From Psychromonas sp. MME1 (GTDB taxonomy: Bacteria > Pseudomonadota > Gammaproteobacteria > Enterobacterales > Psychromonadaceae), in NCBI RefSeq assembly GCF_041080865.1, contig NZ_CP160906.1, forward strand, positions 1,488,001 to 1,552,000: a DNA stretch of 64,000 nt. Direction: 5' to 3'. Position numbers and translations under genes: made by a program. Below are positions 1 through 64,000 of this stretch, piece by piece (within the stretch, counting starts at the first letter, position 1; each line of letters begins with the position of its first letter). Under the pieces are notes generated by a model. That model did not search any database. It worked only from the letters and a program-made list of their open reading frames with translations, and was not told where the DNA came from.

Positions 1-3000
1 GAGACGATAGTGCCATCAATATCCGCCGCTTGATAAGGAACGGTAATGCTGCCCGAATCTTCATCCATGCTGCCATTGTCCACACTTATCGTGGGGGCAT
101 CATTAATATCATTGACGGTAATGGTCGAGGTGGTGGTTGCCGTCGCGCCATCATCATCGGTGGTTACCAAGGTAATGGTTGCCTCACCAAAGAAGTTCGG
201 CGCTGGGGTAAAGGTGATCGTGCCATCGGTTTCATTCACCGTCACACTGCCCTGTGCTGCGGGGACAGTGGCAACGGTTGAGACGATAGTGCCATCAATA
301 TCCGCCGCTTGATAAGGAACGGTAATGCTGCCCGAATCTTCATCCATGCTGCCATTGTCCACACTTATCGTGGGGGCATCATTAATATCATTGACGGTGA
401 TCGTCGAGGTGGTGGTCGCCGTCGCACCATCATTATCAGTGGTTACCAAGGTAATGGTTGCCTCACCAAAGAAATTCTCAGCAGGCGTAAAGGTGATCGT
501 GCCATCGGTTTCATTCACCGTCACACTGCCCTGCTCAGCAGGTACTGTAGCTACCGTTGAGACGATAGTGCCATCAATATCCGCCGCTTGATAGGGAACA
601 GTAATACTGCCCGAGTCTTCATCCATGCTGCCGTTGTCTGCACTCAACGTTGGCGCATCATTAATATCATTCACGGAGATCGTCGAGGTGGTGGTCGCCG
701 TCGCGCCATCATCATCGGTGGTTACCAAGGTAATGGTTGCCTCACCAAAGAAATTCTCAGCAGGCGTAAAGGTGATCGTGCCATCGGTTTCATTCACCGT
801 CACACTGCCCTGTGCTGCGGGGACAGTGGCAACGGTTGAGACGATAGTGCCATCAACATCAGCGGCCTGATAAGGAACGGTAATGCTGCCCGAGTCTTCA
901 TCCATGCTGCCGTTGTCTGCACTCAACGTTGGCGCATCATTAATATCATTCACGGAGATCGTCGAGGTGGTGGTCGCCGTCGCGCCATCATTATCAGTGG
1001 TTACCAAGGTAATGGTTGCCTCACCAAAGAAGTTCGGCGCTGGGGTAAAGGTGATCGTGCCATCGGTTTCATTCACCGTCACACTGCCCTGCGCTGCGGG
1101 GACAGTGGCAACGGTTGAGACGATAGTGCCATCAATATCCGCCGCTTGATAGGGAACAGTAATACTGCCCGAGTCTTCATCCATGCTGCCGTTGTCTGCA
1201 CTCAACGTTGGCGCATCATTAATATCATTCACGGAGATCGTCGAGGTGGTGGTCGCCGTCGCGCCATCATTATCAGTGGTTACCAAGGTAATGGTTGCCT
1301 CACCAAAGAAGTTCGGCGCTGGGGTAAAGGTGATCGTGCCATCGGTTTCATTCACCGTCACACTGCCCTGTGCTGCGGGGACAGTGGCAACGGTTGAGAC
1401 GATAGTGCCATCAATATCCGCGGCCTGATAGGGAACGGTAATGCTACCCGAGTCTTCATCCATGCTGCCGTTGTCTGCACTCAACGTTGGCGCATCATTA
1501 ATATCATTGACGGTGATCGTCGAGGTGGTGGTCGCCGTCGCACCATCATCATCGGTGGTTACCAAGGTAATGGTTGCCTCACCAAAGAAGTTCGGCGCTG
1601 GGGTAAAGGTGATCGTGCCATCGGTTTCATTCACCGTCACACTGCCCTGTGCTGCGGGGACAGTGGCAACGGTTGAGACGATAGTGCCATCAACATCAGC
1701 GGCCTGATAAGGAACGGTAATGCTGCCCGAATCTTCATCCATGCTGCCATTGTCCACACTTATCGTGGGGGCATCATTAATATCATTGACGGTAATGGTC
1801 GAGGTGGTGGTTGCCGTCGCGCCATCATCATCGGTGGTTACCAAGGTAATGGTTGCCTCACCAAAGAAGTTCGGCGCTGGGGTAAAGGTGATCGTGCCAT
1901 CGGTTTCATTCACCGTCACACTGCCCTGCGCTGCGGGGACAGTGGCAACGGTTGAGACGATAGTGCCATCAATATCCGCCGCTTGATAGGGAACAGTAAT
2001 ACTGCCCGAGTCTTCATCCATGCTGCCGTTGTCTGCACTCAACGTTGGCGCATCATTAATATCATTCACGGAGATCGTCGAGGTGGTGGTCGCCGTCGCG
2101 CCATCATTATCAGTGGTTACCAAGGTAATGGTTGCCTCACCAAAGAAGTTCGGCGCTGGGGTAAAGGTGATCGTGCCATCGGTTTCATTCACCGTCACAC
2201 TGCCCTGTGCTGCGGGGACAGTGGCAACGGTTGAGACGATAGTGCCATCAATATCCGCGGCCTGATAGGGAACGGTAATGCTACCCGAGTCTTCATCCAT
2301 GCTGCCGTTGTCTGCACTCAACGTTGGCGCATCATTAATATCATTGACGGTGATCGTCGAGGTGGTGGTCGCCGTCGCACCATCATCATCGGTGGTTACC
2401 AAGGTAATGGTTGCCTCACCAAAGAAATTCTCAGCAGGCGTAAAGGTGATCGTGCCATCGGTTTCATTCACCGTCACACTGCCCTGCTCAGCAGGTACTG
2501 TAGCTACCGTTGAGACGATAGTGCCATCAATATCCGCCGCTTGATAGGGAACAGTAATACTGCCCGAATCTTCATCCATGCTGCCGTTGTCTGCACTTAT
2601 CGTGGGGGCATCATTAATATCATTGACGGTGATCGTCGAGGTGGTGGTCGCCGTCGCGCCATCATTATCAGTGGTTACCAAGGTAATGGTTGCCTCACCA
2701 AAGAAGTTCGGCGCTGGGGTAAAGGTGATCGTGCCATCGGTTTCATTCACCGTCACACTGCCCTGTGCTGCGGGGACAGTGGCAACGGTTGAGACGATAG
2801 TGCCATCAATATCCGCGGCCTGATAGGGAACGGTAATGCTGCCCGAGTCTTCATCCATGCTGCCGTTGTCTGCACTCAACGTTGGCGCATCATTAATATC
2901 ATTGACGGTGATCGTCGAGGTGGTGGTCGCCGTCGCACCATCATCATCGGTGGTTACCAAGGTAATGGTTGCCTCACCAAAGAAGTTCGGCGCTGGGGTA

Positions 3001-5640
3001 AAGGTGATCGTGCCATCGGTTTCATTCACCGTCACACTGCCCTGTGCTGCGGGGACAGTGGCAACGGTTGAGACGATAGTGCCATCAATATCCGCGGCCT
3101 GATAGGGAACAGTAATGCTGCCCGAATCTTCATCCATGCTGCCGTTGTCAACACTTATCGTGGGGGCATCATTAATATCATTAACGGTGATCGTCGAGGT
3201 GGTGGTCGCCGTCGCGCCATCATTATCAGTGGTTACCAAGGTAATGGTTGCCTCACCAAAGAAGTTCGGCGCTGGGGTAAAGGTGATCGTGCCATCGGTT
3301 TCATTCACAGTCACACTGCCCTGTGCTGCGGGGACAGTGGCAACGGTTGAGACGATAGTGCCATCAATATCCGCGGCCTGATAGGGAACGGTAATGCTAC
3401 CCGAGTCTTCATCCATGCTGCCGTTGTCTGCACTCAACGTTGGCGCATCATTAATATCATTGACGGTGATCGTCGAGGTGGTGGTCGCCGTCGCACCATC
3501 ATCATCGGTGGTTACCAAGGTAATGGTTGCCTCACCAAAGAAGTTCGGCGCTGGGGTAAAGGTGATCGTGCCATCGGTTTCATTCACCGTCACACTGCCC
3601 TGTGCTGCGGGGACAGTGGCAACGGTTGAGACGATAGTGCCATCAACATCAGCGGCCTGATAAGGAACGGTAATGCTGCCCGAATCTTCATCCATGCTGC
3701 CATTGTCCACACTTATCGTGGGGGCATCATTAATATCATTGACGGTAATGGTCGAGGTGGTGGTTGCCGTCGCGCCATCATCATCGGTGGTTACCAAGGT
3801 AATGGTTGCCTCACCAAAGAAGTTCGGCGCTGGGGTAAAGGTGATCGTGCCATCGGTTTCATTCACCGTCACACTGCCCTGCGCTGCGGGGACAGTGGCA
3901 ACGGTTGAGACGATAGTGCCATCAATATCCGCCGCTTGATAGGGAACAGTAATACTGCCCGAGTCTTCATCCATGCTGCCGTTGTCTGCACTCAACGTTG
4001 GCGCATCATTAATATCATTCACGGAGATCGTCGAGGTGGTGGTCGCCGTCGCGCCATCATTATCAGTGGTTACCAAGGTAATGGTTGCCTCACCAAAGAA
4101 GTTCGGCGCTGGGGTAAAGGTGATCGTGCCATCGGTTTCATTCACCGTCACACTGCCCTGTGCTGCGGGGACAGTGGCAACGGTTGAGACGATAGTGCCA
4201 TCAATATCCGCGGCCTGATAGGGAACGGTAATGCTACCCGAGTCTTCATCCATGCTGCCGTTGTCTGCACTCAACGTTGGCGCATCATTAATATCATTGA
4301 CGGTGATCGTCGAGGTGGTGGTCGCCGTCGCACCATCATCATCGGTGGTTACCAAGGTAATGGTTGCCTCACCAAAGAAATTCTCAGCAGGCGTAAAGGT
4401 GATCGTGCCATCGGTTTCATTCACCGTCACACTGCCCTGCTCAGCAGGTACTGTAGCTACCGTTGAGACGATAGTGCCATCAATATCCGCCGCTTGATAG
4501 GGAACAGTAATACTGCCCGAATCTTCATCCATGCTGCCGTTGTCTGCACTTATCGTGGGGGCATCATTAATATCATTGACGGTGATCGTCGAGGTGGTGG
4601 TCGCCGTCGCGCCATCATTATCAGTGGTTACCAAGGTAATGGTTGCCTCACCAAAGAAGTTCGGCGCTGGGGTAAAGGTGATCGTGCCATCGGTTTCATT
4701 CACCGTCACACTGCCCTGTGCTGCGGGGACAGTGGCAACGGTTGAGACGATAGTGCCATCAATATCCGCGGCCTGATAGGGAACGGTAATGCTGCCCGAG
4801 TCTTCATCCATGCTGCCGTTGTCTGCACTCAACGTTGGCGCATCATTAATATCATTGACGGTGATCGTCGAGGTGGTGGTCGCCGTCGCACCATCATCAT
4901 CGGTGGTTACCAAGGTAATGGTTGCCTCACCAAAGAAGTTCGGCGCTGGGGTAAAGGTGATCGTGCCATCGGTTTCATTCACCGTCACACTGCCCTGTGC
5001 TGCGGGGACAGTGGCAACGGTTGAGACGATAGTGCCATCAATATCCGCGGCCTGATAGGGAACAGTAATACTGCCCGAGTCTTCATCCATGCTGCCGTTG
5101 TCTGCACTCAACGTTGGCGCATCATTAATATCATTGACGGTAATGGTCGAGGTGGTGGTTGCCGTCGCGCCATCATCATCGGTGGTTACCAAGGTAATGG
5201 TTGCCTCACCAAAGAAATTCTCTGCAGGCGTAAAGGTGATCGTGCCATCGGTTTCATTCACCGTCACACTGCCATGCTCAGCAGGTACTGTAGCTACCGT
5301 TGAGACGATAGTGCCATCAATATCCGCGGCCTGATAGGGAACGGTAATGCTGCCCGAGTCTTCATCCATGCTGCCGTTGTCTGCACTCAACGTTGGCGCA
5401 TCATTAATATCATTGACGGTGATCGTCGAGGTGGTGGTCGCCGTCGCACCATCATCATCGGTGGTTACCAAGGTAATGGTTGCCTCACCAAAGAAATTCT
5501 CTGCGGGCGTAAAGGTGATCGTGCCATCGGTTTCATTCACCGTCACACTGCCCTGCTCAGCAGGTACTGTAGCTACCGTTGAGACGATAGTGCCATCAAT
5601 ATCCGCCGCTTGATAAGGAACGGTAATGCTGCCGCCATCT
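1..5640 (-). repeat. Tandem array of ~20 in-frame 279-bp repeats
   Basis: The 20-base start gagacgatagtgccatcaat recurs exactly every 279 bp (1, 280, 559 ... 5581), giving twenty full units plus part of a first unit next to the N-terminal region. Units differ only at a few blocks, for example LSADNGS or ISVDNGS, TISVND or TITVND, TDDDGA or TDNDGA, APNFFGE or AENFFGE, and AAQGS or AEQGS. The variants are shuffled between units like a mosaic. A higher-order copy is visible: 1357-3116 and 3310-5069 read the same at an offset of 1953 bp, which is seven units. Short frames on the plus strand here are antisense shadows. Confidence 0.95.
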
Positions 5641-6092
5641 TCATCAATAACACCATTATCAATAGTAAGCGTCGGTGCTTGATTTATTAAGCCACCAAGA
5701 AATAATTCACTTTCTTCAGGTAAGACGAGTGTTGTCGATGAGGTATTAAATCCTTGAGTCTCAAAATTAGTGGTGGCAATGGTTTCAGCTCCCTCTCGAG
5801 AAAAATCAACCGGTCCAGAGCTTCCTCCATCGGATGTAGGAGCGCCCGCTGCGGTTTCAATATCCTCAATGGGGCCATCGGTGCCTTCAATTGCAGCTTG
5901 AATAGCATTTATTTCAGCTAAATCGTCTTCATTAAGTTGTACTACCGATTCTTCTGTCAACGCATCTTCGTTAACCAGTTCACTCACTTGTTGTAAGTCA
6001 TCAGTCGTTTTTTCAATGATTATTTCGCTTCTATTTTCATTATCCACAATGGGCGCATCAACCGCTGCAGGGTTATTTTTGCTACTATTCAT
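1..6092 (-). CDS. Giant tandem-repeat (Ig/cadherin-like) secreted adhesin, C-terminal part outside window
   Basis: The reading frame is open from the ATG at 6092 to the window edge, giving 2030 codons with no stop; the C-terminus lies outside. A GGAG ribosome site sits 8 nt before the ATG. Residues 1 to about 135 are acidic, lack a Sec signal peptide, and contain a TAAG motif at residues 80-83. From about residue 139 onward there are some twenty 93-residue repeats, each with DEDSGSITV, a DIDGT loop, a FTPAPNFFGE-like stretch and a closing VNDINDAPT. This is the pattern of tandem-95/Big_9/VCBS-type bacterial cadherin-like domains found in RTX-type adhesins exported by type I secretion. Such proteins usually end in a C-terminal secretion signal, which cannot be checked here. 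Surface adhesion or biofilm attachment is inferred from the family. No secretion genes lie beside it in the window. Confidence 0.88.
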   Translation of the reverse strand, partial: MNSSKNNPAAVDAPIVDNENRSEIIIEKTTDDLQQVSELVNEDALTEESVVQLNEDDLAEINAIQAAIEGTDGPIEDIETAAGAPTSDGGSSGPVDFSREGAETIATTNFETQGFNTSSTTLVLPEESELFLGGLINQAPTLTIDNGVIDEDGGSITVPYQAADIDGTIVSTVATVPAEQGSVTVNETDGTITFTPAENFFGEATITLVTTDDDGATATTTSTITVNDINDAPTLSADNGSMDEDSGSITVPYQAADIDGTIVSTVATVPAEHGSVTVNETDGTITFTPAENFFGEATITLVTTDDDGATATTTSTITVNDINDAPTLSADNGSMDEDSGSITVPYQAADIDGTIVSTVATVPAAQGSVTVNETDGTITFTPAPNFFGEATITLVTTDDDGATATTTSTITVNDINDAPTLSADNGSMDEDSGSITVPYQAADIDGTIVSTVATVPAAQGSVTVNETDGTITFTPAPNFFGEATITLVTTDNDGATATTTSTITVNDINDAPTISADNGSMDEDSGSITVPYQAADIDGTIVSTVATVPAEQGSVTVNETDGTITFTPAENFFGEATITLVTTDDDGATATTTSTITVNDINDAPTLSADNGSMDEDSGSITVPYQAADIDGTIVSTVATVPAAQGSVTVNETDGTITFTPAPNFFGEATITLVTTDNDGATATTTSTISVNDINDAPTLSADNGSMDEDSGSITVPYQAADIDGTIVSTVATVPAAQGSVTVNETDGTITFTPAPNFFGEATITLVTTDDDGATATTTSTITVNDINDAPTISVDNGSMDEDSGSITVPYQAADVDGTIVSTVATVPAAQGSVTVNETDGTITFTPAPNFFGEATITLVTTDDDGATATTTSTITVNDINDAPTLSADNGSMDEDSGSITVPYQAADIDGTIVSTVATVPAAQGSVTVNETDGTITFTPAPNFFGEATITLVTTDNDGATATTTSTITVNDINDAPTISVDNGSMDEDSGSITVPYQAADIDGTIVSTVATVPAAQGSVTVNETDGTITFTPAPNFFGEATITLVTTDDDGATATTTSTITVNDINDAPTLSADNGSMDEDSGSITVPYQAADIDGTIVSTVATVPAAQGSVTVNETDGTITFTPAPNFFGEATITLVTTDNDGATATTTSTITVNDINDAPTISADNGSMDEDSGSITVPYQAADIDGTIVSTVATVPAEQGSVTVNETDGTITFTPAENFFGEATITLVTTDDDGATATTTSTITVNDINDAPTLSADNGSMDEDSGSITVPYQAADIDGTIVSTVATVPAAQGSVTVNETDGTITFTPAPNFFGEATITLVTTDNDGATATTTSTISVNDINDAPTLSADNGSMDEDSGSITVPYQAADIDGTIVSTVATVPAAQGSVTVNETDGTITFTPAPNFFGEATITLVTTDDDGATATTTSTITVNDINDAPTISVDNGSMDEDSGSITVPYQAADVDGTIVSTVATVPAAQGSVTVNETDGTITFTPAPNFFGEATITLVTTDDDGATATTTSTITVNDINDAPTLSADNGSMDEDSGSITVPYQAADIDGTIVSTVATVPAAQGSVTVNETDGTITFTPAPNFFGEATITLVTTDNDGATATTTSTISVNDINDAPTLSADNGSMDEDSGSITVPYQAADIDGTIVSTVATVPAAQGSVTVNETDGTITFTPAPNFFGEATITLVTTDNDGATATTTSTISVNDINDAPTLSADNGSMDEDSGSITVPYQAADVDGTIVSTVATVPAAQGSVTVNETDGTITFTPAENFFGEATITLVTTDDDGATATTTSTISVNDINDAPTLSADNGSMDEDSGSITVPYQAADIDGTIVSTVATVPAEQGSVTVNETDGTITFTPAENFFGEATITLVTTDNDGATATTTSTITVNDINDAPTISVDNGSMDEDSGSITVPYQAADIDGTIVSTVATVPAAQGSVTVNETDGTITFTPAPNFFGEATITLVTTDDDGATATTTSTITVNDINDAPTISVDNGSMDEDSGSITVPYQAADIDGTIV

Positions 6093-6457
6093 AATCTATT
6101 CTCCATAATTATTACGATTTCTATTGTGGTTTAAATGGTTTGAAGCAAATTAACAAAAAATCCAAGTTCTTTTTATTAACAAATAACTTACAAAATTACT
6201 TATAAAAACTGATACTTACATATTACTAAAAGTCAGTGTTCAAAATATATTATATAATTAAATTAATACTATCTATGTGTGAAATATCGCAAAATAAATT
6301 TTTACAGGAAACACACATTTAACATTATAACAACAAAAACATATTTTCATTACACCAATCCTACAATGTTAACAAATTTAATTATCTTACTTTTTTACTA
6401 AAAAATTTATGCAGGCGTTCATTTAATAGTATAGCCTTTTGTGTATAACATTTTACT

Positions 6458-6628
6458 CATATAGCCAGTTACCTCAAGTTGCTTTATCAGGAGCCAGACG
6501 AATAACAGAGCAAGGAAAGTCGCTCCAATCTGCTTACTTATAAAATTTCTATGTAGAATACAATTTTATGCCTCGCATCTTGGCATGCTAATCCTTGCTT
6601 AGTTTGCATTTTGATGTAGCGTGGGTAT
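6458..6628 (-). repeat. Dispersed repeat family 2, copy A
   Basis: Read on the minus strand, this stretch matches the repeat at 12208-12443 over several blocks: an ATACCCA-type end, a run of ATGCAAA, then TTCTACATAG, TTTATAA, AAGCAGATTGGA and TTTCCTT, and finally CAGAGCAAGG and CTCAAG on the opposite end. It lacks about 50 bp present in that copy. It lies in the 600-bp gap between the adhesin gene and msrA. The rest of that gap (6107-6457) is AT-rich with no gene I can support; it presumably holds the adhesin promoter, which I could not place with confidence. Confidence 0.55.
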
Positions 6629-6694
6629 AAAAGCTCTCTTATGCTATCCTTCCCCCCGTTGGCAAAACTAACTAACATTTTTAAGGATTTTCAG

Positions 6695-7231
6695 ATGGCA
6701 ATATCGACAGCAACGTTCGCGGGCGGTTGTTTTTGGTGTATAGAAGCAGCTTTCAACTCTTTAAATGGCGTGACTAAGGCCATTTCCGGTTATACAGGAG
6801 GAATAACAGCGCATCCCAATTACAAAGAAGTCTGTAGCGGTAAAACTAAACATGCGGAAGCGGTACAAATCAGTTTCGATGACAAAATAATTAGCTACCA
6901 AGAATTATTAACTATTTTTTTCGCTTTGCATGATCCTACACAACTTAATAGACAAGGCGATGACATTGGCACACAATATCGTTCTACTGTTTTTTATGAA
7001 AGTGAAGAGCAAAAAAAATTAGCCCTTGAAGTTATCAATGATTTAATTCAATCACAGGTATTTACGGATACGATTAAAACTGAGGTTGAAGAGTTAGGCG
7101 TATTTTACCCTGCAGAAGTGTATCATCAAGGCTATTTTATGAATAATCCAGAGCAAGCTTATTGTGCCGTAGTTGTTTCACCAAAACTCAATAAATTTAA
7201 AGAAAAATATAAAGCTAAATTAAAAAAATAA
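6695..7231 (+). CDS. msrA: Peptide-methionine (S)-S-oxide reductase MsrA
   Basis: This 178-residue protein reduces methionine-S-sulfoxide in oxidised proteins and free methionine, using thioredoxin to recycle. The catalytic signature GGCFWC lies at residues 9-14, close to the N-terminus, followed by the family blocks SGYTGG, HAEAVQ, DPTQLNRQGDDIGTQYRS and a late Cys in the PEQAYCAVV stretch. An upstream in-frame ATG at 6641 exists, but the start at 6695 is preferred: an AAGGA site sits 7 nt before it, and other short MsrA proteins begin just ahead of ATFAGGCFWC. It is a single-gene unit. Its stop codon touches the end of a MITE-like repeat, which fills most of the gap downstream. Confidence 0.95.
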   Translation: MAISTATFAGGCFWCIEAAFNSLNGVTKAISGYTGGITAHPNYKEVCSGKTKHAEAVQISFDDKIISYQELLTIFFALHDPTQLNRQGDDIGTQYRSTVFYESEEQKKLALEVINDLIQSQVFTDTIKTEVEELGVFYPAEVYHQGYFMNNPEQAYCAVVVSPKLNKFKEKYKAKLKK

Positions 7232-7392
7232 TACCAATCGGATTAAGTATGTGATCTAAATTTTGCGCAGGAAAAATGGCTTAATTTGAGGCGTAAGTTG
7301 ACGCAAATGGTTGTTCCCTTTGCGAAACTTACAACAAAAAAGTAAGTTATTTTAACCAGTAAAATAGATCAGCTATTTATTCCGATTGGTAT
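7231..7392 (+). mobile_element. MITE-like element, copy 1 (subfamily with CTTTTTTGTTG)
   Basis: This is a 162-bp non-coding element with inverted ends ATACCAATCGGA and TCCGATTGGTAT. It is nearly identical (reverse strand) to the interrupted copy at 12933-13256 and clearly related to copies at 13068-13227 and 55396-55557. It carries no transposase frame, so any movement would need an enzyme from elsewhere. It begins on the last base of the msrA stop codon. Confidence 0.85.
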
Positions 7393-7441
7393 AAAACAGT
7401 ACAAGCCTCTGTCAACTTTTATTGCAGAGGCTCAAAGCGCT

Positions 7442-8161
7442 TTAAGCGACAATCAATGCACTCGCCAATCCGATTAAACCACCAAATACGCCACCCCATA
7501 CAACTAACCATCCAAGGTGTTTTTTAATCATTTCTTGAATGATCTGTTTAACTAAGTGTGGTGTTAGTTCATTTAATCGTTGTTCGATAATTTGCTCAAT
7601 TTTAGCTAAAATATCATTCATCATATCGGGTTGTTCAATCTCTTTTTTTAACAACGCAATAAATTTTTCATCTTCGGTTAATTCAATAATTGATTTCTTC
7701 ATGTTTTTAATGAAGGGCTCTCTTAAGGGAGTTAATGCCTCTACTCCACCAAACATTCCTAACATTGCACCAAAGGATGAGTTCATAATCACAGTCACTA
7801 AACCATCATAGGTTGGGTTAAGGTCAACCTTATCAATTACCGGTGTTAGGTTAAAATGTGTCGGAGAAAGTGCACCTGCATTTAAAAATCAATCCACATT
7901 TTCACGAGTAAAAAACTGTTCCATCATCAATCCATGAATGCCTTTTTTAAACTCTTCAAAGTGTGCAGGTACGACACCAGAACCATACAAAAAAGGCACT
8001 TTTTCAAATAACATAAAGACAGCTAACCAATTGGTTAAAGCACCAGAAAGTGCAAACAAGCCAACCATTGTTAATATTGTGGCTAACTCACTTTGTCCTA
8101 AAAGTAATCCCAAAACTAAAATGACTGCTGCAATAAAATTAGTTATAAAACTTTTATTCAT
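7442..8161 (-). pseudogene. DUF445 family membrane protein, interrupted by an in-frame TGA
   Basis: A 239-codon frame begins at the ATG at 8161 (GAGG site upstream) and runs to 7442, interrupted by one TGA at 7889-7891 after codon 90. Both halves stay in the same frame: the text reads ...FFTRENVD, stop, FLNAGALSPTHFN..., so this is a single nonsense change (CGA to TGA would restore Arg) and not a frameshift. The N-terminal half has two hydrophobic segments, then a GALTNWLAVFMLFEKVP stretch; the C-terminal half ends in a hydrophobic helix (WGGVFGGLIGLASALIVA). This is the layout of short DUF445 inner-membrane proteins, of unknown function. The downstream half could start from a GTG at 7798. 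A sequencing error cannot be excluded. Confidence 0.75.
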
Positions 8162-8234
8162 ATTTATTCCTCAAAAAAAATCCAGTCACTAATTAATAGT
8201 CACTGGATTCTATTTTACTCATGGCACATCTTAA

Positions 8235-8672
8235 TTATTCGGCGGCAATATCTGCACGTAGATTTAAGCTTCGTAACGCTTTATCTAAAACACCATTAAC
8301 AAATTTATAGGATTCATCCGTTGCGAAATCTTTTGCTAATTCGATAGCTTCATTGAGTACAACTTTATGCGGAACATCCGTACGGTAGGTTAACTCAAAC
8401 ATAGCGATACGTAAAACAGCCAAGTCAACCATATCAACATCACTAATTTTACGTGATAAATAAGGTGATAATTTTTCATCTAAATTATCTACTCGATTAA
8501 TAACACCCGTTAGCAACTCTTTAAAATAAGAGACATCTGTTTTAGATAAATCTTGATCAACCATAAATTGCTCAATAATTTGTCCTGCATTCAGCTTAGT
8601 TATTTGCCATTGATAAACCGCTTGCACTGCAAATTGTCGAGCGCGACGGCGCTCAGCCGGTTTCATTTTCAT
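8235..8672 (-). CDS. nusB: Transcription antitermination factor NusB
   Basis: This 145-residue protein belongs to the all-helical NusB family, which binds boxA RNA with S10 (NusE) during rRNA antitermination. The N-terminal RRRARQFAVQAVYQWQ stretch and the C-terminal DVPHKVVLNEAIELAKDFATDESYKFVNGVLDK block are typical, and the length is normal. Its ATG overlaps the ribH stop (TAATG at 8670-8674), so the two are translationally coupled. The ribH-nusB order is common in gammaproteobacteria. Confidence 0.97.
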   Translation of the reverse strand: MKMKPAERRRARQFAVQAVYQWQITKLNAGQIIEQFMVDQDLSKTDVSYFKELLTGVINRVDNLDEKLSPYLSRKISDVDMVDLAVLRIAMFELTYRTDVPHKVVLNEAIELAKDFATDESYKFVNGVLDKALRSLNLRADIAAE

Positions 8673-9139
8673 TATCCAAGTTCCGCCATAACGTTAACCA
8701 TCTCAAGTGCACTTAGTGCAGCTTCACTACCTTTATTGCCCATTTTTGTTCCAGCGCGTTCAATTGCTTGATCGATTGAGTCTGTCGTTAACACGCCAAA
8801 CGCAACGGGTACATCAAATTCAAGTGACACCTGAGCCAAACCTTTATTGCACTCATTAGCAACAAATTCAAAGTGTGGTGTGCCACCGCGTATCACCGTT
8901 CCTAAAGCAATAATAGCATCATATTTTTTAGATGCGGCAACACGTTTTGTTGCCAATGGTAATTCAACCGCACCAGGTACACGTACAACAGAAATATTAT
9001 CATCTTCAACTTGACCAGTACGTTTAAGGGTATCAAGCGCCCCAGCTAATAACTGCTCATTAATAAAGCTGTTGAAACGAGAGATTACGATTGCTATTTT
9101 CGCGTGTGGTGCCGCTAATCCACCTTCAATTATTTTCAT
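8672..9139 (-). CDS. ribH: 6,7-dimethyl-8-ribityllumazine synthase
   Basis: This enzyme condenses 5-amino-6-ribitylaminouracil with dihydroxybutanone phosphate, the penultimate step of riboflavin synthesis. The 155-residue protein shows the family blocks [20 protein letters not shown] near the N-terminus, [13 protein letters not shown] in the middle and [19 protein letters not shown] for the active-site loop. The other dedicated riboflavin genes (ribB, ribE, ribD) lie directly upstream on the same strand, pointing to one transcription unit that ends in nusB. The gene is called ribE in Escherichia coli. Confidence 0.97.
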
Positions 9140-9197
9140 TTTCTACCCTTATTAGTACAATTTTGTGCATTCTAGCACATTTTATGATTAATGCTTA

Positions 9198-10304
9198 TTA
9201 CTCAGTGATGTAATCAACCACCTCGAGCCCAAAACCTGCCAGTGCGTGATATTTTTTCTCAGAGCTTAATAATGCCATTTTTTGCACGCCCAAATCGCGC
9301 AATATTTGCGAACCGACACCAACGCGTCGACTCGCCCCCTGAGGTTTATTGGCAACCCGTTCGCCCGCATCCTGTTGTGCAATATGTTTAACTTGCTCGA
9401 TCAATGATTCAGCTGTCTCTTGGTGCCCAAGCATAACTAATACCCCACCATCTTGTGCAAGACGTTGTAATGCATTATGCAATGGCCAAGTGCGCGTAGC
9501 GAAGCGGTCGGAGAAAAAATTATCGCTAAATGTATTTTGTAGATGTACCCGCACGTTAGTGATATGTCCTGATTTAATTGCACCATTCACCAACGCAAAA
9601 TGTACTTGTTTATCGATAGTATCTTGATAAGCCACTAAATCAAACTCACCAAATTCCGTCGGTAACTTACATTCACTTACGCGCTCAATGGTTGTTTCAT
9701 TATTATTACGGTACTCAATTAGATCCGCGACTGTGCCTAATTTCAAACCATGTTGTTGCGCAAACTTTTCTAAATCTGGGCGGCGCGCCATGGTGCCATC
9801 TTCATTAAGTATTTCTACAATAACACCAGCAGGCTCTCGCCCGGCTAAACGCGCCAAATCACAGCCGGCTTCAGTGTGCCCAGCACGAGTAAGCACGCCT
9901 CCGGGTTGTGCTTTCAATGGGAAAATATGACCGGGCATAACAATATCAGTCGGTTTAGCATCTTTAGCAACGGCAGCCTGAACAGTAATAGCACGATCTG
10001 CTGCAGAAATCCCCGTCGTCACACCTTGAGCAGCTTCAATTGAAACCGTAAAGTTGGTTTGATATGCCGCTGTATTATCCGCCACCATTAAAGGTAAATT
10101 AAGTTGCTTACAGCGAGCCTCTGTTAACGTTAAGCAAACTAATCCTCGACCATATGTAGCCATGAAATTAATGGCTTCGGGTGTCACTAGGTCTGCAGCC
10201 ATGATAAGATCGCCTTCATTCTCACGATCTTCATCATCCATCAAAATAACCATTTTACCCAAACGAATATCTTCTATAATTTCAGCAGTTGTATTTAATT
10301 TCAT
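9198..10304 (-). CDS. ribB: 3,4-dihydroxy-2-butanone-4-phosphate synthase with degenerate GTP cyclohydrolase II domain (RibBX type)
   Basis: Residues 1 to about 200 form a DHBP synthase that turns ribulose 5-phosphate into the four-carbon precursor of lumazine. The acidic metal site [16 protein letters not shown] and the [14 protein letters not shown] block are both present. Residues from about 210 to the end resemble GTP cyclohydrolase II (RibA), but the stretch that should carry the zinc-binding cysteines reads [18 protein letters not shown] and has none. Hybrid proteins of this kind (RibBX) are known in proteobacteria and lack cyclohydrolase activity, so a separate ribA is expected elsewhere. 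It lies between ribE and ribH in the same direction. I saw no FMN riboswitch in the 75 bp upstream. Confidence 0.93.
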
Positions 10305-10379
10305 TTTCTATCCTTGTGGTGCTTTTTATAGCAGCCCCATATTCTTTAAAAAGATAGGAAGCCCTAATTTATGTTGGCT

Positions 10380-11042
10380 TTACCCTAAGAAACCACTTTT
10401 AGCGAGTAGTTCCATCGTTGATTTTTTTTCTACTTGCTCTGCGGCAGCTTCATCACCCAATATCAATCGTTCTAAATATCGTGCAATCACATCAACTTCT
10501 AAATTCACTTTGGTTCCAACGGCGTAATTTATCATATTCGTTTGCGCAATAGTATGTGGGATAATCGTTAATTTAAAGGCAGCACCATTAACCTCATTAG
10601 TCGTTAAACTAATGCCATCAACACTAATAGACCCTTTTTGCGCGATATACTTGGCTAAATTATCGGGGGCTTGTATCCAATAATCTATCGCATTGCCCGT
10701 CGCAGAGATGGAAATGACTTCGCCTACTCCATCGACATGCCCACTAACAATATGCCCACCAAAACGCGCATTCATTTGCATCGCTTTTTCTAGATTTACC
10801 ATAAAGCCTGTTTGAATTTGTGAAAATCCACTGCGCTTAATGGTTTCGTAGGAGACATCGGCATCAAAACCACTTCCTGATAACTTAGTTACCGTCAAAC
10901 AGACGCCATTATTAGCAATACTATCGCCAAGTTTGACATCACTCATATCTAAACACCCCGCATCAACACTAATCGTCATATCTTGTGCATTGTGTTTAAT
11001 TGCCGTAATTTTTCCTACCGCTTCTATAATACCTGTGAACAT
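10380..11042 (-). CDS. ribE: Riboflavin synthase alpha subunit
   Basis: This enzyme dismutates two molecules of dimethylribityllumazine to give riboflavin. The 220-residue protein has the usual two lumazine-binding repeats: the first opens with MFTGIIEAVGKI, the second with GGHIVSGHVDGVGEV around residue 95. It begins one base past the end of ribD, so the two are probably translated together, and ribB follows 75 bp downstream. Escherichia coli calls this gene ribC. The C-terminal tail (DEAAAEQVEKKSTMELLAKSGFLG) is of normal length for marine gammaproteobacteria. Confidence 0.96.
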   Translation of the reverse strand: MFTGIIEAVGKITAIKHNAQDMTISVDAGCLDMSDVKLGDSIANNGVCLTVTKLSGSGFDADVSYETIKRSGFSQIQTGFMVNLEKAMQMNARFGGHIVSGHVDGVGEVISISATGNAIDYWIQAPDNLAKYIAQKGSISVDGISLTTNEVNGAAFKLTIIPHTIAQTNMINYAVGTKVNLEVDVIARYLERLILGDEAAAEQVEKKSTMELLAKSGFLG

Positions 11043-11043
11043 A

Positions 11044-12189
11044 TTAATCTCGATAACTTATGGTGCGAATATCATTGCCAATAATCACCGATTCTTTAAG
11101 TGATAATTGTACAACCGCGTCCATTTCTAAATAATTGGGTAAGTTTACTAAGTTTCTACCTTTATCGCCCAACAATTTTGTCGCTTGATAGAGTATAAAT
11201 TCATCAACTAACTGATTATTGAAAAAAGCCCCCGCTAACGTTGCGCCAGCCTCAACCCATAAATCATTAATTTCATAGTCATTAAGTTGCTTCAACAGCA
11301 CTGCCAAATCGATTCGCCCGTGACTATCATCCACGCCAATAAGCTGCTCAACATCGGCATTAAGCACTTTATCATTAAGATCAGATCGCGCGGTGAGCGA
11401 AACCAATAAGACCTTGCCTGGAATAGTAAATAGTTTTTCTGACAATGTTAATTTATTATGAGAATCTAATATAATTCGTATCGGTTGATGCAAAGAAGAT
11501 GCAGGAATGTCACTATCAAATCGAGGACTTTGCTGCAATTCTTGATAACGAACATTCAAACTTGGATCATCAGCAAGTACCGTTCCGCTGCCAGTTAAAA
11601 TAGCACTTTGCATGGCACGATAATACTGCACATCAATACGTGCTTGAGCGCCCGTTATCCATTTACTGACGCCATTTTGTAACGCGGTTTTACCATCTAA
11701 ACTAGCTGCAAGTTTTACGGTAACGCGTGGCCGCTGAAATTTCATGCGCTTAATAAAACCTTGGTTTAAATTCTCAGCTTCGGCTTCCAACAACCCCACT
11801 TCAACGGTGATGCCCGCATCCCTGAGGATAGCAATACCACGCCCCGCAACCTTCGGATTAGGATCAACCATCGCGATCACAACACGCTTCACACCAGCCT
11901 CAAGCAGAGCTAATGCACAGGGAGGCGTCCGCCCATAATGTGAACAGGGTTCAAGCGTCACATAGCAGGTTGCATCCGTGGCGCTATTTGTTGCCATCCG
12001 TAAGGCATTCACCTCAGCATGGGAAGCTCCTGCTTGTAAATGAAAACCTTCACCAACAATGGCATTATTTTTAACAATAACGCACCCAACATTTGGATTA
12101 GGGGAAGTTGTAAAGCGCCCTTTCCTTGCTAACTCAATAGCGCGCGCCATATATTGCGTATCTAATTCAGAAAATTGAGCGTTGTTCAT
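11044..12189 (-). CDS. ribD: Bifunctional riboflavin deaminase/reductase RibD
   Basis: This 381-residue two-domain enzyme performs the second and third steps of riboflavin synthesis. The N-terminal deaminase domain shows the zinc site: HAEVNAL with the catalytic Glu, and the PCSHYGRTPPC pair of cysteines. The C-terminal domain is the NADPH-dependent ribosyl reductase, starting near RPRVTVKLAASLDGKTA. It heads the ribD-ribE-ribB-ribH-nusB series. nrdR lies upstream in the same direction but is separated by about 250 bp of repeat DNA, so ribD may have its own promoter there. Confidence 0.96.
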   Translation of the reverse strand: MNNAQFSELDTQYMARAIELARKGRFTTSPNPNVGCVIVKNNAIVGEGFHLQAGASHAEVNALRMATNSATDATCYVTLEPCSHYGRTPPCALALLEAGVKRVVIAMVDPNPKVAGRGIAILRDAGITVEVGLLEAEAENLNQGFIKRMKFQRPRVTVKLAASLDGKTALQNGVSKWITGAQARIDVQYYRAMQSAILTGSGTVLADDPSLNVRYQELQQSPRFDSDIPASSLHQPIRIILDSHNKLTLSEKLFTIPGKVLLVSLTARSDLNDKVLNADVEQLIGVDDSHGRIDLAVLLKQLNDYEINDLWVEAGATLAGAFFNNQLVDEFILYQATKLLGDKGRNLVNLPNYLEMDAVVQLSLKESVIIGNDIRTISYRD

Positions 12190-12207
12190 TATTATTCCAT
12201 CTATTTA

Positions 12208-12443
12208 TACCCATGCGACTAAAATGCAAAGTCAGCAGGAAAAAGAGTGCCAATATATTAGCCATAAAATTGAAGTATCGTTGTTCTACATAGCGGCTTT
12301 ATAACAAAGCAGATTGGAACATTTTTCCTTACCTAACGGCACTAGCTAGAAAATCAAACAGTCACAATTAGCTCATGTTACGCCTTGCTCTGATATCCGA
12401 GTGAGCAGCTAACAAAGAGCCTTGAGATAACATAGAGATATTA
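12208..12443 (+). repeat. Dispersed repeat family 2, copy B (longest)
   Basis: This non-coding stretch between ribD and nrdR starts TATACCCATGCG and ends near GATAACATAGAGATAT. Its blocks reappear in reverse at 6458-6628; its last part resembles 58358-58423 and its first part 29754-29816. It is the longest copy and may be close to full length. Its right end reaches the nrdR stop region. No protein is encoded. Confidence 0.55.
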
Positions 12444-12890
12444 CTTTTCTAATTTAGCGATCTCTTCACCAAACTCTTTAATATCTTCAAAGGATCTATA
12501 CACGGAAGCAAAACGAATATAAGCAATTTTATCTAAACCTTTTAATAACTCCATGACCAATTCTCCAACCATTTTTGAAGAAACTTCACGCTCTCCCGTG
12601 GCACGCAATTTAGACTTCAATTTATTAACCGTTGCTTCAATGGCCTCAATACTGACTGGCCTTTTTTCTAAAGCTCGGTGAATACCCACGAGTAACTTTT
12701 CATCATTAAAGGGTTCTCTACGTCCATCAGATTTAATTAATCGCGGCATGATGAGTTCAGCCATTTCAAAAGTAGTAAAACGCTCACTACACTCATTACA
12801 AGAACGACGGCGACGAACTTGAAACCCTTCTGCTACAAGACGAGAATCAATAACTTTTGTATCTTGTGCACTACAAAATGGACAGTACAT
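12441..12890 (-). CDS. nrdR: Transcriptional repressor NrdR
   Basis: NrdR represses ribonucleotide reductase operons when dATP/ATP levels signal enough deoxynucleotides. The 149-residue protein has an N-terminal zinc ribbon (CPFC near residue 3, then CNEC near residue 31) with the [17 protein letters not shown] stretch, followed by an ATP-cone domain ([21 protein letters not shown]). Length and domain order are standard. In gammaproteobacteria nrdR usually lies just upstream of ribD, as here, though a repeat has entered between them. Confidence 0.97.
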
Positions 12891-12932
12891 AATGGTTTAC
12901 TCTCAGTGGGAAATTCTAGGTTGAAAATTATA

Positions 12933-13256
12933 ATACCAATTGGAATAAATAGCTGATCTATTTTACTGGTTAAAATAACTTACTTTTTTGTTGTAAGTTT
13001 CGCATAGGGAACACCATTTGCGTCAACTTACGCCTCAAATAAAGCCATTTTTCCGGCGCAAAATTTATACCAATTCCGATAAATAGCTGATCTATTTTAC
13101 TGGTTAAAACAACTTACTGCTGCGTTGTAATTTTCGCAAAGGGAATAACCATTTACGTCAAATTACGCCTTGAATTAAGCTGTTTTTCCTGCGCAAAATC
13201 TAGGTCACATACTTACCGGAATTGGTATTAGATCACATACTTAATCCGATTGGTAT
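12933..13256 (-). mobile_element. MITE-like element, copy 2, split by copy 3
   Basis: The two pieces, 12933-13067 and 13231-13256, rejoin to make the reverse complement of copy 1 with few differences (outer ends ATACCAATTGGA and TCCGATTGGTAT). Copy 3 sits between them. The TTA at 13065-13067 is repeated at 13228-13230, as expected for a 3-bp target duplication. This whole block fills the space between nrdR and ihfA. Confidence 0.85.
13068..13227 (-). mobile_element. MITE-like element, copy 3, nested inside copy 2
   Basis: This is a 160-bp element with inverted ends TACCAATTCCG and CGGAATTGGTA. Its interior (CTGCTGCGTTG where copies 1 and 2 have CTTTTTTGTTG) matches the copy at 55396-55557, which defines a second subfamily. 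It is flanked by direct TTA triplets, and removing it plus one TTA restores copy 2. It has no coding capacity. Confidence 0.85.
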
Positions 13257-13308
13257 AACATTTATTGACAATGATACTTGCTACTTTAACAAAAACAGTT
13301 TTTTAAAT

Positions 13309-13337
13309 AAAAAAAAACCGCAAATGCGGTTTTTTTA
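13309..13337 (-). terminator. Rho-independent terminator after ihfA
   Basis: The stem AAACCGCA / TGCGGTTT with a two-base loop is flanked by an A run on one side and a T run on the other, just after the ihfA stop on the minus strand. The A and T runs make it potentially active in both directions. It closes the pheS-pheT-ihfA unit. Confidence 0.85.
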
Positions 13338-13352
13338 TTTTTGCTCATATAA

Positions 13353-13661
13353 CTAAAGTTTATCTTCGCTATCGGGCAACTTTTCTTCAACTAGTTCCTT
13401 TAATTTTTGCCCCGCTCGAAAGGTAACAACCCGGCGTGCGGCAATTGGAATATCTTCACCAGTTTTAGGGTTACGACCCGGACGTTCACTTTTATCCTTT
13501 AGCTCAAAGCCACCAAAACCAGAAATTTTGACAGCTTCTCCACTTTCCAGTGTTGCTTTAATCTCCTCAAAAAAAGATTCGACAAACTCTTTTGCCTCTT
13601 TTTTACTTAGGCCTATTTTTTCAGATAAATGGGTTGATATATCAGCTTTAGTCAGTGCCAT
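13353..13661 (-). CDS. ihfA: Integration host factor subunit alpha
   Basis: This is a small DNA-bending protein that pairs with IhfB and bends DNA sharply at specific sites, shaping transcription, replication and recombination. The 102-residue sequence has the HU/IHF family core, with the DNA-intercalating beta-arm around [33 protein letters not shown] and the N-terminal [25 protein letters not shown]. The start lies 4 bp after pheT, so it is co-transcribed with pheST, the classical enterobacterial arrangement. A terminator follows. Confidence 0.97.
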
Positions 13662-13665
13662 AAAA

Positions 13666-16053
13666 TTATTCTCTCAACGATGCATTAAACTCCATAGAAA
13701 CCGCTTCTATAATGCTATTTACACTATTTGCAATCTCTTGCTCTTCTAAGGTTCTCGTCGTATTTTGTAGGATCAAACCTATCGCTAAGCTCTTCTTACC
13801 TTCTGCTACGCCTGCACCTTGGTATACATCGAATAAGTTTATGCCAACTAGTTCAGTAATGCCAATTTTTTCTATAAATTTTAGTACGTTACCTGCATTT
13901 ACTTGCTCATCGACAACAAAAGCAAGGTCTCGGTGGTTAGCTGGGAACTTAGAGATATCCGCTGATTGTGGTAATTTACGTGTAATGATCTGCTCAAGTT
14001 GAATCTCAAATACTATCGCAGTACCATTTAATGCAAATGGTTTGGTTAAACTTGGGTGCAATGTACCGATATAACCAATGTTTTTACCATTACGGTAAAT
14101 ACCCGCTGACTGACCAGGATGTAATGCACTGTGGGTTTCTGCTTTAAACTCAAAACTGTGAGCATCAACACAAAGGTCTAGTATTGCCTCTAGATCCGCT
14201 TTAAGGTCAAAAAAATCCGCATTACGTGTGGCAATATCCCAATGTTGATCATTCACATTACCGATAATGACACCCGCTAACATTGGCTGTTGAGAAATAC
14301 CATTTTCAACACTTTCATCTTTGATAAAACGCAGACCCGTTTCAAATAAGCGAACACGTGCTTGTTGGCGTTTTTGGTTATTAGAAACACTTTCTAATAA
14401 CCCCGTCCATAGGCTCACGCGCATTGCTGACATATCCTTAGAAATCGGGTGCGGCAAAATCAGTGCGTCAGCTTGTGGATGTAATTTAAGTTGTTTATCA
14501 GGATCAACAAAACTATAGGTAATCGCTTCTTGATACTCACGATTGACTAATACATCACGTATTTTGGTTAATTTAAGAGTCGCTTCATTATGCGCAGGCA
14601 TGCTTAACGCTGCCTCAGGGGCAATATTTGGAATATTGTTATAGCCATATACACGAGCGACTTCTTCAATAAGATCTTCTTCAATCGCCATATCAAAACG
14701 GTATGTTGGTGCAATCGCAGTCCAACCTTCCGCGCTAACAGTAACATCACAGCCCAAGCGAGTTAAAATCTCAGTCACTCGCTCACCATCAATAGCAATA
14801 CCAATTAAGCTATCTAATTTACTACGACGTAAGTAAATTTCAGACTGTTTTGGTAAATTCTCAACACTAACCGCTTCGCTTATTGGGCCAACAACACCGC
14901 CACAGATTTCAACTAATAGCTGCGTTGCTCGCTCCATCGCTTTAGCTTGTAAAACAGGATCAACACCACGTTCGTAACGATGCGATGCATCGGTATGTAA
15001 ACCGTATGAACGAGCACGGCCTGCAATCGCTAAAGGAGCAAAAAAAGCACTTTCTAAAAATATATTGCTAGTACCTTCACTAACACCAGAGTCAGTGCCA
15101 CCAAAAATACCAGCCATCGCTAATGCTTTTTGTTGATCCGCAATCACTAAGGTATCTGCATTTAACTTAACTTCTTTACCATCAAGTAATGTCAACGGTT
15201 CATCTTGTTTAGCAAGACGAACTTCAATACCACCCTCTAACTTATCAAGGTCAAAGGCATGCATTGGATGACCAAATTCAAGTAACACATACTGCGTAAT
15301 ATCCACAACGGCATCAACACTGCGCACACCACAACGACGTAATTTTTCTACCATCCATAAAGGCGTTGCTGCATTTTGCTTAATACCACGAATAACACGC
15401 CCTAAATAACGAGGACAAGCAGTTGGATCTTGCAAATTAATAGCAACTTGGTCATCAATCGTAACAGCAACATTTTGCCACGTTGGCTCAGTAACAGTGC
15501 TATTGTTTAATACACCAACTTCACGAGCAAGCCCAGAAATACCTAAGCAATCGGCTCTATTTGCAGTTAAATCAACATCGATAATAACGTCATCTAACTG
15601 TAAGTATTCACGAACGCAACTGCCAATCGGCGCATCAACAGGCAGTTCAATAATTCCATCGGCTGTTTCAGCCATGCCTAGCTCTGATTCACTGCACAAC
15701 ATACCAAGCGAGGTTTGTCCGCGTAATTTCGCTTTTTTAATTTTAAAATCACCCGGCAATACAGCGCCAACCACGGCAACGGCAACTTTTAAGCCTAAAC
15801 GGCAGTTTTTTGCGCCACAGACGATGTCGAGTAACTCATCTTCGCCAATATTTATTTTTGTAACTTGTAATTTATCTGCATCGGGATGTTGGCCACACTC
15901 AACTACCTCACCCACAACAACTTTACTAAAATCACCGGCAACGGCTTCTACATCATCCACTTCAAGACCAGCCATGGTGACTTGGTGTAACAACTCTTCA
16001 CGACTAATTTCAGGGTTTACCCATTCTCTTAACCAAGCTTCACTAAATTTCAT
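13666..16053 (-). CDS. pheT: Phenylalanine--tRNA ligase beta subunit
   Basis: This is the larger subunit of the alpha2-beta2 enzyme that charges tRNA-Phe; it handles tRNA binding and editing. The 795-residue protein has the expected order: an N-terminal OB-fold tRNA-binding domain (residues about 40-150, with [10 protein letters not shown]-type text), the B3/B4 editing region, B5, a catalytic-like core, and a C-terminal anticodon-binding FDX-ACB domain ([16 protein letters not shown]). Length is normal for the family. It follows pheS by 11 bp and precedes ihfA by 4 bp. Confidence 0.97.
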
Positions 16054-16064
16054 TATTCTAACCC

Positions 16065-17048
<984 letters not shown>

Positions 17049-17221
17049 TTATATCTCTACCTAAAGCAAGTGATTAAAAATAATGGGCGTAATTTTACGC
17101 ATATCAGGAAGATATGGCTAGTGTTGCAGCGAAATGAGTCGCTAAAATGCAAGAAAAACAATAATTAACTTACGAACAGATAAAAACCACGCAAAATTAA
17201 CTGTAATTATTGTCGATACGG

Positions 17222-17832
17222 CTAATTAACTGTCCACTTTTTCTCAATTAATAATTTATCATCATAGAACACTTTACCAATAAAATGGTCATTGCGAGCA
17301 ATTTCACCTACGCCCTTTGGCGTCCCGGTCATCAATACATCACCATCACTAAAACTCATGAACGAAGCAACCTCATTGACAATTTGCTGCGGTTTATAAA
17401 TCATCAAATCAAAATTTGCCTGCTGTACTAACTTCTCATTAATAAATAACTGTAAAGATAGCTTTTCAAGATCACCATCAAAATGGACAAACTCGCTAAA
17501 TACAGCCGATTTATCAAAGGATTTTGCGCGTTCCAGGGCAATCCCTTGGCTTTTAACTTTGTTTGCAGCGCGCGTTTAGTGAGGTCTAAACCAATCCCTA
17601 CCGCGCTAATTTTATTATTGCTAATCATAAAAGATAATTCAGCTTCATAGTGTATCGTCTCCACTTTATCGGTAAAAATTTCATCACATATCGCTGAGTT
17701 AGGTTTAACAAAAATAACCGCCTGCTCAGGTATCTCGTTATTTAGTTCTTTAATATGGTCAACATAGTTTCGACCGATACAGACCACTTTAGAAGGAGTA
17801 AGCAACGCTCCATCGGCGATAATATTTTTCAT
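17222..17832 (-). pseudogene. Fumarylacetoacetate hydrolase (FAH) family protein, frameshifted
   Basis: The family hydrolyses or decarboxylates beta-diketo acids; the typical short member is about 200 residues. The N-terminal half (VVCIGRNYVDHIKELNN, then HYEAELSFMI with the metal-binding Glu) and the C-terminal half (NFDLMIYKPQQIVNEVASF, then GDVLMTGTPKGVG) are both well kept, but they are in different frames. Near 17532, TGGAACGC should read TGGGAACGC: restoring one G gives a continuous GLPWERAKSFDKSAVFSEFV. The start at 17832 is chosen over the ATG at 17841 because AGGATGG lies at proper distance before it. A single lost G next to a GG pair is a common error type, so the gene may really be intact. 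Confidence 0.8.
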
Positions 17833-17846
17833 ACGTACCATCCTAT

Positions 17847-18872
17847 CTATTGCATCATAGGCAAAACGCGGTTTCGCCCTAATCGTTTAGCTTCATATAA
17901 GTATTCATCTGCTCGCGCAATCAATGAGCTCACGGAATCTCTTTCTTGGCACTCAACCACGCCAAATGACAAGGTAATGTTATTTATCCATTTGCCAGTG
18001 CGCTTATCTTTTAAAGCCACTTTTTCCATTAATTTACGCAGCGTTTCTGCAAAGTGGCGCGCCACTCTTAAATTACTTTTAGGTAATAATATAATAAATT
18101 CTTCACCACCAAAACGATACACTTTAGCCCCTTCGCGCATGCTGCTACTTAATTTCTTTGCGACGGCTTTCAATACCTGATCACCAAGTAAATGCCCCCA
18201 TTGATCATTTAGCAATTTAAAATTATCAATATCAGCAATAATCAAACATAAACCATTCGCTTCATTGTTGATAAAGTTAGTCACTTCCACATCAAATGAA
18301 TGACGATTTAATAATCCAGTCAAAGCGTCATATAAGGCTTGCTGTTGGCTTTTTTGCAACTCTTCTTTTAATGTAGATATTTCCGCTTTTGCGGCTTGTA
18401 AACTCTCGCTAAAAAATTGCGTTGAACGACTCATCTCTTCTGAATCACCTTCAATTTTTTTAAGCAGACTAATTACTTCATCAACGGACCATTTTTTATC
18501 TTCCGTCATACTAACTTGTGAAAATGTTTTATCGAATGAATCTCTAAATTTGACCGTATCACTGTGGGTGTCTGTTATCGATTGATCCAACTGCAATAAC
18601 ATTTTTTCTACATTTTGCCTTAATTGCCAAGTACTTGACTCAGATTCATCGGCAACAAATTGACGATATAAAACTTCCGTTTGTATTTCCGAGCAATGCG
18701 CTTGCTGGGTCAATATCGCATCTAATTCGACATTTAACTGCGGTATATCCTTAGCAACATAGTTATACCACAATGCATAGTTTATTGGCGTTGTCGGCAC
18801 CTTATACTTCATCATTAATGGCACAGCTTTCTTTAAATTTTTTACTGATTCGACAATCAAATCATCACTCAT
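17847..18872 (-). CDS. Diguanylate cyclase (GGDEF domain)
   Basis: This protein makes cyclic di-GMP from two GTP. The C-terminal domain (from about residue 175) carries the active site RFGGEEF and the upstream DIDNFKLLNDQWGH block. The inhibitory I-site, normally RxxD nine residues before GGEEF, reads REGA here, so product inhibition is probably lost. The N-terminal half has no membrane segment; it is a soluble, helix-rich region (NYALWYNYV..., then a predicted coiled coil near residues 135-175) seen in a group of gammaproteobacterial cyclases. Cyclic di-GMP controls retention of TAAG-type adhesins, which makes the giant adhesin at the left end a possible, unproven output. Confidence 0.92.
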   Translation of the reverse strand: MSDDLIVESVKNLKKAVPLMMKYKVPTTPINYALWYNYVAKDIPQLNVELDAILTQQAHCSEIQTEVLYRQFVADESESSTWQLRQNVEKMLLQLDQSITDTHSDTVKFRDSFDKTFSQVSMTEDKKWSVDEVISLLKKIEGDSEEMSRSTQFFSESLQAAKAEISTLKEELQKSQQQALYDALTGLLNRHSFDVEVTNFINNEANGLCLIIADIDNFKLLNDQWGHLLGDQVLKAVAKKLSSSMREGAKVYRFGGEEFIILLPKSNLRVARHFAETLRKLMEKVALKDKRTGKWINNITLSFGVVECQERDSVSSLIARADEYLYEAKRLGRNRVLPMMQ

Positions 18873-19031
18873 ATAGTCATCCTTAAGTAAATTGAGGATA
18901 AATATAGCAAATAGAATAAATTGATGCTCATATTTTAAGTACCAACAGGGCCATCACAGATTATAAATGTCTTTATGCCGCCCTTTTTACAGAAATTAAG
19001 ACTAAAATAGTAACTATCAAGGACTCACAAG

Positions 19032-20390
19032 ATGAGGATATCAATTATGGTCATAAAGTTAGCAGCTGCGGTTATCTCTGCACTATTATTTTATTGGCTT
19101 CTTCTATTGGTCCTTGATGTGCAACAGGCTAAAGCGTTAGCCTTGATCAGCTTGTTGGTCATTTTATGGAGTAATAGTGCATTACCATTGGGCGTCGTCT
19201 CTCTGCTGCCTGTGATACTTTTTCCAATGTTTAATTTGATGTCAACTAATGCGGTTAGCAGCAATTACAGTAAATCGATTATCTTTCTGTTTTTAGGCGG
19301 CTTTTTATTGGCCATTGCGGTAGAAAAAACAGAATTACATAAAGTTATTGCGAATAAAATTTTACAATTTTTTCCACACACTGTGCGCGGGATGATTTAT
19401 GCGCTGGCGTTAACCGCAGGCTCTTTAAGCGCCTTTTTATCCAATACTACCAGCAGTCTTTTATTGATTCCTTTGGTGCTCTTTCTATCGGATGATAACG
19501 CCTTAAAAAAACGGTTTGCCTTAGCTATTTGTTATGGTGCGAGCATCGGTGGCATCATCACCCCGATTGGTACGCCACCCAATTTAATTTTATATGGACT
19601 ATTAAATAACTTAAAATTAGCAACCATTCCCTTTGCACAGTGGGTGATGTTGGCACTGCCTCTCGCCGTTGTTATGTTTTTCTTACTGGGATGGATACTG
19701 TCATGGGGAACAAAAAATAAAAAACTTGATAAACAACCGACCCAGCTTGCTGTCTCTTTAACGGTTGAACAAAAAAAAGTGACATTTATCTTAACCGCTT
19801 TAGTCATTTTATTACTCTTCAACTCACCAATCGAACCTTACTATGAAGGGTTAGGGCTAAATGAAACGGGAATATTATTAGGCTTTGGGTTACTACTTTT
19901 TTTTCCACCATTTACTATTATCACGTGGAAAAATATGAAAAAAATCCCCTTTGATATTATCCTCTTATTTGGTGCGGGGTTCTCCATAGCCGCACTATTT
20001 ACGAGCTCAGGGTTAGCCGATAAACTGGCTATTTTTCTACAAAATTTCAGCCAATTACCAACGATATTACTGATTATTATCATTGCTAGCATGGTGACAT
20101 TTGCAACAGAAATAACCAGTAACACGGCGCTTATTTCCATGATATTGCCAGTCATTAATGCATTAGCAGTGCAAAATGGCTTAGATACGCGATTGCTGAT
20201 GATGGTTGCCACTATTTGTGCCAGTTACGCCTTTATGCTACCCATTGCGACACCGCCCAATGCCATTGCAATGAGCTGCGAATCGGTCAATATCAGCAGC
20301 ATGGCTAAATACGGCCTATTACTCAATTTACTTGGTATTATTTTAACCACTCTCTTTGCCTCTTTTTATTGGGCCTATTTTATTAACTGA
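19032..20390 (+). CDS. DASS (SLC13) family dicarboxylate/sulfate:sodium symporter
   Basis: This is a 452-residue inner-membrane protein with about eleven to twelve hydrophobic segments. Two repeat motifs of the divalent anion:Na+ symporter family are visible: FLSNTTSSLLLIPL near residue 138 and EITSNTALISMILPV near residue 358, followed by TPPN motifs (IGTPPNLILYG and IATPPNAIAMS). These SNT and TPPN signatures bind sodium and the anion. The substrate cannot be set from sequence; succinate, malate and sulfate are all possible. An AAGGA site 8 nt upstream supports this start. It stands alone, divergent from the cyclase gene. Confidence 0.85.
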   Translation: MRISIMVIKLAAAVISALLFYWLLLLVLDVQQAKALALISLLVILWSNSALPLGVVSLLPVILFPMFNLMSTNAVSSNYSKSIIFLFLGGFLLAIAVEKTELHKVIANKILQFFPHTVRGMIYALALTAGSLSAFLSNTTSSLLLIPLVLFLSDDNALKKRFALAICYGASIGGIITPIGTPPNLILYGLLNNLKLATIPFAQWVMLALPLAVVMFFLLGWILSWGTKNKKLDKQPTQLAVSLTVEQKKVTFILTALVILLLFNSPIEPYYEGLGLNETGILLGFGLLLFFPPFTIITWKNMKKIPFDIILLFGAGFSIAALFTSSGLADKLAIFLQNFSQLPTILLIIIIASMVTFATEITSNTALISMILPVINALAVQNGLDTRLLMMVATICASYAFMLPIATPPNAIAMSCESVNISSMAKYGLLLNLLGIILTTLFASFYWAYFIN

Positions 20391-20438
20391 GAGTAATAAG
20401 ATAATTAACAAAATTAGTCGCTTTATGTAGGGGCTTAT

Positions 20439-21965
20439 GTGAACAAGCAAAAATACATTATTGCCATTGACCAAGGTACGACAAGTTCCCGAGTTTTAAT
20501 TTTGGATCATGATGCTAATATCATCGAAATTGGTCAGCGCGAAGTAACACAAATCTACCCTCATGCTGGCTGGGTTGAGCATGATCCCTTAGAGATATAT
20601 ACATCCGTTTCCGCACTATTGGTGGAAACACTCGACAAGGCGGCCATCACCAGTGAGCAAATTGCAGCGATAGGCATTACGAATCAACGTGAAACAACCG
20701 TTGTCTGGAATAAAGAAACGGGTAAGCCCGTTTATAACGCAATTGTTTGGCAGTGTCGCCGTTCAGCAGCCATCTGCGAAACATTAAAAGCGCAAACGGA
20801 ACTCAATGAATACATCCATGAAAATACAGGCTTAGTAGTTGATCCCTACTTTTCAGCGAGCAAAATTAAATGGATTTTAGATAACATCGCTAATGCACGA
20901 GATGATGCAAAGGCAGGGAAATTACTTTTTGGTACCATAGATACTTGGCTAGTATGGAAATTAACAACAGACCATGTCCACGTTACCGACTACAGCAATG
21001 CTTCTCGCACCATGTTGTTTAATATCAACACCCTACAATGGGATGATAAATTATTAGACGCATTTTCCATTCCTCGTAGCATGCTTGCCAAGGTGAAGCG
21101 GTCATCTGAAATTTATGGACATGTCAAAATATCCGAGCAAAGCAGGGCAACGGTTCCCATCGCCGCGATCGCAGGCGATCAACAGGCTGCACTTTTTGGA
21201 CAAATGTGCGTACACCCAGGGCAAGCCAAAAACACCTATGGCACGGGCTGCTTTCTTTTAATGAACACAGGCAAGCAAAAGGTAACCTCAAAAAACGGTC
21301 TGTTAACTACTCTCGCCTGCAATGCACAGGGTGATCTCTGTTATGCCTTAGAAGGCGCTGTTTTTATGGCGGGAGCAACGGTGCAATGGTTACGAGATGA
21401 ACTCCATTTACTGGACGACGCCAAGGATTGTGAATATTTTGCCACCAAAGTAAGCTCCACTAAAGGGGTGTATCTTGTACCTGCGTTTACAGGGCTTGGC
21501 GCGCCTTACTGGGATCCCTATGCTCGTGGCACCATCGTTGGACTCACTCGAGGGGTAAACGCTGCACATATCATTCGTGCGACACTCGAAAGCATCGCCT
21601 ACCAAACACGAGATGTCTTAGATGCGATGCAAGCCGATGCCGCTATTCAATTAGCGGAATTACGGGTCGATGGCGGTGCTATCGCCAATAATTTTTTAAT
21701 GCAATTTCAATCGGATTTATTAGATACCAACGTACATCGCCCGACAGTAACAGAAGTCACCGCATTAGGCGCCGCTTACCTTGCTGGTTTAGCCGTTGGC
21801 TATTGGCAGGGGCTTGATGAGTTAGCAAATAAAGCGACTATTGAGCGAACCTTCGAGCCCGATCATGATCTGCAAAAACGTCAAAATCGCTATCGCGGTT
21901 GGCAGCGCGCCATTAAATGTGCGCAAACATGGGCAACATTACACAGTGAAGAGCAAGATGACTAA
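20439..21965 (+). CDS. glpK: Glycerol kinase
   Basis: This enzyme phosphorylates glycerol to sn-glycerol 3-phosphate with ATP. The 508-residue protein opens with [13 protein letters not shown] (phosphate-binding loop of the FGGY/actin-like fold) and shows the [24 protein letters not shown] and [14 protein letters not shown] blocks. The start codon is GTG at 20439, with an AGGGG site 4 nt before; the overlapping ATG at 20437 reads straight into a stop. glpD follows 71 bp downstream, so glycerol is taken through both steps. No glpF facilitator gene is in the window. Confidence 0.96.
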
Positions 21966-22036
21966 TCGCCAATAACAACGCAACCAGACCAATCAAAAAG
22001 CGGCAACAGGCTATACAATCGTTAAGTGAGTGTAAT

Positions 22037-23578
22037 ATGGAAAAGCAACGCCAGCTAGGTGCAGATGAGATACTAGACTTAATTGTCGTGGGCGGCGGAA
22101 TCAATGGCGCAGGCATAGCCGCCGATGCTGCTGGGCGCGGCTTAAGTGTCGGTTTATATGAGGCCGCTGATTTTGCCTCAGCAACCTCTTCAGCGAGTTC
22201 AAAATTGGTTCACGGAGGACTACGCTATTTAGAACTTTACGAATTTCGTTTAGTGGCAAAAGCATTAGCAGAACGTGAAATCATCATGAAAAAAGCAGCG
22301 CATATTACCATCCCAATGCGTTTTATTTTACCCCATCAACCATTTCTACGTCCCACATGGATGATTCGACTCGGACTTTGCTTATATGATAACTTAAGTA
22401 AACGCAGCACATTAACGGCAAGCAAACAGGTTGATTTAACAGCATCAGGCTTATTGAAAAAAAACATAAAAACCGGGTTTGAGTACTCAGACTGCTGGGT
22501 AGATGATGCTAGATTAGTCATTCTTAATGTCATTAGTGCGCAACAGAATGGTGCCGAGGTTTGTAATTACTGCCGCGTTGAAAAAGCACAGCGTCTAGGA
22601 GGCGTATGGCAAGTAACGTTATATAACACCATCACCAATATCTATTTTCAACGCTACTCGCGCGCATTAGTTAACGCGACGGGGCCATGGGTAAAACAAT
22701 TTTTTGATAATGCCTTAACAGATAAATCGCCACGCAATATACGATTGATAAAAGGATCGCATATCGTTACCAAACGACTACATGATCAACCACAAGCTTA
22801 CATTTTACAAAACCAAGATAAACGGGTTGTATTTATTATTCCCTACCTCGATGACTTTTCTATTATTGGCACCACCGATATTGAATTTTCTGGAGATCCC
22901 CGGCATGTGACAATTTCAGAAGATGAAATAACCTATTTGCTGGGCGTGGTTAACCAATATTTTATCAGGCAAATCACTAAAAACGATATCATCTACTCCT
23001 ATAGCGGTGTTCGCCCACTCTGTGATGACCAATCTAATGCAGCACAAAGCGTCACTCGTGATTACACCCTAGAAATATCTGCAGGCGATAATCAACCACC
23101 GCTACTTGCTGTTTTTGGTGGAAAATTAACCACGTATCGAAAATTAGCAGAGGCCGCGATGCATAAACTCGCCCCCTACTTTACAACGAACAGAACACCT
23201 TGGACGGCACAAGCCCCCTTACCCGGGGGAGATTTCAATTGCACACGCAACCAATACGCAACACATTTAAGTCGCCAATATCCATTTTTAGAAAAGCAAC
23301 TGCTGCAACGCTACGTCAATCAATTTGGTACATTAACATTAAATTTATTAGCCGATGTGCATACAAAATCAGATCTCGGCACATATTTTGGGAGTGGTCT
23401 ATATCGCCTTGAAGTTGATTATTTACTACAAAACGAGTTTGCCAAAACCAGTGAGGATATACTCTGGCGCAGAACTAAGTTAGGTTTATATCTGGACACC
23501 CCACAACAGGATCAGCTACGAGCCTACATCGTCGAGCAACGGAACAACAGCATAACACTCACCAAAGGAAAGGGATAA
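22037..23578 (+). CDS. glpD: Aerobic glycerol-3-phosphate dehydrogenase
   Basis: This FAD enzyme, bound to the inner membrane, oxidises glycerol 3-phosphate to dihydroxyacetone phosphate and passes electrons to quinone. The 513-residue protein has an N-terminal FAD-binding motif (DLIVVGGGINGAGIAADAAGRG), the SATSSASSKLVHGGLRYLE stretch, and a C-terminal region beginning near the VFGGKLTTYRKLAE block. It pairs with glpK upstream. Its last 20 bp overlap the end of the convergent gene at 23559-23978. Confidence 0.96.
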   Translation: MEKQRQLGADEILDLIVVGGGINGAGIAADAAGRGLSVGLYEAADFASATSSASSKLVHGGLRYLELYEFRLVAKALAEREIIMKKAAHITIPMRFILPHQPFLRPTWMIRLGLCLYDNLSKRSTLTASKQVDLTASGLLKKNIKTGFEYSDCWVDDARLVILNVISAQQNGAEVCNYCRVEKAQRLGGVWQVTLYNTITNIYFQRYSRALVNATGPWVKQFFDNALTDKSPRNIRLIKGSHIVTKRLHDQPQAYILQNQDKRVVFIIPYLDDFSIIGTTDIEFSGDPRHVTISEDEITYLLGVVNQYFIRQITKNDIIYSYSGVRPLCDDQSNAAQSVTRDYTLEISAGDNQPPLLAVFGGKLTTYRKLAEAAMHKLAPYFTTNRTPWTAQAPLPGGDFNCTRNQYATHLSRQYPFLEKQLLQRYVNQFGTLTLNLLADVHTKSDLGTYFGSGLYRLEVDYLLQNEFAKTSEDILWRRTKLGLYLDTPQQDQLRAYIVEQRNNSITLTKGKG

Positions 23579-23978
23579 ACGCCTTAGAGGTGCTTTGATA
23601 CTCTTGATAATGAGGGAATTTAACCAGCAGCGCCTGCTCTTCAAAACGCGCTTTTAAGGTGAGTGTCAACACCAATAAAAACCAAGCCAATAATTTCCAC
23701 AAACTAAACTGGCAAAAAAGTATGCCTAATCCTGCGAAAAATAGAGAGCAATACATAGGGTGGCGAATGTAGTAATAAATACCAAAAGTAATTAACTCCC
23801 CACCCGCCTTCGGGGTTGGACGAACGTTAAAATTACCAGGGCGATTGGCCAATAGCGCAGAGAGTGCCACAATACCAGCAAGCAAAATAAGTGCTGCACC
23901 GAGCGCAGAGAAAGAGAGGTTTGCCATCGGCCATGCTAAAAAGAGTAATAATACAAACTGGGCAACCACATAAATCAT
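23559..23978 (-). CDS. Isoprenylcysteine carboxylmethyltransferase-like membrane protein
   Basis: This 139-residue protein has about four membrane segments and the family signature near its C-terminal half: GIYYYIRHPMYCSLF, then RFEEQALLVKFPHYQEYQ and a closing FIPFLW. These match the ICMT/PEMT-type methyltransferase superfamily, whose bacterial members are mostly of unknown substrate. It lies 3 bp after sfsA, likely in the same transcript, and converges on glpD with a 20-bp overlap. Confidence 0.75.
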   Translation of the reverse strand: MIYVVAQFVLLLFLAWPMANLSFSALGAALILLAGIVALSALLANRPGNFNVRPTPKAGGELITFGIYYYIRHPMYCSLFFAGLGILFCQFSLWKLLAWFLLVLTLTLKARFEEQALLVKFPHYQEYQSTSKAFIPFLW

Positions 23979-23981
23979 AAT

Positions 23982-24665
23982 TTAACTAACCTTCTGATAG
24001 TAAATCGGCACATGATAACAGATTACCTCAACCCCACTCTGCCTTGCCTGTTCAAATAATAGCGCATATTTTGCATCAATATGGTTAGCTGCGCTAACGG
24101 CGCGAATACCAGTATGCAATATCGCAAAAAGTAAAACGGCACGGCAACCAGCCGCTTTCATCTGCATCAATTCGCGCAAATGCTTTTGCCCCCTGATTGA
24201 AACAGCATCGGGGAAAAAACCTTGCCCTGAGCCAAATGACTCATCAAGCAGCGTACAACTTTTCACTTCAACATAACAATCGCGCCGCCCTGCTGCTGTC
24301 AGCAAAAAATCGATGCGACTGTTCTCACTACCATATTTCACCTCGGCCTTGATATTTTCGTAATCAAGTAGTTCGGGAATTTTTTGTGCCGCAAGTGCAT
24401 CGGCAACAAACTGGTTTGCCCGTTGCGAATGAATACAGATCCAATGTCCTGCTTTGCTGTGGGTTAGCTCCCACGTATATTTATATTTACGCTTAGGATT
24501 ATCCGATGCGCTAAAATAAACTGTATCCCCAGCGTCTGCGCAATGGGTCATCGCCCCGGTATTGGGGCAATAAATCGTGATCGTTTCACCGCTCTCAAGC
24601 AACACATCCGCCAAAAAACGTTTATAGCGTTTTAATAACGTCGCTTTCTGTAAATGAGTAAACAT
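23982..24665 (-). CDS. sfsA: SfsA family DNA/RNA nuclease-fold protein
   Basis: This is the 'sugar fermentation stimulation' family, with a putative PD-(D/E)XK nuclease-like fold; its biochemical role is unsettled. Family blocks are clear: [17 protein letters not shown] at the start, [33 protein letters not shown] and [20 protein letters not shown]. The frame extends upstream to 24701, but only through a TTG, and that part is junk from a toxin remnant. The ATG at 24665 gives 227 residues, close to the 234 of the Escherichia coli protein, and matches its N-terminus. An alternative ATG lies at 24677. Confidence 0.9.
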
Positions 24666-24685
24666 GGGGTTATCCATTAAATGTA

Positions 24686-24863
24686 CTACAAAATTTGGCA
24701 ACCAATCATCAAGAGATCAAGTGCAATAAATTTAGCTGTAGTTTCTAGTTTATCTAATGCCAAAGGTGACCAAACTACTTTCAAGATTTAATACTCTTTA
24801 AAACTCGCGCGTGAGCATCTGATTTACTATAAGGAGCAGCAATGACCGATTGGGCTTGTCCAA
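24686..24863 (-). pseudogene. Remnant of an antitoxin-ParE toxin pair (integron cassette fragment)
   Basis: On the minus strand, directly after the attC-like boundary at 24864, an open frame reads GQAQSVIAAPYSKSDAHA through RVLKSIKS and a stop, like an antitoxin tail. The next frame starts TTG at 24784 and reads KVVWSPLALDKLETTAKF then IALD, the N-terminus of ParE/RelE-type toxins. After that residue it diverges (LLMIGCQIL) and stops at 24686, just before sfsA. Only about 24 of the expected 90-100 toxin residues remain. The identification rests on a short match, so it is tentative. Confidence 0.55.
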
Positions 24864-24913
24864 CACCCGAATAAGGTGTCGGCTGCGCGACACCTACACT
24901 TGTTTGTTATAGC
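24858..24913 (-). other. attC-like integron recombination site downstream of higA
   Basis: This 56-bp palindromic stretch lies immediately after the higA stop. Read on the minus strand it opens with GCTATAAC, has an inner perfect stem GGTGTCG / CGACACC around a short spacer, and closes with GTTGGAC, which fits the integron core GTTRRRY. Size and layout fit an attC site. The opening core is less canonical than the closing one. Confidence 0.65.
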
Positions 24914-25221
24914 TCTGCTATGTGCGTGATAGTTTCTGGATGACGTTGCACTAATTTCAAAAGAGTAATGGCTTGCCCATTTGGAGAACTGCGCCCTTGC
25001 TCCCAGTTTTCTAAAGTCCGAGAAGATGTATGAAGCAAACGAGCAAACACACCACGTGACATATTAAATTTCTCTCGAATATGTACTATTTCACTAGGTG
25101 AGATAGCAAGCTCACTTTAATCATTAACCTGATGTGTTTTAAGGGTAATCTTCCCCTCAGAATGCTCTTTTGCCTCAACAAGAGCTGAGCTTAATTCTGT
25201 AAATAAATCACGATTATTCAT
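24907..25221 (-). pseudogene. higA: HigA-2-type antitoxin, interrupted by an in-frame TAA
   Basis: From the ATG at 25221 the frame reads MNNRDLFTELSSALVEAKEH and on to ...HQVND, then a TAA (25117-25119, codon 35), then SELAISPSEIVHIREKFN in the same frame to the stop at 24907. The whole is 104 codons, the same length as the Vibrio cholerae HigA-2 antitoxin as I recall it, and the text is closely similar throughout. The helix-turn-helix part (FNMSRGVFARLLHTSSRTLENWEQG) is intact after the stop. TTA to TAA is the likely change. Its ATG overlaps the end of the toxin gene by 8 bp. The HTH part could in principle be re-initiated, but I see no strong start. Confidence 0.8.
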
Positions 25222-25423
25222 TACGCCAGACCTCCATAAAAGCCTTTAACTGTTTCTTTTGATCTGCGGTTAAATCTGACATTTCACTTTTCCCATAAAT
25301 GGTGAGTAAATAAAAACGTCGCTTTTCATCAAGGAAGTAATAAATAACACGTGAACCACCACGCTTTCCTTTCCCCTTACTTGCAACTCGAATCTTCCGC
25401 AAACTAAAATCGGGGACATCCAA
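25214..25423 (-). pseudogene. higB: HigB-2-type RelE-family toxin, N-terminus lost
   Basis: The frame contains LRKIRVASKGKGKRGGSRVI, then YYFLDEKRRFYLLTIYGKSE through MEVWRNE, nearly identical to the last 60 or so residues of Vibrio cholerae HigB-2, a ribosome-dependent mRNase. The first ~45 residues of that protein (MKSVFVEST-type start) are missing. Their place is taken by attC-derived sequence giving MDVPDFS. The homology starts right after the G of a GTT at 25404, the cut point of an attC-like site. The remaining fragment lacks the N-terminal helices and is unlikely to be active, consistent with the partner antitoxin carrying a stop. Confidence 0.8.
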
Positions 25424-25482
25424 ATGTTTTATTGATTTACATCAATCAAAAGATTTGGATGTCCTCAATTGGTGTTATGAGC
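25398..25482 (-). other. attC-like site downstream of avcD
   Basis: On the minus strand this 85-bp site opens with GCTCATAAC (overlapping the avcD stop), contains a long hairpin at 25414-25464 (arms GGACATCCAAAT / ATTTGGATGTCC with a second nearly complementary inner stem and extra unpaired bases), and ends GTTTGCG. The opening core is the exact reverse complement of the GTTATGAGC that starts the avcD cassette. The closing GTT is followed by higB coding sequence and not by a canonical GTTRRRY, so this end looks like recombination at a secondary site. Confidence 0.7.
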
Positions 25483-27217
25483 CCTTTAGGTAATTTAGTT
25501 CATCTTTATATGATATTGTAGGTTCATATAATTGGTGGTATCCCTTACCTACAGCCCCTCTAAATTGAATTAAATTCGGTTTATTACTACCAATGGATAG
25601 GATGTGATCGATTGCAATTCCCGGGTATGGATTGATATACACAATATCTTTAATTCCTAATTGATATGCTTTTTTAGCACACAACTCACAAGGGCTAGCT
25701 GTAGTAAATAGTTTACCCCCTTCAATACCTGCAGTACCATATTTGGCTAACTGCAGAAAAGCATTTTCCTCAGCATGTAACGATCTGGTGTGCACTTGAT
25801 TACCAGAGTCATCTAAAGAATTCTTAATGTCTTTAAAACAGTATGATAGATTTTTACCCTGAGTTCCCTCTTGACCTGATATTTTTATATATTCACCTTT
25901 AGCAGCATTTCTAAACTCTTTATTATGCCTTTCATAAACACTATAAGTAATTTCATCGAAGTCATTAGCTAATCCATTTAGCGACCTCAAATTACATGGT
26001 ACTTGCCCTTTTGCTACATCATTCCAACCAACAGACTTTATAGAATAATTTTCATCAGTAACAACTGCACCAACTTGGCGAGAAACACAACCTGAGTTAA
26101 CTTTTGCTGTATAAGCAATTTGCATAACGCGCTCAAGATTTGTTGGAGATATTAACCCAGGATGTTTTATTAATGCTAAATACCAAGCTAACTGCGCTTT
26201 TAATACATTGTTATTATCAAGTTCATTCCTAGGATTGAATATATGAACATCAGATATCTCGATACACCTTTTAACATTTTGACTTATAAAATCAGCATCC
26301 TCTATTTTAGTTTTCCCTGATTCTCTTAGTTCTAGTTCATCAAATTCATCTACTGTATATTTATGTTCATTTTGTAAATACGCCTTACGATCTTCATTTG
26401 GAGCATTTATTGATATTAAATAAAAAGCTGAATAACGATCTTTAAAGAACTTTGCTTCAAAAGGGTTTCGAATTGCGTCAATTACAATGAAAGCTCCATT
26501 AGACTTTATGTGCCTAATATTTTTTATGCATCTATTTATTGTTTCAGGCAAATGGAATACTGACTCTGGTTCGAACGGAGCATCTTTAAAAGCTGATTGA
26601 ACACTTCCTGTTCTACGAATAGAATTTCCTGCTGCTTGGTAAACCTTTATATAAAGTTCATTATGGAGTTCTCTTAACTCTTTTTTGAAATCTTCGGTGA
26701 ATTTTCTGATCAATTTCATATACGAGAAGAATTTTGTTTTTTCTCGCTCAGTCAACTCTAAGTTCTCAGTATGATTTAATATTTTATTCGATATTGACTT
26801 TAAAATACCCTTTTTAGTAAAACTCGAATGGAAGCAGCCTTTCCTTATTACGTCGTCTATTTTGTTTTTACTGACATCACAGGTTTGCTCTTTGATAAAA
26901 TCAGATGCTTGAGTAGCAGAGAGAGTTAATATGTATGCAGAGATTAAATCACTAACTTTAATTGAAATGAAAGAACTGTAATTCTCAGTAATGTAATGAG
27001 ATGCAATTTTGTATCTTTTTGAGTCTAAATTAGAAAAAAAGGGTTTATTCCCGTACTTCACATCTTCAACTTGTGGAAAGTTTGCTGTTTCATTTTCTAG
27101 GATGTTTGCTGCTGTAGTACAGCCTGAACCTGTTCTTCCGGTCAACCCTATTACAATAAATTTACTGCGCTCATGAAACAGGCTAGAAATCATTGCATTG
27201 TTTTTTGTTTTAGACAA
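25475..27217 (-). CDS. avcD: Antiphage dCTP/dCMP deaminase (AvcD-type), P-loop plus deaminase
   Basis: This 580-residue protein has two modules. Near the N-terminus is a P-loop-like GLTGRTGSGCTT (residues 24-35), with a Cys where Walker A usually has Lys, and DAIRNPFEAKFF at about 248-259. The C-terminal third is a zinc cytidine-deaminase fold, with HAEEN at 481-485 and PCELC at 509-513. This pairing is typical of AvcD/antiphage dCTP deaminases, which drain dCTP/dCMP during phage infection. All catalytic residues are present and the frame is intact, so it is probably active. It starts at a TTG with GGAG 7 nt upstream. In Vibrio, AvcD is restrained by a small RNA (AvcI) from the leader; here the cassette leader before the start is only about 40 bp. 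It sits in its own integron cassette (25404-27256) and is AT-rich relative to its neighbours. Confidence 0.88.
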   Translation of the reverse strand: MSKTKNNAMISSLFHERSKFIVIGLTGRTGSGCTTAANILENETANFPQVEDVKYGNKPFFSNLDSKRYKIASHYITENYSSFISIKVSDLISAYILTLSATQASDFIKEQTCDVSKNKIDDVIRKGCFHSSFTKKGILKSISNKILNHTENLELTEREKTKFFSYMKLIRKFTEDFKKELRELHNELYIKVYQAAGNSIRRTGSVQSAFKDAPFEPESVFHLPETINRCIKNIRHIKSNGAFIVIDAIRNPFEAKFFKDRYSAFYLISINAPNEDRKAYLQNEHKYTVDEFDELELRESGKTKIEDADFISQNVKRCIEISDVHIFNPRNELDNNNVLKAQLAWYLALIKHPGLISPTNLERVMQIAYTAKVNSGCVSRQVGAVVTDENYSIKSVGWNDVAKGQVPCNLRSLNGLANDFDEITYSVYERHNKEFRNAAKGEYIKISGQEGTQGKNLSYCFKDIKNSLDDSGNQVHTRSLHAEENAFLQLAKYGTAGIEGGKLFTTASPCELCAKKAYQLGIKDIVYINPYPGIAIDHILSIGSNKPNLIQFRGAVGKGYHQLYEPTISYKDELNYLKGS

Positions 27218-27248
27218 TTGTTAACTCCATAAATATGTAAATGCTTGG

Positions 27249-27309
27249 GCTCATAACGCTTAAATTTGGGGCGCCGCTTGCGGCGTCCCTAAGATTTACT
27301 TGTTAGAGC
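27249..27309 (-). other. attC site between the coiled-coil gene and avcD
   Basis: On the minus strand the 61-bp site runs from GCTCTAAC to GTTATGAGC with a central hairpin GGGACGCCGC / GCGGCGCCCC and outer AAGTAAATCTTA and AAATTTAAGCG arms. The upstream gene's stop codon lies inside it, which is usual for cassette genes. GCTCTAAC is the exact reverse complement of the cassette's own leading GTTAGAGC (27801-27808). This is the clearest of the three attC sites. The hairpin could also act as a transcription stop. Confidence 0.85.
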
Positions 27310-27784
27310 TTGCTTGAATTTTTGCGAGCCTCTTTTGCCCTCTTGGACTTAACCCAATTATATTCCCACCCGCTAGAGGCCGCCCATATGACACAAACCC
27401 TTTCTCTTGTAGTTCGGTAATGCCACTTTGAGTACGTATTATTGACACCCCTGCATCTTTAAGAAGATCTTTCTCAAAAACATTTATGGCATCTCTAGAG
27501 AGAAATACTTTTAAGACATAGTCGGCTTCCTCGCTAAGGTCGATATCATCACTGGGGAACATCCCACGCACCACGCTATTCTCGCTAGCTAGATCGTCCT
27601 TAACCTTCTTCAGCGCCGAAACCTCATCTTGTAGAAGCTGATTGCTTTCTTTCAGAGCATCGTTGTTTGTTTTTAGCTGCTTTATATTTTCTTCTTGAAG
27701 ATCGTAAGCATGCTTTAGCAAATCGAAATGCGCTACGTCTAGAACCCTACCTTTCAAATCTACCAGTATTTTAGATATATCCAT
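27296..27784 (-). CDS. Integron-cassette protein of unknown function, coiled coil plus winged-helix-like domain
   Basis: I do not recognise this 162-residue protein. Residues about 25-70 (LQEENIKQLKTNNDALKESN and onward) form a strong heptad coiled coil. The C-terminal half (about 88-158) looks like a winged-helix fold: an INVFEKDLLKDAGVS helix, a SGITELQEKGFV helix and a VSYGRPLAGGNIIGLSPRGQ wing. A DNA- or RNA-binding dimer is possible but unproven. It is soluble, with no signal peptide. It fills one cassette (27257-27807) directly before the avcD cassette in the same direction, so the two are likely transcribed together. No functional link to avcD is shown by sequence alone. Confidence 0.75.
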   Translation of the reverse strand: MDISKILVDLKGRVLDVAHFDLLKHAYDLQEENIKQLKTNNDALKESNQLLQDEVSALKKVKDDLASENSVVRGMFPSDDIDLSEEADYVLKVFLSRDAINVFEKDLLKDAGVSIIRTQSGITELQEKGFVSYGRPLAGGNIIGLSPRGQKRLAKIQASSNK

Positions 27785-27800
27785 TTTTAATTCCGATTGA

Positions 27801-27832
27801 GCTCTAACGAGGCTGTAGAATTTCTCATTTTC
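27801..27832 (-). other. Integron cassette junction with partial hairpin, left edge of cassette array
   Basis: GCTCTAAC on the plus strand (GTTAGAGC on the minus) at 27801-27808 marks the start of the coiled-coil cassette and matches the first core of its attC. An AGGCTG / CAGCCT inverted pair lies just beyond (27809-27832), as an attC or attI arm might, but no second core was found. The rest up to ppiC (27833-28065) is AT-rich and non-coding; it holds GAGGACATCCACATC at 27965-27979, resembling an arm of the avcD attC. No integrase gene is in the window. Confidence 0.5.
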
Positions 27833-28065
27833 AGCCTGATTATTCTAAATAAAAAACACAATAATTCATAATTTATTGATATTCAATTAAATATTCTGTT
27901 TTTAATAACTGACTGATTAAATTGAGTGATATATCGCTGAATTGGCTTAATTACGATAATGATCGAGGACATCCACATCTTTTTTAATAAAATGGCAAAA
28001 AGCGAGATCTGATAATCATATCTTCAGCCCCGACAAGTTGCGTTTAGCGTTACCTTAGCTCGCCA

Positions 28066-28344
28066 TCAGGTGCGATACAGCACTTTCACGATATGCCAGC
28101 CAAATTTTGTTTTTACTAGCTGAGGGGTTAAAATTTCACCAGTGAAAGCGACTTTATCAAACTGCGGCACCATTTGCCCTTTTTTAAATTCACCTAAATC
28201 GCCGCCCTTTTTGCCCGATGGGCAGGTGGAATATTTTTTCGCTAAGGTTTGAAATTTTGCCCCTTTCTTTAACTGTGCAAGAATATCATCGGCTTGCTCT
28301 TTATGTTTGACCAATATGTGTAATGCAGCGGCTGTGCGAGCCAT
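28066..28344 (-). CDS. ppiC: Parvulin-type peptidyl-prolyl isomerase
   Basis: This is a cytoplasmic single-domain parvulin that speeds cis-trans isomerisation at proline bonds. The 92-residue protein is close to Escherichia coli Ppi[21 protein letters not shown] at the start, [20 protein letters not shown] in the middle and [12 protein letters not shown] at the end. The start at 28344 is favoured over an upstream ATG because GAGGTG precedes it at normal distance and it matches the family N-terminus. It ends the accessory integron stretch and marks return to core genes. Confidence 0.95.
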
Positions 28345-28468
28345 AATCACCTCAATAAAATTAAAAAATAGCATTGTAACACAGGATGCGAATCCATTAA
28401 TAATCTCGTCAATTGCTAAACACTGATTTCTAACCAGGTAGAGTTCATGGGAAATTATATTATAAATT

Positions 28469-28525
28469 AGGGTGATAAAAGCATTACATATGCAGGTATT
28501 TCTTTTACAATCACCCTCTTTTTTT
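28469..28525 (+). promoter_or_regulatory. Hairpin with T-run in the epd leader (possible attenuator)
   Basis: AGGGTGAT-AAAAG pairs with CTTTT-(ACA)-ATCACCCT across a loop of about 20 nt and is followed by CTTTTTTT, ending about 24 nt before the epd ATG. In form it is an intrinsic terminator inside a leader, so it could act as an attenuator for epd or end read-through from upstream. No ligand or leader peptide is evident. Confidence 0.5.
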
Positions 28526-28548
28526 ATGTGATGAAGTAAGCTTTATTT

Positions 28549-29565
28549 ATGCCCTTTAAAATTGCTATCAATGGCTACGGCCGAATCGGACGTAGTGTGG
28601 TACGCGCACTATATGAAAGTCACCGCCAAGATGAGCTTAAAGTAGTCGTCATCAATGAACTTGCCGATGCGAAATCTATTGCACATCTAACTCAATATGA
28701 TTCAACGCATGGGCGTTTTCCCTTTGCAGTGGAATTAACGGATAATTGCCTAAAAATCGAAGATGATTGTATCCATTTGGTCAGCCATGCAGAGATTGAT
28801 GATTTACCGTGGCAACAGTTCGATGTGGATATAGTGATTGATTGTACGGGCATCTATGGTAGTAAAATAGATGCACAGAAACATCTCGATGCGGGTGCTA
28901 AAAAAGTCATTTTTTCACATCCCGCCGACCATGATGTTGAAGCAACGGTGGTTTACGGTATTAATCATCAAGAGTTAACTGGTGAAGAGACTTATATTTC
29001 AGGCGCATCATGCACAACTAACTGCATTGTTCCTGTTATTGCGACGCTGGATGCGGCTTTTTCAATAAAATGTGGCACGATCACGACGATTCATTCCGCG
29101 ATGAATGATCAACCCGTGATTGATTCTTATCATTCTGATTTGCGCCGAACACGCGCAGCAAGCCAATCGATTATTCCCGTTGATACTAAACTTGCCGCTG
29201 GTATTGAGCGAATCTTACCTAAGTTTGCCAATAAATTTGAAGCGATTGCCGTTCGCGTTCCTACGATTAATGTGACGGCTATGGACCTTAGCATTAAGGT
29301 GAATCGCTACGTCACGGTGGAAGATATTAACCATTGTTTACAAGTGGCTGAAAAAAATCAATTAGCGGGTATTTTAGGTTATACGGAAGCACCATTAGTT
29401 TCAATAGACTTTAATCATGATCCTCGCTCATGCATTATTGATGGCACACAAACACGTGTTAGCGACGGCCATTTGGTGAAGCTTTTGGTGTGGTGCGATA
29501 ACGAATGGGGCTTTGCTAACCGTTTATTAGATACGTGCACCCATTTACGAGATATAGGTAAATAA
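28549..29565 (+). CDS. epd: D-erythrose-4-phosphate dehydrogenase
   Basis: This NAD enzyme oxidises erythrose 4-phosphate to 4-phosphoerythronate, the first step of the DXP-independent pyridoxal phosphate branch. It is a GAPDH-family protein of 338 residues with the catalytic Cys in [13 protein letters not shown] and the N-terminal [17 protein letters not shown]. Features that favour Epd over GapA are [35 protein letters not shown] and the [19 protein letters not shown] stretch. In many relatives epd precedes pgk and fba; here it is alone and followed by non-coding DNA. Confidence 0.93.
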
Positions 29566-29630
29566 CATTTCATCAAGCATCGAATATATCTCTTTTTTGA
29601 CTTCGACAATGGAAACGCCTTAGCGATAGG

Positions 29631-29660
29631 TGCTAATTGTGTCTAATGACACAATTAGCA
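29631..29660. repeat. Perfect 13-bp inverted repeat after epd
   Basis: TGCTAATTGTGTC / GACACAATTAGCA flank a TAAT loop about 65 bp past the epd stop. It could act as a terminator, though no T-run follows directly, or bind a dimeric protein. The gap 29566-29908 holds this, the repeat at 29754-29816 and otherwise nothing I recognise. Confidence 0.6.
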
Positions 29661-29753
29661 TGTTACCTCCCTTTTATTTCTGTCTTTTCACTTTTTTGGT
29701 GCAAAAATGCGCCAAACAATAGCAATGTTGCATTGACAATACAGCAGACTGAT

Positions 29754-29816
29754 ATGCCCATGCGTCTGCAAGATGCAAAGTCAGTAAGGAAATGCACCAT
29801 CCGTTAACATGGGCAT
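29754..29816 (+). repeat. Dispersed repeat family 2, short internally deleted copy D
   Basis: This is 63 bp with perfect 9-bp inverted ends ATGCCCATG / CATGGGCAT. The first half (CGTCTGCAAGATGCAAAGTCAG) resembles the left part of the copy at 12208. It looks like an internally deleted form of that family. Confidence 0.5.
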
Positions 29817-29908
29817 CACCGTTGTTAACTATAAAAATAGATAACAATTGGAACTTATATTGCTTAAAATAGTTTTAATATCAATACGGAAAATGACTAG
29901 GTAGATAC

Positions 29909-31519
29909 ATGGACTCCATTTTAATCATTATTTTTATATCACTCGCCATTGCCAGTGTGCTAAATATTGTACTGAAAAAGTTTTCAGTCTCACATATTAT
30001 TGGCTATATCATCACAGGTACAATCATCAGTAATATTTTTGATTTTAATGGCAGCGATGATCTCAACGCATTAGAGCTTATTGGTGAGTTTGGCATTGTA
30101 TTTCTTATGTTCACCATCGGTTTAGAAATGTCATTTTCTAAATTACAAAAAATGAAGGAGGTTATTTTCTTTAATGGTTTTATACAGGTCACTTTAAGTG
30201 CTGTTGTTATCTATATTATCGCATCGTATATTTTTCTTCTCAATACAACCGCTTGCATTATCATCTCGCTGGCATTTAGCCTCTCATCGACGGCTATCGT
30301 TTTAACCTATTTAAAAAAATCAAAAGATGTCGTCACCCCCTATGGGGTAAAATCCGTGGCTATATTAATCTTTCAAGATTTAGCCGTTATCCCTATATTG
30401 TTACTCATCAGCTTTTTAGCCAATACCGAGTTGTCTTTAAGCGATGTACTAATAAAAACCTTTTTATCCGCTACCCTTGTTATTATATTCATGTTTACTC
30501 TCGGTAAAAAAATCATTTCATGGTTACTGCATTTCTCCAGTAATGCGCAACTAGAAGAGTTATTTTTAGCATCCGTATTGGCCATCGTTGTTGGCGCATC
30601 ACTGTTAGCGCATGCGATGGGCTTTACATACTCATTAGGCGCATTTATTGCTGGGATGATCATTGCAGAGAGCACATTTCACGTAAAAGTAGAGTCCGAT
30701 ATAGCCTCCTATAAAGATCTTTTACTCGGGGCATTTTTCTTTTCCATTGGCACTAAAATCGATGTGCTCTATTTTATTAGCAATTTATATCTTGTCTTTG
30801 CTGTGCTGCTGTTTGCTATGTTTATTAAGGCTATTATTGTCTACTTCTTGATTAGAAGAAAATCGAGTAAAAGTGATGCCTTAAAATCAGCCCTTGCCCT
30901 CTGTCAAATTGGTGAGTTTTCCTTTGCTATTTTTTCATTAGCGAGTAGTTACCACCTTTTATCACCTGAACTCGCTAGTTTTTTGATACTCGTGACCGTG
31001 TTATCGATGCTAATAACCCCTTTTATCGTAAATAATATTTATAAATTAGCCGCCCTCTTTGTCACTGAATTCTTCGAATCCGATAAAATAACCCCCATTA
31101 GTATTGAAAATCATACGGTGATTTGTGGCTTTGCAACCCTTGGACAAATGACAGCGGATCAATTACAAAAAGAAGAAATTAATTTTTTAATTATATCCGA
31201 TAACTTACAGCATGTTTTAAAAGCAAGGACTTGCGGTTATCGTGCCTATTTTGGTCACTTAGATAAGTTGCCTGTATTAGAATCCTTACGAATCGAACAA
31301 TCTGCAAATATCATTCTCACGATGAATACAATACGTACTAAAAAAATAATTTGTCAGGCCGTATTGAATTATTACCCAGATGCAAATTTGATTGTAAAGG
31401 TAAATACTGATGAGGAAGTCAGTGAATTTTCAGAATTTAACATTAAATCTTTTGTCAATGCGCAGCATGAGACGGCACGACTCTTAGTAGGTGAGGCAAA
31501 ACTCGCTAGAGGTCTGTAA
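29909..31519 (+). CDS. Monovalent cation:proton antiporter-2 (CPA2/KefB-like) with RCK domain
   Basis: This 536-residue protein has a membrane domain of about twelve segments (residues 1 to about 385) with the family blocks LIGEFGIVFLMFTIGLEMSF and ALCQIGEFSFAIFSL, followed by a cytoplasmic RCK/TrkA-N-like Rossmann domain from about residue 400 (HTVICGFATLGQMTADQL). The nucleotide motif reads GFATLG, a loosened version of the usual GxGxxG. The family exchanges K+ or Na+ for protons, and the ion cannot be read from sequence. Its 3' end overlaps the convergent HDOD gene by 14 bp. Confidence 0.85.
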   Translation: MDSILIIIFISLAIASVLNIVLKKFSVSHIIGYIITGTIISNIFDFNGSDDLNALELIGEFGIVFLMFTIGLEMSFSKLQKMKEVIFFNGFIQVTLSAVVIYIIASYIFLLNTTACIIISLAFSLSSTAIVLTYLKKSKDVVTPYGVKSVAILIFQDLAVIPILLLISFLANTELSLSDVLIKTFLSATLVIIFMFTLGKKIISWLLHFSSNAQLEELFLASVLAIVVGASLLAHAMGFTYSLGAFIAGMIIAESTFHVKVESDIASYKDLLLGAFFFSIGTKIDVLYFISNLYLVFAVLLFAMFIKAIIVYFLIRRKSSKSDALKSALALCQIGEFSFAIFSLASSYHLLSPELASFLILVTVLSMLITPFIVNNIYKLAALFVTEFFESDKITPISIENHTVICGFATLGQMTADQLQKEEINFLIISDNLQHVLKARTCGYRAYFGHLDKLPVLESLRIEQSANIILTMNTIRTKKIICQAVLNYYPDANLIVKVNTDEEVSEFSEFNIKSFVNAQHETARLLVGEAKLARGL

Positions 31520-32381
31520 AAGGGAGTGACTCAAGGTTTAACGCTTCCATTGTTATTATCTGTAAATGAGACAAACGTTCCGCTATTTTAACTATCGCTG
31601 CTTGGTTAAAGTTATCCAATAACAGATTATAATGCGCTGTTTTTTCTTGTGACTCTTCCTGCGCTTTTAATAAGGCGGCTGCAAACAGGTAATCCATGGC
31701 ATGTAACGGCTGTTTATGGTCAGGGACGGTGGTAAATAGTTGAGCATAATTGACAGGTAATCCACAATGCTTAAACAACAAAGGTAACAACCTTGTGTTG
31801 AGCAGATCTGCACGCTTGCTCATTTCCTCTTCACGGTGAGAAAAGCCACATTGATACTGTAAACTAAAATCGCTAAGCACAGCTAAACGCCCCGTATGTT
31901 GTAAAATACCCAGTAATAAAATATCTGAAATATCTATTTTTTTGACGTTGGCACTGCCGCTTAAACGATGCTGGGTATAGAGTTGCGTCGCTTGTTGGGA
32001 TAAATCCCAAGCAAGCCGCCAATTTTCTTGTAACAAAGCGGCGATATCAGGCGATACAAATTGCTGCTCATGAAGATTTTTAAGTACAAATGTGAGTGCA
32101 TATTGACTAACGCTATGCATTCCGATGCGTTGTATAACCGAGAGCAGGTTTATACTCGCCGCTTTGCCCGTACTATACAGGGCTGAATTCCCTAATTTAA
32201 GTATATAGGTAGCAAATGCAGGCTCCTTAGCAACCGCTAATTCAACATCATAGATAGATGAATCAAGGCGATGGCATAAACGCCGCAGCGCCATTAAATT
32301 TTCAGGAATAGGTAGTAAGCTATTTTCGATATTATCTGATAAAAGTTGCTTATTAATCCTATCAATTTGCTGTGAATACAT
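31506..32381 (-). CDS. HDOD domain-containing protein
   Basis: HDOD proteins are signalling proteins with a degenerate HD-hydrolase fold that lacks the metal ligands; several link to c-di-GMP or stress regulation. In this 291-residue protein the HDOD region spans about residues 20-220, with LPIPENLMALRRLCHRLDSS, LKLGNSALYSTGKAASINLLSVI-type helices and IQRIGMHSVSQYAL. The frame opens at 32486, but the ATG at 32381, with an AAGGTAG site before it, fits better. No output domain is attached. It is convergent with the antiporter. Confidence 0.8.
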   Translation of the reverse strand: MYSQQIDRINKQLLSDNIENSLLPIPENLMALRRLCHRLDSSIYDVELAVAKEPAFATYILKLGNSALYSTGKAASINLLSVIQRIGMHSVSQYALTFVLKNLHEQQFVSPDIAALLQENWRLAWDLSQQATQLYTQHRLSGSANVKKIDISDILLLGILQHTGRLAVLSDFSLQYQCGFSHREEEMSKRADLLNTRLLPLLFKHCGLPVNYAQLFTTVPDHKQPLHAMDYLFAAALLKAQEESQEKTAHYNLLLDNFNQAAIVKIAERLSHLQIITMEALNLESLPFTDL

Positions 32382-32479
32382 ATCTACCTTAGTACACTTT
32401 ATAAAATAAAAAGTATAGCGGTAGCTATTTAGAATCGAAATATAAAAATCAGCAAATAGAGAGATGCGTTGTGATAATA

Positions 32480-32527
32480 ATACCAATTAGCGAAAATTGT
32501 GGATCTATTTTACAGTTAGATAAAACT
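32480..32527 (+). mobile_element. Decayed end of the MITE-like family
   Basis: ATACCAATTAG then GGATCTATTTTAC and AGATAAAAC resemble one end of the 160-bp element (ATACCAATCGG..., TGATCTATTTTACTGGTTAAAA), but the remainder is missing. The match is short and diverged. Confidence 0.4.
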
Positions 32528-32543
32528 ATTTATTAACCATAAA

Positions 32544-32580
32544 AAAACCTGATAAACAGCAACGATTATCAGGTTATTTT
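32544..32580 (-). terminator. Rho-independent terminator after lpxC
   Basis: On the minus strand the stem AACCTGATAA / TTATCAGGTT is followed by TTTTTT, about 25 bp past the lpxC stop. It closes the dcw-lpxC unit and separates it from the HDOD gene. Confidence 0.85.
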
Positions 32581-32601
32581 TAGATAGATGAGAGCATTTT
32601 G

Positions 32602-33528
32602 TTAAACGGCGAAGACTGGCTCAATATATTGAACAGGTGATTCACTCACTGGCTCTTCAAATGTCACCATTTCCCAAGCTTCTTGATCTTCTAACATTGC
32701 GCATAATAATTGATTATTCAATGCATGCCCTGTTTTATAAGCCTTCAAGTGACCTAAGATGGTGTAACCAGAAAGATAGAGATCACCAATGGCATCTAAC
32801 ACTTTATGTTTCACAAACTCATCTTCGTAGCGTAAGCCTTCTGGATTTAAAACCCGGAACTCATCCAAGCCAATGGCATTATCTAAGCTTGCACCAAGCG
32901 CTAAGTTATTAGCTTGTAGCTGCTCAACACCCTTCATGAATCCAAAGGTTCTTGCGCGACTAATCTCTTTTACAAAGAGATCACCAGAAAAATCCATCTC
33001 TATATGTTGATTTTGACCTTCGAATACGGGGTGATCAAAATCAATTTTAAAGTCTAAACTAAAGCCTGATGCTGATGGCTGTAATTCGGCCCATTTACCC
33101 TCTTTTTCATCTTCAACACGAACTGTTTTTTTAATACGAATAAATTTCTTTGCCGCATTAAGTTCTTCAATACCCGCCGACTGTAATAAAAAGATAAATG
33201 GACTAGCACTACCATCCATAATCGGAATTTCAGGTGCATCGACATCAATAATAATATTATCAATACCTAATCCGGCTAACGCAGCAGAGAGATGCTCAAC
33301 CGTAGAAATTTTTTCACCCTGCTCATTCACTAAACAAGTACACAAAAGCGTTTCTTGAACGGCTCTAGCATGCGCTTTAAATGTTACAACAGGATTTAAA
33401 TCGATACGACGATAAACAATGCCTGTATTAGCAGGCGCAGGATGTAACTCTATCGTCACTTTATTTCCTGAGTGCAAACCAATACCTGTTGATTTAACAC
33501 TTTTCTTTAATGTTCTTTGTTTAATCAT
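32602..33528 (-). CDS. lpxC: UDP-3-O-acyl-N-acetylglucosamine deacetylase
   Basis: This is the zinc enzyme for the committed step of lipid A synthesis. The 308-residue protein shows the metal ligands and catalytic stretch: [14 protein letters not shown] with the first His, and [14 protein letters not shown] with the second His and Asp; the inserted SRARTFGFM block is also present. It lies 80 bp downstream of ftsZ, the usual gammaproteobacterial position, and ends at a terminator. Confidence 0.97.
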
Positions 33529-33610
33529 CTTAGCCCCTATCTATCGCATATTTCGATTTTTGCGGAGTATATCAGTTTGAGATATATATCACAAATATCA
33601 AATCGACCTA

Positions 33611-34800
33611 TTAATCGGCTTGTTTACGTAAAAACGCAGGAATATCTAAATAGTTACTCTCTGGTTTTTCCTTAGACAATGAATCTTCGACCTGTTCTGA
33701 TGATTCATCTGCTGTGGCTTTTTCTTCTACCGCATTCACTGCAACAGGAGTCTCTGCCGATGCCACTGGGTTTTTCACCACACTAAGGTCTGATTTACGC
33801 TCCCCAAGACCCGTCACAATCACGGTTACATGCAGTTCAGCGGTATCAAGTTTTGGATCAACAGATACACCGATGATAATTTGTGAGTCTTCTGAGGCGA
33901 ACTCACGTATTGCATCACCAACCGTTTCATATTCATCCCAAGTGAAGTCCATACCAGCCACAATATGAACAAGCACTCCACGTGCATTAGATAAGTCAAC
34001 GTCTTCAAGAAGCGGACAAGAGATAGCAAGTTCAACAGCTTCTTCCGCGCGTGCTTCACCTTTTGCAACACCAATTCCCATTACCGCATTGGTACCAGCT
34101 TCTGTCATTACGGTTCTGACATCAGCAAAGTCAATGTTAATGGTACTTTCTTCGTTATTAATTATGGCAGAAAAACCAGATACTGCATCATACAACACAC
34201 CATTTGCAGCTTCTAATGCACCAAGGAAGGTAACACCTTTAGGTAATGACTTTTGTAATTTATCATTTGGGATGATTAATAAAGAGTCAATATGCTCCGA
34301 TAATCTGGCAATCCCCTGACTCGCATAATTAATGCGTTTTTTACCTTCAAAAAATGAAGGCTTAGAGACAACACCAATAGTTAAAGCACCAAGTTCACTA
34401 GCCACTTCCGCGACAACAGGTGAAGCACCGTTCCCGTTCCTCCCCCCATACCTGCCGCAATAAACACTACATCTGCGCCAGCTAAAATATTACGAATATT
34501 TTCTTTATCTTCTAATGCTGATTTATACCCAACTTCAGGGTTAGCGCCCGCACCTAACCCGTGCGTAATCGAGGCACCAAGCTGCAAACGTACCGTGGCT
34601 TTAGATGAACGTAATGCTTGAGCATCAGTATTCATTGCAATGAACTCAGCTCCCGTTAGCCCTTTATCAATCATATGATTAATCGCATTACCACCACCGC
34701 CACCGACGCCGACGACTTTAATGACTGCCTGTTGTGTATGCTCTTCGTCAACTATTTCAAACATTTGCTCTTTTTCCACTTTATTTAATTGTTCAGACAT
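33611..34800 (-). CDS. ftsZ: Cell division protein FtsZ (carries a one-base frameshift in this sequence)
   Basis: FtsZ is the tubulin-like GTPase that forms the division ring. The first part (34800 to about 34429) and second part (to 33611) together give about 396 residues, ending in the conserved tail [14 protein letters not shown] that binds FtsA/ZipA. The frame breaks inside the GTP-binding signature: GGAACGGGAACGGTGCTTCACC lacks one G, and adding it near 34428 restores [21 protein letters not shown] bacterium with an otherwise intact dcw cluster needs FtsZ, so a base-calling error is the best explanation. The later block reads [10 protein letters not shown] where relatives have KPFxFEGKKR. 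GGAG precedes the ATG. ftsA lies just upstream. Confidence 0.93.
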
Positions 34801-34836
34801 TATGTGTCTCCACCTTGGTGAGATATATCATACCAA

Positions 34837-36087
34837 CTAATATTCTTTTTTTATCCAACTTTTTATTCTATTAAAAAATACTATCAATGGATTTTCTATG
34901 ATTGTTTCATGATTCACTGAAAATCCCTCATTTTTATAACGTAACAGTCCCACCGCAGTAGAGTATGCAGCAGTATCAACAAATTCGGCTAAACCTTGAA
35001 TATTCTGCGGTTTACCAATGCGAACCTGTATATTATCAAAAACTTTTTCAGCAACTTCAACTAAGCCCGGGATTTGTGCAGCACCTCCCGTTAACACTAT
35101 TCCAGCGGCTAATTGCTGCTTCAACCCTTCACTGACAAATTTTCGATCTAACTTATAGATCTCTTTTTTCACCATCGTTAGTAATTCACTATAGCGCGGC
35201 TCGATCACGTTGATTAATGTCTTTCGGGGTAAACGACGCATATCTCGACCACCGACACTCGGCAACTCAATCATCTCATCATCATCTATTTGATCTAAAT
35301 TCAAACTGCCATGTTTAACCTTGATCTCCTCCGCAGAACTGGGCGGAGCACTAAAAGCAATGGCAATATCATTCGTCACCGAATTTCCTGCGTAATCAAG
35401 TACTAAACTGTATTTTAGCGCCCCTGCAACATAAATGGAGATATCCATGGTACCGCTCCCCATATCAACAACGCAGACACCTAACTCTTTTTCATCTTCA
35501 CTTAAAATTGAACAGCTTGAAGCGACACCTGAAAAGGTAAGCTGATTAATAACCAAGCCACATCGTTCTACGGCTTTTTCTAAATTTTTCACTAAATCGT
35601 TATGACAAGTTATTAAATGAACGTCTGCTTTTAATTTTACTCCCGATAGCCCCAATGGGTTTTTAATATGCCCCTGAGAGTCGATAGAAAACTCCTGTGG
35701 TATCACATCTAAAAGACGTTGGTCATCACGAATTTTCACAGAGCGAGCGTTGTGTAAAACACTCTCCACATCATATGTGCTGACTTCATGATCCTCAATT
35801 GCCCATGTTCCTGATTCATTTAATGATTCAATATGAGAGCCAGACACATTTAGGTTAACCGATGAAACTGAGCAGTCTGCCATTTTCTCTGCACGTTCCA
35901 GAGCCGTTTTAATCGCCTCTACGACAGAATTCAAATCAATAACTAAGCCTTTATCCACTCCTTTCGAAGTAGACTCGCCAATACCAACAATATTAATGGT
36001 GTTATCGGCAAGCTCTTCACCGATAAGCAGTACGATTTTGCTGCTACCAATATCTAATCCAACTGTGTAACTCGTTTCCATGCTCAC
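34837..36087 (-). CDS. ftsA: Cell division protein FtsA
   Basis: FtsA is an actin-like ATPase that ties FtsZ filaments to the inner membrane through a C-terminal amphipathic helix. The 416-residue protein shows the actin-fold phosphate loops (YTVGLDIGSSKIVLLIGE, CVVDMGSGTMDISIY) and the adenosine-binding GIVLTGGAAQIPGL. The last residues (NPLIVFFNRIKSWIKKEY) form the membrane-targeting helix. It lies between ftsQ and ftsZ, with a 36-bp gap to ftsZ. Confidence 0.96.
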   Translation of the reverse strand: MSMETSYTVGLDIGSSKIVLLIGEELADNTINIVGIGESTSKGVDKGLVIDLNSVVEAIKTALERAEKMADCSVSSVNLNVSGSHIESLNESGTWAIEDHEVSTYDVESVLHNARSVKIRDDQRLLDVIPQEFSIDSQGHIKNPLGLSGVKLKADVHLITCHNDLVKNLEKAVERCGLVINQLTFSGVASSCSILSEDEKELGVCVVDMGSGTMDISIYVAGALKYSLVLDYAGNSVTNDIAIAFSAPPSSAEEIKVKHGSLNLDQIDDDEMIELPSVGGRDMRRLPRKTLINVIEPRYSELLTMVKKEIYKLDRKFVSEGLKQQLAAGIVLTGGAAQIPGLVEVAEKVFDNIQVRIGKPQNIQGLAEFVDTAAYSTAVGLLRYKNEGFSVNHETIIENPLIVFFNRIKSWIKKEY

Positions 36088-36143
36088 GTTTTACCATCTG
36101 TTTTTTAGTGAAAAGCAGTTAAATTCTGCAATTTTGATTAATC

Positions 36144-36881
36144 TCATTTTAACTTATTTTTCCAACCGATTGCGAAACCAGTATCATAACGCAAATCAAT
36201 ATAATCGATTGTTGTTATATCATATTCTTTTTCAAGTAAAGGATACACACTTAAGAAACGTTGAATACGATCAAGTTGTTGCTCCTGACCTAAACGTAAT
36301 GCGATTCCATTATCTAACGTAACGTCACTTGAATGACGTTTATCACTTGTTAAAGAGGCTATTTTAAATTTATTCACCTTCAGTAAGCGATTAATTTTCA
36401 TATAATCAGTTAATATATCACCCGCAAACTGATCTTCGCCGTAAAGTGTCGCTAATTTATCATCCGTGGTATCGGGTGAAACCGTAATTATCTCACCAAA
36501 ACGATTTAATAGCGTTTTATCATTCCATATTGCAACAATTGATTGCTCAACAATATGAATTTTTAATGTATCCGGCCAACGTTTACGAATCGAGGCAGAA
36601 TAAACCCATGGCAGATTTTCTATTTCCTGCTGTATTTCTGCAATTTCTAATGTAAAAAAATTCAATCTGTTTTGCTGTGCAATAAGAATTTTACGTACAT
36701 CATTTACGGCAATGTGCTTAATATTACCCGTTAAAATCAATGAGCTCAATGGCATCGATTGCTGATCAGTTAACCAAGCACTTACTCTAAAATAACCATA
36801 CTGAAGGAAATAAATTAAAGTAATAAAAAACAGTAAACTAACTAATTTACCAAATTTCACCTGCTTTAATTTATCCCACAT
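36144..36881 (-). CDS. ftsQ: Cell division protein FtsQ
   Basis: FtsQ is a bitopic inner-membrane protein that connects early divisome proteins with FtsB/FtsL. The 245-residue sequence has a short cytoplasmic tail, one membrane segment at about residues 12-30 (LVSLLFFITLIYFLQYGYF), a POTRA domain (SSLILTGNIKHIAVNDVRK) and the FtsQ beta domain ending in YIDLRYDTGFAIGWK. It follows ddlB by 5 bp and precedes ftsA by 56 bp. Confidence 0.95.
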   Translation of the reverse strand: MWDKLKQVKFGKLVSLLFFITLIYFLQYGYFRVSAWLTDQQSMPLSSLILTGNIKHIAVNDVRKILIAQQNRLNFFTLEIAEIQQEIENLPWVYSASIRKRWPDTLKIHIVEQSIVAIWNDKTLLNRFGEIITVSPDTTDDKLATLYGEDQFAGDILTDYMKINRLLKVNKFKIASLTSDKRHSSDVTLDNGIALRLGQEQQLDRIQRFLSVYPLLEKEYDITTIDYIDLRYDTGFAIGWKNKLK

Positions 36882-36886
36882 AATAA

Positions 36887-37804
36887 TTATAATGTTTGCT
36901 TCAATATTTCTAAAACAAGTTCGTCGAACTCAAGACCAGCTTGCTTTGCTGCTTTGGGTACTAAACTTGTTTCAGTCATACCAGGTACGGTATTTACTTC
37001 AAGGAGATACCAATTTCCTTGCGTATCCAACATAAAATCTACCCGTCCCCAACCACTGCAACCAATCGCAGCAAATGCGCTAACGGCAAGGTCATTTAAT
37101 TGCGCTAATTTTTGCGGGTCTAATCCACAGGGACAAAAATACTGGGTATCCGTAGATTGGTATTTAGCTTGATAATCATAGAATATGTTGGCTGTTTGCA
37201 TGCGAATTGCAGGTAAAGCTTGACCATTTAATATAGTTACCGTGTATTCTTGCCCAGTAATCCACGTTTCTAATAGCACTTTATTATCAAATGTAAACGC
37301 TTGCGTTAGTGCCGCAAGTAATTCATTAACATTTGTAGCTTTTGCCATGCCAATACTGGAACCTTCATTAACAGGTTTAACCATGACAGTTCCCGATAAC
37401 TTGGCAAGTATATCCTCTGCGTGTTCAGGGTTAAAGTGATCTTTGACAATTAGTTGATAATGAGCAGTGGGCAATTGCGAACTTTGCCAAATTTGTTTAC
37501 TTTTAGATTTATCCATTGCAATCGCAGAACTAAGCACATCGCTTCCCGTAAAAGGAATTTGCAGCGTGGTTAAAAATCCTTGGATGCAGCCATCTTCACC
37601 GCCTCTACCATGCAAAGCGATAAAGACACGATCAATCCCCGTTTTTAATTGCGTAATATCATCATGTTTAGGATCCACGCCAATGGCATCAACCCCCTGA
37701 CGTAATAAGGCATCGAGTACTGCACGACCAGAGCGCAACGAAACCTCACGCTCGGCACTATTTCCCCCTAATAAAACAGCAACTTTACCAAAATCAACAC
37801 TCAT
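36887..37804 (-). CDS. ddlB: D-alanine--D-alanine ligase
   Basis: This enzyme joins two D-Ala with ATP for the peptidoglycan stem. The 305-residue ATP-grasp protein has the N-terminal VAVLLGGNSAEREVSLRSG, the substrate loop NEGSSIGMAKA and the C-terminal EVNTVPGMTETSLVPKAA with metal-binding residues. Its ATG overlaps the last base of the murC stop. The order murC-ddlB-ftsQ-ftsA-ftsZ is standard. Confidence 0.96.
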   Translation of the reverse strand: MSVDFGKVAVLLGGNSAEREVSLRSGRAVLDALLRQGVDAIGVDPKHDDITQLKTGIDRVFIALHGRGGEDGCIQGFLTTLQIPFTGSDVLSSAIAMDKSKSKQIWQSSQLPTAHYQLIVKDHFNPEHAEDILAKLSGTVMVKPVNEGSSIGMAKATNVNELLAALTQAFTFDNKVLLETWITGQEYTVTILNGQALPAIRMQTANIFYDYQAKYQSTDTQYFCPCGLDPQKLAQLNDLAVSAFAAIGCSGWGRVDFMLDTQGNWYLLEVNTVPGMTETSLVPKAAKQAGLEFDELVLEILKQTL

Positions 37805-39264
37805 TATTCATTTCCTACTTGTTGCATTTTTTGTATGTCTAATTGTAATTCTGCAAGTAATTTTACTACACCACCAATATTACCGGCACCTTGTGTTAAG
37901 ACAATGTCACCATCACCAATTATTTGTGCCAACATCATCGGTAGCGCTTCAGGGGTCGGGACAAAAATGGGCTCTTTACCACTACTAAGGCGAATTGTTC
38001 GGCATAATGAACGGCTGTCAGCGCCCGGTATAGGCGCTTCTCCGGCAGCGTAAACATCTAGTAAAAAGAGCTGATCAACCTGTGCTAATACCTGCGAAAA
38101 ATCTTCATAAAGATCCCGTGTACGGGTATAGCGATGAGGTTGATATGCCATTAATAGCCGTTTTTCTGGCCAAGCTTCTTTAATGGCGTTAATGGTGGCA
38201 AGTACCTCCGTTGGATGGTGCCCATAATCGTCAATAAGCATCGCTTTACCACGTCCGGTTTCAAATTCACCATACTGCTCAAAACGACGCCCAATACCTT
38301 GAAACTCATTAAGTGCATTGAGAATATCACTATCATCGATATTATCTTCCATGGCAACGGCAATCGCCGCCGCTGCATTTAAAGCATTATGTTTGCCGGG
38401 TAAATTAAGTTGAATGGTTAATGCTTCCCTATTCACTCGATGTACAACAAACTCACTGCGTGTCACTGTCTGTTTAAAATCAGAGATTCTTACATCGGCC
38501 TGCTCATGAAAACCATAGGTGATACATTGCCGCGCAAAGCGAGGTATTAATGACTCTATCACTTTATCATCTAGGCAAACAACGGCTGTGCCGTAAAAAG
38601 GTAAGTTTTGTATAAATTGCACAAAAGTATCTTTTAATACTTCAAAATTCCCCTGATACGTATCCATATGATCAGCTTCAATATTGGTGATCACTGATAC
38701 CATTGGTTGTAAATGTAAGAATGATGCATCACTTTCATCGGCTTCAGCTATCAAATAGCGGCTTTGGCCTAACTTTGCGTTGGTGCCTGCGCTATTGAGT
38801 AATCCTCCAATAACAAAAGTAGGATCTAAATTCGCTTGTCCATAAATACTCGCAATTAAGCTTGTCGTGGTTGTTTTACCATGTGTCCCAGCGATGGCAA
38901 CACCATGTCGATAGCGCATTAATTCAGCTAACATTTCAGCGCGACGCACAACGGGAATACGCGCCTGTTGAGCCGCCAACAACTCGGCATTGTCGGCAGC
39001 GATAGCCGTAGATACGACCACTACCGATGCGCCATAGATATTTTCCTGCTTATGGCCGATAAAAATATCAGCGCCGATAGCACGCAGACGCTTAACAACC
39101 GCATTCTCAGCAATATCCGATCCGGTAATATGGTAACCTTCATAGGCAAGTACTTCGGCGATCCCGCCCATACCGGCACCACCCACTCCGATAAAATGAA
39201 TCTGTTTAACGCGACGCATTTCAGGAATAATGGTACGTATTTGTGCGAGTTCAATTTTTGTCAT
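37804..39264 (-). CDS. murC: UDP-N-acetylmuramate--L-alanine ligase
   Basis: This enzyme adds L-Ala to UDP-MurNAc, the first peptide step. The 486-residue Mur ligase shows the N-terminal nucleotide fold ([18 protein letters not shown]), the ATP loop [13 protein letters not shown] and the C-terminal [14 protein letters not shown]. It lies 9 bp after murG and runs into ddlB. Confidence 0.97.
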
Positions 39265-39273
39265 AATAAATCA

Positions 39274-40359
39274 CTAATCTTTTTTTGTTAATGTAATAAG
39301 TTGATTACAGATAGTCGCAACGCGCTCGGTCGCATCTGTAATGGCTGCTTTTCTGCAATTATTAGACATCACTTTAAGCAACTCTCTATTCTCGCTGAAT
39401 TTACGCAAATAATCACTCAATAAATCGTCATTGAGTTCTTTTTGAGGTATCAACACAGCTGCTTGTAAATCAACTAATTGTTGTGCATTTTTAGTTTGGT
39501 GGTCATCTACGGCATAGGGTAGTGGAACAAAAATAGCGGGTAAACCAACCACCGCAATTTCAGCAACCGTTAACGCCCCTGCACGGCAAATAATTAAATC
39601 GGCCCAACTGTATACTTCATCCATGTCCGTAATAAACGCACGTACGTCAGAGGCTGAGTTGTATTCTTGATAAGCTTGTTTCACGCTCTGATAGTGCATC
39701 TTGCCCGTTTGATGAATAATCGTTATTTGTGATTCACTAAAATGGCGAGCAACTTTCGGTAATAACTCATTTAATGCCTTGGCGCCTAAGCTACCACCAA
39801 CAATCAGTACCTTTAACGGCATTGCTTTATCTGATATTTTTTTTGCTGGCAGATTAATCAATTTTTCACGGACAGGATTGCCTACTAATTGCGCATTCGC
39901 CGCTTTAATATCACTCGCAAAACCCAGCAACACTTTTTTAGCAAAATGAGATAATATTTTATTTGTTAGCCCCATGGCGGCATTTTGTTCATGTAAAACA
40001 ACGGGAATTCCCATACTCCATGCGGCTATCCCCCCCGGACCACTAGCAAAGCCGCCCATACCTAAGACCAATTTTATATTACGTTGTTTTAAAACCTGAC
40101 GCGCCTGTCTAATCGATTTAATGATTTTAAAGGGAGCGAGTAGCATACGCTTTAAACCATTCCCTCGGACACCTGCAATATCAATAAAATCAATGGGGTA
40201 ACCATACTCAGGCACCAGTTGAGCTTCCATACGGTCAGCCGTGCCAAGCCAGTATACATGCCAACCTTGTTGTTGTAGTTTGTCTGCGACTGCCAACCCA
40301 GGAAACACATGACCGCCAGTCCCTCCTGCCATGACTAAAAGTGACTTATTATTCATCAA
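39274..40359 (-). CDS. murG: UDP-GlcNAc:lipid I N-acetylglucosaminyltransferase
   Basis: MurG makes lipid II from lipid I at the inner face of the membrane. The 361-residue GT-B enzyme shows the glycine-rich [18 protein letters not shown] loop, the [14 protein letters not shown] block and the UDP-binding [26 protein letters not shown] region. Its start overlaps the end of ftsW by 11 bp. Confidence 0.97.
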
Positions 40360-41550
40360 TTTCTTCTTTTATTGTTGCTTTGTTGCGTTGTTTTTTATTA
40401 CTCATGCGCACCTGTGAAGAGGCTTGCCGCGTCTCAAAGTCAATCCGTAACAGTAGTCCAACCCCAATCGCAATCGTGACCAAACTAGAGCCCCCGTAGC
40501 TAACCAAAGGTAATGTTAATCCCTTAGTTGGGGCGATGCCCGATGCAGCACCAACATTAACAGCGGTTTGAAATGCAAACCAGATAGCAATGCCAATGGC
40601 AACATAGCCAGAAAAGATATTCGAGATCAATAGGGCTTTTTTACCAATAGAAAAGGCTTTGTAAACTAAAACAAACTCCAACAGGATAACAATTGTAACA
40701 CCAACGAACCCCAACTCTTCAGCGAGTATAGCCATAATAAAATCGGTATGTGCTTCCGGTAAATATTCCAGCTTTTGTACTGAATTACCCAATCCCTGAC
40801 CAAACCAACCGCCACGCCCAAAAGCCATTAAAGATTGTGTTAATTGATAGCTGCGACCAAAGGGATCTGCCCAAGGATCTAAAAAACCAAATACGCGCGC
40901 CATTCGATAGGGAGAAGTGACAATCAGCATTACAATAACGGCTAATAAAGAGACGGCAATACCAATAAAGGAGATCAATTTAGCATCAGCAATGAATAGC
41001 ATTCCCATCATAACGACTACGATCACCACGGTGAACCAAGGTCTGGTTGCAACAACAAAAGAAGCGCAAAAACACTTAACAACACTAAAGGCTTAACAAA
41101 TCCCTTGATGGTATCAACAACCTCAGCTTGACGACGAACAAGGTAACTCGCTAGAAAAAGAATAATAGATAACTTAGCAAATTCAGAAGGCTGTATATTT
41201 AATGGGCCAACTCTCAACCAGCGATGTGCGCCATTTACTTCCGTACCGACAAAGATAACGGCCAGTAAACCTAACAACGCCCCCATTAAAAATAAATTTT
41301 GTTTTTCATACCATTTGTGCATCGGAATAGAAACAACAACGGCGAGTATCACGAAACAGACCATGATATATAAGAACTGACGCTTAAGAAAGCGAAAGGG
41401 ATCATCATCAATGGCAATCCCCTCATGAATTGAAGCCGATGCCACAATAACCATACCAATTGACATTAAAATTAAGACAATAATAAGCAGTGGCTTATCA
41501 TAAGCTTGTTGCTTAGGATCAATGGCAAATAGTTTATAAAACCAGGTCAT
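40349..41550 (-). CDS. ftsW: Lipid II polymerase FtsW (carries a one-base frameshift in this sequence)
   Basis: FtsW is the SEDS-family septal glycosyltransferase with about ten membrane segments. The N-terminal part reads through [20 protein letters not shown] to [10 protein letters not shown]; the C-terminal part holds [21 protein letters not shown] and [12 protein letters not shown]. Between them the frame breaks near 41033: GGTTCACCGTGG needs one A (GGT TCA ACC GTG) to read [19 protein letters not shown]. FtsW is essential in relatives and the rest is intact, so I treat this as a sequence error. It lies between murD (4-bp overlap) and murG. Confidence 0.93.
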
Positions 41551-42881
41551 CCTTGTGCTTCCATGGCGCTCACCAACGCCTTAAAATGATCCCCTCTAGC
41601 CATGAAATTACGATACATATCAAGACTGGCACAGGCTGGACTTAAAATAACTAAATCACCACGGTCACTGTTTGCTGCAATTAATTGCACGGCTTCATCT
41701 AAGTTGTTGACACGCTGAGCACGCCCACTGACAGCCATAATTTGCTCTGCATCTTTACCAAAACAGACTATTAACCCTTCCACTTCCTGTAGCACTGCAG
41801 TTAGCTCGCTAAAATCAGCCCCCTTTCCTTCGCCGCCTAAAATAACATGAACCTTACCTGCAATGGTCGCAGATAGCCCCATCAAGGCCGCCTGTGTAGC
41901 ACCTACATTGGTCGCTTTCGAGTCATTTATCCAACGTACACCATTAATATCAGCAATAAATTCACAACGATGCCTTAATCCGGAATAGTTTTTTAGTGTC
42001 GTTAACATCGCCTTTTTACTGATGCCAACCGCTTCCCCTAATGCAAAGGCGGCGAGTGCGTTCAACCAGTTATGTTTACCACTTAACTTCAGCTGTTGTA
42101 CGGCAAAAAATGGCGCGCCTTGGTGAGCTAAGCAGATATTGCCCTGTTCATCCTTTACTATGCCGTAGTCTCGCTCATCGAAACCAAAGCTATTTTGGGG
42201 TTGTGCTTCGTTTACTGGTAAAGTTAAAAGGTCATCTCGGTTATAGAGTGCCTTTTTGCTTTGCGTATAAATAAATTGTTTGGTTTGCGCGTAATGTTGA
42301 AAAGAGTCATATCTATCTAAATGATCTTCACTAATGTTTAAAATAGTCGCAACATCAGCAAGTAATGAATGGGTTGTTTCCAATTGAAAGCTAGATAACT
42401 CAAGAATATATAAGTCAATATTTGGCGCAAGCAGTTGTAATGCAGGAATGCCAATATTACCACCAACGGCAACATTAATATTGTCTTGCTTTGCCATTTC
42501 GCCAAGTAGCGTTGTTACGGTACTTTTTCCATTAGAGCCGGTGATTGTAACAAGCTTTGCATGTTGATATGGTTGCGTTTGTAGCTGCCTCGCAAATAAT
42601 TCTATATCGCCGATGACTTCAACACCCTGTTCAATGGCAAACTGTATTGCAGGTAAGCTAAGTGGCAAGCCAGGGCTCACCACAAGCAGTGGGAATTTTG
42701 CTAATTCCGTTCCAGTTAAAGGGCCAAGGAGAAGAGTAACGTCACCATTTAGCTTATCGACCTCAGGTGGGCAATCACGGGTATCAAATACGGTGACCCG
42801 GTATCCTTGTGCATGCAAAAAATCGACACAAGATACCCCCGTTACCCCTAATCCAATCACTCCAACCTGTTGTTTATCCAT
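41547..42881 (-). CDS. murD: UDP-N-acetylmuramoyl-L-alanine--D-glutamate ligase
   Basis: This enzyme adds D-Glu to the growing stem peptide. The 444-residue Mur ligase shows VGVIGLGVTGVSCVDFLHAQG at the N-terminus, the ATP loop TITGSNGKSTVTTLLGE and WINDSKATNVGATQAAL in the C-terminal half. It starts 1 bp after mraY and overlaps ftsW by 4 bp. Confidence 0.97.
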   Translation of the reverse strand: MDKQQVGVIGLGVTGVSCVDFLHAQGYRVTVFDTRDCPPEVDKLNGDVTLLLGPLTGTELAKFPLLVVSPGLPLSLPAIQFAIEQGVEVIGDIELFARQLQTQPYQHAKLVTITGSNGKSTVTTLLGEMAKQDNINVAVGGNIGIPALQLLAPNIDLYILELSSFQLETTHSLLADVATILNISEDHLDRYDSFQHYAQTKQFIYTQSKKALYNRDDLLTLPVNEAQPQNSFGFDERDYGIVKDEQGNICLAHQGAPFFAVQQLKLSGKHNWLNALAAFALGEAVGISKKAMLTTLKNYSGLRHRCEFIADINGVRWINDSKATNVGATQAALMGLSATIAGKVHVILGGEGKGADFSELTAVLQEVEGLIVCFGKDAEQIMAVSGRAQRVNNLDEAVQLIAANSDRGDLVILSPACASLDMYRNFMARGDHFKALVSAMEAQG

Positions 42882-42882
42882 A

Positions 42883-43965
42883 TTAACGAACCTTTAATGT
42901 GACAAGACCAATCAATACCATGACAATGGTAATAATCCAAAAACGTACAATCACACGCGGCTCTGGCCATCCTTTCTTTTCATAATGATGGTGTATGGGG
43001 GCCATACGAAAGATTCGTTGTTTACGCATTTTATAGGAACCAACCTGGAGAATGACTGACAGCGTTTCAATCACAAAAATCCCTCCCATGATCACCAATA
43101 ATATTTCTTGGCGTACTAATACGGCAATGATCCCAAGCAATGCCCCTAAAGCAAGAGAGCCCACATCACCCATAAACACTTGCGCAGGATAGGTGTTAAA
43201 CCATAGGAAACCTAAACCCGCACCGACAATCGTTCCACAAACAATAACCAATTCACTCGCCTTGGGGATATAAGGTATATATAAATAGTGGGCATAATTA
43301 ACATGGCTGGTCAAATAAGCAATAAGAGCAAAGGCCGCAGCTACCATTACAGTTGGCATAATAGCTAAACCATCCAAACCATCGGTTAGGTTTACCGCAT
43401 TACTGCTACCAACGATAGTGAAATAAACCAGAGGAATAAATAGCAATCCCAGGTAAGGCATATATTGTTTAAAAAAGGGCACCACAAAGGTCATTTCAGC
43501 AGGGCTAGATGCACTATACATTAGCACTGCACCTAACAATAATGCCGTTATAGATTGCCAAAAGTATTTCCAACGTGCAATTAATCCATCGGGATGCTTA
43601 CGTACGACTTTTAAATAATCATCCATAAAACCGATACCACCAAAGGCAAGCGTAGTAAAGAGCACAATCCACACATAATAATTATCTAAACGCGCCCAGA
43701 GTAATATTGATAAACAGATAGCTGCTAGGATCATAATCCCGCCCATCGTTGGGGTGCCAGCCTTACTAAAGTGGGATTCGGGACCATCATTACGCACTAC
43801 TTGACCTATCTGCATTCGTTGCAAAAATCGGATAAGTTTAGGGCCGAACCATAACGAAAATGCCAATGCGGTCAGTACCGCCATCACGGTACGAACTGAA
43901 AGGTAGGTCAATACATTAAAGAATGTAAAATAACTTGAAAGTAATTCTGCTAACCAAACAATCAT
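42883..43965 (-). CDS. mraY: Phospho-N-acetylmuramoyl-pentapeptide transferase
   Basis: MraY makes lipid I from UDP-MurNAc-pentapeptide and undecaprenyl phosphate. The 360-residue protein has ten membrane segments. Catalytic blocks are [17 protein letters not shown] (Asp pair), [14 protein letters not shown] (third Asp) and the C-terminal [18 protein letters not shown] (His-rich loop). It sits between murF and murD. Confidence 0.97.
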
Positions 43966-44018
43966 GTTTTTTCCTGTTAATAAATTTATTAAAATATGAT
44001 TACAATATCGACTAAAAG

Positions 44019-45435
44019 TTAATGTGACGCCTGTTTAATAAATGCCACAGCGTCTTCCATTTTTGCGCCACGAGAGCCTTTAACCAAAATAGTAACTTTT
44101 GTTCGATTAGATAGAATATGTTCTCGTAAATAATCATTAAGTGCTTGTTTATTCGTAAAATGTATTGCGTTTTTATCGGTAGATTCATTATATGCAATTG
44201 ATGTTTTTTCGCTCAATATACCAACGGTCAATAGCTGTTCGATATTTTTCAATGCCGCATACTCTCCAACAGCAATATGCTCCTGCTCGCTATATTGCCC
44301 TAACTCCGCCATATCACCTAAAATAAGTAAAGTTGCCCCTTCCTGCAAAGCCAATAGATCAATAGCAGCTTTAACGGATGCCGAATTTGCATTATAGGTA
44401 TCATCTATCAACGAAATAAACTCATTAATCGCAGTACAGTTGACTCTGCCTGATACCGCATGCAAAGCGTTAAGCCCTAATTGGATAGCATCAATATCAC
44501 ATCCTAAAGCAATCGCCATACTCGCAGCAGCAAGTGCATTACTTACATTATGTTGACCGGCTATATTTAATTGGATGTCAACCATCTGATGTTCATTATC
44601 GTATTCTATATTTAAAGTAAAACGGCCATTGCCCATTGCATCATAGCGAATATTACTCGCAAATAAATTAGCGCAAGCATTACTTATGGAAAATGTAATT
44701 ATTTTATTGCCTTGCTGTTCAATCTGCTGCTGATAATCATTAACAAAATCAGCATCAAGGTTAAGTACAGCAATACCTTGTGCAGATAAACTTTGCCAAA
44801 TTTCTCCCTTGGCTTTTGCAACCCCGGCAAGCTATTCCAAACCCTTCTAAATGAGCTGGCATAACATTATTAATCAGCGCTACATCAGGTTTAGCAAGCT
44901 TTGCTGTATAGGCAATTTCACCAGGGTGATTTGCCCCTAGCTCTACAACAGCGAAATGGTTCGATTGGCTTAAACGTAATAGTGTTAAAGGTAAACCAAT
45001 ATCATTATTAAAATTGCCAGCTGTCGCCAACACGGCATCTTTCGCTGGATCATGCTGCCGTAATATTTGACTCAATAACTCTTTCGTTGTGGTTTTACCA
45101 TTACTACCTGTGATCGCTGCGCACTTAAGCCCTTCAATTTTATCTCTGACATAGGCACCTAAAAGCCCCAGGGCAATACGCGTGTCTTTCACTAAAATAT
45201 AAGGTAATCCTGTATTAACTTTTCTATGCACTAACAATAGAGCAGCACGACTTTCAACGTCATCAATAAACGCATGTGCATCAAATGACGCGCCCTGTAA
45301 AGCAATAAATAGAGAGTTCATGTTAACATTACGGCTATCAGTACAAACCGAGTCGATCACCAACTCGCTCGCCGGTTCATTAAAAATATCCCCTCCCGTT
45401 GCCAATGCAATTTCAGCAACACTTAAACTTAACAT
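44019..45435 (-). CDS. murF: UDP-MurNAc-tripeptide--D-Ala-D-Ala ligase (carries a frameshift in this sequence)
   Basis: MurF adds the terminal D-Ala-D-Ala dipeptide. The N-terminal part includes the ATP loop [18 protein letters not shown] and ends in order at [13 protein letters not shown] one-base surplus near 44832 then shifts the frame. In the corrected frame the text continues [20 protein letters not shown], then [20 protein letters not shown] and on without a stop to ...[13 protein letters not shown] at 44019. All core motifs are present across the two parts. A sequencing insertion is the likely cause, as for ftsZ and ftsW. Its start overlaps the murE end by 7 bp. Confidence 0.92.
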
Positions 45436-46952
45436 TCATCTATCCTATTATATTGTTTTTGTAATTCGGCTAATACTTTTCTATCGCTGTAGTCATAGCG
45501 TTTATCGGCAATAATTTGATAATCTTCATGGCCTTTCCCCGCAAGCAATATAATATCATTGGGCTGGCTTGTTGCTAATAAAGATAAAATAGCTTGTTCT
45601 CTGTCATGAATAACCTCTACTTCATCGGGTTTAGTAAAACCGCTTAGAATATCTTTCATAATCTCACTAGCGGGCTCACTACGGGGATTATCATCAACTA
45701 ATACTACTTTTTGGGCAAACGTCTCTGCTATTTTAGCCATTTCAGCACGTTTACCCTTATCTCTATCGCCCCCACAGCCGAATACTGCAATCAAACGCCC
45801 CGACGATTTATGTTTTTGTAAGGCGACGAGTGCTTTTTCCAAGGCATCTGGGGTATGTGCATAATCGACAACAAAGGTCACTTTTTGCTTTGCAAAAAGG
45901 TACTGCTCCATACGACCGGGTACGGCACTTAACTTAGTAAAAAGTGCCTCAAGCACTGATACTGGAAAATTTTCAGCCAATAATTGTGTTAATACCGCGG
46001 CTAAATTAGCAACATTAAAATCACCATAAAACGGGGCGCTAATATTGCCTTTTCCCCAGGAAGAGGTAAATGAAAAAGTGATACCTTTTGCTAAATATTC
46101 AACATTTGTGATCTGTAAATATCTGTGCAGCTGGGCAAAGTCACTAGCATTAAATCCATAGACTATCGCATCGGGAAACTCGCTTAGCCATGTTCGGCCA
46201 ACGAGATCATCACCATTTATAATGCGATGCGTTAACGGGTATTCCGTGAACAAGCGCTTTTTGGTAGCTGCATAATTTTCCATGGTTTCATGATAGTCGA
46301 GGTGATCACGCGACAAATTAGTAAAAATAGCACTATGGAAAGGCAGAGCAGAAACGCGATCCTGTGCTAAACCATGGGATGAAACCTCCATCACCGTATA
46401 ATCGACACCACTACTTTGATAGCAATTTAATTGAGCAAAAACAGAAAGTGCATCCAGTGTCGTATTTTCACTACTTTTTAGCTTTCCAAACAGCCCATTA
46501 CCAATGGTCCCCATTTGTGCACTTTGCAAGCCTAATAAGGTAAAGGCGTTAGCTAATAAACTGGCTATGGTAGTTTTGCCATTGGTGCCCGTAACAGCGA
46601 TAACCTTATGCAAGGGTTTTTCTTGAAAATGAAAACGGTAGGCGAGTCCACTTAGGATGGCACTAAGTTGGTAGATACTGATAATAGGTACGGCCCCATT
46701 AAGGGTAATATGACCGTGTTCGTTAGGCTGTTTAGTCTCCGATAAAACAGCGCAAGCCCCTTGAGCTATCGCGTTGTCAATATAAGCACGCCCATCTAGT
46801 TTGGCCCCTTGTAATGCAACAAAAAGGTTATCGGCAACTATTTCACGACTATCAAGGGTTATCCCTGACACATATATAGAATCAAAATCACATACAAACC
46901 AAGGTGTTAATAATTTATCTAAAGGTATTTTATGGCATGTATGGCCCATCAT
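45429..46952 (-). CDS. murE: UDP-N-acetylmuramoyl-tripeptide synthetase (meso-DAP adding)
   Basis: MurE adds meso-diaminopimelate to the stem. The 507-residue protein has the ATP loop AVTGTNGKTTIASLLANAF, the EVSSHGLAQDRV block, and DDNPRSEPASEIMKDI, whose DNPR motif marks the meso-DAP-adding type. Two ATGs in tandem open the frame; GGAG lies 8 nt before the first. It follows ftsI by 5 bp. Confidence 0.97.
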   Translation of the reverse strand: MMGHTCHKIPLDKLLTPWFVCDFDSIYVSGITLDSREIVADNLFVALQGAKLDGRAYIDNAIAQGACAVLSETKQPNEHGHITLNGAVPIISIYQLSAILSGLAYRFHFQEKPLHKVIAVTGTNGKTTIASLLANAFTLLGLQSAQMGTIGNGLFGKLKSSENTTLDALSVFAQLNCYQSSGVDYTVMEVSSHGLAQDRVSALPFHSAIFTNLSRDHLDYHETMENYAATKKRLFTEYPLTHRIINGDDLVGRTWLSEFPDAIVYGFNASDFAQLHRYLQITNVEYLAKGITFSFTSSWGKGNISAPFYGDFNVANLAAVLTQLLAENFPVSVLEALFTKLSAVPGRMEQYLFAKQKVTFVVDYAHTPDALEKALVALQKHKSSGRLIAVFGCGGDRDKGKRAEMAKIAETFAQKVVLVDDNPRSEPASEIMKDILSGFTKPDEVEVIHDREQAILSLLATSQPNDIILLAGKGHEDYQIIADKRYDYSDRKVLAELQKQYNRIDEC

Positions 46953-46957
46953 TAATA

Positions 46958-48788
46958 TTACTCCAATAGGGTATAACGTTCATTTTCATCATCAGGTCGA
47001 ATGTGCGTCAATAACAGTGCACTCTTCATCACTGCGGAAAAAACAGGTGCCGCAACATCGCCAGCGTAATAGCGATCACCTTGCGGTTCATTAATCATCA
47101 CTGCAATTGCAAAACGTGGGTTGCTAATAGGTGCTAATCCTGCAAATACCGCAACATAGTCATCACCATACCCACCAGCTTCAGCTTTACGTGATGTCCC
47201 TGTTTTACCGGGCAATACGATACCCCTCTACCTTAGCCTGCGGTGCGGTGCCGCCCTTTTGACTTACCCCTTCCATCATCGCAACAACTTCACGGGCAAT
47301 TTGACGAGGAATAACCTGTTCACCAACTGCTGGCGAGGTGTTTTTCAATATTGAAATAGGATATTCAACACCACCACTGCCTAAGATAGCGTAGGCTTTT
47401 GCTAATTGTAGTGTTGTCGTGGTAATACCATAGCCAAAGGACATCGTCGCAAGTTCAAAATCAGACCAACGTTTACGCAACGGTAAACGTCCAACACTTT
47501 CACCAATTAAGGCGATACCCGTGTCATTACCAAAGCCGAAATTTGCAAAGGTTTGCTGCAATTGATCCGGTTGTAATCGTAACGCTAATTTACTCACTCC
47601 AATATTACTCGACTTTTTCAGAATCATTGCTAAATCAATTTTACCTAGGTTTTTACCATCACGTACACGTCTACCACCTATGTGCATCCACCCAGGAGAG
47701 GTATCAATCACTTCATCAATATCAGCCTTACCATTGACTAACGCACTTGCCACGACCAATGGCTTAACAGTCGACCCTGGTTCAAAGGTATCGGTAATGG
47801 CTCTATTTCTTAATTTATAGGGTTGGTATTGTTCACGATCATTGGGATTAAAAGAGGGGTAGTTTGCCATCGCATATATTTCTCCGGACTTCACATCAAT
47901 CACGACAATCGATCCGGAAGTTGCTTCATTAATTTCAACGGCAAGCTTTAATTGGCTATAGGCCTCAGCTTGAATTCGTTGATCAATGCTCAGTTGTAAA
48001 TTACCCGCTGCTTTTCTTTCTTTTAATATTTCAATATTATCAATAACATTACCAAGCCTATCCTTACGCACCCGTTTCGAACCATTTTGTCCTTGCAGAT
48101 AGTCGTTATAACTTTTCTCAATGCCTTCAATACCTTGTGCATCAAGGTCAGTCAACCCCAAGATATTGGCATTAATCTCGCCGGTGGGATAATAACGATG
48201 TGATTCAACCTGTTTTGCAATGCCCGCTAAATTTAATTTATCAATGTATTGTACAACCGAATTATTAACTTGCCGTTTAAGGTAGGCAAATCGTGAATTA
48301 GGTTTTTCGATAATCGCCGCTAAGCTTTTCATGTCGATATCTAAGACTTCCGCTAATGCAGGCCATTTTTTTGATTCATAAAAATAGTTTTTAGTATGAA
48401 TTTCTTTGCCTGTACGAGGGTTTATTTCAACACTTTGTAACCATTCTTCTTTTGTAAATGCATATTTATCCTTGACCGCCTTTGGATCGACCCAAATTGC
48501 ATAGGCAGGCACACTAATCGCGAGCTCTTCACCATGACGGTCTGAAATATCACCTCGATGAGCAATAGAATTTGTCACTCGTAAGCTGCGTTTATCCGCT
48601 TCATTCGCTAAATATTCTGGCTCTACAACTTGTAAGTAGGCTAGACGACTAATAAGTAAAAGCGCAATCAAAGAAATAATGACAGACACAGTAATATAAC
48701 GCCACGATGAAAAGTTGGCGTATACTTTGTTCTTCTTAATCTGTTGACTCTTTTTACTTTTTATTGAAATCCGTTTCTTATTATTCAT
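46958..48788 (-). CDS. ftsI: Peptidoglycan D,D-transpeptidase FtsI (PBP3; carries a frameshift in this sequence)
   Basis: FtsI is the septal transpeptidase, active with FtsW. It has a cytoplasmic tail, one membrane segment (residues about 31-52), a PBP dimer domain and the transpeptidase domain with the serine motif FEPGSTVKPLVV and the SSNIGVSKLAL motif. The third motif KTGT lies after a frame break: near 47210 the text ATTGCCCGG has one C too many. Removing it gives EGYRIAGKTGTSRKAEAGG and then GYGDDYVAVFAGLAP to the stop at 46958. The gene is essential in relatives and the error lies in a C/G run, so a base-calling fault is likely. The ATG overlaps the ftsL stop. Confidence 0.93.
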
Positions 48789-49099
48789 GGGAGTTCCACT
48801 AATACGCTATTGTGCTTAGTCGGTTGTGACATCGATAATTTTTTGTTTGCTATACGCCGGATGCGACTATGTTCATCCAAAGTATGCTCTTCAAGTAAAA
48901 GATTACGTTTCTCAATCATTAAATTATCTTTGTACTGTGATAATTGCTCTTTTAAGGTCACTAATTCACGCGTTTGATGGGTGATATAGATGTTATAAAA
49001 AGCACTAAGTAAAATGCTCAAAGCGATAATGATTGCTAATCCATTTCTACGTAGGTCTGCTAAAATCAAAAGCAGCAAACTATCACGAGCTTCACTCAA
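48785..49099 (-). CDS. ftsL: Cell division protein FtsL
   Basis: FtsL is a small bitopic protein that forms a complex with FtsB and FtsQ and activates FtsWI. The 104-residue sequence has a short N-terminal tail, one membrane segment at about residues 18-36 (LAIIIALSILLSAFYNIYI) and a periplasmic coiled coil (LVTLKEQLSQYKDNLMIEKR). It starts 1 bp after rsmH and overlaps ftsI by 4 bp. Confidence 0.92.
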   Translation of the reverse strand: MSEARDSLLLLILADLRRNGLAIIIALSILLSAFYNIYITHQTRELVTLKEQLSQYKDNLMIEKRNLLLEEHTLDEHSRIRRIANKKLSMSQPTKHNSVLVELP

Positions 49100-49100
49100 T

Positions 49101-50048
49101 TTAATTTCTCTCAGGCTCTGCTATTTTTTGGGCAACGCGTAAAACAGAACTACGTGCTCGCACATTCTCACTAATTTCTTGTGGCGAAGGTTTTAATGCC
49201 TTTCCGACTGCTTTTAAGGTTTTTCCATGTTGCATTTGTGCTTCTGTCAATGGTAAACCAGATGGGTATTCGCGACCTTTCTCTTGCTTACGAATAAAGC
49301 GTTTTACAATTCTGTCCTCAAGTGAATGAAAACTAATAACAGATAAGTGTCCGCCAATAGCAAGAATATCTAACGCCCCTTCTAATACTTTTTGAATTTC
49401 TTCTAATTCACTATTGATATAAATTCGTATCCCTTGAAAGGCACGTGTTGCAGGGTGTTTATTTTTCTCTCTTTTAGGGCAAAGACGTTCAATCAATTTT
49501 GCTAATTGCAAGGTACGTACAAAAGGAGTTTCTTTGCGATCCTCGACAATGGCTCGAGCAATGCGGTAGGCGAATTTTTCTTCGCCAAATGTTTTTAACA
49601 CCCAGCCAATATCATCAACATCCGCTTTTGCTAACCAATCTGCCGCACTGATACCCGATGTTGGATCCATGCGCATATCTAAGGGGCCATCTCGCATGAA
49701 GCTAAATCCACGCTCGGCATCATCAAGCTGTGGCGAAGAGACTCCGAGATCTAAAAGCACGCCATCAATTTTACCTTCTAGACCTAATGCTTTGATATAG
49801 TCAGCTAGACCTGAGAATGGCCCATGAATAATGGTAAAACGCGGATCTTCTAACATCAGCGCCTCCCCCGCAGCGATTGCACGAGGATCCCTATCGATCG
49901 CAATTAATCGACCATTTTCACCGAGTTGTTTTAAAATATGACGAGAATGGCCACCTCTACCAAATGTGCCATCTACATAGATACCCGCTTTGTTAAGTGC
50001 TAAGCCATTAACTGCTTCGTCGAGCAATACCGTGATATGTTCAGCCAT
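49101..50048 (-). CDS. rsmH: 16S rRNA m4C1402 methyltransferase
   Basis: RsmH (MraW) methylates the N4 of C1402 in 16S rRNA. The 315-residue protein has the SAM-binding motif [16 protein letters not shown] near residue 25, the [21 protein letters not shown] block, and a C-terminal [14 protein letters not shown] stretch. It overlaps the mraZ stop by one base and is second in the dcw cluster. Confidence 0.97.
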
Positions 50049-50506
50049 TACAGTGAAAATCCTTTTAGTCGTTCGCTCAATTCATCGTTTGAAGGTAAAC
50101 CCTGTTGCAAATCTTGTTGTACTTGTTGATGCCACATCGCTTCATCCCAGAGTTCAAATTTATTTAATTGGCCCACTAACATCGTTTTTTTTTGTAGCTG
50201 TGCATGTTGCCTTAATGTGGGGGCTATTAAGGTACGTCCACCTGCATCTAATTCACACTCAGTTGCGTATCCCAAAATTAATCGTTGTAAACGTCTTTCC
50301 TGTGGATCGGTACTGGATAACAAGCGCAATTTGTTTTCTATTAATAACCACTCATTAATGGGATAGAGCAATAGACAAGGTGATTGCAAATCGATAGTGC
50401 AGACAAATTGCCCTTGGCAAGTATCGCCCAACCATTCGCGATACCGCGTTGGAATAGCAATTCTTCCTTTACTATCAAGATTAATAGCACTCGCACCACG
50501 CAACAT
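50048..50506 (-). CDS. mraZ: Transcriptional regulator MraZ
   Basis: MraZ is a double AbrB-like DNA-binding protein that represses its own dcw operon. The 152-residue protein carries two DxxGR-type repeats: [20 protein letters not shown] and [20 protein letters not shown]. It is the first dcw gene. Candidate operator boxes lie directly upstream at 50550-50584. Confidence 0.96.
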
Positions 50507-50549
50507 TAATTAGCTTCCACGCTCTGAGTCGTTAAAATTCAAAAATTAT

Positions 50550-50584
50550 GACACAAAAATCCACATTTAAACACTTTTTACCAC
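50550..50584 (-). promoter_or_regulatory. Candidate MraZ operator: four direct repeats at 10-bp spacing
   Basis: On the minus strand, 44 bp upstream of the mraZ ATG, GTGGT, GTGTT, GTGGA and GTGTC follow each other at exact 10-bp steps with 5-bp AT spacers. MraZ is known to bind several TGGGN-type boxes with 5-nt spacers before its own gene; spacing, number and position fit, although the box here is GTGKN. The 300-bp gap to rsfS is otherwise AT-rich. Confidence 0.6.
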
Positions 50585-50732
50585 ATTTAGTGTTGCAAGT
50601 GTAATAAAGTCGCTAATTATTGCAAGTCAAGGGAAGTAAATTTATCTGCGCTATATCTCAAAAAAAAATTTACGTTTATTTGTTTTTTATAAAAAACAAA
50701 ACAAAAAGCCACATGTGAAATTAACATCAAAT

Positions 50733-50763
50733 TTGTTCATCTACTGTGTGAGCATGTTATACT
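50733..50763 (+). promoter_or_regulatory. Possible sigma-70 promoter of the rsfS unit
   Basis: TATACT at 50758-50763 is a good -10 box, with TTGTTC 19 bp upstream as a -35 of weaker spacing. It lies about 45 bp before the rsfS start and faces away from mraZ. Confidence 0.4.
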
Positions 50764-50808
50764 GCCCAGCTTATAAAATTTTTTATCCATTTAATAAAGG
50801 AACATCCT

Positions 50809-51135
50809 TTGCAAGAGCAACAATTAAAAGCGTTTGTGTTACAACAAATTGAAGACATGAAAGCGAAAGATATTACTGTCGTTGACGTATCAGAAACATC
50901 AGATGTCACCAACACAATGATCATTTGTACTGGTAACTCTAAACGTCACGTCCGCTCAGTAGCAGAACAAACCGCCCTCGCTGCTAAAAAAGAAGGCGAA
51001 GCTCCATTAGGGATAGAAGGACTAGAAGGCAGTGAATGGGTACTCGTTGACCTAGGAAATGTCGTACTACATGTCATGCAAGACGAAACTCGTCAGTTCT
51101 ACCAATTAGAAAAACTTTGGGAACAGTCAGCTTAA
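50809..51135 (+). CDS. rsfS: Ribosome silencing factor RsfS
   Basis: RsfS binds ribosomal protein uL14 and blocks subunit joining when nutrients are short. The 108-residue protein shows the family blocks [20 protein letters not shown] (approximate), [32 protein letters not shown] and a closing YQLEKLW. It starts with TTG, preceded by AAGGA at good distance; the N-terminus then matches the family ([16 protein letters not shown]). rlmH overlaps its stop (TAATG). Confidence 0.94.
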
Positions 51136-51605
51136 TGAAAATTCAGTTAATCGCAGTCGGTACTAAAATGCCTGACTGGGTTGAAAAAGGATATCAAGAG
51201 TACGCGCGTCGATTTCCTAACGATATGCAACTGGAATTGTTAGAAATAAACGCGGGTAAACGCGGCAAAAATGCGGACATAAAGCGCATTTTAAAAAAAG
51301 AGGGGGAATTAACCCTCGCTGCCATCCCCAAGGGTAATAAGATAGTCACCCTAGAAGTGACCGGTAAAGCGTGGACAACCGAACAACTCGCCCAAGAGAT
51401 GGTAAAGTGGCAACTCGATGCACGAAATATTAGTTTGTTAATCGGAGGTCCTGAAGGATTAGCACCGGAGTGTATCGAAAAATCCGAACAACGTTGGTCT
51501 CTTTCTGCACTAACTCTTCCCCATCCATTAGTGCGTATCATTGTTGCTGAAAGTTTATATAGGGCTTATACATTAACCATTAATCACCCCTATCACCGTG
51601 AGTAA
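51135..51605 (+). CDS. rlmH: 23S rRNA pseudouridine(1915) N3-methyltransferase
   Basis: RlmH is a small SPOUT-class methyltransferase acting on the assembled ribosome. The 156-residue protein starts [20 protein letters not shown] and has the trefoil-knot SAM site [21 protein letters not shown] and the C-terminal [18 protein letters not shown]. The frame opens 18 bp earlier, but the ATG at 51135 overlaps the rsfS stop and matches the family start. Confidence 0.96.
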
Positions 51606-51608
51606 TTC

Positions 51609-53489
51609 GTGGTAAAGAAAAAAATTAACATAAGAAATCACTCCGCAGAGTCAGCACTATTTATGCGCCGAACGATCGTGGTGTTTATCTTTATTATTAT
51701 CGCTATTGGTATTTTAATTAGTAACCTTTATTACTTACAGATCAATTCCTTTGAAAGTTATCAAACACGTTCAAATTCAAACCGTATTAGCGTACAAACT
51801 ATTCCGCCTAATCGCGGCTTAATTTATGATAGAAATGGCATAATTTTAGCTGAGAACCGACCTGTTTACAGTCTTGATGTTATTGTTAATAAAACAAAAA
51901 ATCTTAAAGCCAATTTGTTGGAATTGCAAAAGCTCCTATCATTAACCGATCAAGATATTGAACATTTTTATCGTAATAACCGCCATGCAAGATCTTACAA
52001 ATCAATCACCATCAAAGAGCAATTAACAGAAAAAGAAGTCGCCTTATTCACTGTAAACCAACATAAGTTTGTCGGCTTTTCTATCCAAGCAAGCCTAAAA
52101 CGTTTTTATCCCTTTGGTGATGCCTTTACCCATGTTCTTGGTTATATTGCCAAAATCAATAGTCGCGATTTAAAAAATATTGAACAGCGTGGTGAAAGCT
52201 CAGTTTATCGTGGTACTAAATATATCGGAAAACTCGGCATTGAAAGGTATTACGAAGATATCTTGCATGGTTCTCCAGGACAACGACAAGTGGAGGTTGA
52301 TAGTTGGGGTAAAGTGATCCGTACCCTTGATTACACAGCCCCCATACCCGGTAAAGATTTAAAACTAAATATCGATATAAAATTACAACTAAAGGCACAG
52401 GAACTTTTAGGAAATCAACGTGGCAGCGTGATAGTAATGAATGCAAAAACGGGCGGCATTTTAACCCTTATTTCCACCCCGAGTTATGACCCTAACCTTT
52501 TTGTTCAAGGAATTAGCAACAAAAACTATCAAGCGCTGATCAATTCGACCGATCGCCCTCTCATCAATAGGGCAACACAGGGTCGTTATCCTCCGGCCTC
52601 AACAATCAAACCGCAAATGGCATTGGTGGCATTAAATACAGATGTTATTACCGAAAACACTGTGATTAACGATCCGGGATGGTGGATTGTACCAGGTACA
52701 AAACGTCGTTTTAGAGACTGGAAACGTTGGGGGCATGGAAAGGTCGATGTTAAACATGCAATAGAGCAAAGTTGCGACACTTTTTTCTACGACGCCTCCT
52801 ATAAAATTGGCATTGATCGCATTAACCCATTTATGGAAAGTTTTGGCTTTGGTCAGTACAGTGGTTTGGATATTTCCGAAGAAACCAAAGCAATAATGCC
52901 TTCCCGAGAATGGAAACAAGCTCGTTTTCGCCAACCGTGGTATGACGGTGACACTATATCTATCGGTATTGGCCAAGGTTACTGGACAGTAACGCCTATT
53001 CAATTAACTAAAGCCACAACAATTTTAGCTCGCCGAGGGGAGATCGTCGAACCACGTATTTTAAAATCGATAATCTCTGCAAAGGGCTCTTTTTCACCAA
53101 TCAGTGAAACGAAACAACCTATTCAAGTAAATAATCCCCACTATTGGGATATCGCACTAAATGCAATGCGAGGAGTAACCAGTGAACAAACAGGTACTGC
53201 GCATAGAGCCTTTGCTGATACAGCCTATACGGTTGCGGGGAAATCGGGTACAGCGCAAGTCGTCAACATGAAAGAAGATGAAAAATATGATGCTAGCACC
53301 ATGAAAGAACACCACCGAGATAACGCCATGTTTGTTGCCTTTGCCCCCTTTGACTCTCCAGAAGTCGTTGTCACTGTCATCTTAGAAAATGCGGGAGGCG
53401 GAAGCTCACACGCGGCACCCATTGCAAGAACAATGCTTGATGAGTATTTCAATAATAAAGCAGTAAATTCTCAATCATTGAGGTTTTAA
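51609..53489 (+). CDS. mrdA: Peptidoglycan D,D-transpeptidase MrdA (PBP2)
   Basis: PBP2 is the elongasome transpeptidase. The 626-residue protein has an N-terminal membrane segment (about residues 20-42), a dimer domain with the [20 protein letters not shown] block, and the penicillin-binding domain: [13 protein letters not shown] for the serine motif (more often PGSTFK in relatives), [13 protein letters not shown] for the second, and AGKSGTAQV for the KSGT motif. It starts with GTG 3 bp after rlmH. mrdB follows 2 bp downstream. Confidence 0.96.
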
Positions 53490-53491
53490 TT

Positions 53492-54592
53492 ATGGTTAGT
53501 ACACAAGCTCAAAAGAGTATTTTCTATCGTTTGCATATTGACCCATTCCTGTTGTTGGGTATTTTTACTTTAATGGCAATGAGTTTAGCTATTCTCTATT
53601 CCGTGGGAGGGATGGAGATGTTAAATAGACAGGTTGTTCGTTTAACTATCGCTTTTACGGTAATGCTAGTATTAGCCCAAATATCACCAGAAATTTATGA
53701 ACGCTGGACACCGGCTATCTTTATCATTTGCGTCTTATTATTGATTGCCGTTTTAGTTGTTGGACATACAGGTAAAGGTGCACAGCGCTGGTTAGATCTC
53801 GGCTTTACAAAATTCCAACCATCAGAAGTCATGAAGCTTATTATGCCCTTCATGGTGGCCTATTATATCAGCCAATACACACTTCCACCGCGCATTAAAC
53901 AAATCTTTATTGCTATTACTATTATTATTATTCCAACCTTATTGATTGCGAAACAACCCGATTTAGGCACATCAATTTTAATTGCTTCATCGGGTATTTT
54001 TGTGCTCTTTTTATCCGGTGTATCATGGTTATATATTGGAGTGGCGACGGCAGCAATTTTAGCGTTTATCCCTATTCTATGGTTTTATTTAATGCATGAC
54101 TATCAACGAGGCCGCGTCTTAACATTACTTAATCCTGAAGCAGATCCTCTTGGTACAGGCTACCACATTATTCAATCGAAAATAGCCATTGGCTCTGGTG
54201 GTTTATGGGGTAAAGGTTGGTTACAAGGCACCCAATCCCAATTGGAGTTTTTGCCTGAACGACATACCGATTTTATATTTTCTGTTTTTTCCGAAGAATT
54301 TGGCTTCGTCGGTATACTGGTATTATTAACAATCTATATTTTAATTATTGCACGCGGACTATGGATAGCTAATCAAGCACAAAATGCTTTCACTCGTGCC
54401 GTTGCAGGCTCAATTATATTAACATTTTTTGTCTATATTTTTGTTAATATTGGGATGGTTAGTGGCATTTTACCCGTCGTTGGTGTGCCTCTGCCATTAA
54501 TCAGTTTTGGTGGAACCTCTATAGTGACATTACTCGCAGGTTTTGGTGTGCTAATGTCGATTAACACTCACAAACGCTTCAACAGAAAATAA
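53492..54592 (+). CDS. mrdB: Rod shape-determining protein RodA (SEDS glycosyltransferase)
   Basis: RodA polymerises lipid II for side-wall growth together with PBP2. The 366-residue protein has about ten membrane segments with the SEDS blocks [52 protein letters not shown] and [12 protein letters not shown]. It lies directly after mrdA and before rlpA, the standard elongation order. Confidence 0.96.
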
Positions 54593-54608
54593 GGGAAATA
54601 AAGGAATA

Positions 54609-55391
54609 ATGAGACGATTTAATTTTACCATTTTACTGATAGCCCTTAGCTCACTACTAATCAGCTGCTCTAGTTCAAACAATCGTTATAAAATAAAGGA
54701 TGACCATAAACCAGCTGAAATCCCACCACTCGCCCATGTTGAAGATGCAACACCTCGTTATGAACCCTATTCTCGTGGGGGGAATAGCGATTACACGGTA
54801 CGCGGAATTAAATATAAAGTGCTCAAGAATATTAGCGAATTTAACGAGTCAGGTAAGGCTTCATGGTATGGTAAAAAATTCCACGGCCACCTTACCTCCA
54901 ATGGCGAACGTTATAATATGTTCGCCATGAGTGCTGCGCACAAAAATCTCCCTTTACCTAGCTATGTAAAAGTGACCAACTTAAAAAACAATAAACAAGT
55001 GATAGTGCGGGTAAATGACCGCGGTCCTTTCCACGAAGGACGAATTATTGACCTCTCCTATGCGGCTGCAGATAAGTTGGATATGTTAAATGCAGGGACT
55101 GCCGATGTGGCTATTACATTACTGCACTTTCCTCAGGAAGAAAATTTAGAGGATCATATTGGCGAAGAGTTTTATGTCCAATATTTGGTGACTTCACAAC
55201 AGGATAAGGCACAGCAGCAAGGCCAAAAAAATGCGCAGCTTTACCAAGCAAAGCATCAAATAATAGAGGGCGATAACAAATATAAACTGCGTTTAGGTCC
55301 ATTCAATAGTGCATTAAAAGCACAAGAAATACTTAAAAAAATACGCGTTGTACACCCTAGTGCATTTATTATTAAGCAAAAACAACCTTAA
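54609..55391 (+). CDS. rlpA: Septal ring lytic transglycosylase RlpA family lipoprotein
   Basis: RlpA cleaves denuded glycan strands at the septum. The 260-residue protein begins with a lipoprotein signal (MRRFNFTILLIALSSLLISC, acylated Cys at residue 20), then a double-psi beta-barrel domain (GKASWYGKKFHGHLTSNGER, RVNDRGPFHEGRIIDLSYAA) and ends in a SPOR domain (YKLRLGPFNSALKAQEILKK). It is the last gene of the elongation unit. Often dacA follows; here a MITE-like element lies immediately downstream. Confidence 0.94.
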   Translation: MRRFNFTILLIALSSLLISCSSSNNRYKIKDDHKPAEIPPLAHVEDATPRYEPYSRGGNSDYTVRGIKYKVLKNISEFNESGKASWYGKKFHGHLTSNGERYNMFAMSAAHKNLPLPSYVKVTNLKNNKQVIVRVNDRGPFHEGRIIDLSYAAADKLDMLNAGTADVAITLLHFPQEENLEDHIGEEFYVQYLVTSQQDKAQQQGQKNAQLYQAKHQIIEGDNKYKLRLGPFNSALKAQEILKKIRVVHPSAFIIKQKQP

Positions 55392-55395
55392 AATA

Positions 55396-55557
55396 ATACC
55401 CATCGGATTAAGTATGTGATCCCAATTTTGCGTAGGAAAAACAGCTTAATTCAAGGCGTAATTTGACGTAAATGGTTATTCCCTTTGCGAAAATTACAAC
55501 GCAGCAGTAAGTTGTTTTAACCAGTAAAATAGATCAGCTATTTATCGGAATTGGTAT
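55396..55557 (+). mobile_element. MITE-like element, copy 4
   Basis: This 162-bp element has ends ATACCCATCGG and CGGAATTGGTAT, same direction as copy 1 but of the CTGCTGCGTTG subfamily like copy 3. It begins 4 bp after the rlpA stop and supplies the last codons and the stop of the gene at 55538-56278. Confidence 0.85.
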
Positions 55558-56278
55558 TATTACGCAAATATCCAGGCACATTCGTGGTTATCGATTTAGC
55601 TCCCCAGCGAATAAAACGTTGCGCGGTTTGCAAATCATCAATGGTCCAAACATGATATTCATAGCCATTATTAATGATCCCAGTAACAAAGGCTTCATTA
55701 ATATATTCACAATTACTGCTAAAACCATCGGCTTGGCATCGCTGCAACTGTTGTAGCGTGTCGGCCAGTGAGGGTGATAATTCGCCTTGCGCGTTAAGTA
55801 TGACATCACAAAGCCAAAAAACATGAAAATGACTTGCCTGAGACTTTAAGGCCTGCACCACTTCAATAGAAAAACAGAGAAATACCACCTGCTGCGCAGT
55901 GAGATGCGACTTTTTAACCTCCTCAAGTAATGTTGGAATAATTTCAAGACCTGATTTGATCTCAATATATATCTTTTTTGACACAGGAATAGTACGCAAC
56001 ACTTCGGCAAGTGTTGGCATCAAACAGTTTTGGTAACAACGGCTATGATGCGAGCCAACATCAAGTTTACGCAATGCTGCTAATGTTGACTGAGCAATAT
56101 CGCTGTTTATATTAGTAATACGTTCTGTGTTTGTGTCGTGAAAACAGACTATAAATCCATCTTTAGTTAATTGGAAATCGCCTTCAATGGCATCCGCTTG
56201 CTGTTGCCAAGCGAGCTCAAAAGCTGCCAGCGTATTTTCAGGTGCATCCTTTGATGCGCCTCGATGTGCAACAATCAT
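55538..56278 (-). CDS. ugpQ: Glycerophosphodiester phosphodiesterase (UgpQ-like, cytoplasmic)
   Basis: This enzyme splits glycerophosphodiesters into glycerol 3-phosphate and an alcohol, feeding the glpD route. The 246-residue GDPD-family protein shows HRGASKDAPENTLAAFELAW at the N-terminus (His5-Arg6), the metal residues Glu32 and Asp34, FHDTNTERITN with His47, and a closing VWTIDDLQTAQRFIRWGAKSI stretch. No signal peptide is present, which favours the cytoplasmic UgpQ over periplasmic GlpQ. The last residues NTNSDK and the stop codon lie inside a MITE-like element, so the original C-terminus may have been different. Confidence 0.9.
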   Translation of the reverse strand: MIVAHRGASKDAPENTLAAFELAWQQQADAIEGDFQLTKDGFIVCFHDTNTERITNINSDIAQSTLAALRKLDVGSHHSRCYQNCLMPTLAEVLRTIPVSKKIYIEIKSGLEIIPTLLEEVKKSHLTAQQVVFLCFSIEVVQALKSQASHFHVFWLCDVILNAQGELSPSLADTLQQLQRCQADGFSSNCEYINEAFVTGIINNGYEYHVWTIDDLQTAQRFIRWGAKSITTNVPGYLRNNTNSDK

Positions 56279-56340
56279 GACATTCTCCCAAATACACCGG
56301 CCGCCTTTAAAGGTATTCCGATTTAATTAAATTAACGTAA

Positions 56341-57666
56341 TCACTGCCCCGCTATTTTCATTTTTTTGATTAAAATAGAGCCCGTTTTCAAACTACTACG
56401 TGGGTCGATATCATCGGCAATCGCTTCAATATCCATAAACATCTCTTTTAAATTACCAGCAATAGTTATCTCATGAACAGGGTAAGCAATTATGCCATTT
56501 TCAATCCAAAAGCCAGCCGCACCACGGGAATAGTCTCCCGTCACCATGTTAACGCCCTGCCCCATTAACTCAGTAATAAAAAGACCTGAGCCCATCTGCT
56601 TGAACAGCGCCGCGCGATCTAAACCACTGCCATTAACAAACCAATTGTGGATACCGCCTGCATGCCCGGTACTGTCCATGTTCATTTTACGTGCTGCATA
56701 CCCCGTCAATAAATAAGTTTGCAAAACGCCCTGCTCTACAATATTACGGGTAATCGTTTTACCACCTTCTTGATCAAAGGGAGCACTGGCAATGCCCTTA
56801 GACAAATGTGGTTTCTCTGCAATTTCAAGCCACTCAGGAAATATTTGCGTCTCTAAGCTATCAAGTAAAAAGCTCGATTTTTTGTAAAGATTGGTGCCGC
56901 TAATGGCCCCCACTAAGTGACCAAATAAACTACTTGCAACTTCCGGTGCAAAAATAACCGGAGCTTGCTGGGTTTTTATTTTCTGCGCGCCTAAACGATT
57001 CACGGCTCGTTTGATGGCATCCTCTGCGACCCATTTTGCAGAAAATAGATCCTGAATATCTCGCCCACTGGTGTAGCTATAATCGCGTTGCATCTCTTGT
57101 TCTTGCTGCGCAATCAGCATGCAGCTTAGACTATGGCGACTGCTTGCATAGCTATTTAAAAAACCATGGGTATTGCCATAAACTTTAATACTGGAATGGC
57201 TATTTACCTGTGCACCATCGGAATTGACAATGCGTTTGTCGCCGCCTAAGGCTAAATCTTCGCACTCCTTGGCAATAGCCAATAAGTAATCCGTATTATG
57301 GGTATTGGGGTGGTAGAGATCTAAATCCTGTGGATTTCTCTCCAAATATTGCTCATCAAGTAATCCCGCGTATTTATCAACACTGGTATATTTAGCAATA
57401 TTAACCGCTGCTTTGACTGATGCGTGAATCGCCTCTGAACTAAGGTCGGCTGTCGAAGCACTGCCCTTACAATGATTAACATAAACACTGATGCCCATGG
57501 CGCCATCATTATTGAACTCAATATTTTCAACTTCACCCAAGCGCGTATTTACAGAAATGCCTGCTGTTTTACCTAATGCAACTTCAGCTTGATCAACCCC
57601 TAATTGTTTGGCAATAGTTAACGCTTCCTGTACAGCCTCTTCGAGCTGTTGTTTCTGTTCAATCAT
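56341..57666 (-). CDS. pmbA: Metalloprotease subunit PmbA (TldE)
   Basis: PmbA partners with TldD in a heterodimeric metalloprotease that degrades and matures unfolded peptides such as microcin precursors and the CcdA antitoxin. The 441-residue protein has AGISVNTRLGEVENIEFNND, HAGGIHNWFVNGSG, TELMGQGVNMVTGDYSRGAAG and a C-terminal NLKEMFMDIEAIADDID. The frame opens 153 bp further upstream, but the ATG at 57666 (MIEQKQQLEEAVQEAL) matches the family. It diverges from darP. Confidence 0.95.
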   Translation of the reverse strand: MIEQKQQLEEAVQEALTIAKQLGVDQAEVALGKTAGISVNTRLGEVENIEFNNDGAMGISVYVNHCKGSASTADLSSEAIHASVKAAVNIAKYTSVDKYAGLLDEQYLERNPQDLDLYHPNTHNTDYLLAIAKECEDLALGGDKRIVNSDGAQVNSHSSIKVYGNTHGFLNSYASSRHSLSCMLIAQQEQEMQRDYSYTSGRDIQDLFSAKWVAEDAIKRAVNRLGAQKIKTQQAPVIFAPEVASSLFGHLVGAISGTNLYKKSSFLLDSLETQIFPEWLEIAEKPHLSKGIASAPFDQEGGKTITRNIVEQGVLQTYLLTGYAARKMNMDSTGHAGGIHNWFVNGSGLDRAALFKQMGSGLFITELMGQGVNMVTGDYSRGAAGFWIENGIIAYPVHEITIAGNLKEMFMDIEAIADDIDPRSSLKTGSILIKKMKIAGQ

Positions 57667-57839
57667 AAGTAATACACCACTAAAATTAAAATATATAAGC
57701 AAAGAATAACATGCTTTAGTACAAGCTTCCTGTGAAGATGCTATGATATGCATAATTATGAGTCGATGCCATGCACTTCGCTGTGAATGCGCTAAAATCA
57801 TTGCACTATTTTTCCTCAATCGTTATAGAAAAGAACCCT

Positions 57840-58349
57840 ATGAACCACAAAGTAGAAGAAATCCAAGAAGAAGATGAGATCAGTAAATCACAAATAAAAC
57901 GTGAAGCTGAAGCCTTAAAGTTAGTCGGCCATCAATTAGTCGCTTTGAATAAAAAACAGTTAGCGCAAATACCTGCTAGTGAACTATTATTACATGCAAT
58001 TTCCGTCGCCCATAAAATAGTAGGCAAACATGAAGCGCTGCGTCGTCAAATGCAATATATTGGTAAGGTATTACGCAGTGAAGATATCGAAGCAATCACC
58101 GCAACCATTGATAAATTAAACAATAAACATCAACAGTTAACTCATGCCTCACAGAAGTTAGAGCAATTATGCGATGATTTAGTTGCACAGGGGGATCCTA
58201 AAATTAACCAATTATTAGCCGATTTCCCACAACTCGAGCGACAAAAATTGCGTCAGCTGGTACGTCAGGCAAATAAAGAGATAAAACAAGAAAAGCCATT
58301 AAAAACGGTTAAAGAGCTATTTGCCTACTTAAAACCAACTTGTTTATAA
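57840..58349 (+). CDS. darP: Ribosome biogenesis factor DarP (YjgA)
   Basis: DarP (formerly YjgA) assists late assembly of the 50S subunit. The 169-residue, highly charged helical protein has the family blocks ISKSQIKREAEALKLVGHQL and LRRQMQYIGKVLRSEDIEAI and a closing LRQLVRQANKEIKQEKPLKT. The frame opens at 57771, but the ATG at 57840 matches the family. The pmbA-darP divergent arrangement is shared by many gammaproteobacteria. Confidence 0.94.
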   Translation: MNHKVEEIQEEDEISKSQIKREAEALKLVGHQLVALNKKQLAQIPASELLLHAISVAHKIVGKHEALRRQMQYIGKVLRSEDIEAITATIDKLNNKHQQLTHASQKLEQLCDDLVAQGDPKINQLLADFPQLERQKLRQLVRQANKEIKQEKPLKTVKELFAYLKPTCL

Positions 58350-58357
58350 CAATGACC

Positions 58358-58423
58358 TTATGTTACGTCTTGCTCTGCTACCCTAGGGAACGTCTGACAA
58401 AGCATCTGAGGTAACATGGGTAT
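58358..58423 (+). repeat. Dispersed repeat family 2, partial copy C
   Basis: ATGTTACGTCTTGCTCTG, a TACCCTAG stretch, and a GAGGTAACATGGGTAT end resemble the right part of the copy at 12208-12443. It lies between darP and the DUF2750 gene. Confidence 0.5.
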
Positions 58424-58478
58424 ATTTACTGTTAATGCAGTATACTGCCAGCATACATATAACTAACTGAGACAAATA

Positions 58479-58838
58479 ATGAGCGACATCAATCCAATAC
58501 TGAGTGAATTTTTAACTGAAATAAAACCAACTCAACAATTATGGGCATTGCAAGATAAAGAGAGTGAAGATTGGGTCGTCCTTGATTCTCTCCATTATCA
58601 AGAAACCGAAGTAATGCCTCTCTGGTCTAGCGCAGAACTTGCACAGCAACACTGTACTGAAGAATGGTCAGCGTATCTCCCGGCTGCAATTTCACTAGCT
58701 GAATGGTTAGAGTTTTGGGTGGCAGACCTTGTTGAAGATGATATTGTCATTGGCATTAATTGGCTAGGTGAAGAAAGTGATCTGGAAATTGATTTAGATG
58801 AATTAACACATGCATTAGCAGAAATAGAAACGTTATAA
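58479..58838 (+). CDS. DUF2750 domain-containing protein
   Basis: This 119-residue, acidic, soluble protein carries the family's layout: QQLWALQDKESEDWVVLDS, an MPLWSSAELAQQHCTEEW stretch, an LAEWLEFWVADLVEDDIVIG stretch and an acidic tail (DLEIDLDELTHALAEIETL). The function is unknown. It stands alone between a repeat and the chitobiase terminator. After its stop a 24-bp near-copy of its last codons repeats (58818 and 58844). Confidence 0.85.
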   Translation: MSDINPILSEFLTEIKPTQQLWALQDKESEDWVVLDSLHYQETEVMPLWSSAELAQQHCTEEWSAYLPAAISLAEWLEFWVADLVEDDIVIGINWLGEESDLEIDLDELTHALAEIETL

Positions 58839-58867
58839 CTATAGCCGAAATAGAAATGTTATAACCA

Positions 58868-58900
58868 TAAAATGTACTTTTTTATAAAGTGCATTTTATT
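58868..58900 (+). terminator. Probable terminator after the DUF2750 gene
   Basis: AAAATGTACTTT / AAAGTGCATTTT pair around TTTATA, with one mismatch, and the right arm leads into TTATTT. It lies 30 bp past the stop at 58838. Confidence 0.6.
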
Positions 58901-59007
58901 TCCCCCCCATCTCTATACCCCATTGAATTTATTCCCCCTACACATAGCAATTACTATCAGATATAAAAGCAGCCTTAATTGCTACAACATATCGCGGTAA
59001 AAGAAAC

Positions 59008-59038
59008 AAAAAAAGGTGACTCTTGCGACCCACCTTTT
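59008..59038 (-). terminator. Rho-independent terminator after the chitobiase gene
   Basis: On the minus strand AAAAGGTG / CACCTTTT flank a 12-nt loop and lead into TTTTTTT, about 26 bp past the chitobiase stop. Confidence 0.85.
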
Positions 59039-59063
59039 AGCAATGCAATGTTAATTACAATGT

Positions 59064-61725
59064 TTAGTTAATTGTTGTTACTCGGCTAAAGCGTGTTCCA
59101 TCGAAACTACTGGTGCGTAGGTAAATTTTACCAGAAACCTTAGGTTTATTAGCTTGATCATAACTTAACCAGTTTTTACCATCTGTGCTGTATTGAATCG
59201 GTAACCCAGGTAAATCAACATTCGCTTCAAGCACACCATCGGCAATAATTGCACCAGGTACAGATAGACGGTATTCAACATTGTGAGCTTCTAATTTCTC
59301 TAATTGGCGTTGACCAATTAGATTCGCAAAATTATTCCACTCTTGTTGTAATAGATCTTTATTAACAAAATCAGTATCACCTGAGAACTCACGCCCTTGC
59401 ACATAATCTAATTCGAAACCACCTTTATGCCAAGCACGCTCTGCAACAGAGAAAATACGTGGGTAAACCATATATTCATATTGGGCATCGGTACGTACTG
59501 TTTCACTCCACTGTTGACCAGAGATACCATGAAATTTGGCAACGGGTTGCTCTGCTTTTGCCGTGAAGCTATTGCCATCACGATCAACCGATGTTTCCGC
59601 ATTTTGCTGAATATTTTCTGGTGCAAATGCAAATACTTTGCGTGTATCGTTAAAGCGAGTTGCCCAGTAATATCCACGCTCTGCTGGATGCACTTCATTA
59701 GGGAAATCGAAGTACAAGTAATCAGGATTTGATAATACTACTTTATATCCTTTATTCGCCCATTTGTAAGCTTCGTTATGGCCACCCCAGAAGAGCGTTT
59801 CCCAGAAGTTCACGGTTGTATCTTTGGTTGCAAAATCCTCTGGACCAGCAGCATATTTCAAGCCATCTTCCCACGCCTGTAACGTTGAAATACCTTTATC
59901 ATTGACAAGCTTGCTGACTTCTTTAGCAAAATAGGAAGGCATATCTTGCAGATTAGCAATTTTTCCATCGGCAATTAATTTAGCGCACATCGGTGATTTA
60001 CCAAACGGTACATCTTGCTTGCTAGAATCTACATTACCACGCCATCCCACTAAATCTTCTGCTTTTGTGACGTTCGGATTCTTGATAACCACCACCTTGC
60101 ATGATGTTTTTAAATTCATCACCACCGTAGTGCCATGCACTTAGAGGCTGTCCAGCCGCTTTATGCATCGCCGCCATCTCACTCATTACTTTTTTAACAA
60201 ATGCCGTTGAACCAGGTTGGCAAGGGTTAATAAAGGATAGCTTATCGTAGAATTGGATCGTTGTAACATTTGATCTGTCCTTAGGATCCGTCAGACGATA
60301 TTCATTGGCGGCCTTCTCGTTACCTTTTTCCATCAAACGTTTATATCGTGCTTCCATTGAAACAACCGCTGCACGGGCATGCGCTGGCATATTGATTTCA
60401 GGAATCACCGTTACACCGCGAGCTTGCGCATATTTGACTAGCGAAATATAGTCGTTTTTACTATAGAATCCAGAGCCTTGGTTATTCGTATCAGGGCCAG
60501 ATCCCAATTGCGGCATTAAACATGTCGTTTCACTTTCATCATGACAACGCTGACTACCGACATCCGTCAGTTCTGGTAAACCAGGTATTTCTATGCGCCA
60601 CCCTTCGTCATTAGTTAATCCTAAGTGAAGTTTGTTAAGTTTCATCGCCGCCATTTGATCCACTAATTTGTAAAGCGTATCAAGGCTACGGAAGTGACGT
60701 GCGACGTCAGTTTGCATACCACGATAAGGGAATCGAGGCGCATCTTCAACAACCATTGGGCTAACCATATGATCGTTTACACCAAGTAAAGAGATAAGTG
60801 ATTGCGCGCCCCAGAAAGCCCCATCTACATCATGGCCTTTAATCACTGCACCTTTTTGAGTAATACTTAAATCATAACCTTCACTCTGTTCAATTTTGCT
60901 ACCGAGTCTGATAATGACCGGATAACCTTGATCAGATAACGATACACCCAGTGCTGTTAATGAATCTTTGATGGCAGCAATACGATCATCTGGCAAACCT
61001 TTAACAGATAGTTTTACAGAAGATAGATCAACTTGAGGACCCGCAAGAATTTTTTGCTGTAACGGTGTAGGTAAAATCAGATCATCAATCGCATTAGCTG
61101 CAAGATGGCTGCTGCTAAGGTTAGCTTGGTAGCGTGTTTCACTATTCATTAATATATTGTTATCACCAGCATTACGCTTCCAGCCATCTTTTGGCATCGG
61201 TTTTTCGTAGCTGCTTGCATCGTCAATATCCGTCATACTTGCAATAACTTTAGGCGTAGCACCTTCAGCTGCAACATACCAGTTTGGCATAATGTCAGAT
61301 TCGAATAATACCCAATACTCAACGACTAACGGAATTTCTACTGTATTATCTTTATTAAATCCAGCGAATTTTTCAGTCGGAGTCAAACGGTAAAGATCAC
61401 CTGTAACGTGCTGAATATCAAATTGTTCATTATCAACACGTTGAATGCGACGAATAGAAGAAATATAGATACTCCATTCTTTTGAGGTTACATCAATGCC
61501 AGTATTAGTAAGGTGTAACTTCGCTATACCACAAGCAGCCCACTCACTTGCTAATGCCTGACAATCGATGCCAGCGGCAGCGCCATCATTGCTAACAACT
61601 TCATATTTTACAATCAAATTATCAGCCAATGAATCAACAACAGACTGCTGACTAGAAGCTGCTTGTACAAAAGAAACCTGCGCTGCAGACATGGCGATAG
61701 CTAATAGAGAATATTTCAACTTCAT
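59064..61725 (-). CDS. chb: Chitobiase (GH20 beta-N-acetylhexosaminidase; carries a frameshift in this sequence)
   Basis: Chitobiase removes GlcNAc from chitobiose and short chitin chains. The N-terminal part has a Sec signal peptide (MKLKYSLLAIAMSAAQVSFVQA), a carbohydrate-binding domain, a GH20b region and the (beta/alpha)8 domain up to WHYGGDEFKNIM, with the catalytic Asp536-Glu537 pair. Near 60080 one extra G (CAAGAATCC) shifts the frame. The corrected text goes on as NPNVTKAEDLVGWRGN, then NFWETLFWGGHNEAYKWANK, ERGYYWATRFNDTRKVFAFA and the C-terminal Ig-like domain ending at 59064. The whole, about 885 residues, matches Vibrio-type chitobiases. A base-calling fault is likely. It faces away from the chitoporin gene across a shared control region. 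Confidence 0.92.
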
Positions 61726-62062
61726 AACGGTGCTCTCATCTTGTTGGTTATTAACGGCCCCAATCCTGGACCAACTAGTAATATCAGAGGAAGGCTATCT
61801 ATGTTTGTTCACATAAACGGTTGCTGTTCAATATCGGCAATAAATTTAGCGAATATGTATGAAAGCAGCTCTATGCTCCACTCACCAAGACAAATCTTAT
61901 GCAGCTTCCCTGCATACGTTACAAAATAATAATGGCAGCCAATAAGCCATTAACACTCAGTAAATAATGATATAAAAATCAATCATTGCTTAGCACAGTG
62001 AAACGTATTTGTTTAAGTTAGATTAAACAGATAAGCCTCAAACCTTGAATTCAGAATAAAAG

Positions 62063-62086
62063 AATTATTTCGCGATGCAAATTAAA
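62063..62086 (+). promoter_or_regulatory. NagC-like operator 1
   Basis: TTATTTCGCGATGCAAATTAA is a near palindrome with the TTATTT...AAATAA layout of NagC/Mlc boxes. It lies about 340 bp from the chitobiase start and just left of the CRP-like site. Confidence 0.55.
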
Positions 62087-62096
62087 CAAATCAGAA

Positions 62097-62114
62097 GCGT
62101 GATTTTTATCACTT
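62097..62114 (+). promoter_or_regulatory. CRP-like binding site
   Basis: GTGA-TTTTTA-TCAC at 62099-62112 has both half-site cores at the exact 6-bp spacing of the CRP consensus. It would allow cAMP-CRP activation of chb or chiP. Confidence 0.6.
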
Positions 62115-62502
62115 AAAGATATAAAAATGTTATTTCAAAGCGACAAACAATAACACTTAATGATCGATGAAAATTAATTAGATCAAAAATTCAACAGCAC
62201 GCACTGGCAATGCAAAACATTATTGACCACAAAGAAACCACACCAGCCAAAAAATAACTAAAAACAACTTACAGAGTAACAGTTAAAGCACAGACAACAA
62301 ACAGCAACAGCAACACAACAAGCCACTGTTTTAAAACAACTTTAAAATTCACAGAATAAAACTAAAAATACGAAACATCACGAACAACATCTAACAACCC
62401 ACAAAAACATGCTCAAGATCTAAAAAACATACAAACAAGCACGGCTGGCATTTATAGTTTGAAGTAGCTCATATTTTCAACCACAAAACAAAAATAGAAG
62501 TT

Positions 62503-62524
62503 GTTATTTCGCGGCGCAAAAGTA
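62503..62524 (+). promoter_or_regulatory. NagC-like operator 2
   Basis: GTTATTTCGCGGCGCAAAAGTA keeps the TTATTTCGCG left half and a looser right half. Its centre lies about 41 bp (four helical turns) from operator 3, which favours cooperative binding. Confidence 0.5.
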
Positions 62525-62542
62525 CTATTTAGTTGTTAAAAA

Positions 62543-62565
62543 GTTATTTTGCGTAACAAATAAAC
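62543..62565 (+). promoter_or_regulatory. NagC-like operator 3
   Basis: TTATTTTGCGTAACAAATAA is the most symmetric of the three boxes (TTATTT / AAATAA). It lies about 88 bp before the chiP start, where a repressor would cover the promoter. In Escherichia coli NagC represses chiP and GlcNAc-6-P relieves it. Confidence 0.6.
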
Positions 62566-62652
62566 ATAGTGTTTGACACTAATTTATTACCAAGCAACCA
62601 AACAGAGATACTTAATTGCTGGTAGTCAAGTCGATAAATAGGAGCAGTACAA

Positions 62653-64000
62653 ATGAAAACTCGGATTTTTAAACGCGCATCAGTCAGTGCAGCAGTGATT
62701 ACAGCAATCGCAACATGTGCGATGACAGGACAAGCCGTTGCAGCAGATGACGTCAGCCCAGAATATAAAGCTGGCTATGAGAAATTTGTTGAAGATCACA
62801 AATTAAGCGGCGGTTTGTTCTATTTCCAACGTGGTCGTGACCGTATGCAAGGTAAACCCGATCAAGATGGTAAATATCATTCAAATCTAAGCCACACAAC
62901 CACACAGCTAGCACTGAACTATAACTCAGGATATGCATGGGATATGGTCGGTCTAGATTTAGCTGGTTTTACTGCCTATGACTTGGCCGTTGATGAAAGT
63001 AACCCTGTCAATCAAGAAAATGAATTCTCCTTTGCTGCCTCTAAATTTGGTGACAATTATAAATCAGGTAATGATGGTACACCTGCAAATGGCTACAGCA
63101 TTACAACTGCTGCGCTTAAGTTAAAAATGTTTGATGGTGCGATGACAGCGAAAGCCGGTCATACGCAACTCTATGTACCGGGGATCATTGGCGTGAACTG
63201 GTCTTATCAACCAGGTACTTACCAAGGTGGACAAGTGGAAGGTAATTTTGGTCCACTTTATGTAACCTATGCATACGCTAATGAATATAAAGCACCATGG
63301 TTTAAACAAACTGGCAAGTTCTACAAAGCACAAGCATGGGGTTCGTTAACGAGCGAAAATGAAATTGACTACATTCACGGTCTAGCAGCTCGTTATACTA
63401 TTGACGGTGGTCCAACGTTAACTGCATCATATGGTCAATCTGAAGGCTGGATGGATAGCTATTTTGCTAAAGTAGCACACACCTTCGATATTATGGGTGG
63501 TTTAAATACAAGCTACCAATTCTATGGTTCAGAAACTAATGATAATTTCTACGATGGTTTAGCACAATTACATGCAATTACCTTAGGCACCACCCAAGGT
63601 GCATATAGCTACCGTTTAGAGGGAACATATGTTAAGGCGGAAGGTGACTCAGGTAACTATCTACCTCGTATGACTAAGGGTTACGGAAACTCGCAGGGTG
63701 CATTGGAAATTTGGTGGGATTCTCGATCTGACTGGAATCACAATAATGAAAAGGCTGTTTTTACTGGTGTAACGCGTACACTGGATGATTTAGTTGACGC
63801 AAAAGGTTGGGCAGTTGGTCTTTCTGGTGCCTACGGTTGGGATGCTGAAAATGGTGATGGCTCTCTAACTAACGGTAAAGAGTACGCCTATAACGTTGAT
63901 GTAATGTATACAGTGCAAGATGGCTACCTAAAAGGGACATTATTTAAACTGCACTATACTGATTACACCAACAAGCAAGATGACCTAGGTGATTGGGCTT
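62653..64000 (+). CDS. chiP: Chitoporin (OprD-family outer-membrane porin), C-terminus outside window
   Basis: Chitoporin lets chito-oligosaccharides cross the outer membrane. The frame is open from the ATG at 62653 (AGGAG 8 nt upstream) to the window edge, 449 codons. A Sec signal peptide is visible (MKTRIFKRASVSAAVITAIA... to QAVAA, cleavage near residue 31). The mature part begins DDVSPEYKAGYEKFVEDHKL, then GGLFYFQRGRDRMQG, and continues with the alternating aromatic and polar strands of an OprD-type barrel. The neighbour chitobiase and the NagC-like sites support chitin use over other OprD substrates. Most of the expected barrel is present; the last strands are cut off. Confidence 0.85.
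   Translation, partial: MKTRIFKRASVSAAVITAIATCAMTGQAVAADDVSPEYKAGYEKFVEDHKLSGGLFYFQRGRDRMQGKPDQDGKYHSNLSHTTTQLALNYNSGYAWDMVGLDLAGFTAYDLAVDESNPVNQENEFSFAASKFGDNYKSGNDGTPANGYSITTAALKLKMFDGAMTAKAGHTQLYVPGIIGVNWSYQPGTYQGGQVEGNFGPLYVTYAYANEYKAPWFKQTGKFYKAQAWGSLTSENEIDYIHGLAARYTIDGGPTLTASYGQSEGWMDSYFAKVAHTFDIMGGLNTSYQFYGSETNDNFYDGLAQLHAITLGTTQGAYSYRLEGTYVKAEGDSGNYLPRMTKGYGNSQGALEIWWDSRSDWNHNNEKAVFTGVTRTLDDLVDAKGWAVGLSGAYGWDAENGDGSLTNGKEYAYNVDVMYTVQDGYLKGTLFKLHYTDYTNKQDDLGDWA

Follow-up and report, generated by a model that had tools for sequence, protein, structure and literature searches.

The window analysed here is a 64-kb stretch of DNA (C1:1488001-1552000) within a 3.59-Mb single-contig genome. 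It contained an insert bracketed by two housekeeping genes, sfsA (23982-24701) and ppiC (28066-28374). The genes of the insert were found on the minus strand: orf162, followed by a deaminase of 580 aa, a fragment of a RelE-type toxin and the tail part of a broken antitoxin (Table 1). Both outer ends of the insert were relics of insertion sequences (IS), one from the IS91 family on the sfsA side and one IS1182-like on the ppiC side. The original prediction had described a decayed integron cassette array with an antiphage deaminase, and this reading was upheld. A search of the 64-kb window against Rfam revealed no family at or above the gathering score, promoter-like matches numbered 10 versus 12.1 expected by chance, and no attI or intI remnant was noticed at ppiC-sfsA. 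Additionally, a short reading frame beside sfsA (24689-24784, minus strand) gave the impression of the start of a ParE-like protein; Pfam returned no match for it at E <= 0.1.

Table 1. Features of the insert and related loci. Positions are those of the window unless a comparison locus (L) is given.
Feature	Position	Strand	Remarks
Ori-end relic of IS91-family element	24822..24905	-	91% over 24822-24911 to the end of a 2.30-kb element, L177
R'' stub GCTATAAC of toxin-antitoxin cassette	24906..24913	-	adjoins the IS91-family end
NadS/MqsA-type HTH antitoxin tail	24907..25062	-	weak matches below cut-off
RelE-type toxin fragment, 5' part missing	25214..25423	-	Pfam RelE, covering 44-98 of the 120 profile positions
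REP-like hairpin	25408..25470	.	inverted repeat; occupies the place of the rest of the deaminase attC
R'' stub of the lost attC of the deaminase cassette	25474..25484	-	complement (11/11) of the leading core within attC1
Antiphage dCTP deaminase, 580 aa	25475..27217	-	no internal stop; curated model, PADLOC, Pfam
attC1, sole complete attC	27249..27309	-	core boxes, stem, bulged T and G on L'' arm
orf162, orphan cassette gene, 162 aa	27296..27784	-	hypothetical protein matches only
Leading core GTTAGAGC of orf162 cassette	27801..27808	-	exact complement of attC1 R'' box
IS1182-like relic, 145 bp	27809..27953	+	144/145 identical to the end of a 1846-bp copy, L009:14108-15953
Cassettes between both IS types	L009:13782-14107; L014:14188-16905; L177:8189-9045; window 24906-27808		
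127-bp MITE copies	L011:19106-19232; L011:19657-19783; L013:2221-2347		C1 about 74-77 kb

The insert was expected to lie outside the core gene order, and the comparison with relatives bore this out: none of its genes was present in the 17 same-genus sfsA loci compared with their flanks (L016-L032, some of them cut by contig ends). ppiC lay within the flank in three of these 17 loci, and in one of the three the ppiC-sfsA spacing, read by eye, was 12 nt. The ppiC-sfsA interval is variable within the genus. In the other two relatives (L016:1041-1500 and L018:1031-1500), a different small gene was read by eye between ppiC and sfsA.

attC1 joined the orphan 162-aa cassette to the dCTP deaminase cassette and, read on the minus strand, ran as GCTCTAAC...GTTATGAGC. 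The R'' and R' boxes, the stem and the extrahelical bases by which an attC is recognised were all found at this site. Without its last base (27249-27308), it folded at -13.1 kcal/mol on the plus (recombinogenic) strand, with a z-score of -3.29 (3 of 200 shuffles as good) and with T and G each bulged out as a single base on the L'' arm; the minus-strand fold of the same bases gave a z-score of -2.03 (12 of 200 shuffles as good). Extrahelical G and T bases on the L'' arm, including the position of the bulges, are a canonical attC feature. A plain core scan (GTTRRRY) misses attC1, the core of which is GTTATGA, and the closest other sequence match in the genus had an E-value of 0.131. Having no sequence relative in the genus, attC1 therefore does not derive from the attC families found here; for the same reason, and because attC loops vary, we used a constrained-fold scan with random GTT sites for comparison. 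Among the 1730 AAC..GTT pairs with a span of 50-130 in the whole 64-kb window, attC1 ranked fourth by constrained fold energy per base, after hairpins at 29610 and 8612 and the REP-like hairpin, and it fell outside the top 15 by raw energy. Fold energy alone is unspecific for attC, and it is the boxes, bulges and gene limits that are jointly specific.

The exact core complementarity claimed for two cassettes was confirmed. In particular, GTTATGAGCCC at 25474-25484 was the exact complement of GGGCTCATAAC at 27247-27257 (11/11), and GTTAGAGC at 27302-27309 was the exact complement of GCTCTAAC at 27801-27808 (8/8 core letters), so that the leading core was complementary to the cassette's own R'' for both the deaminase and orf162. 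Repeats of this length were unremarkable as such (20 inverted pairs in 3.6 kb), and their position at the gene ends was decisive; the stops of the cassette genes lay inside or adjoining core boxes, again as predicted. Three attC sites had been proposed, of which attC1 stood as the one complete site and the other two proved to be only R'' stubs.

The deaminase scored 445.3 bits against NF041025 (cut-off 400) and matched the PADLOC dCTPase model (1.8e-147) and Pfam dCMP_cyt_deam_1; the attC of its own cassette was reduced to the R'' stub. The closest deaminase found was that of Oceanimonas baumannii (84% aa), and the DNA similarity to Oceanimonas, 76% over 1728 bp from 27211 to 25485, ended at the R'' stub (25484-25474). 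The O. baumannii gene is a non-cassette homologue with no attC beside its stop; two attC candidates returned by the scanner at that locus were at least 0.9 kb away, within other reading frames. The deaminase was rare: a threshold of E <= 1e-60 gave matches in 5 of the 394 genomes of the order, own genome counted, and its relatives on seven plasmid records each showed less than 60% identity. orf162 had matches in 2 of these 394 genomes, own genome again counted, and 36-57% identical hypothetical proteins on three plasmid records; no curated family matched it above cut-off.

The third cassette was broken. An in-frame stop, read by eye, divided the antitoxin tail from its upstream part, and the toxin was truncated at its 5' end. 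The predicted cargo of toxin-antitoxin and defence genes held for the intact-looking deaminase, with the toxin-antitoxin pair present but broken. Exact copies of the REP-like motif GAGGACATCCANATC numbered 11 across the genome, of which two fall in this region, and its reversed control had 0. We also observed GAGGACATCCA motifs of the REP-like kind at 25408-25470 and 27962-27983 of the window and at L009:10293-12101, which recur across the genome. Some copies lay near repeated transposase-like reading frames, which we take to resemble REP-associated transposases.

The left boundary, 24858-24913, had been predicted to be an attC, and this assignment was abandoned: inward of AAACAAG, the sequence belongs to the end of an IS91-family element, which lies beside an R'' stub. 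The 62 bases 24860-24921 matched 12 places in the own genome, itself counted, and 14 of 24 genus genomes. Across 32 unique copies, with 2 exceptions, the identity continued beyond GTTGGAC and ended at TAAC on the other side. The same recurrence as an IS91-family end also caused us to drop the idea that this repeat represents a short type of attC in the genus. By constrained fold, the site ranked 31 of 1730, and only an 8-bp inner stem folded; an intact ori end and its target box together form an attC-like hairpin with a bulge, of which the window copy retains the inner stem only. Additionally, the Proteus terrae plasmid NZ_CP073357.1 (L283:5001-5054) contained 54 bp that matched the IS91-like end at 90.7%, with the remainder of the element missing. 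This stretch lay 27 bases from a toxin-antitoxin pair, and such a match was also present in Providencia rettgeri NZ_CP123252.1.

The IS-end counts for both element types drew on all loci gathered by terminal repeat, the window's IS91-like end, transposase, integrase and other reasons; the integrase-gathered loci among them lie in or near integrons and thereby favour attC context. Some loci hold duplicated IS copies, and "unique" therefore refers to the flanking sequence; copy numbers are lower bounds, as scoring was confined to the best 3-5 candidates of each genome and no more than 30 loci were taken. The full IS91-like element was 2.30 kb long and began with CTTGTTGAACG. Many copies of its end sat behind an IS91-family transposase, which was itself preceded by a 295-aa XerC/D/IntI-like recombinase. 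The transposase of a full-length copy scored 338.4 bits (cut-off 125) with the domains Zn_Tnp_IS91 and Y2_Tnp, whereas the window has the end only. GTTA was abutted by 47 of 49 unique ori ends, and the base after GTTA was T or G in 46 of these 49, compared with 46% at random GTTA sites. At a threshold of -0.10 per base, an attC-like stem was found at 27 of 39 unique ter ends and at 203 of 1500 random GTT sites; at the stricter -0.15 per base, the numbers were 14 of 39 and 19 of 1500. Among 15 full-length copies, which include within-genome duplicates, 11 had both an attC body and GTTA in one constant orientation, one had the attC body only and three had GTTA only. The preference was present in several other genera, and, as judged from these sequence comparisons, the IS91-like element favours attC.

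The IS1182-like relic was flush with the leading core of the orf162 cassette. The transposase of this group scored 265 bits against a curated cut-off of 270 and contained DDE_Tnp_1_6. GTT or AAC was abutted by 91 of 95 unique ends (neither in 4): GTT lay beside 39 of them, in 31 cases as GGCGTT, and AAC beside 52, in 50 cases as TAAC. Of 38 GTT-side ends, 18 were attC-like at the threshold of -0.15 per base, compared with 24 of 1500 random sites. Complete copies had the arrangement GTT-IS-GTTA, which is a 3-bp core duplication; the copy at L245 had GTT and no obvious attC. The preference recurred in other genera, and the flanking sequences indicate that the IS1182-like group favours cassette sites. 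In the resident integron, a 127-bp MITE with IS1182-like ends occupied three of the attC sites, each time with GTT on both flanks. A near-identical flank ending in GCTGTT was seen at two IS1182-like copies, near 943 of L001 (C1 about 1300.9 kb) and near 1369 of L250 (C1 about 761.5 kb). One of these copies adjoins intI, and the flank is possibly an attI-like sequence that is present twice.

The prediction of no integrase in view applied to the 64-kb window and failed for the genome, in which two intI genes were found above the curated cut-off (405.6 and 404.4 bits versus 265). These genes lay 0.21 and 1.44 Mb from the insert; integrase matches numbered 15 genome-wide and 0 in the window. The intI at 68 kb stands at the head of an array, of which five attC-like sites lie in L011 and one more in L013. 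An IS1182-like copy is located about 0.5 kb from the intI at 1301 kb, with one cassette and then an IS91-like end next in line. Four loci of the own genome, including the window, were alike in that an IS1182-like end and an IS91-like end enclosed one to three cassettes, with the order unchanged (Table 1). In two single-cassette loci of this kind, the leading core and R'' matched over 11 nt.

We consider it very probable that the insert is the relic of a chromosomal integron cassette array that was cut by two insertion sequences favouring cassette sites. This reading is based on the fold and bulges of attC1, the core complements, the stop of the deaminase homology, the absence of the insert from relatives, the IS relics and the site preferences of the two elements. 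It is weakened by the lack of a genus relative of attC1, by a fold energy that is not singular, by IS copies without attC and by the lack of a noticed attI or intI remnant at ppiC-sfsA. From attC1, the cassette limits, both IS relics, both site preferences and the truncations, all of which are evident in the sequence, we infer a probable course of events. An integron integrase would have assembled at least three cassettes, namely orf162, the antiphage dCTP deaminase and the RelE-type toxin-antitoxin pair. The IS1182-like element may then have entered the GTT core ahead of orf162, duplicating GTT, and the IS91-family element (XerC/D/IntI-like recombinase plus Y2_Tnp, HUH-type) may have entered the R'' box behind the toxin-antitoxin cassette, beside GTTA. 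Most of both elements would have been lost afterwards, and the REP-like hairpin would have taken the place of the deaminase attC and the 5' part of the toxin. Because a single complete attC is left and no pair of sites flanks either cassette, excision by IntI should fail. attC1 may still be able to take up cassettes. The deaminase gene is uninterrupted; its product, if made, is predicted to deplete dCTP/dCMP in phage infection.

Chance does not readily account for the core-like boxes. Inverted repeats as long as these are common, and of the three proposed sites one was not an attC, as would be expected if the boxes merely lay near unrelated genes without any integron; in attC1, however, the box, stem and bulges co-occur, the complementarity falls at the gene limits of two cassettes, the deaminase homology stops at a box and each outer box adjoins an element with a preference for boxes of this kind. 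An origin without any integron is therefore hardly credible. A different route, in which IntI acting in trans inserted the cassettes directly at attG and the IS elements came later, so that an integrase-headed array never existed here, has a limited but real chance of being correct. The intI genes elsewhere in the genome and the absence of the insert from the closest relatives agree with it, and insertion at attG has been reported. Nevertheless, both outer junctions are IS relics, and no cassette-chromosome junction is left to show attG; entry at attG would also be compatible with the later steps of the array-relic reading.

Both IS groups could also need only GTT or GTTA and seem bound to attC through living in integrons. 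The three full-length IS91-like copies that have GTTA without an attC body, as well as the IS1182-like copy at L245, are in line with this. We nevertheless regard such an explanation as improbable, given the base preference after GTTA, the excess of attC-like stems at IS91-like ter ends over random GTT sites, the GGCGTT at most GTT-side IS1182-like ends and the constant orientation of the IS91-like element relative to attC in the 11 full cases.

More speculatively, the IS91-like element may be an insertion sequence and an integron cassette at once, movable by IntI and by its own transposase, a proposal that we consider rather unlikely. The element starts with CTTGTTGAAC and would thereby return a core box to the attC body that it entered, and its far end, which carries the matching core, folds beside the R'' box of the target into a hairpin that resembles attC and has a bulged base. 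If true, an inserted element would behave as a cassette with a usable att site on either side, and its moves would carry and strand cassettes and so seed integrase-less arrays.

Integrase-less arrays, toxin-antitoxin cassettes and defence cassettes are already known from the literature. CALIN are described there as two or more attC sites with no integron integrase close by. The insert resembles CALIN and SALIN in that it holds cassettes with attC remains and no intI lies in the 64-kb window. In contrast to the predicted cluster of attC sites, it contains one complete attC and two R'' stubs, which is below the two-site threshold, and the label SALIN therefore fits rather than CALIN; both of its ends are IS relics. 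The deaminase resembles the anti-phage dCTP deaminases and AvcD of AvcID, as it exceeds the cut-off of NF041025. However, it is the cargo of an integron cassette with a predicted activity. AvcID has an adjacent AvcI RNA; here 39 nt separate the leading core from the deaminase start, leaving little room for an AvcI-like RNA inside the cassette. A review (PMC12409362) describes defence cassettes of chromosomal and mobile integrons as size-reduced. The likeness to these is an antiphage gene inside an integron cassette, but the deaminase is full length at 580 aa and, against the size-reduced picture in that review, suggests that a full-length antiphage enzyme is able to travel as a cassette.

Integrase-less cassette clusters are common, and the IS remnants at both ends of this array suggest how cassette arrays become stranded: two unrelated transposase types (Y2_Tnp and DDE) may provide a route to cut, cap and strand them. 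IS ends could serve as a marker of former array ends overlooked by attC searches, and they also cause false attC calls, such as the left site at 24858-24913. In PMC9229058, ISShvi3 is described as an IS91-like element beside attC in Shewanella, and no IS interrupting attC sites is reported there. ISShvi3 is a single case, whereas the elements described here take up this position repeatedly, in many copies and several genera. Within the open-access PMC literature surveyed, no systematic preference for attC was found for this IS91 group, the IS1182-like group or its MITE. Insertion sequences of the IS1111-attC group, which are of the DEDD (IS110) type, are known to target attC. Our Pfam results gave Y2_Tnp and DDE_Tnp domains instead of a DEDD transposase; in contrast to IS1111-attC, the elements here are of the IS91 and IS1182 types and use other insertion points. 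The type of array is itself known; what is new is the preference of both IS groups for their sites, a variation on the behaviour of IS1111-attC.
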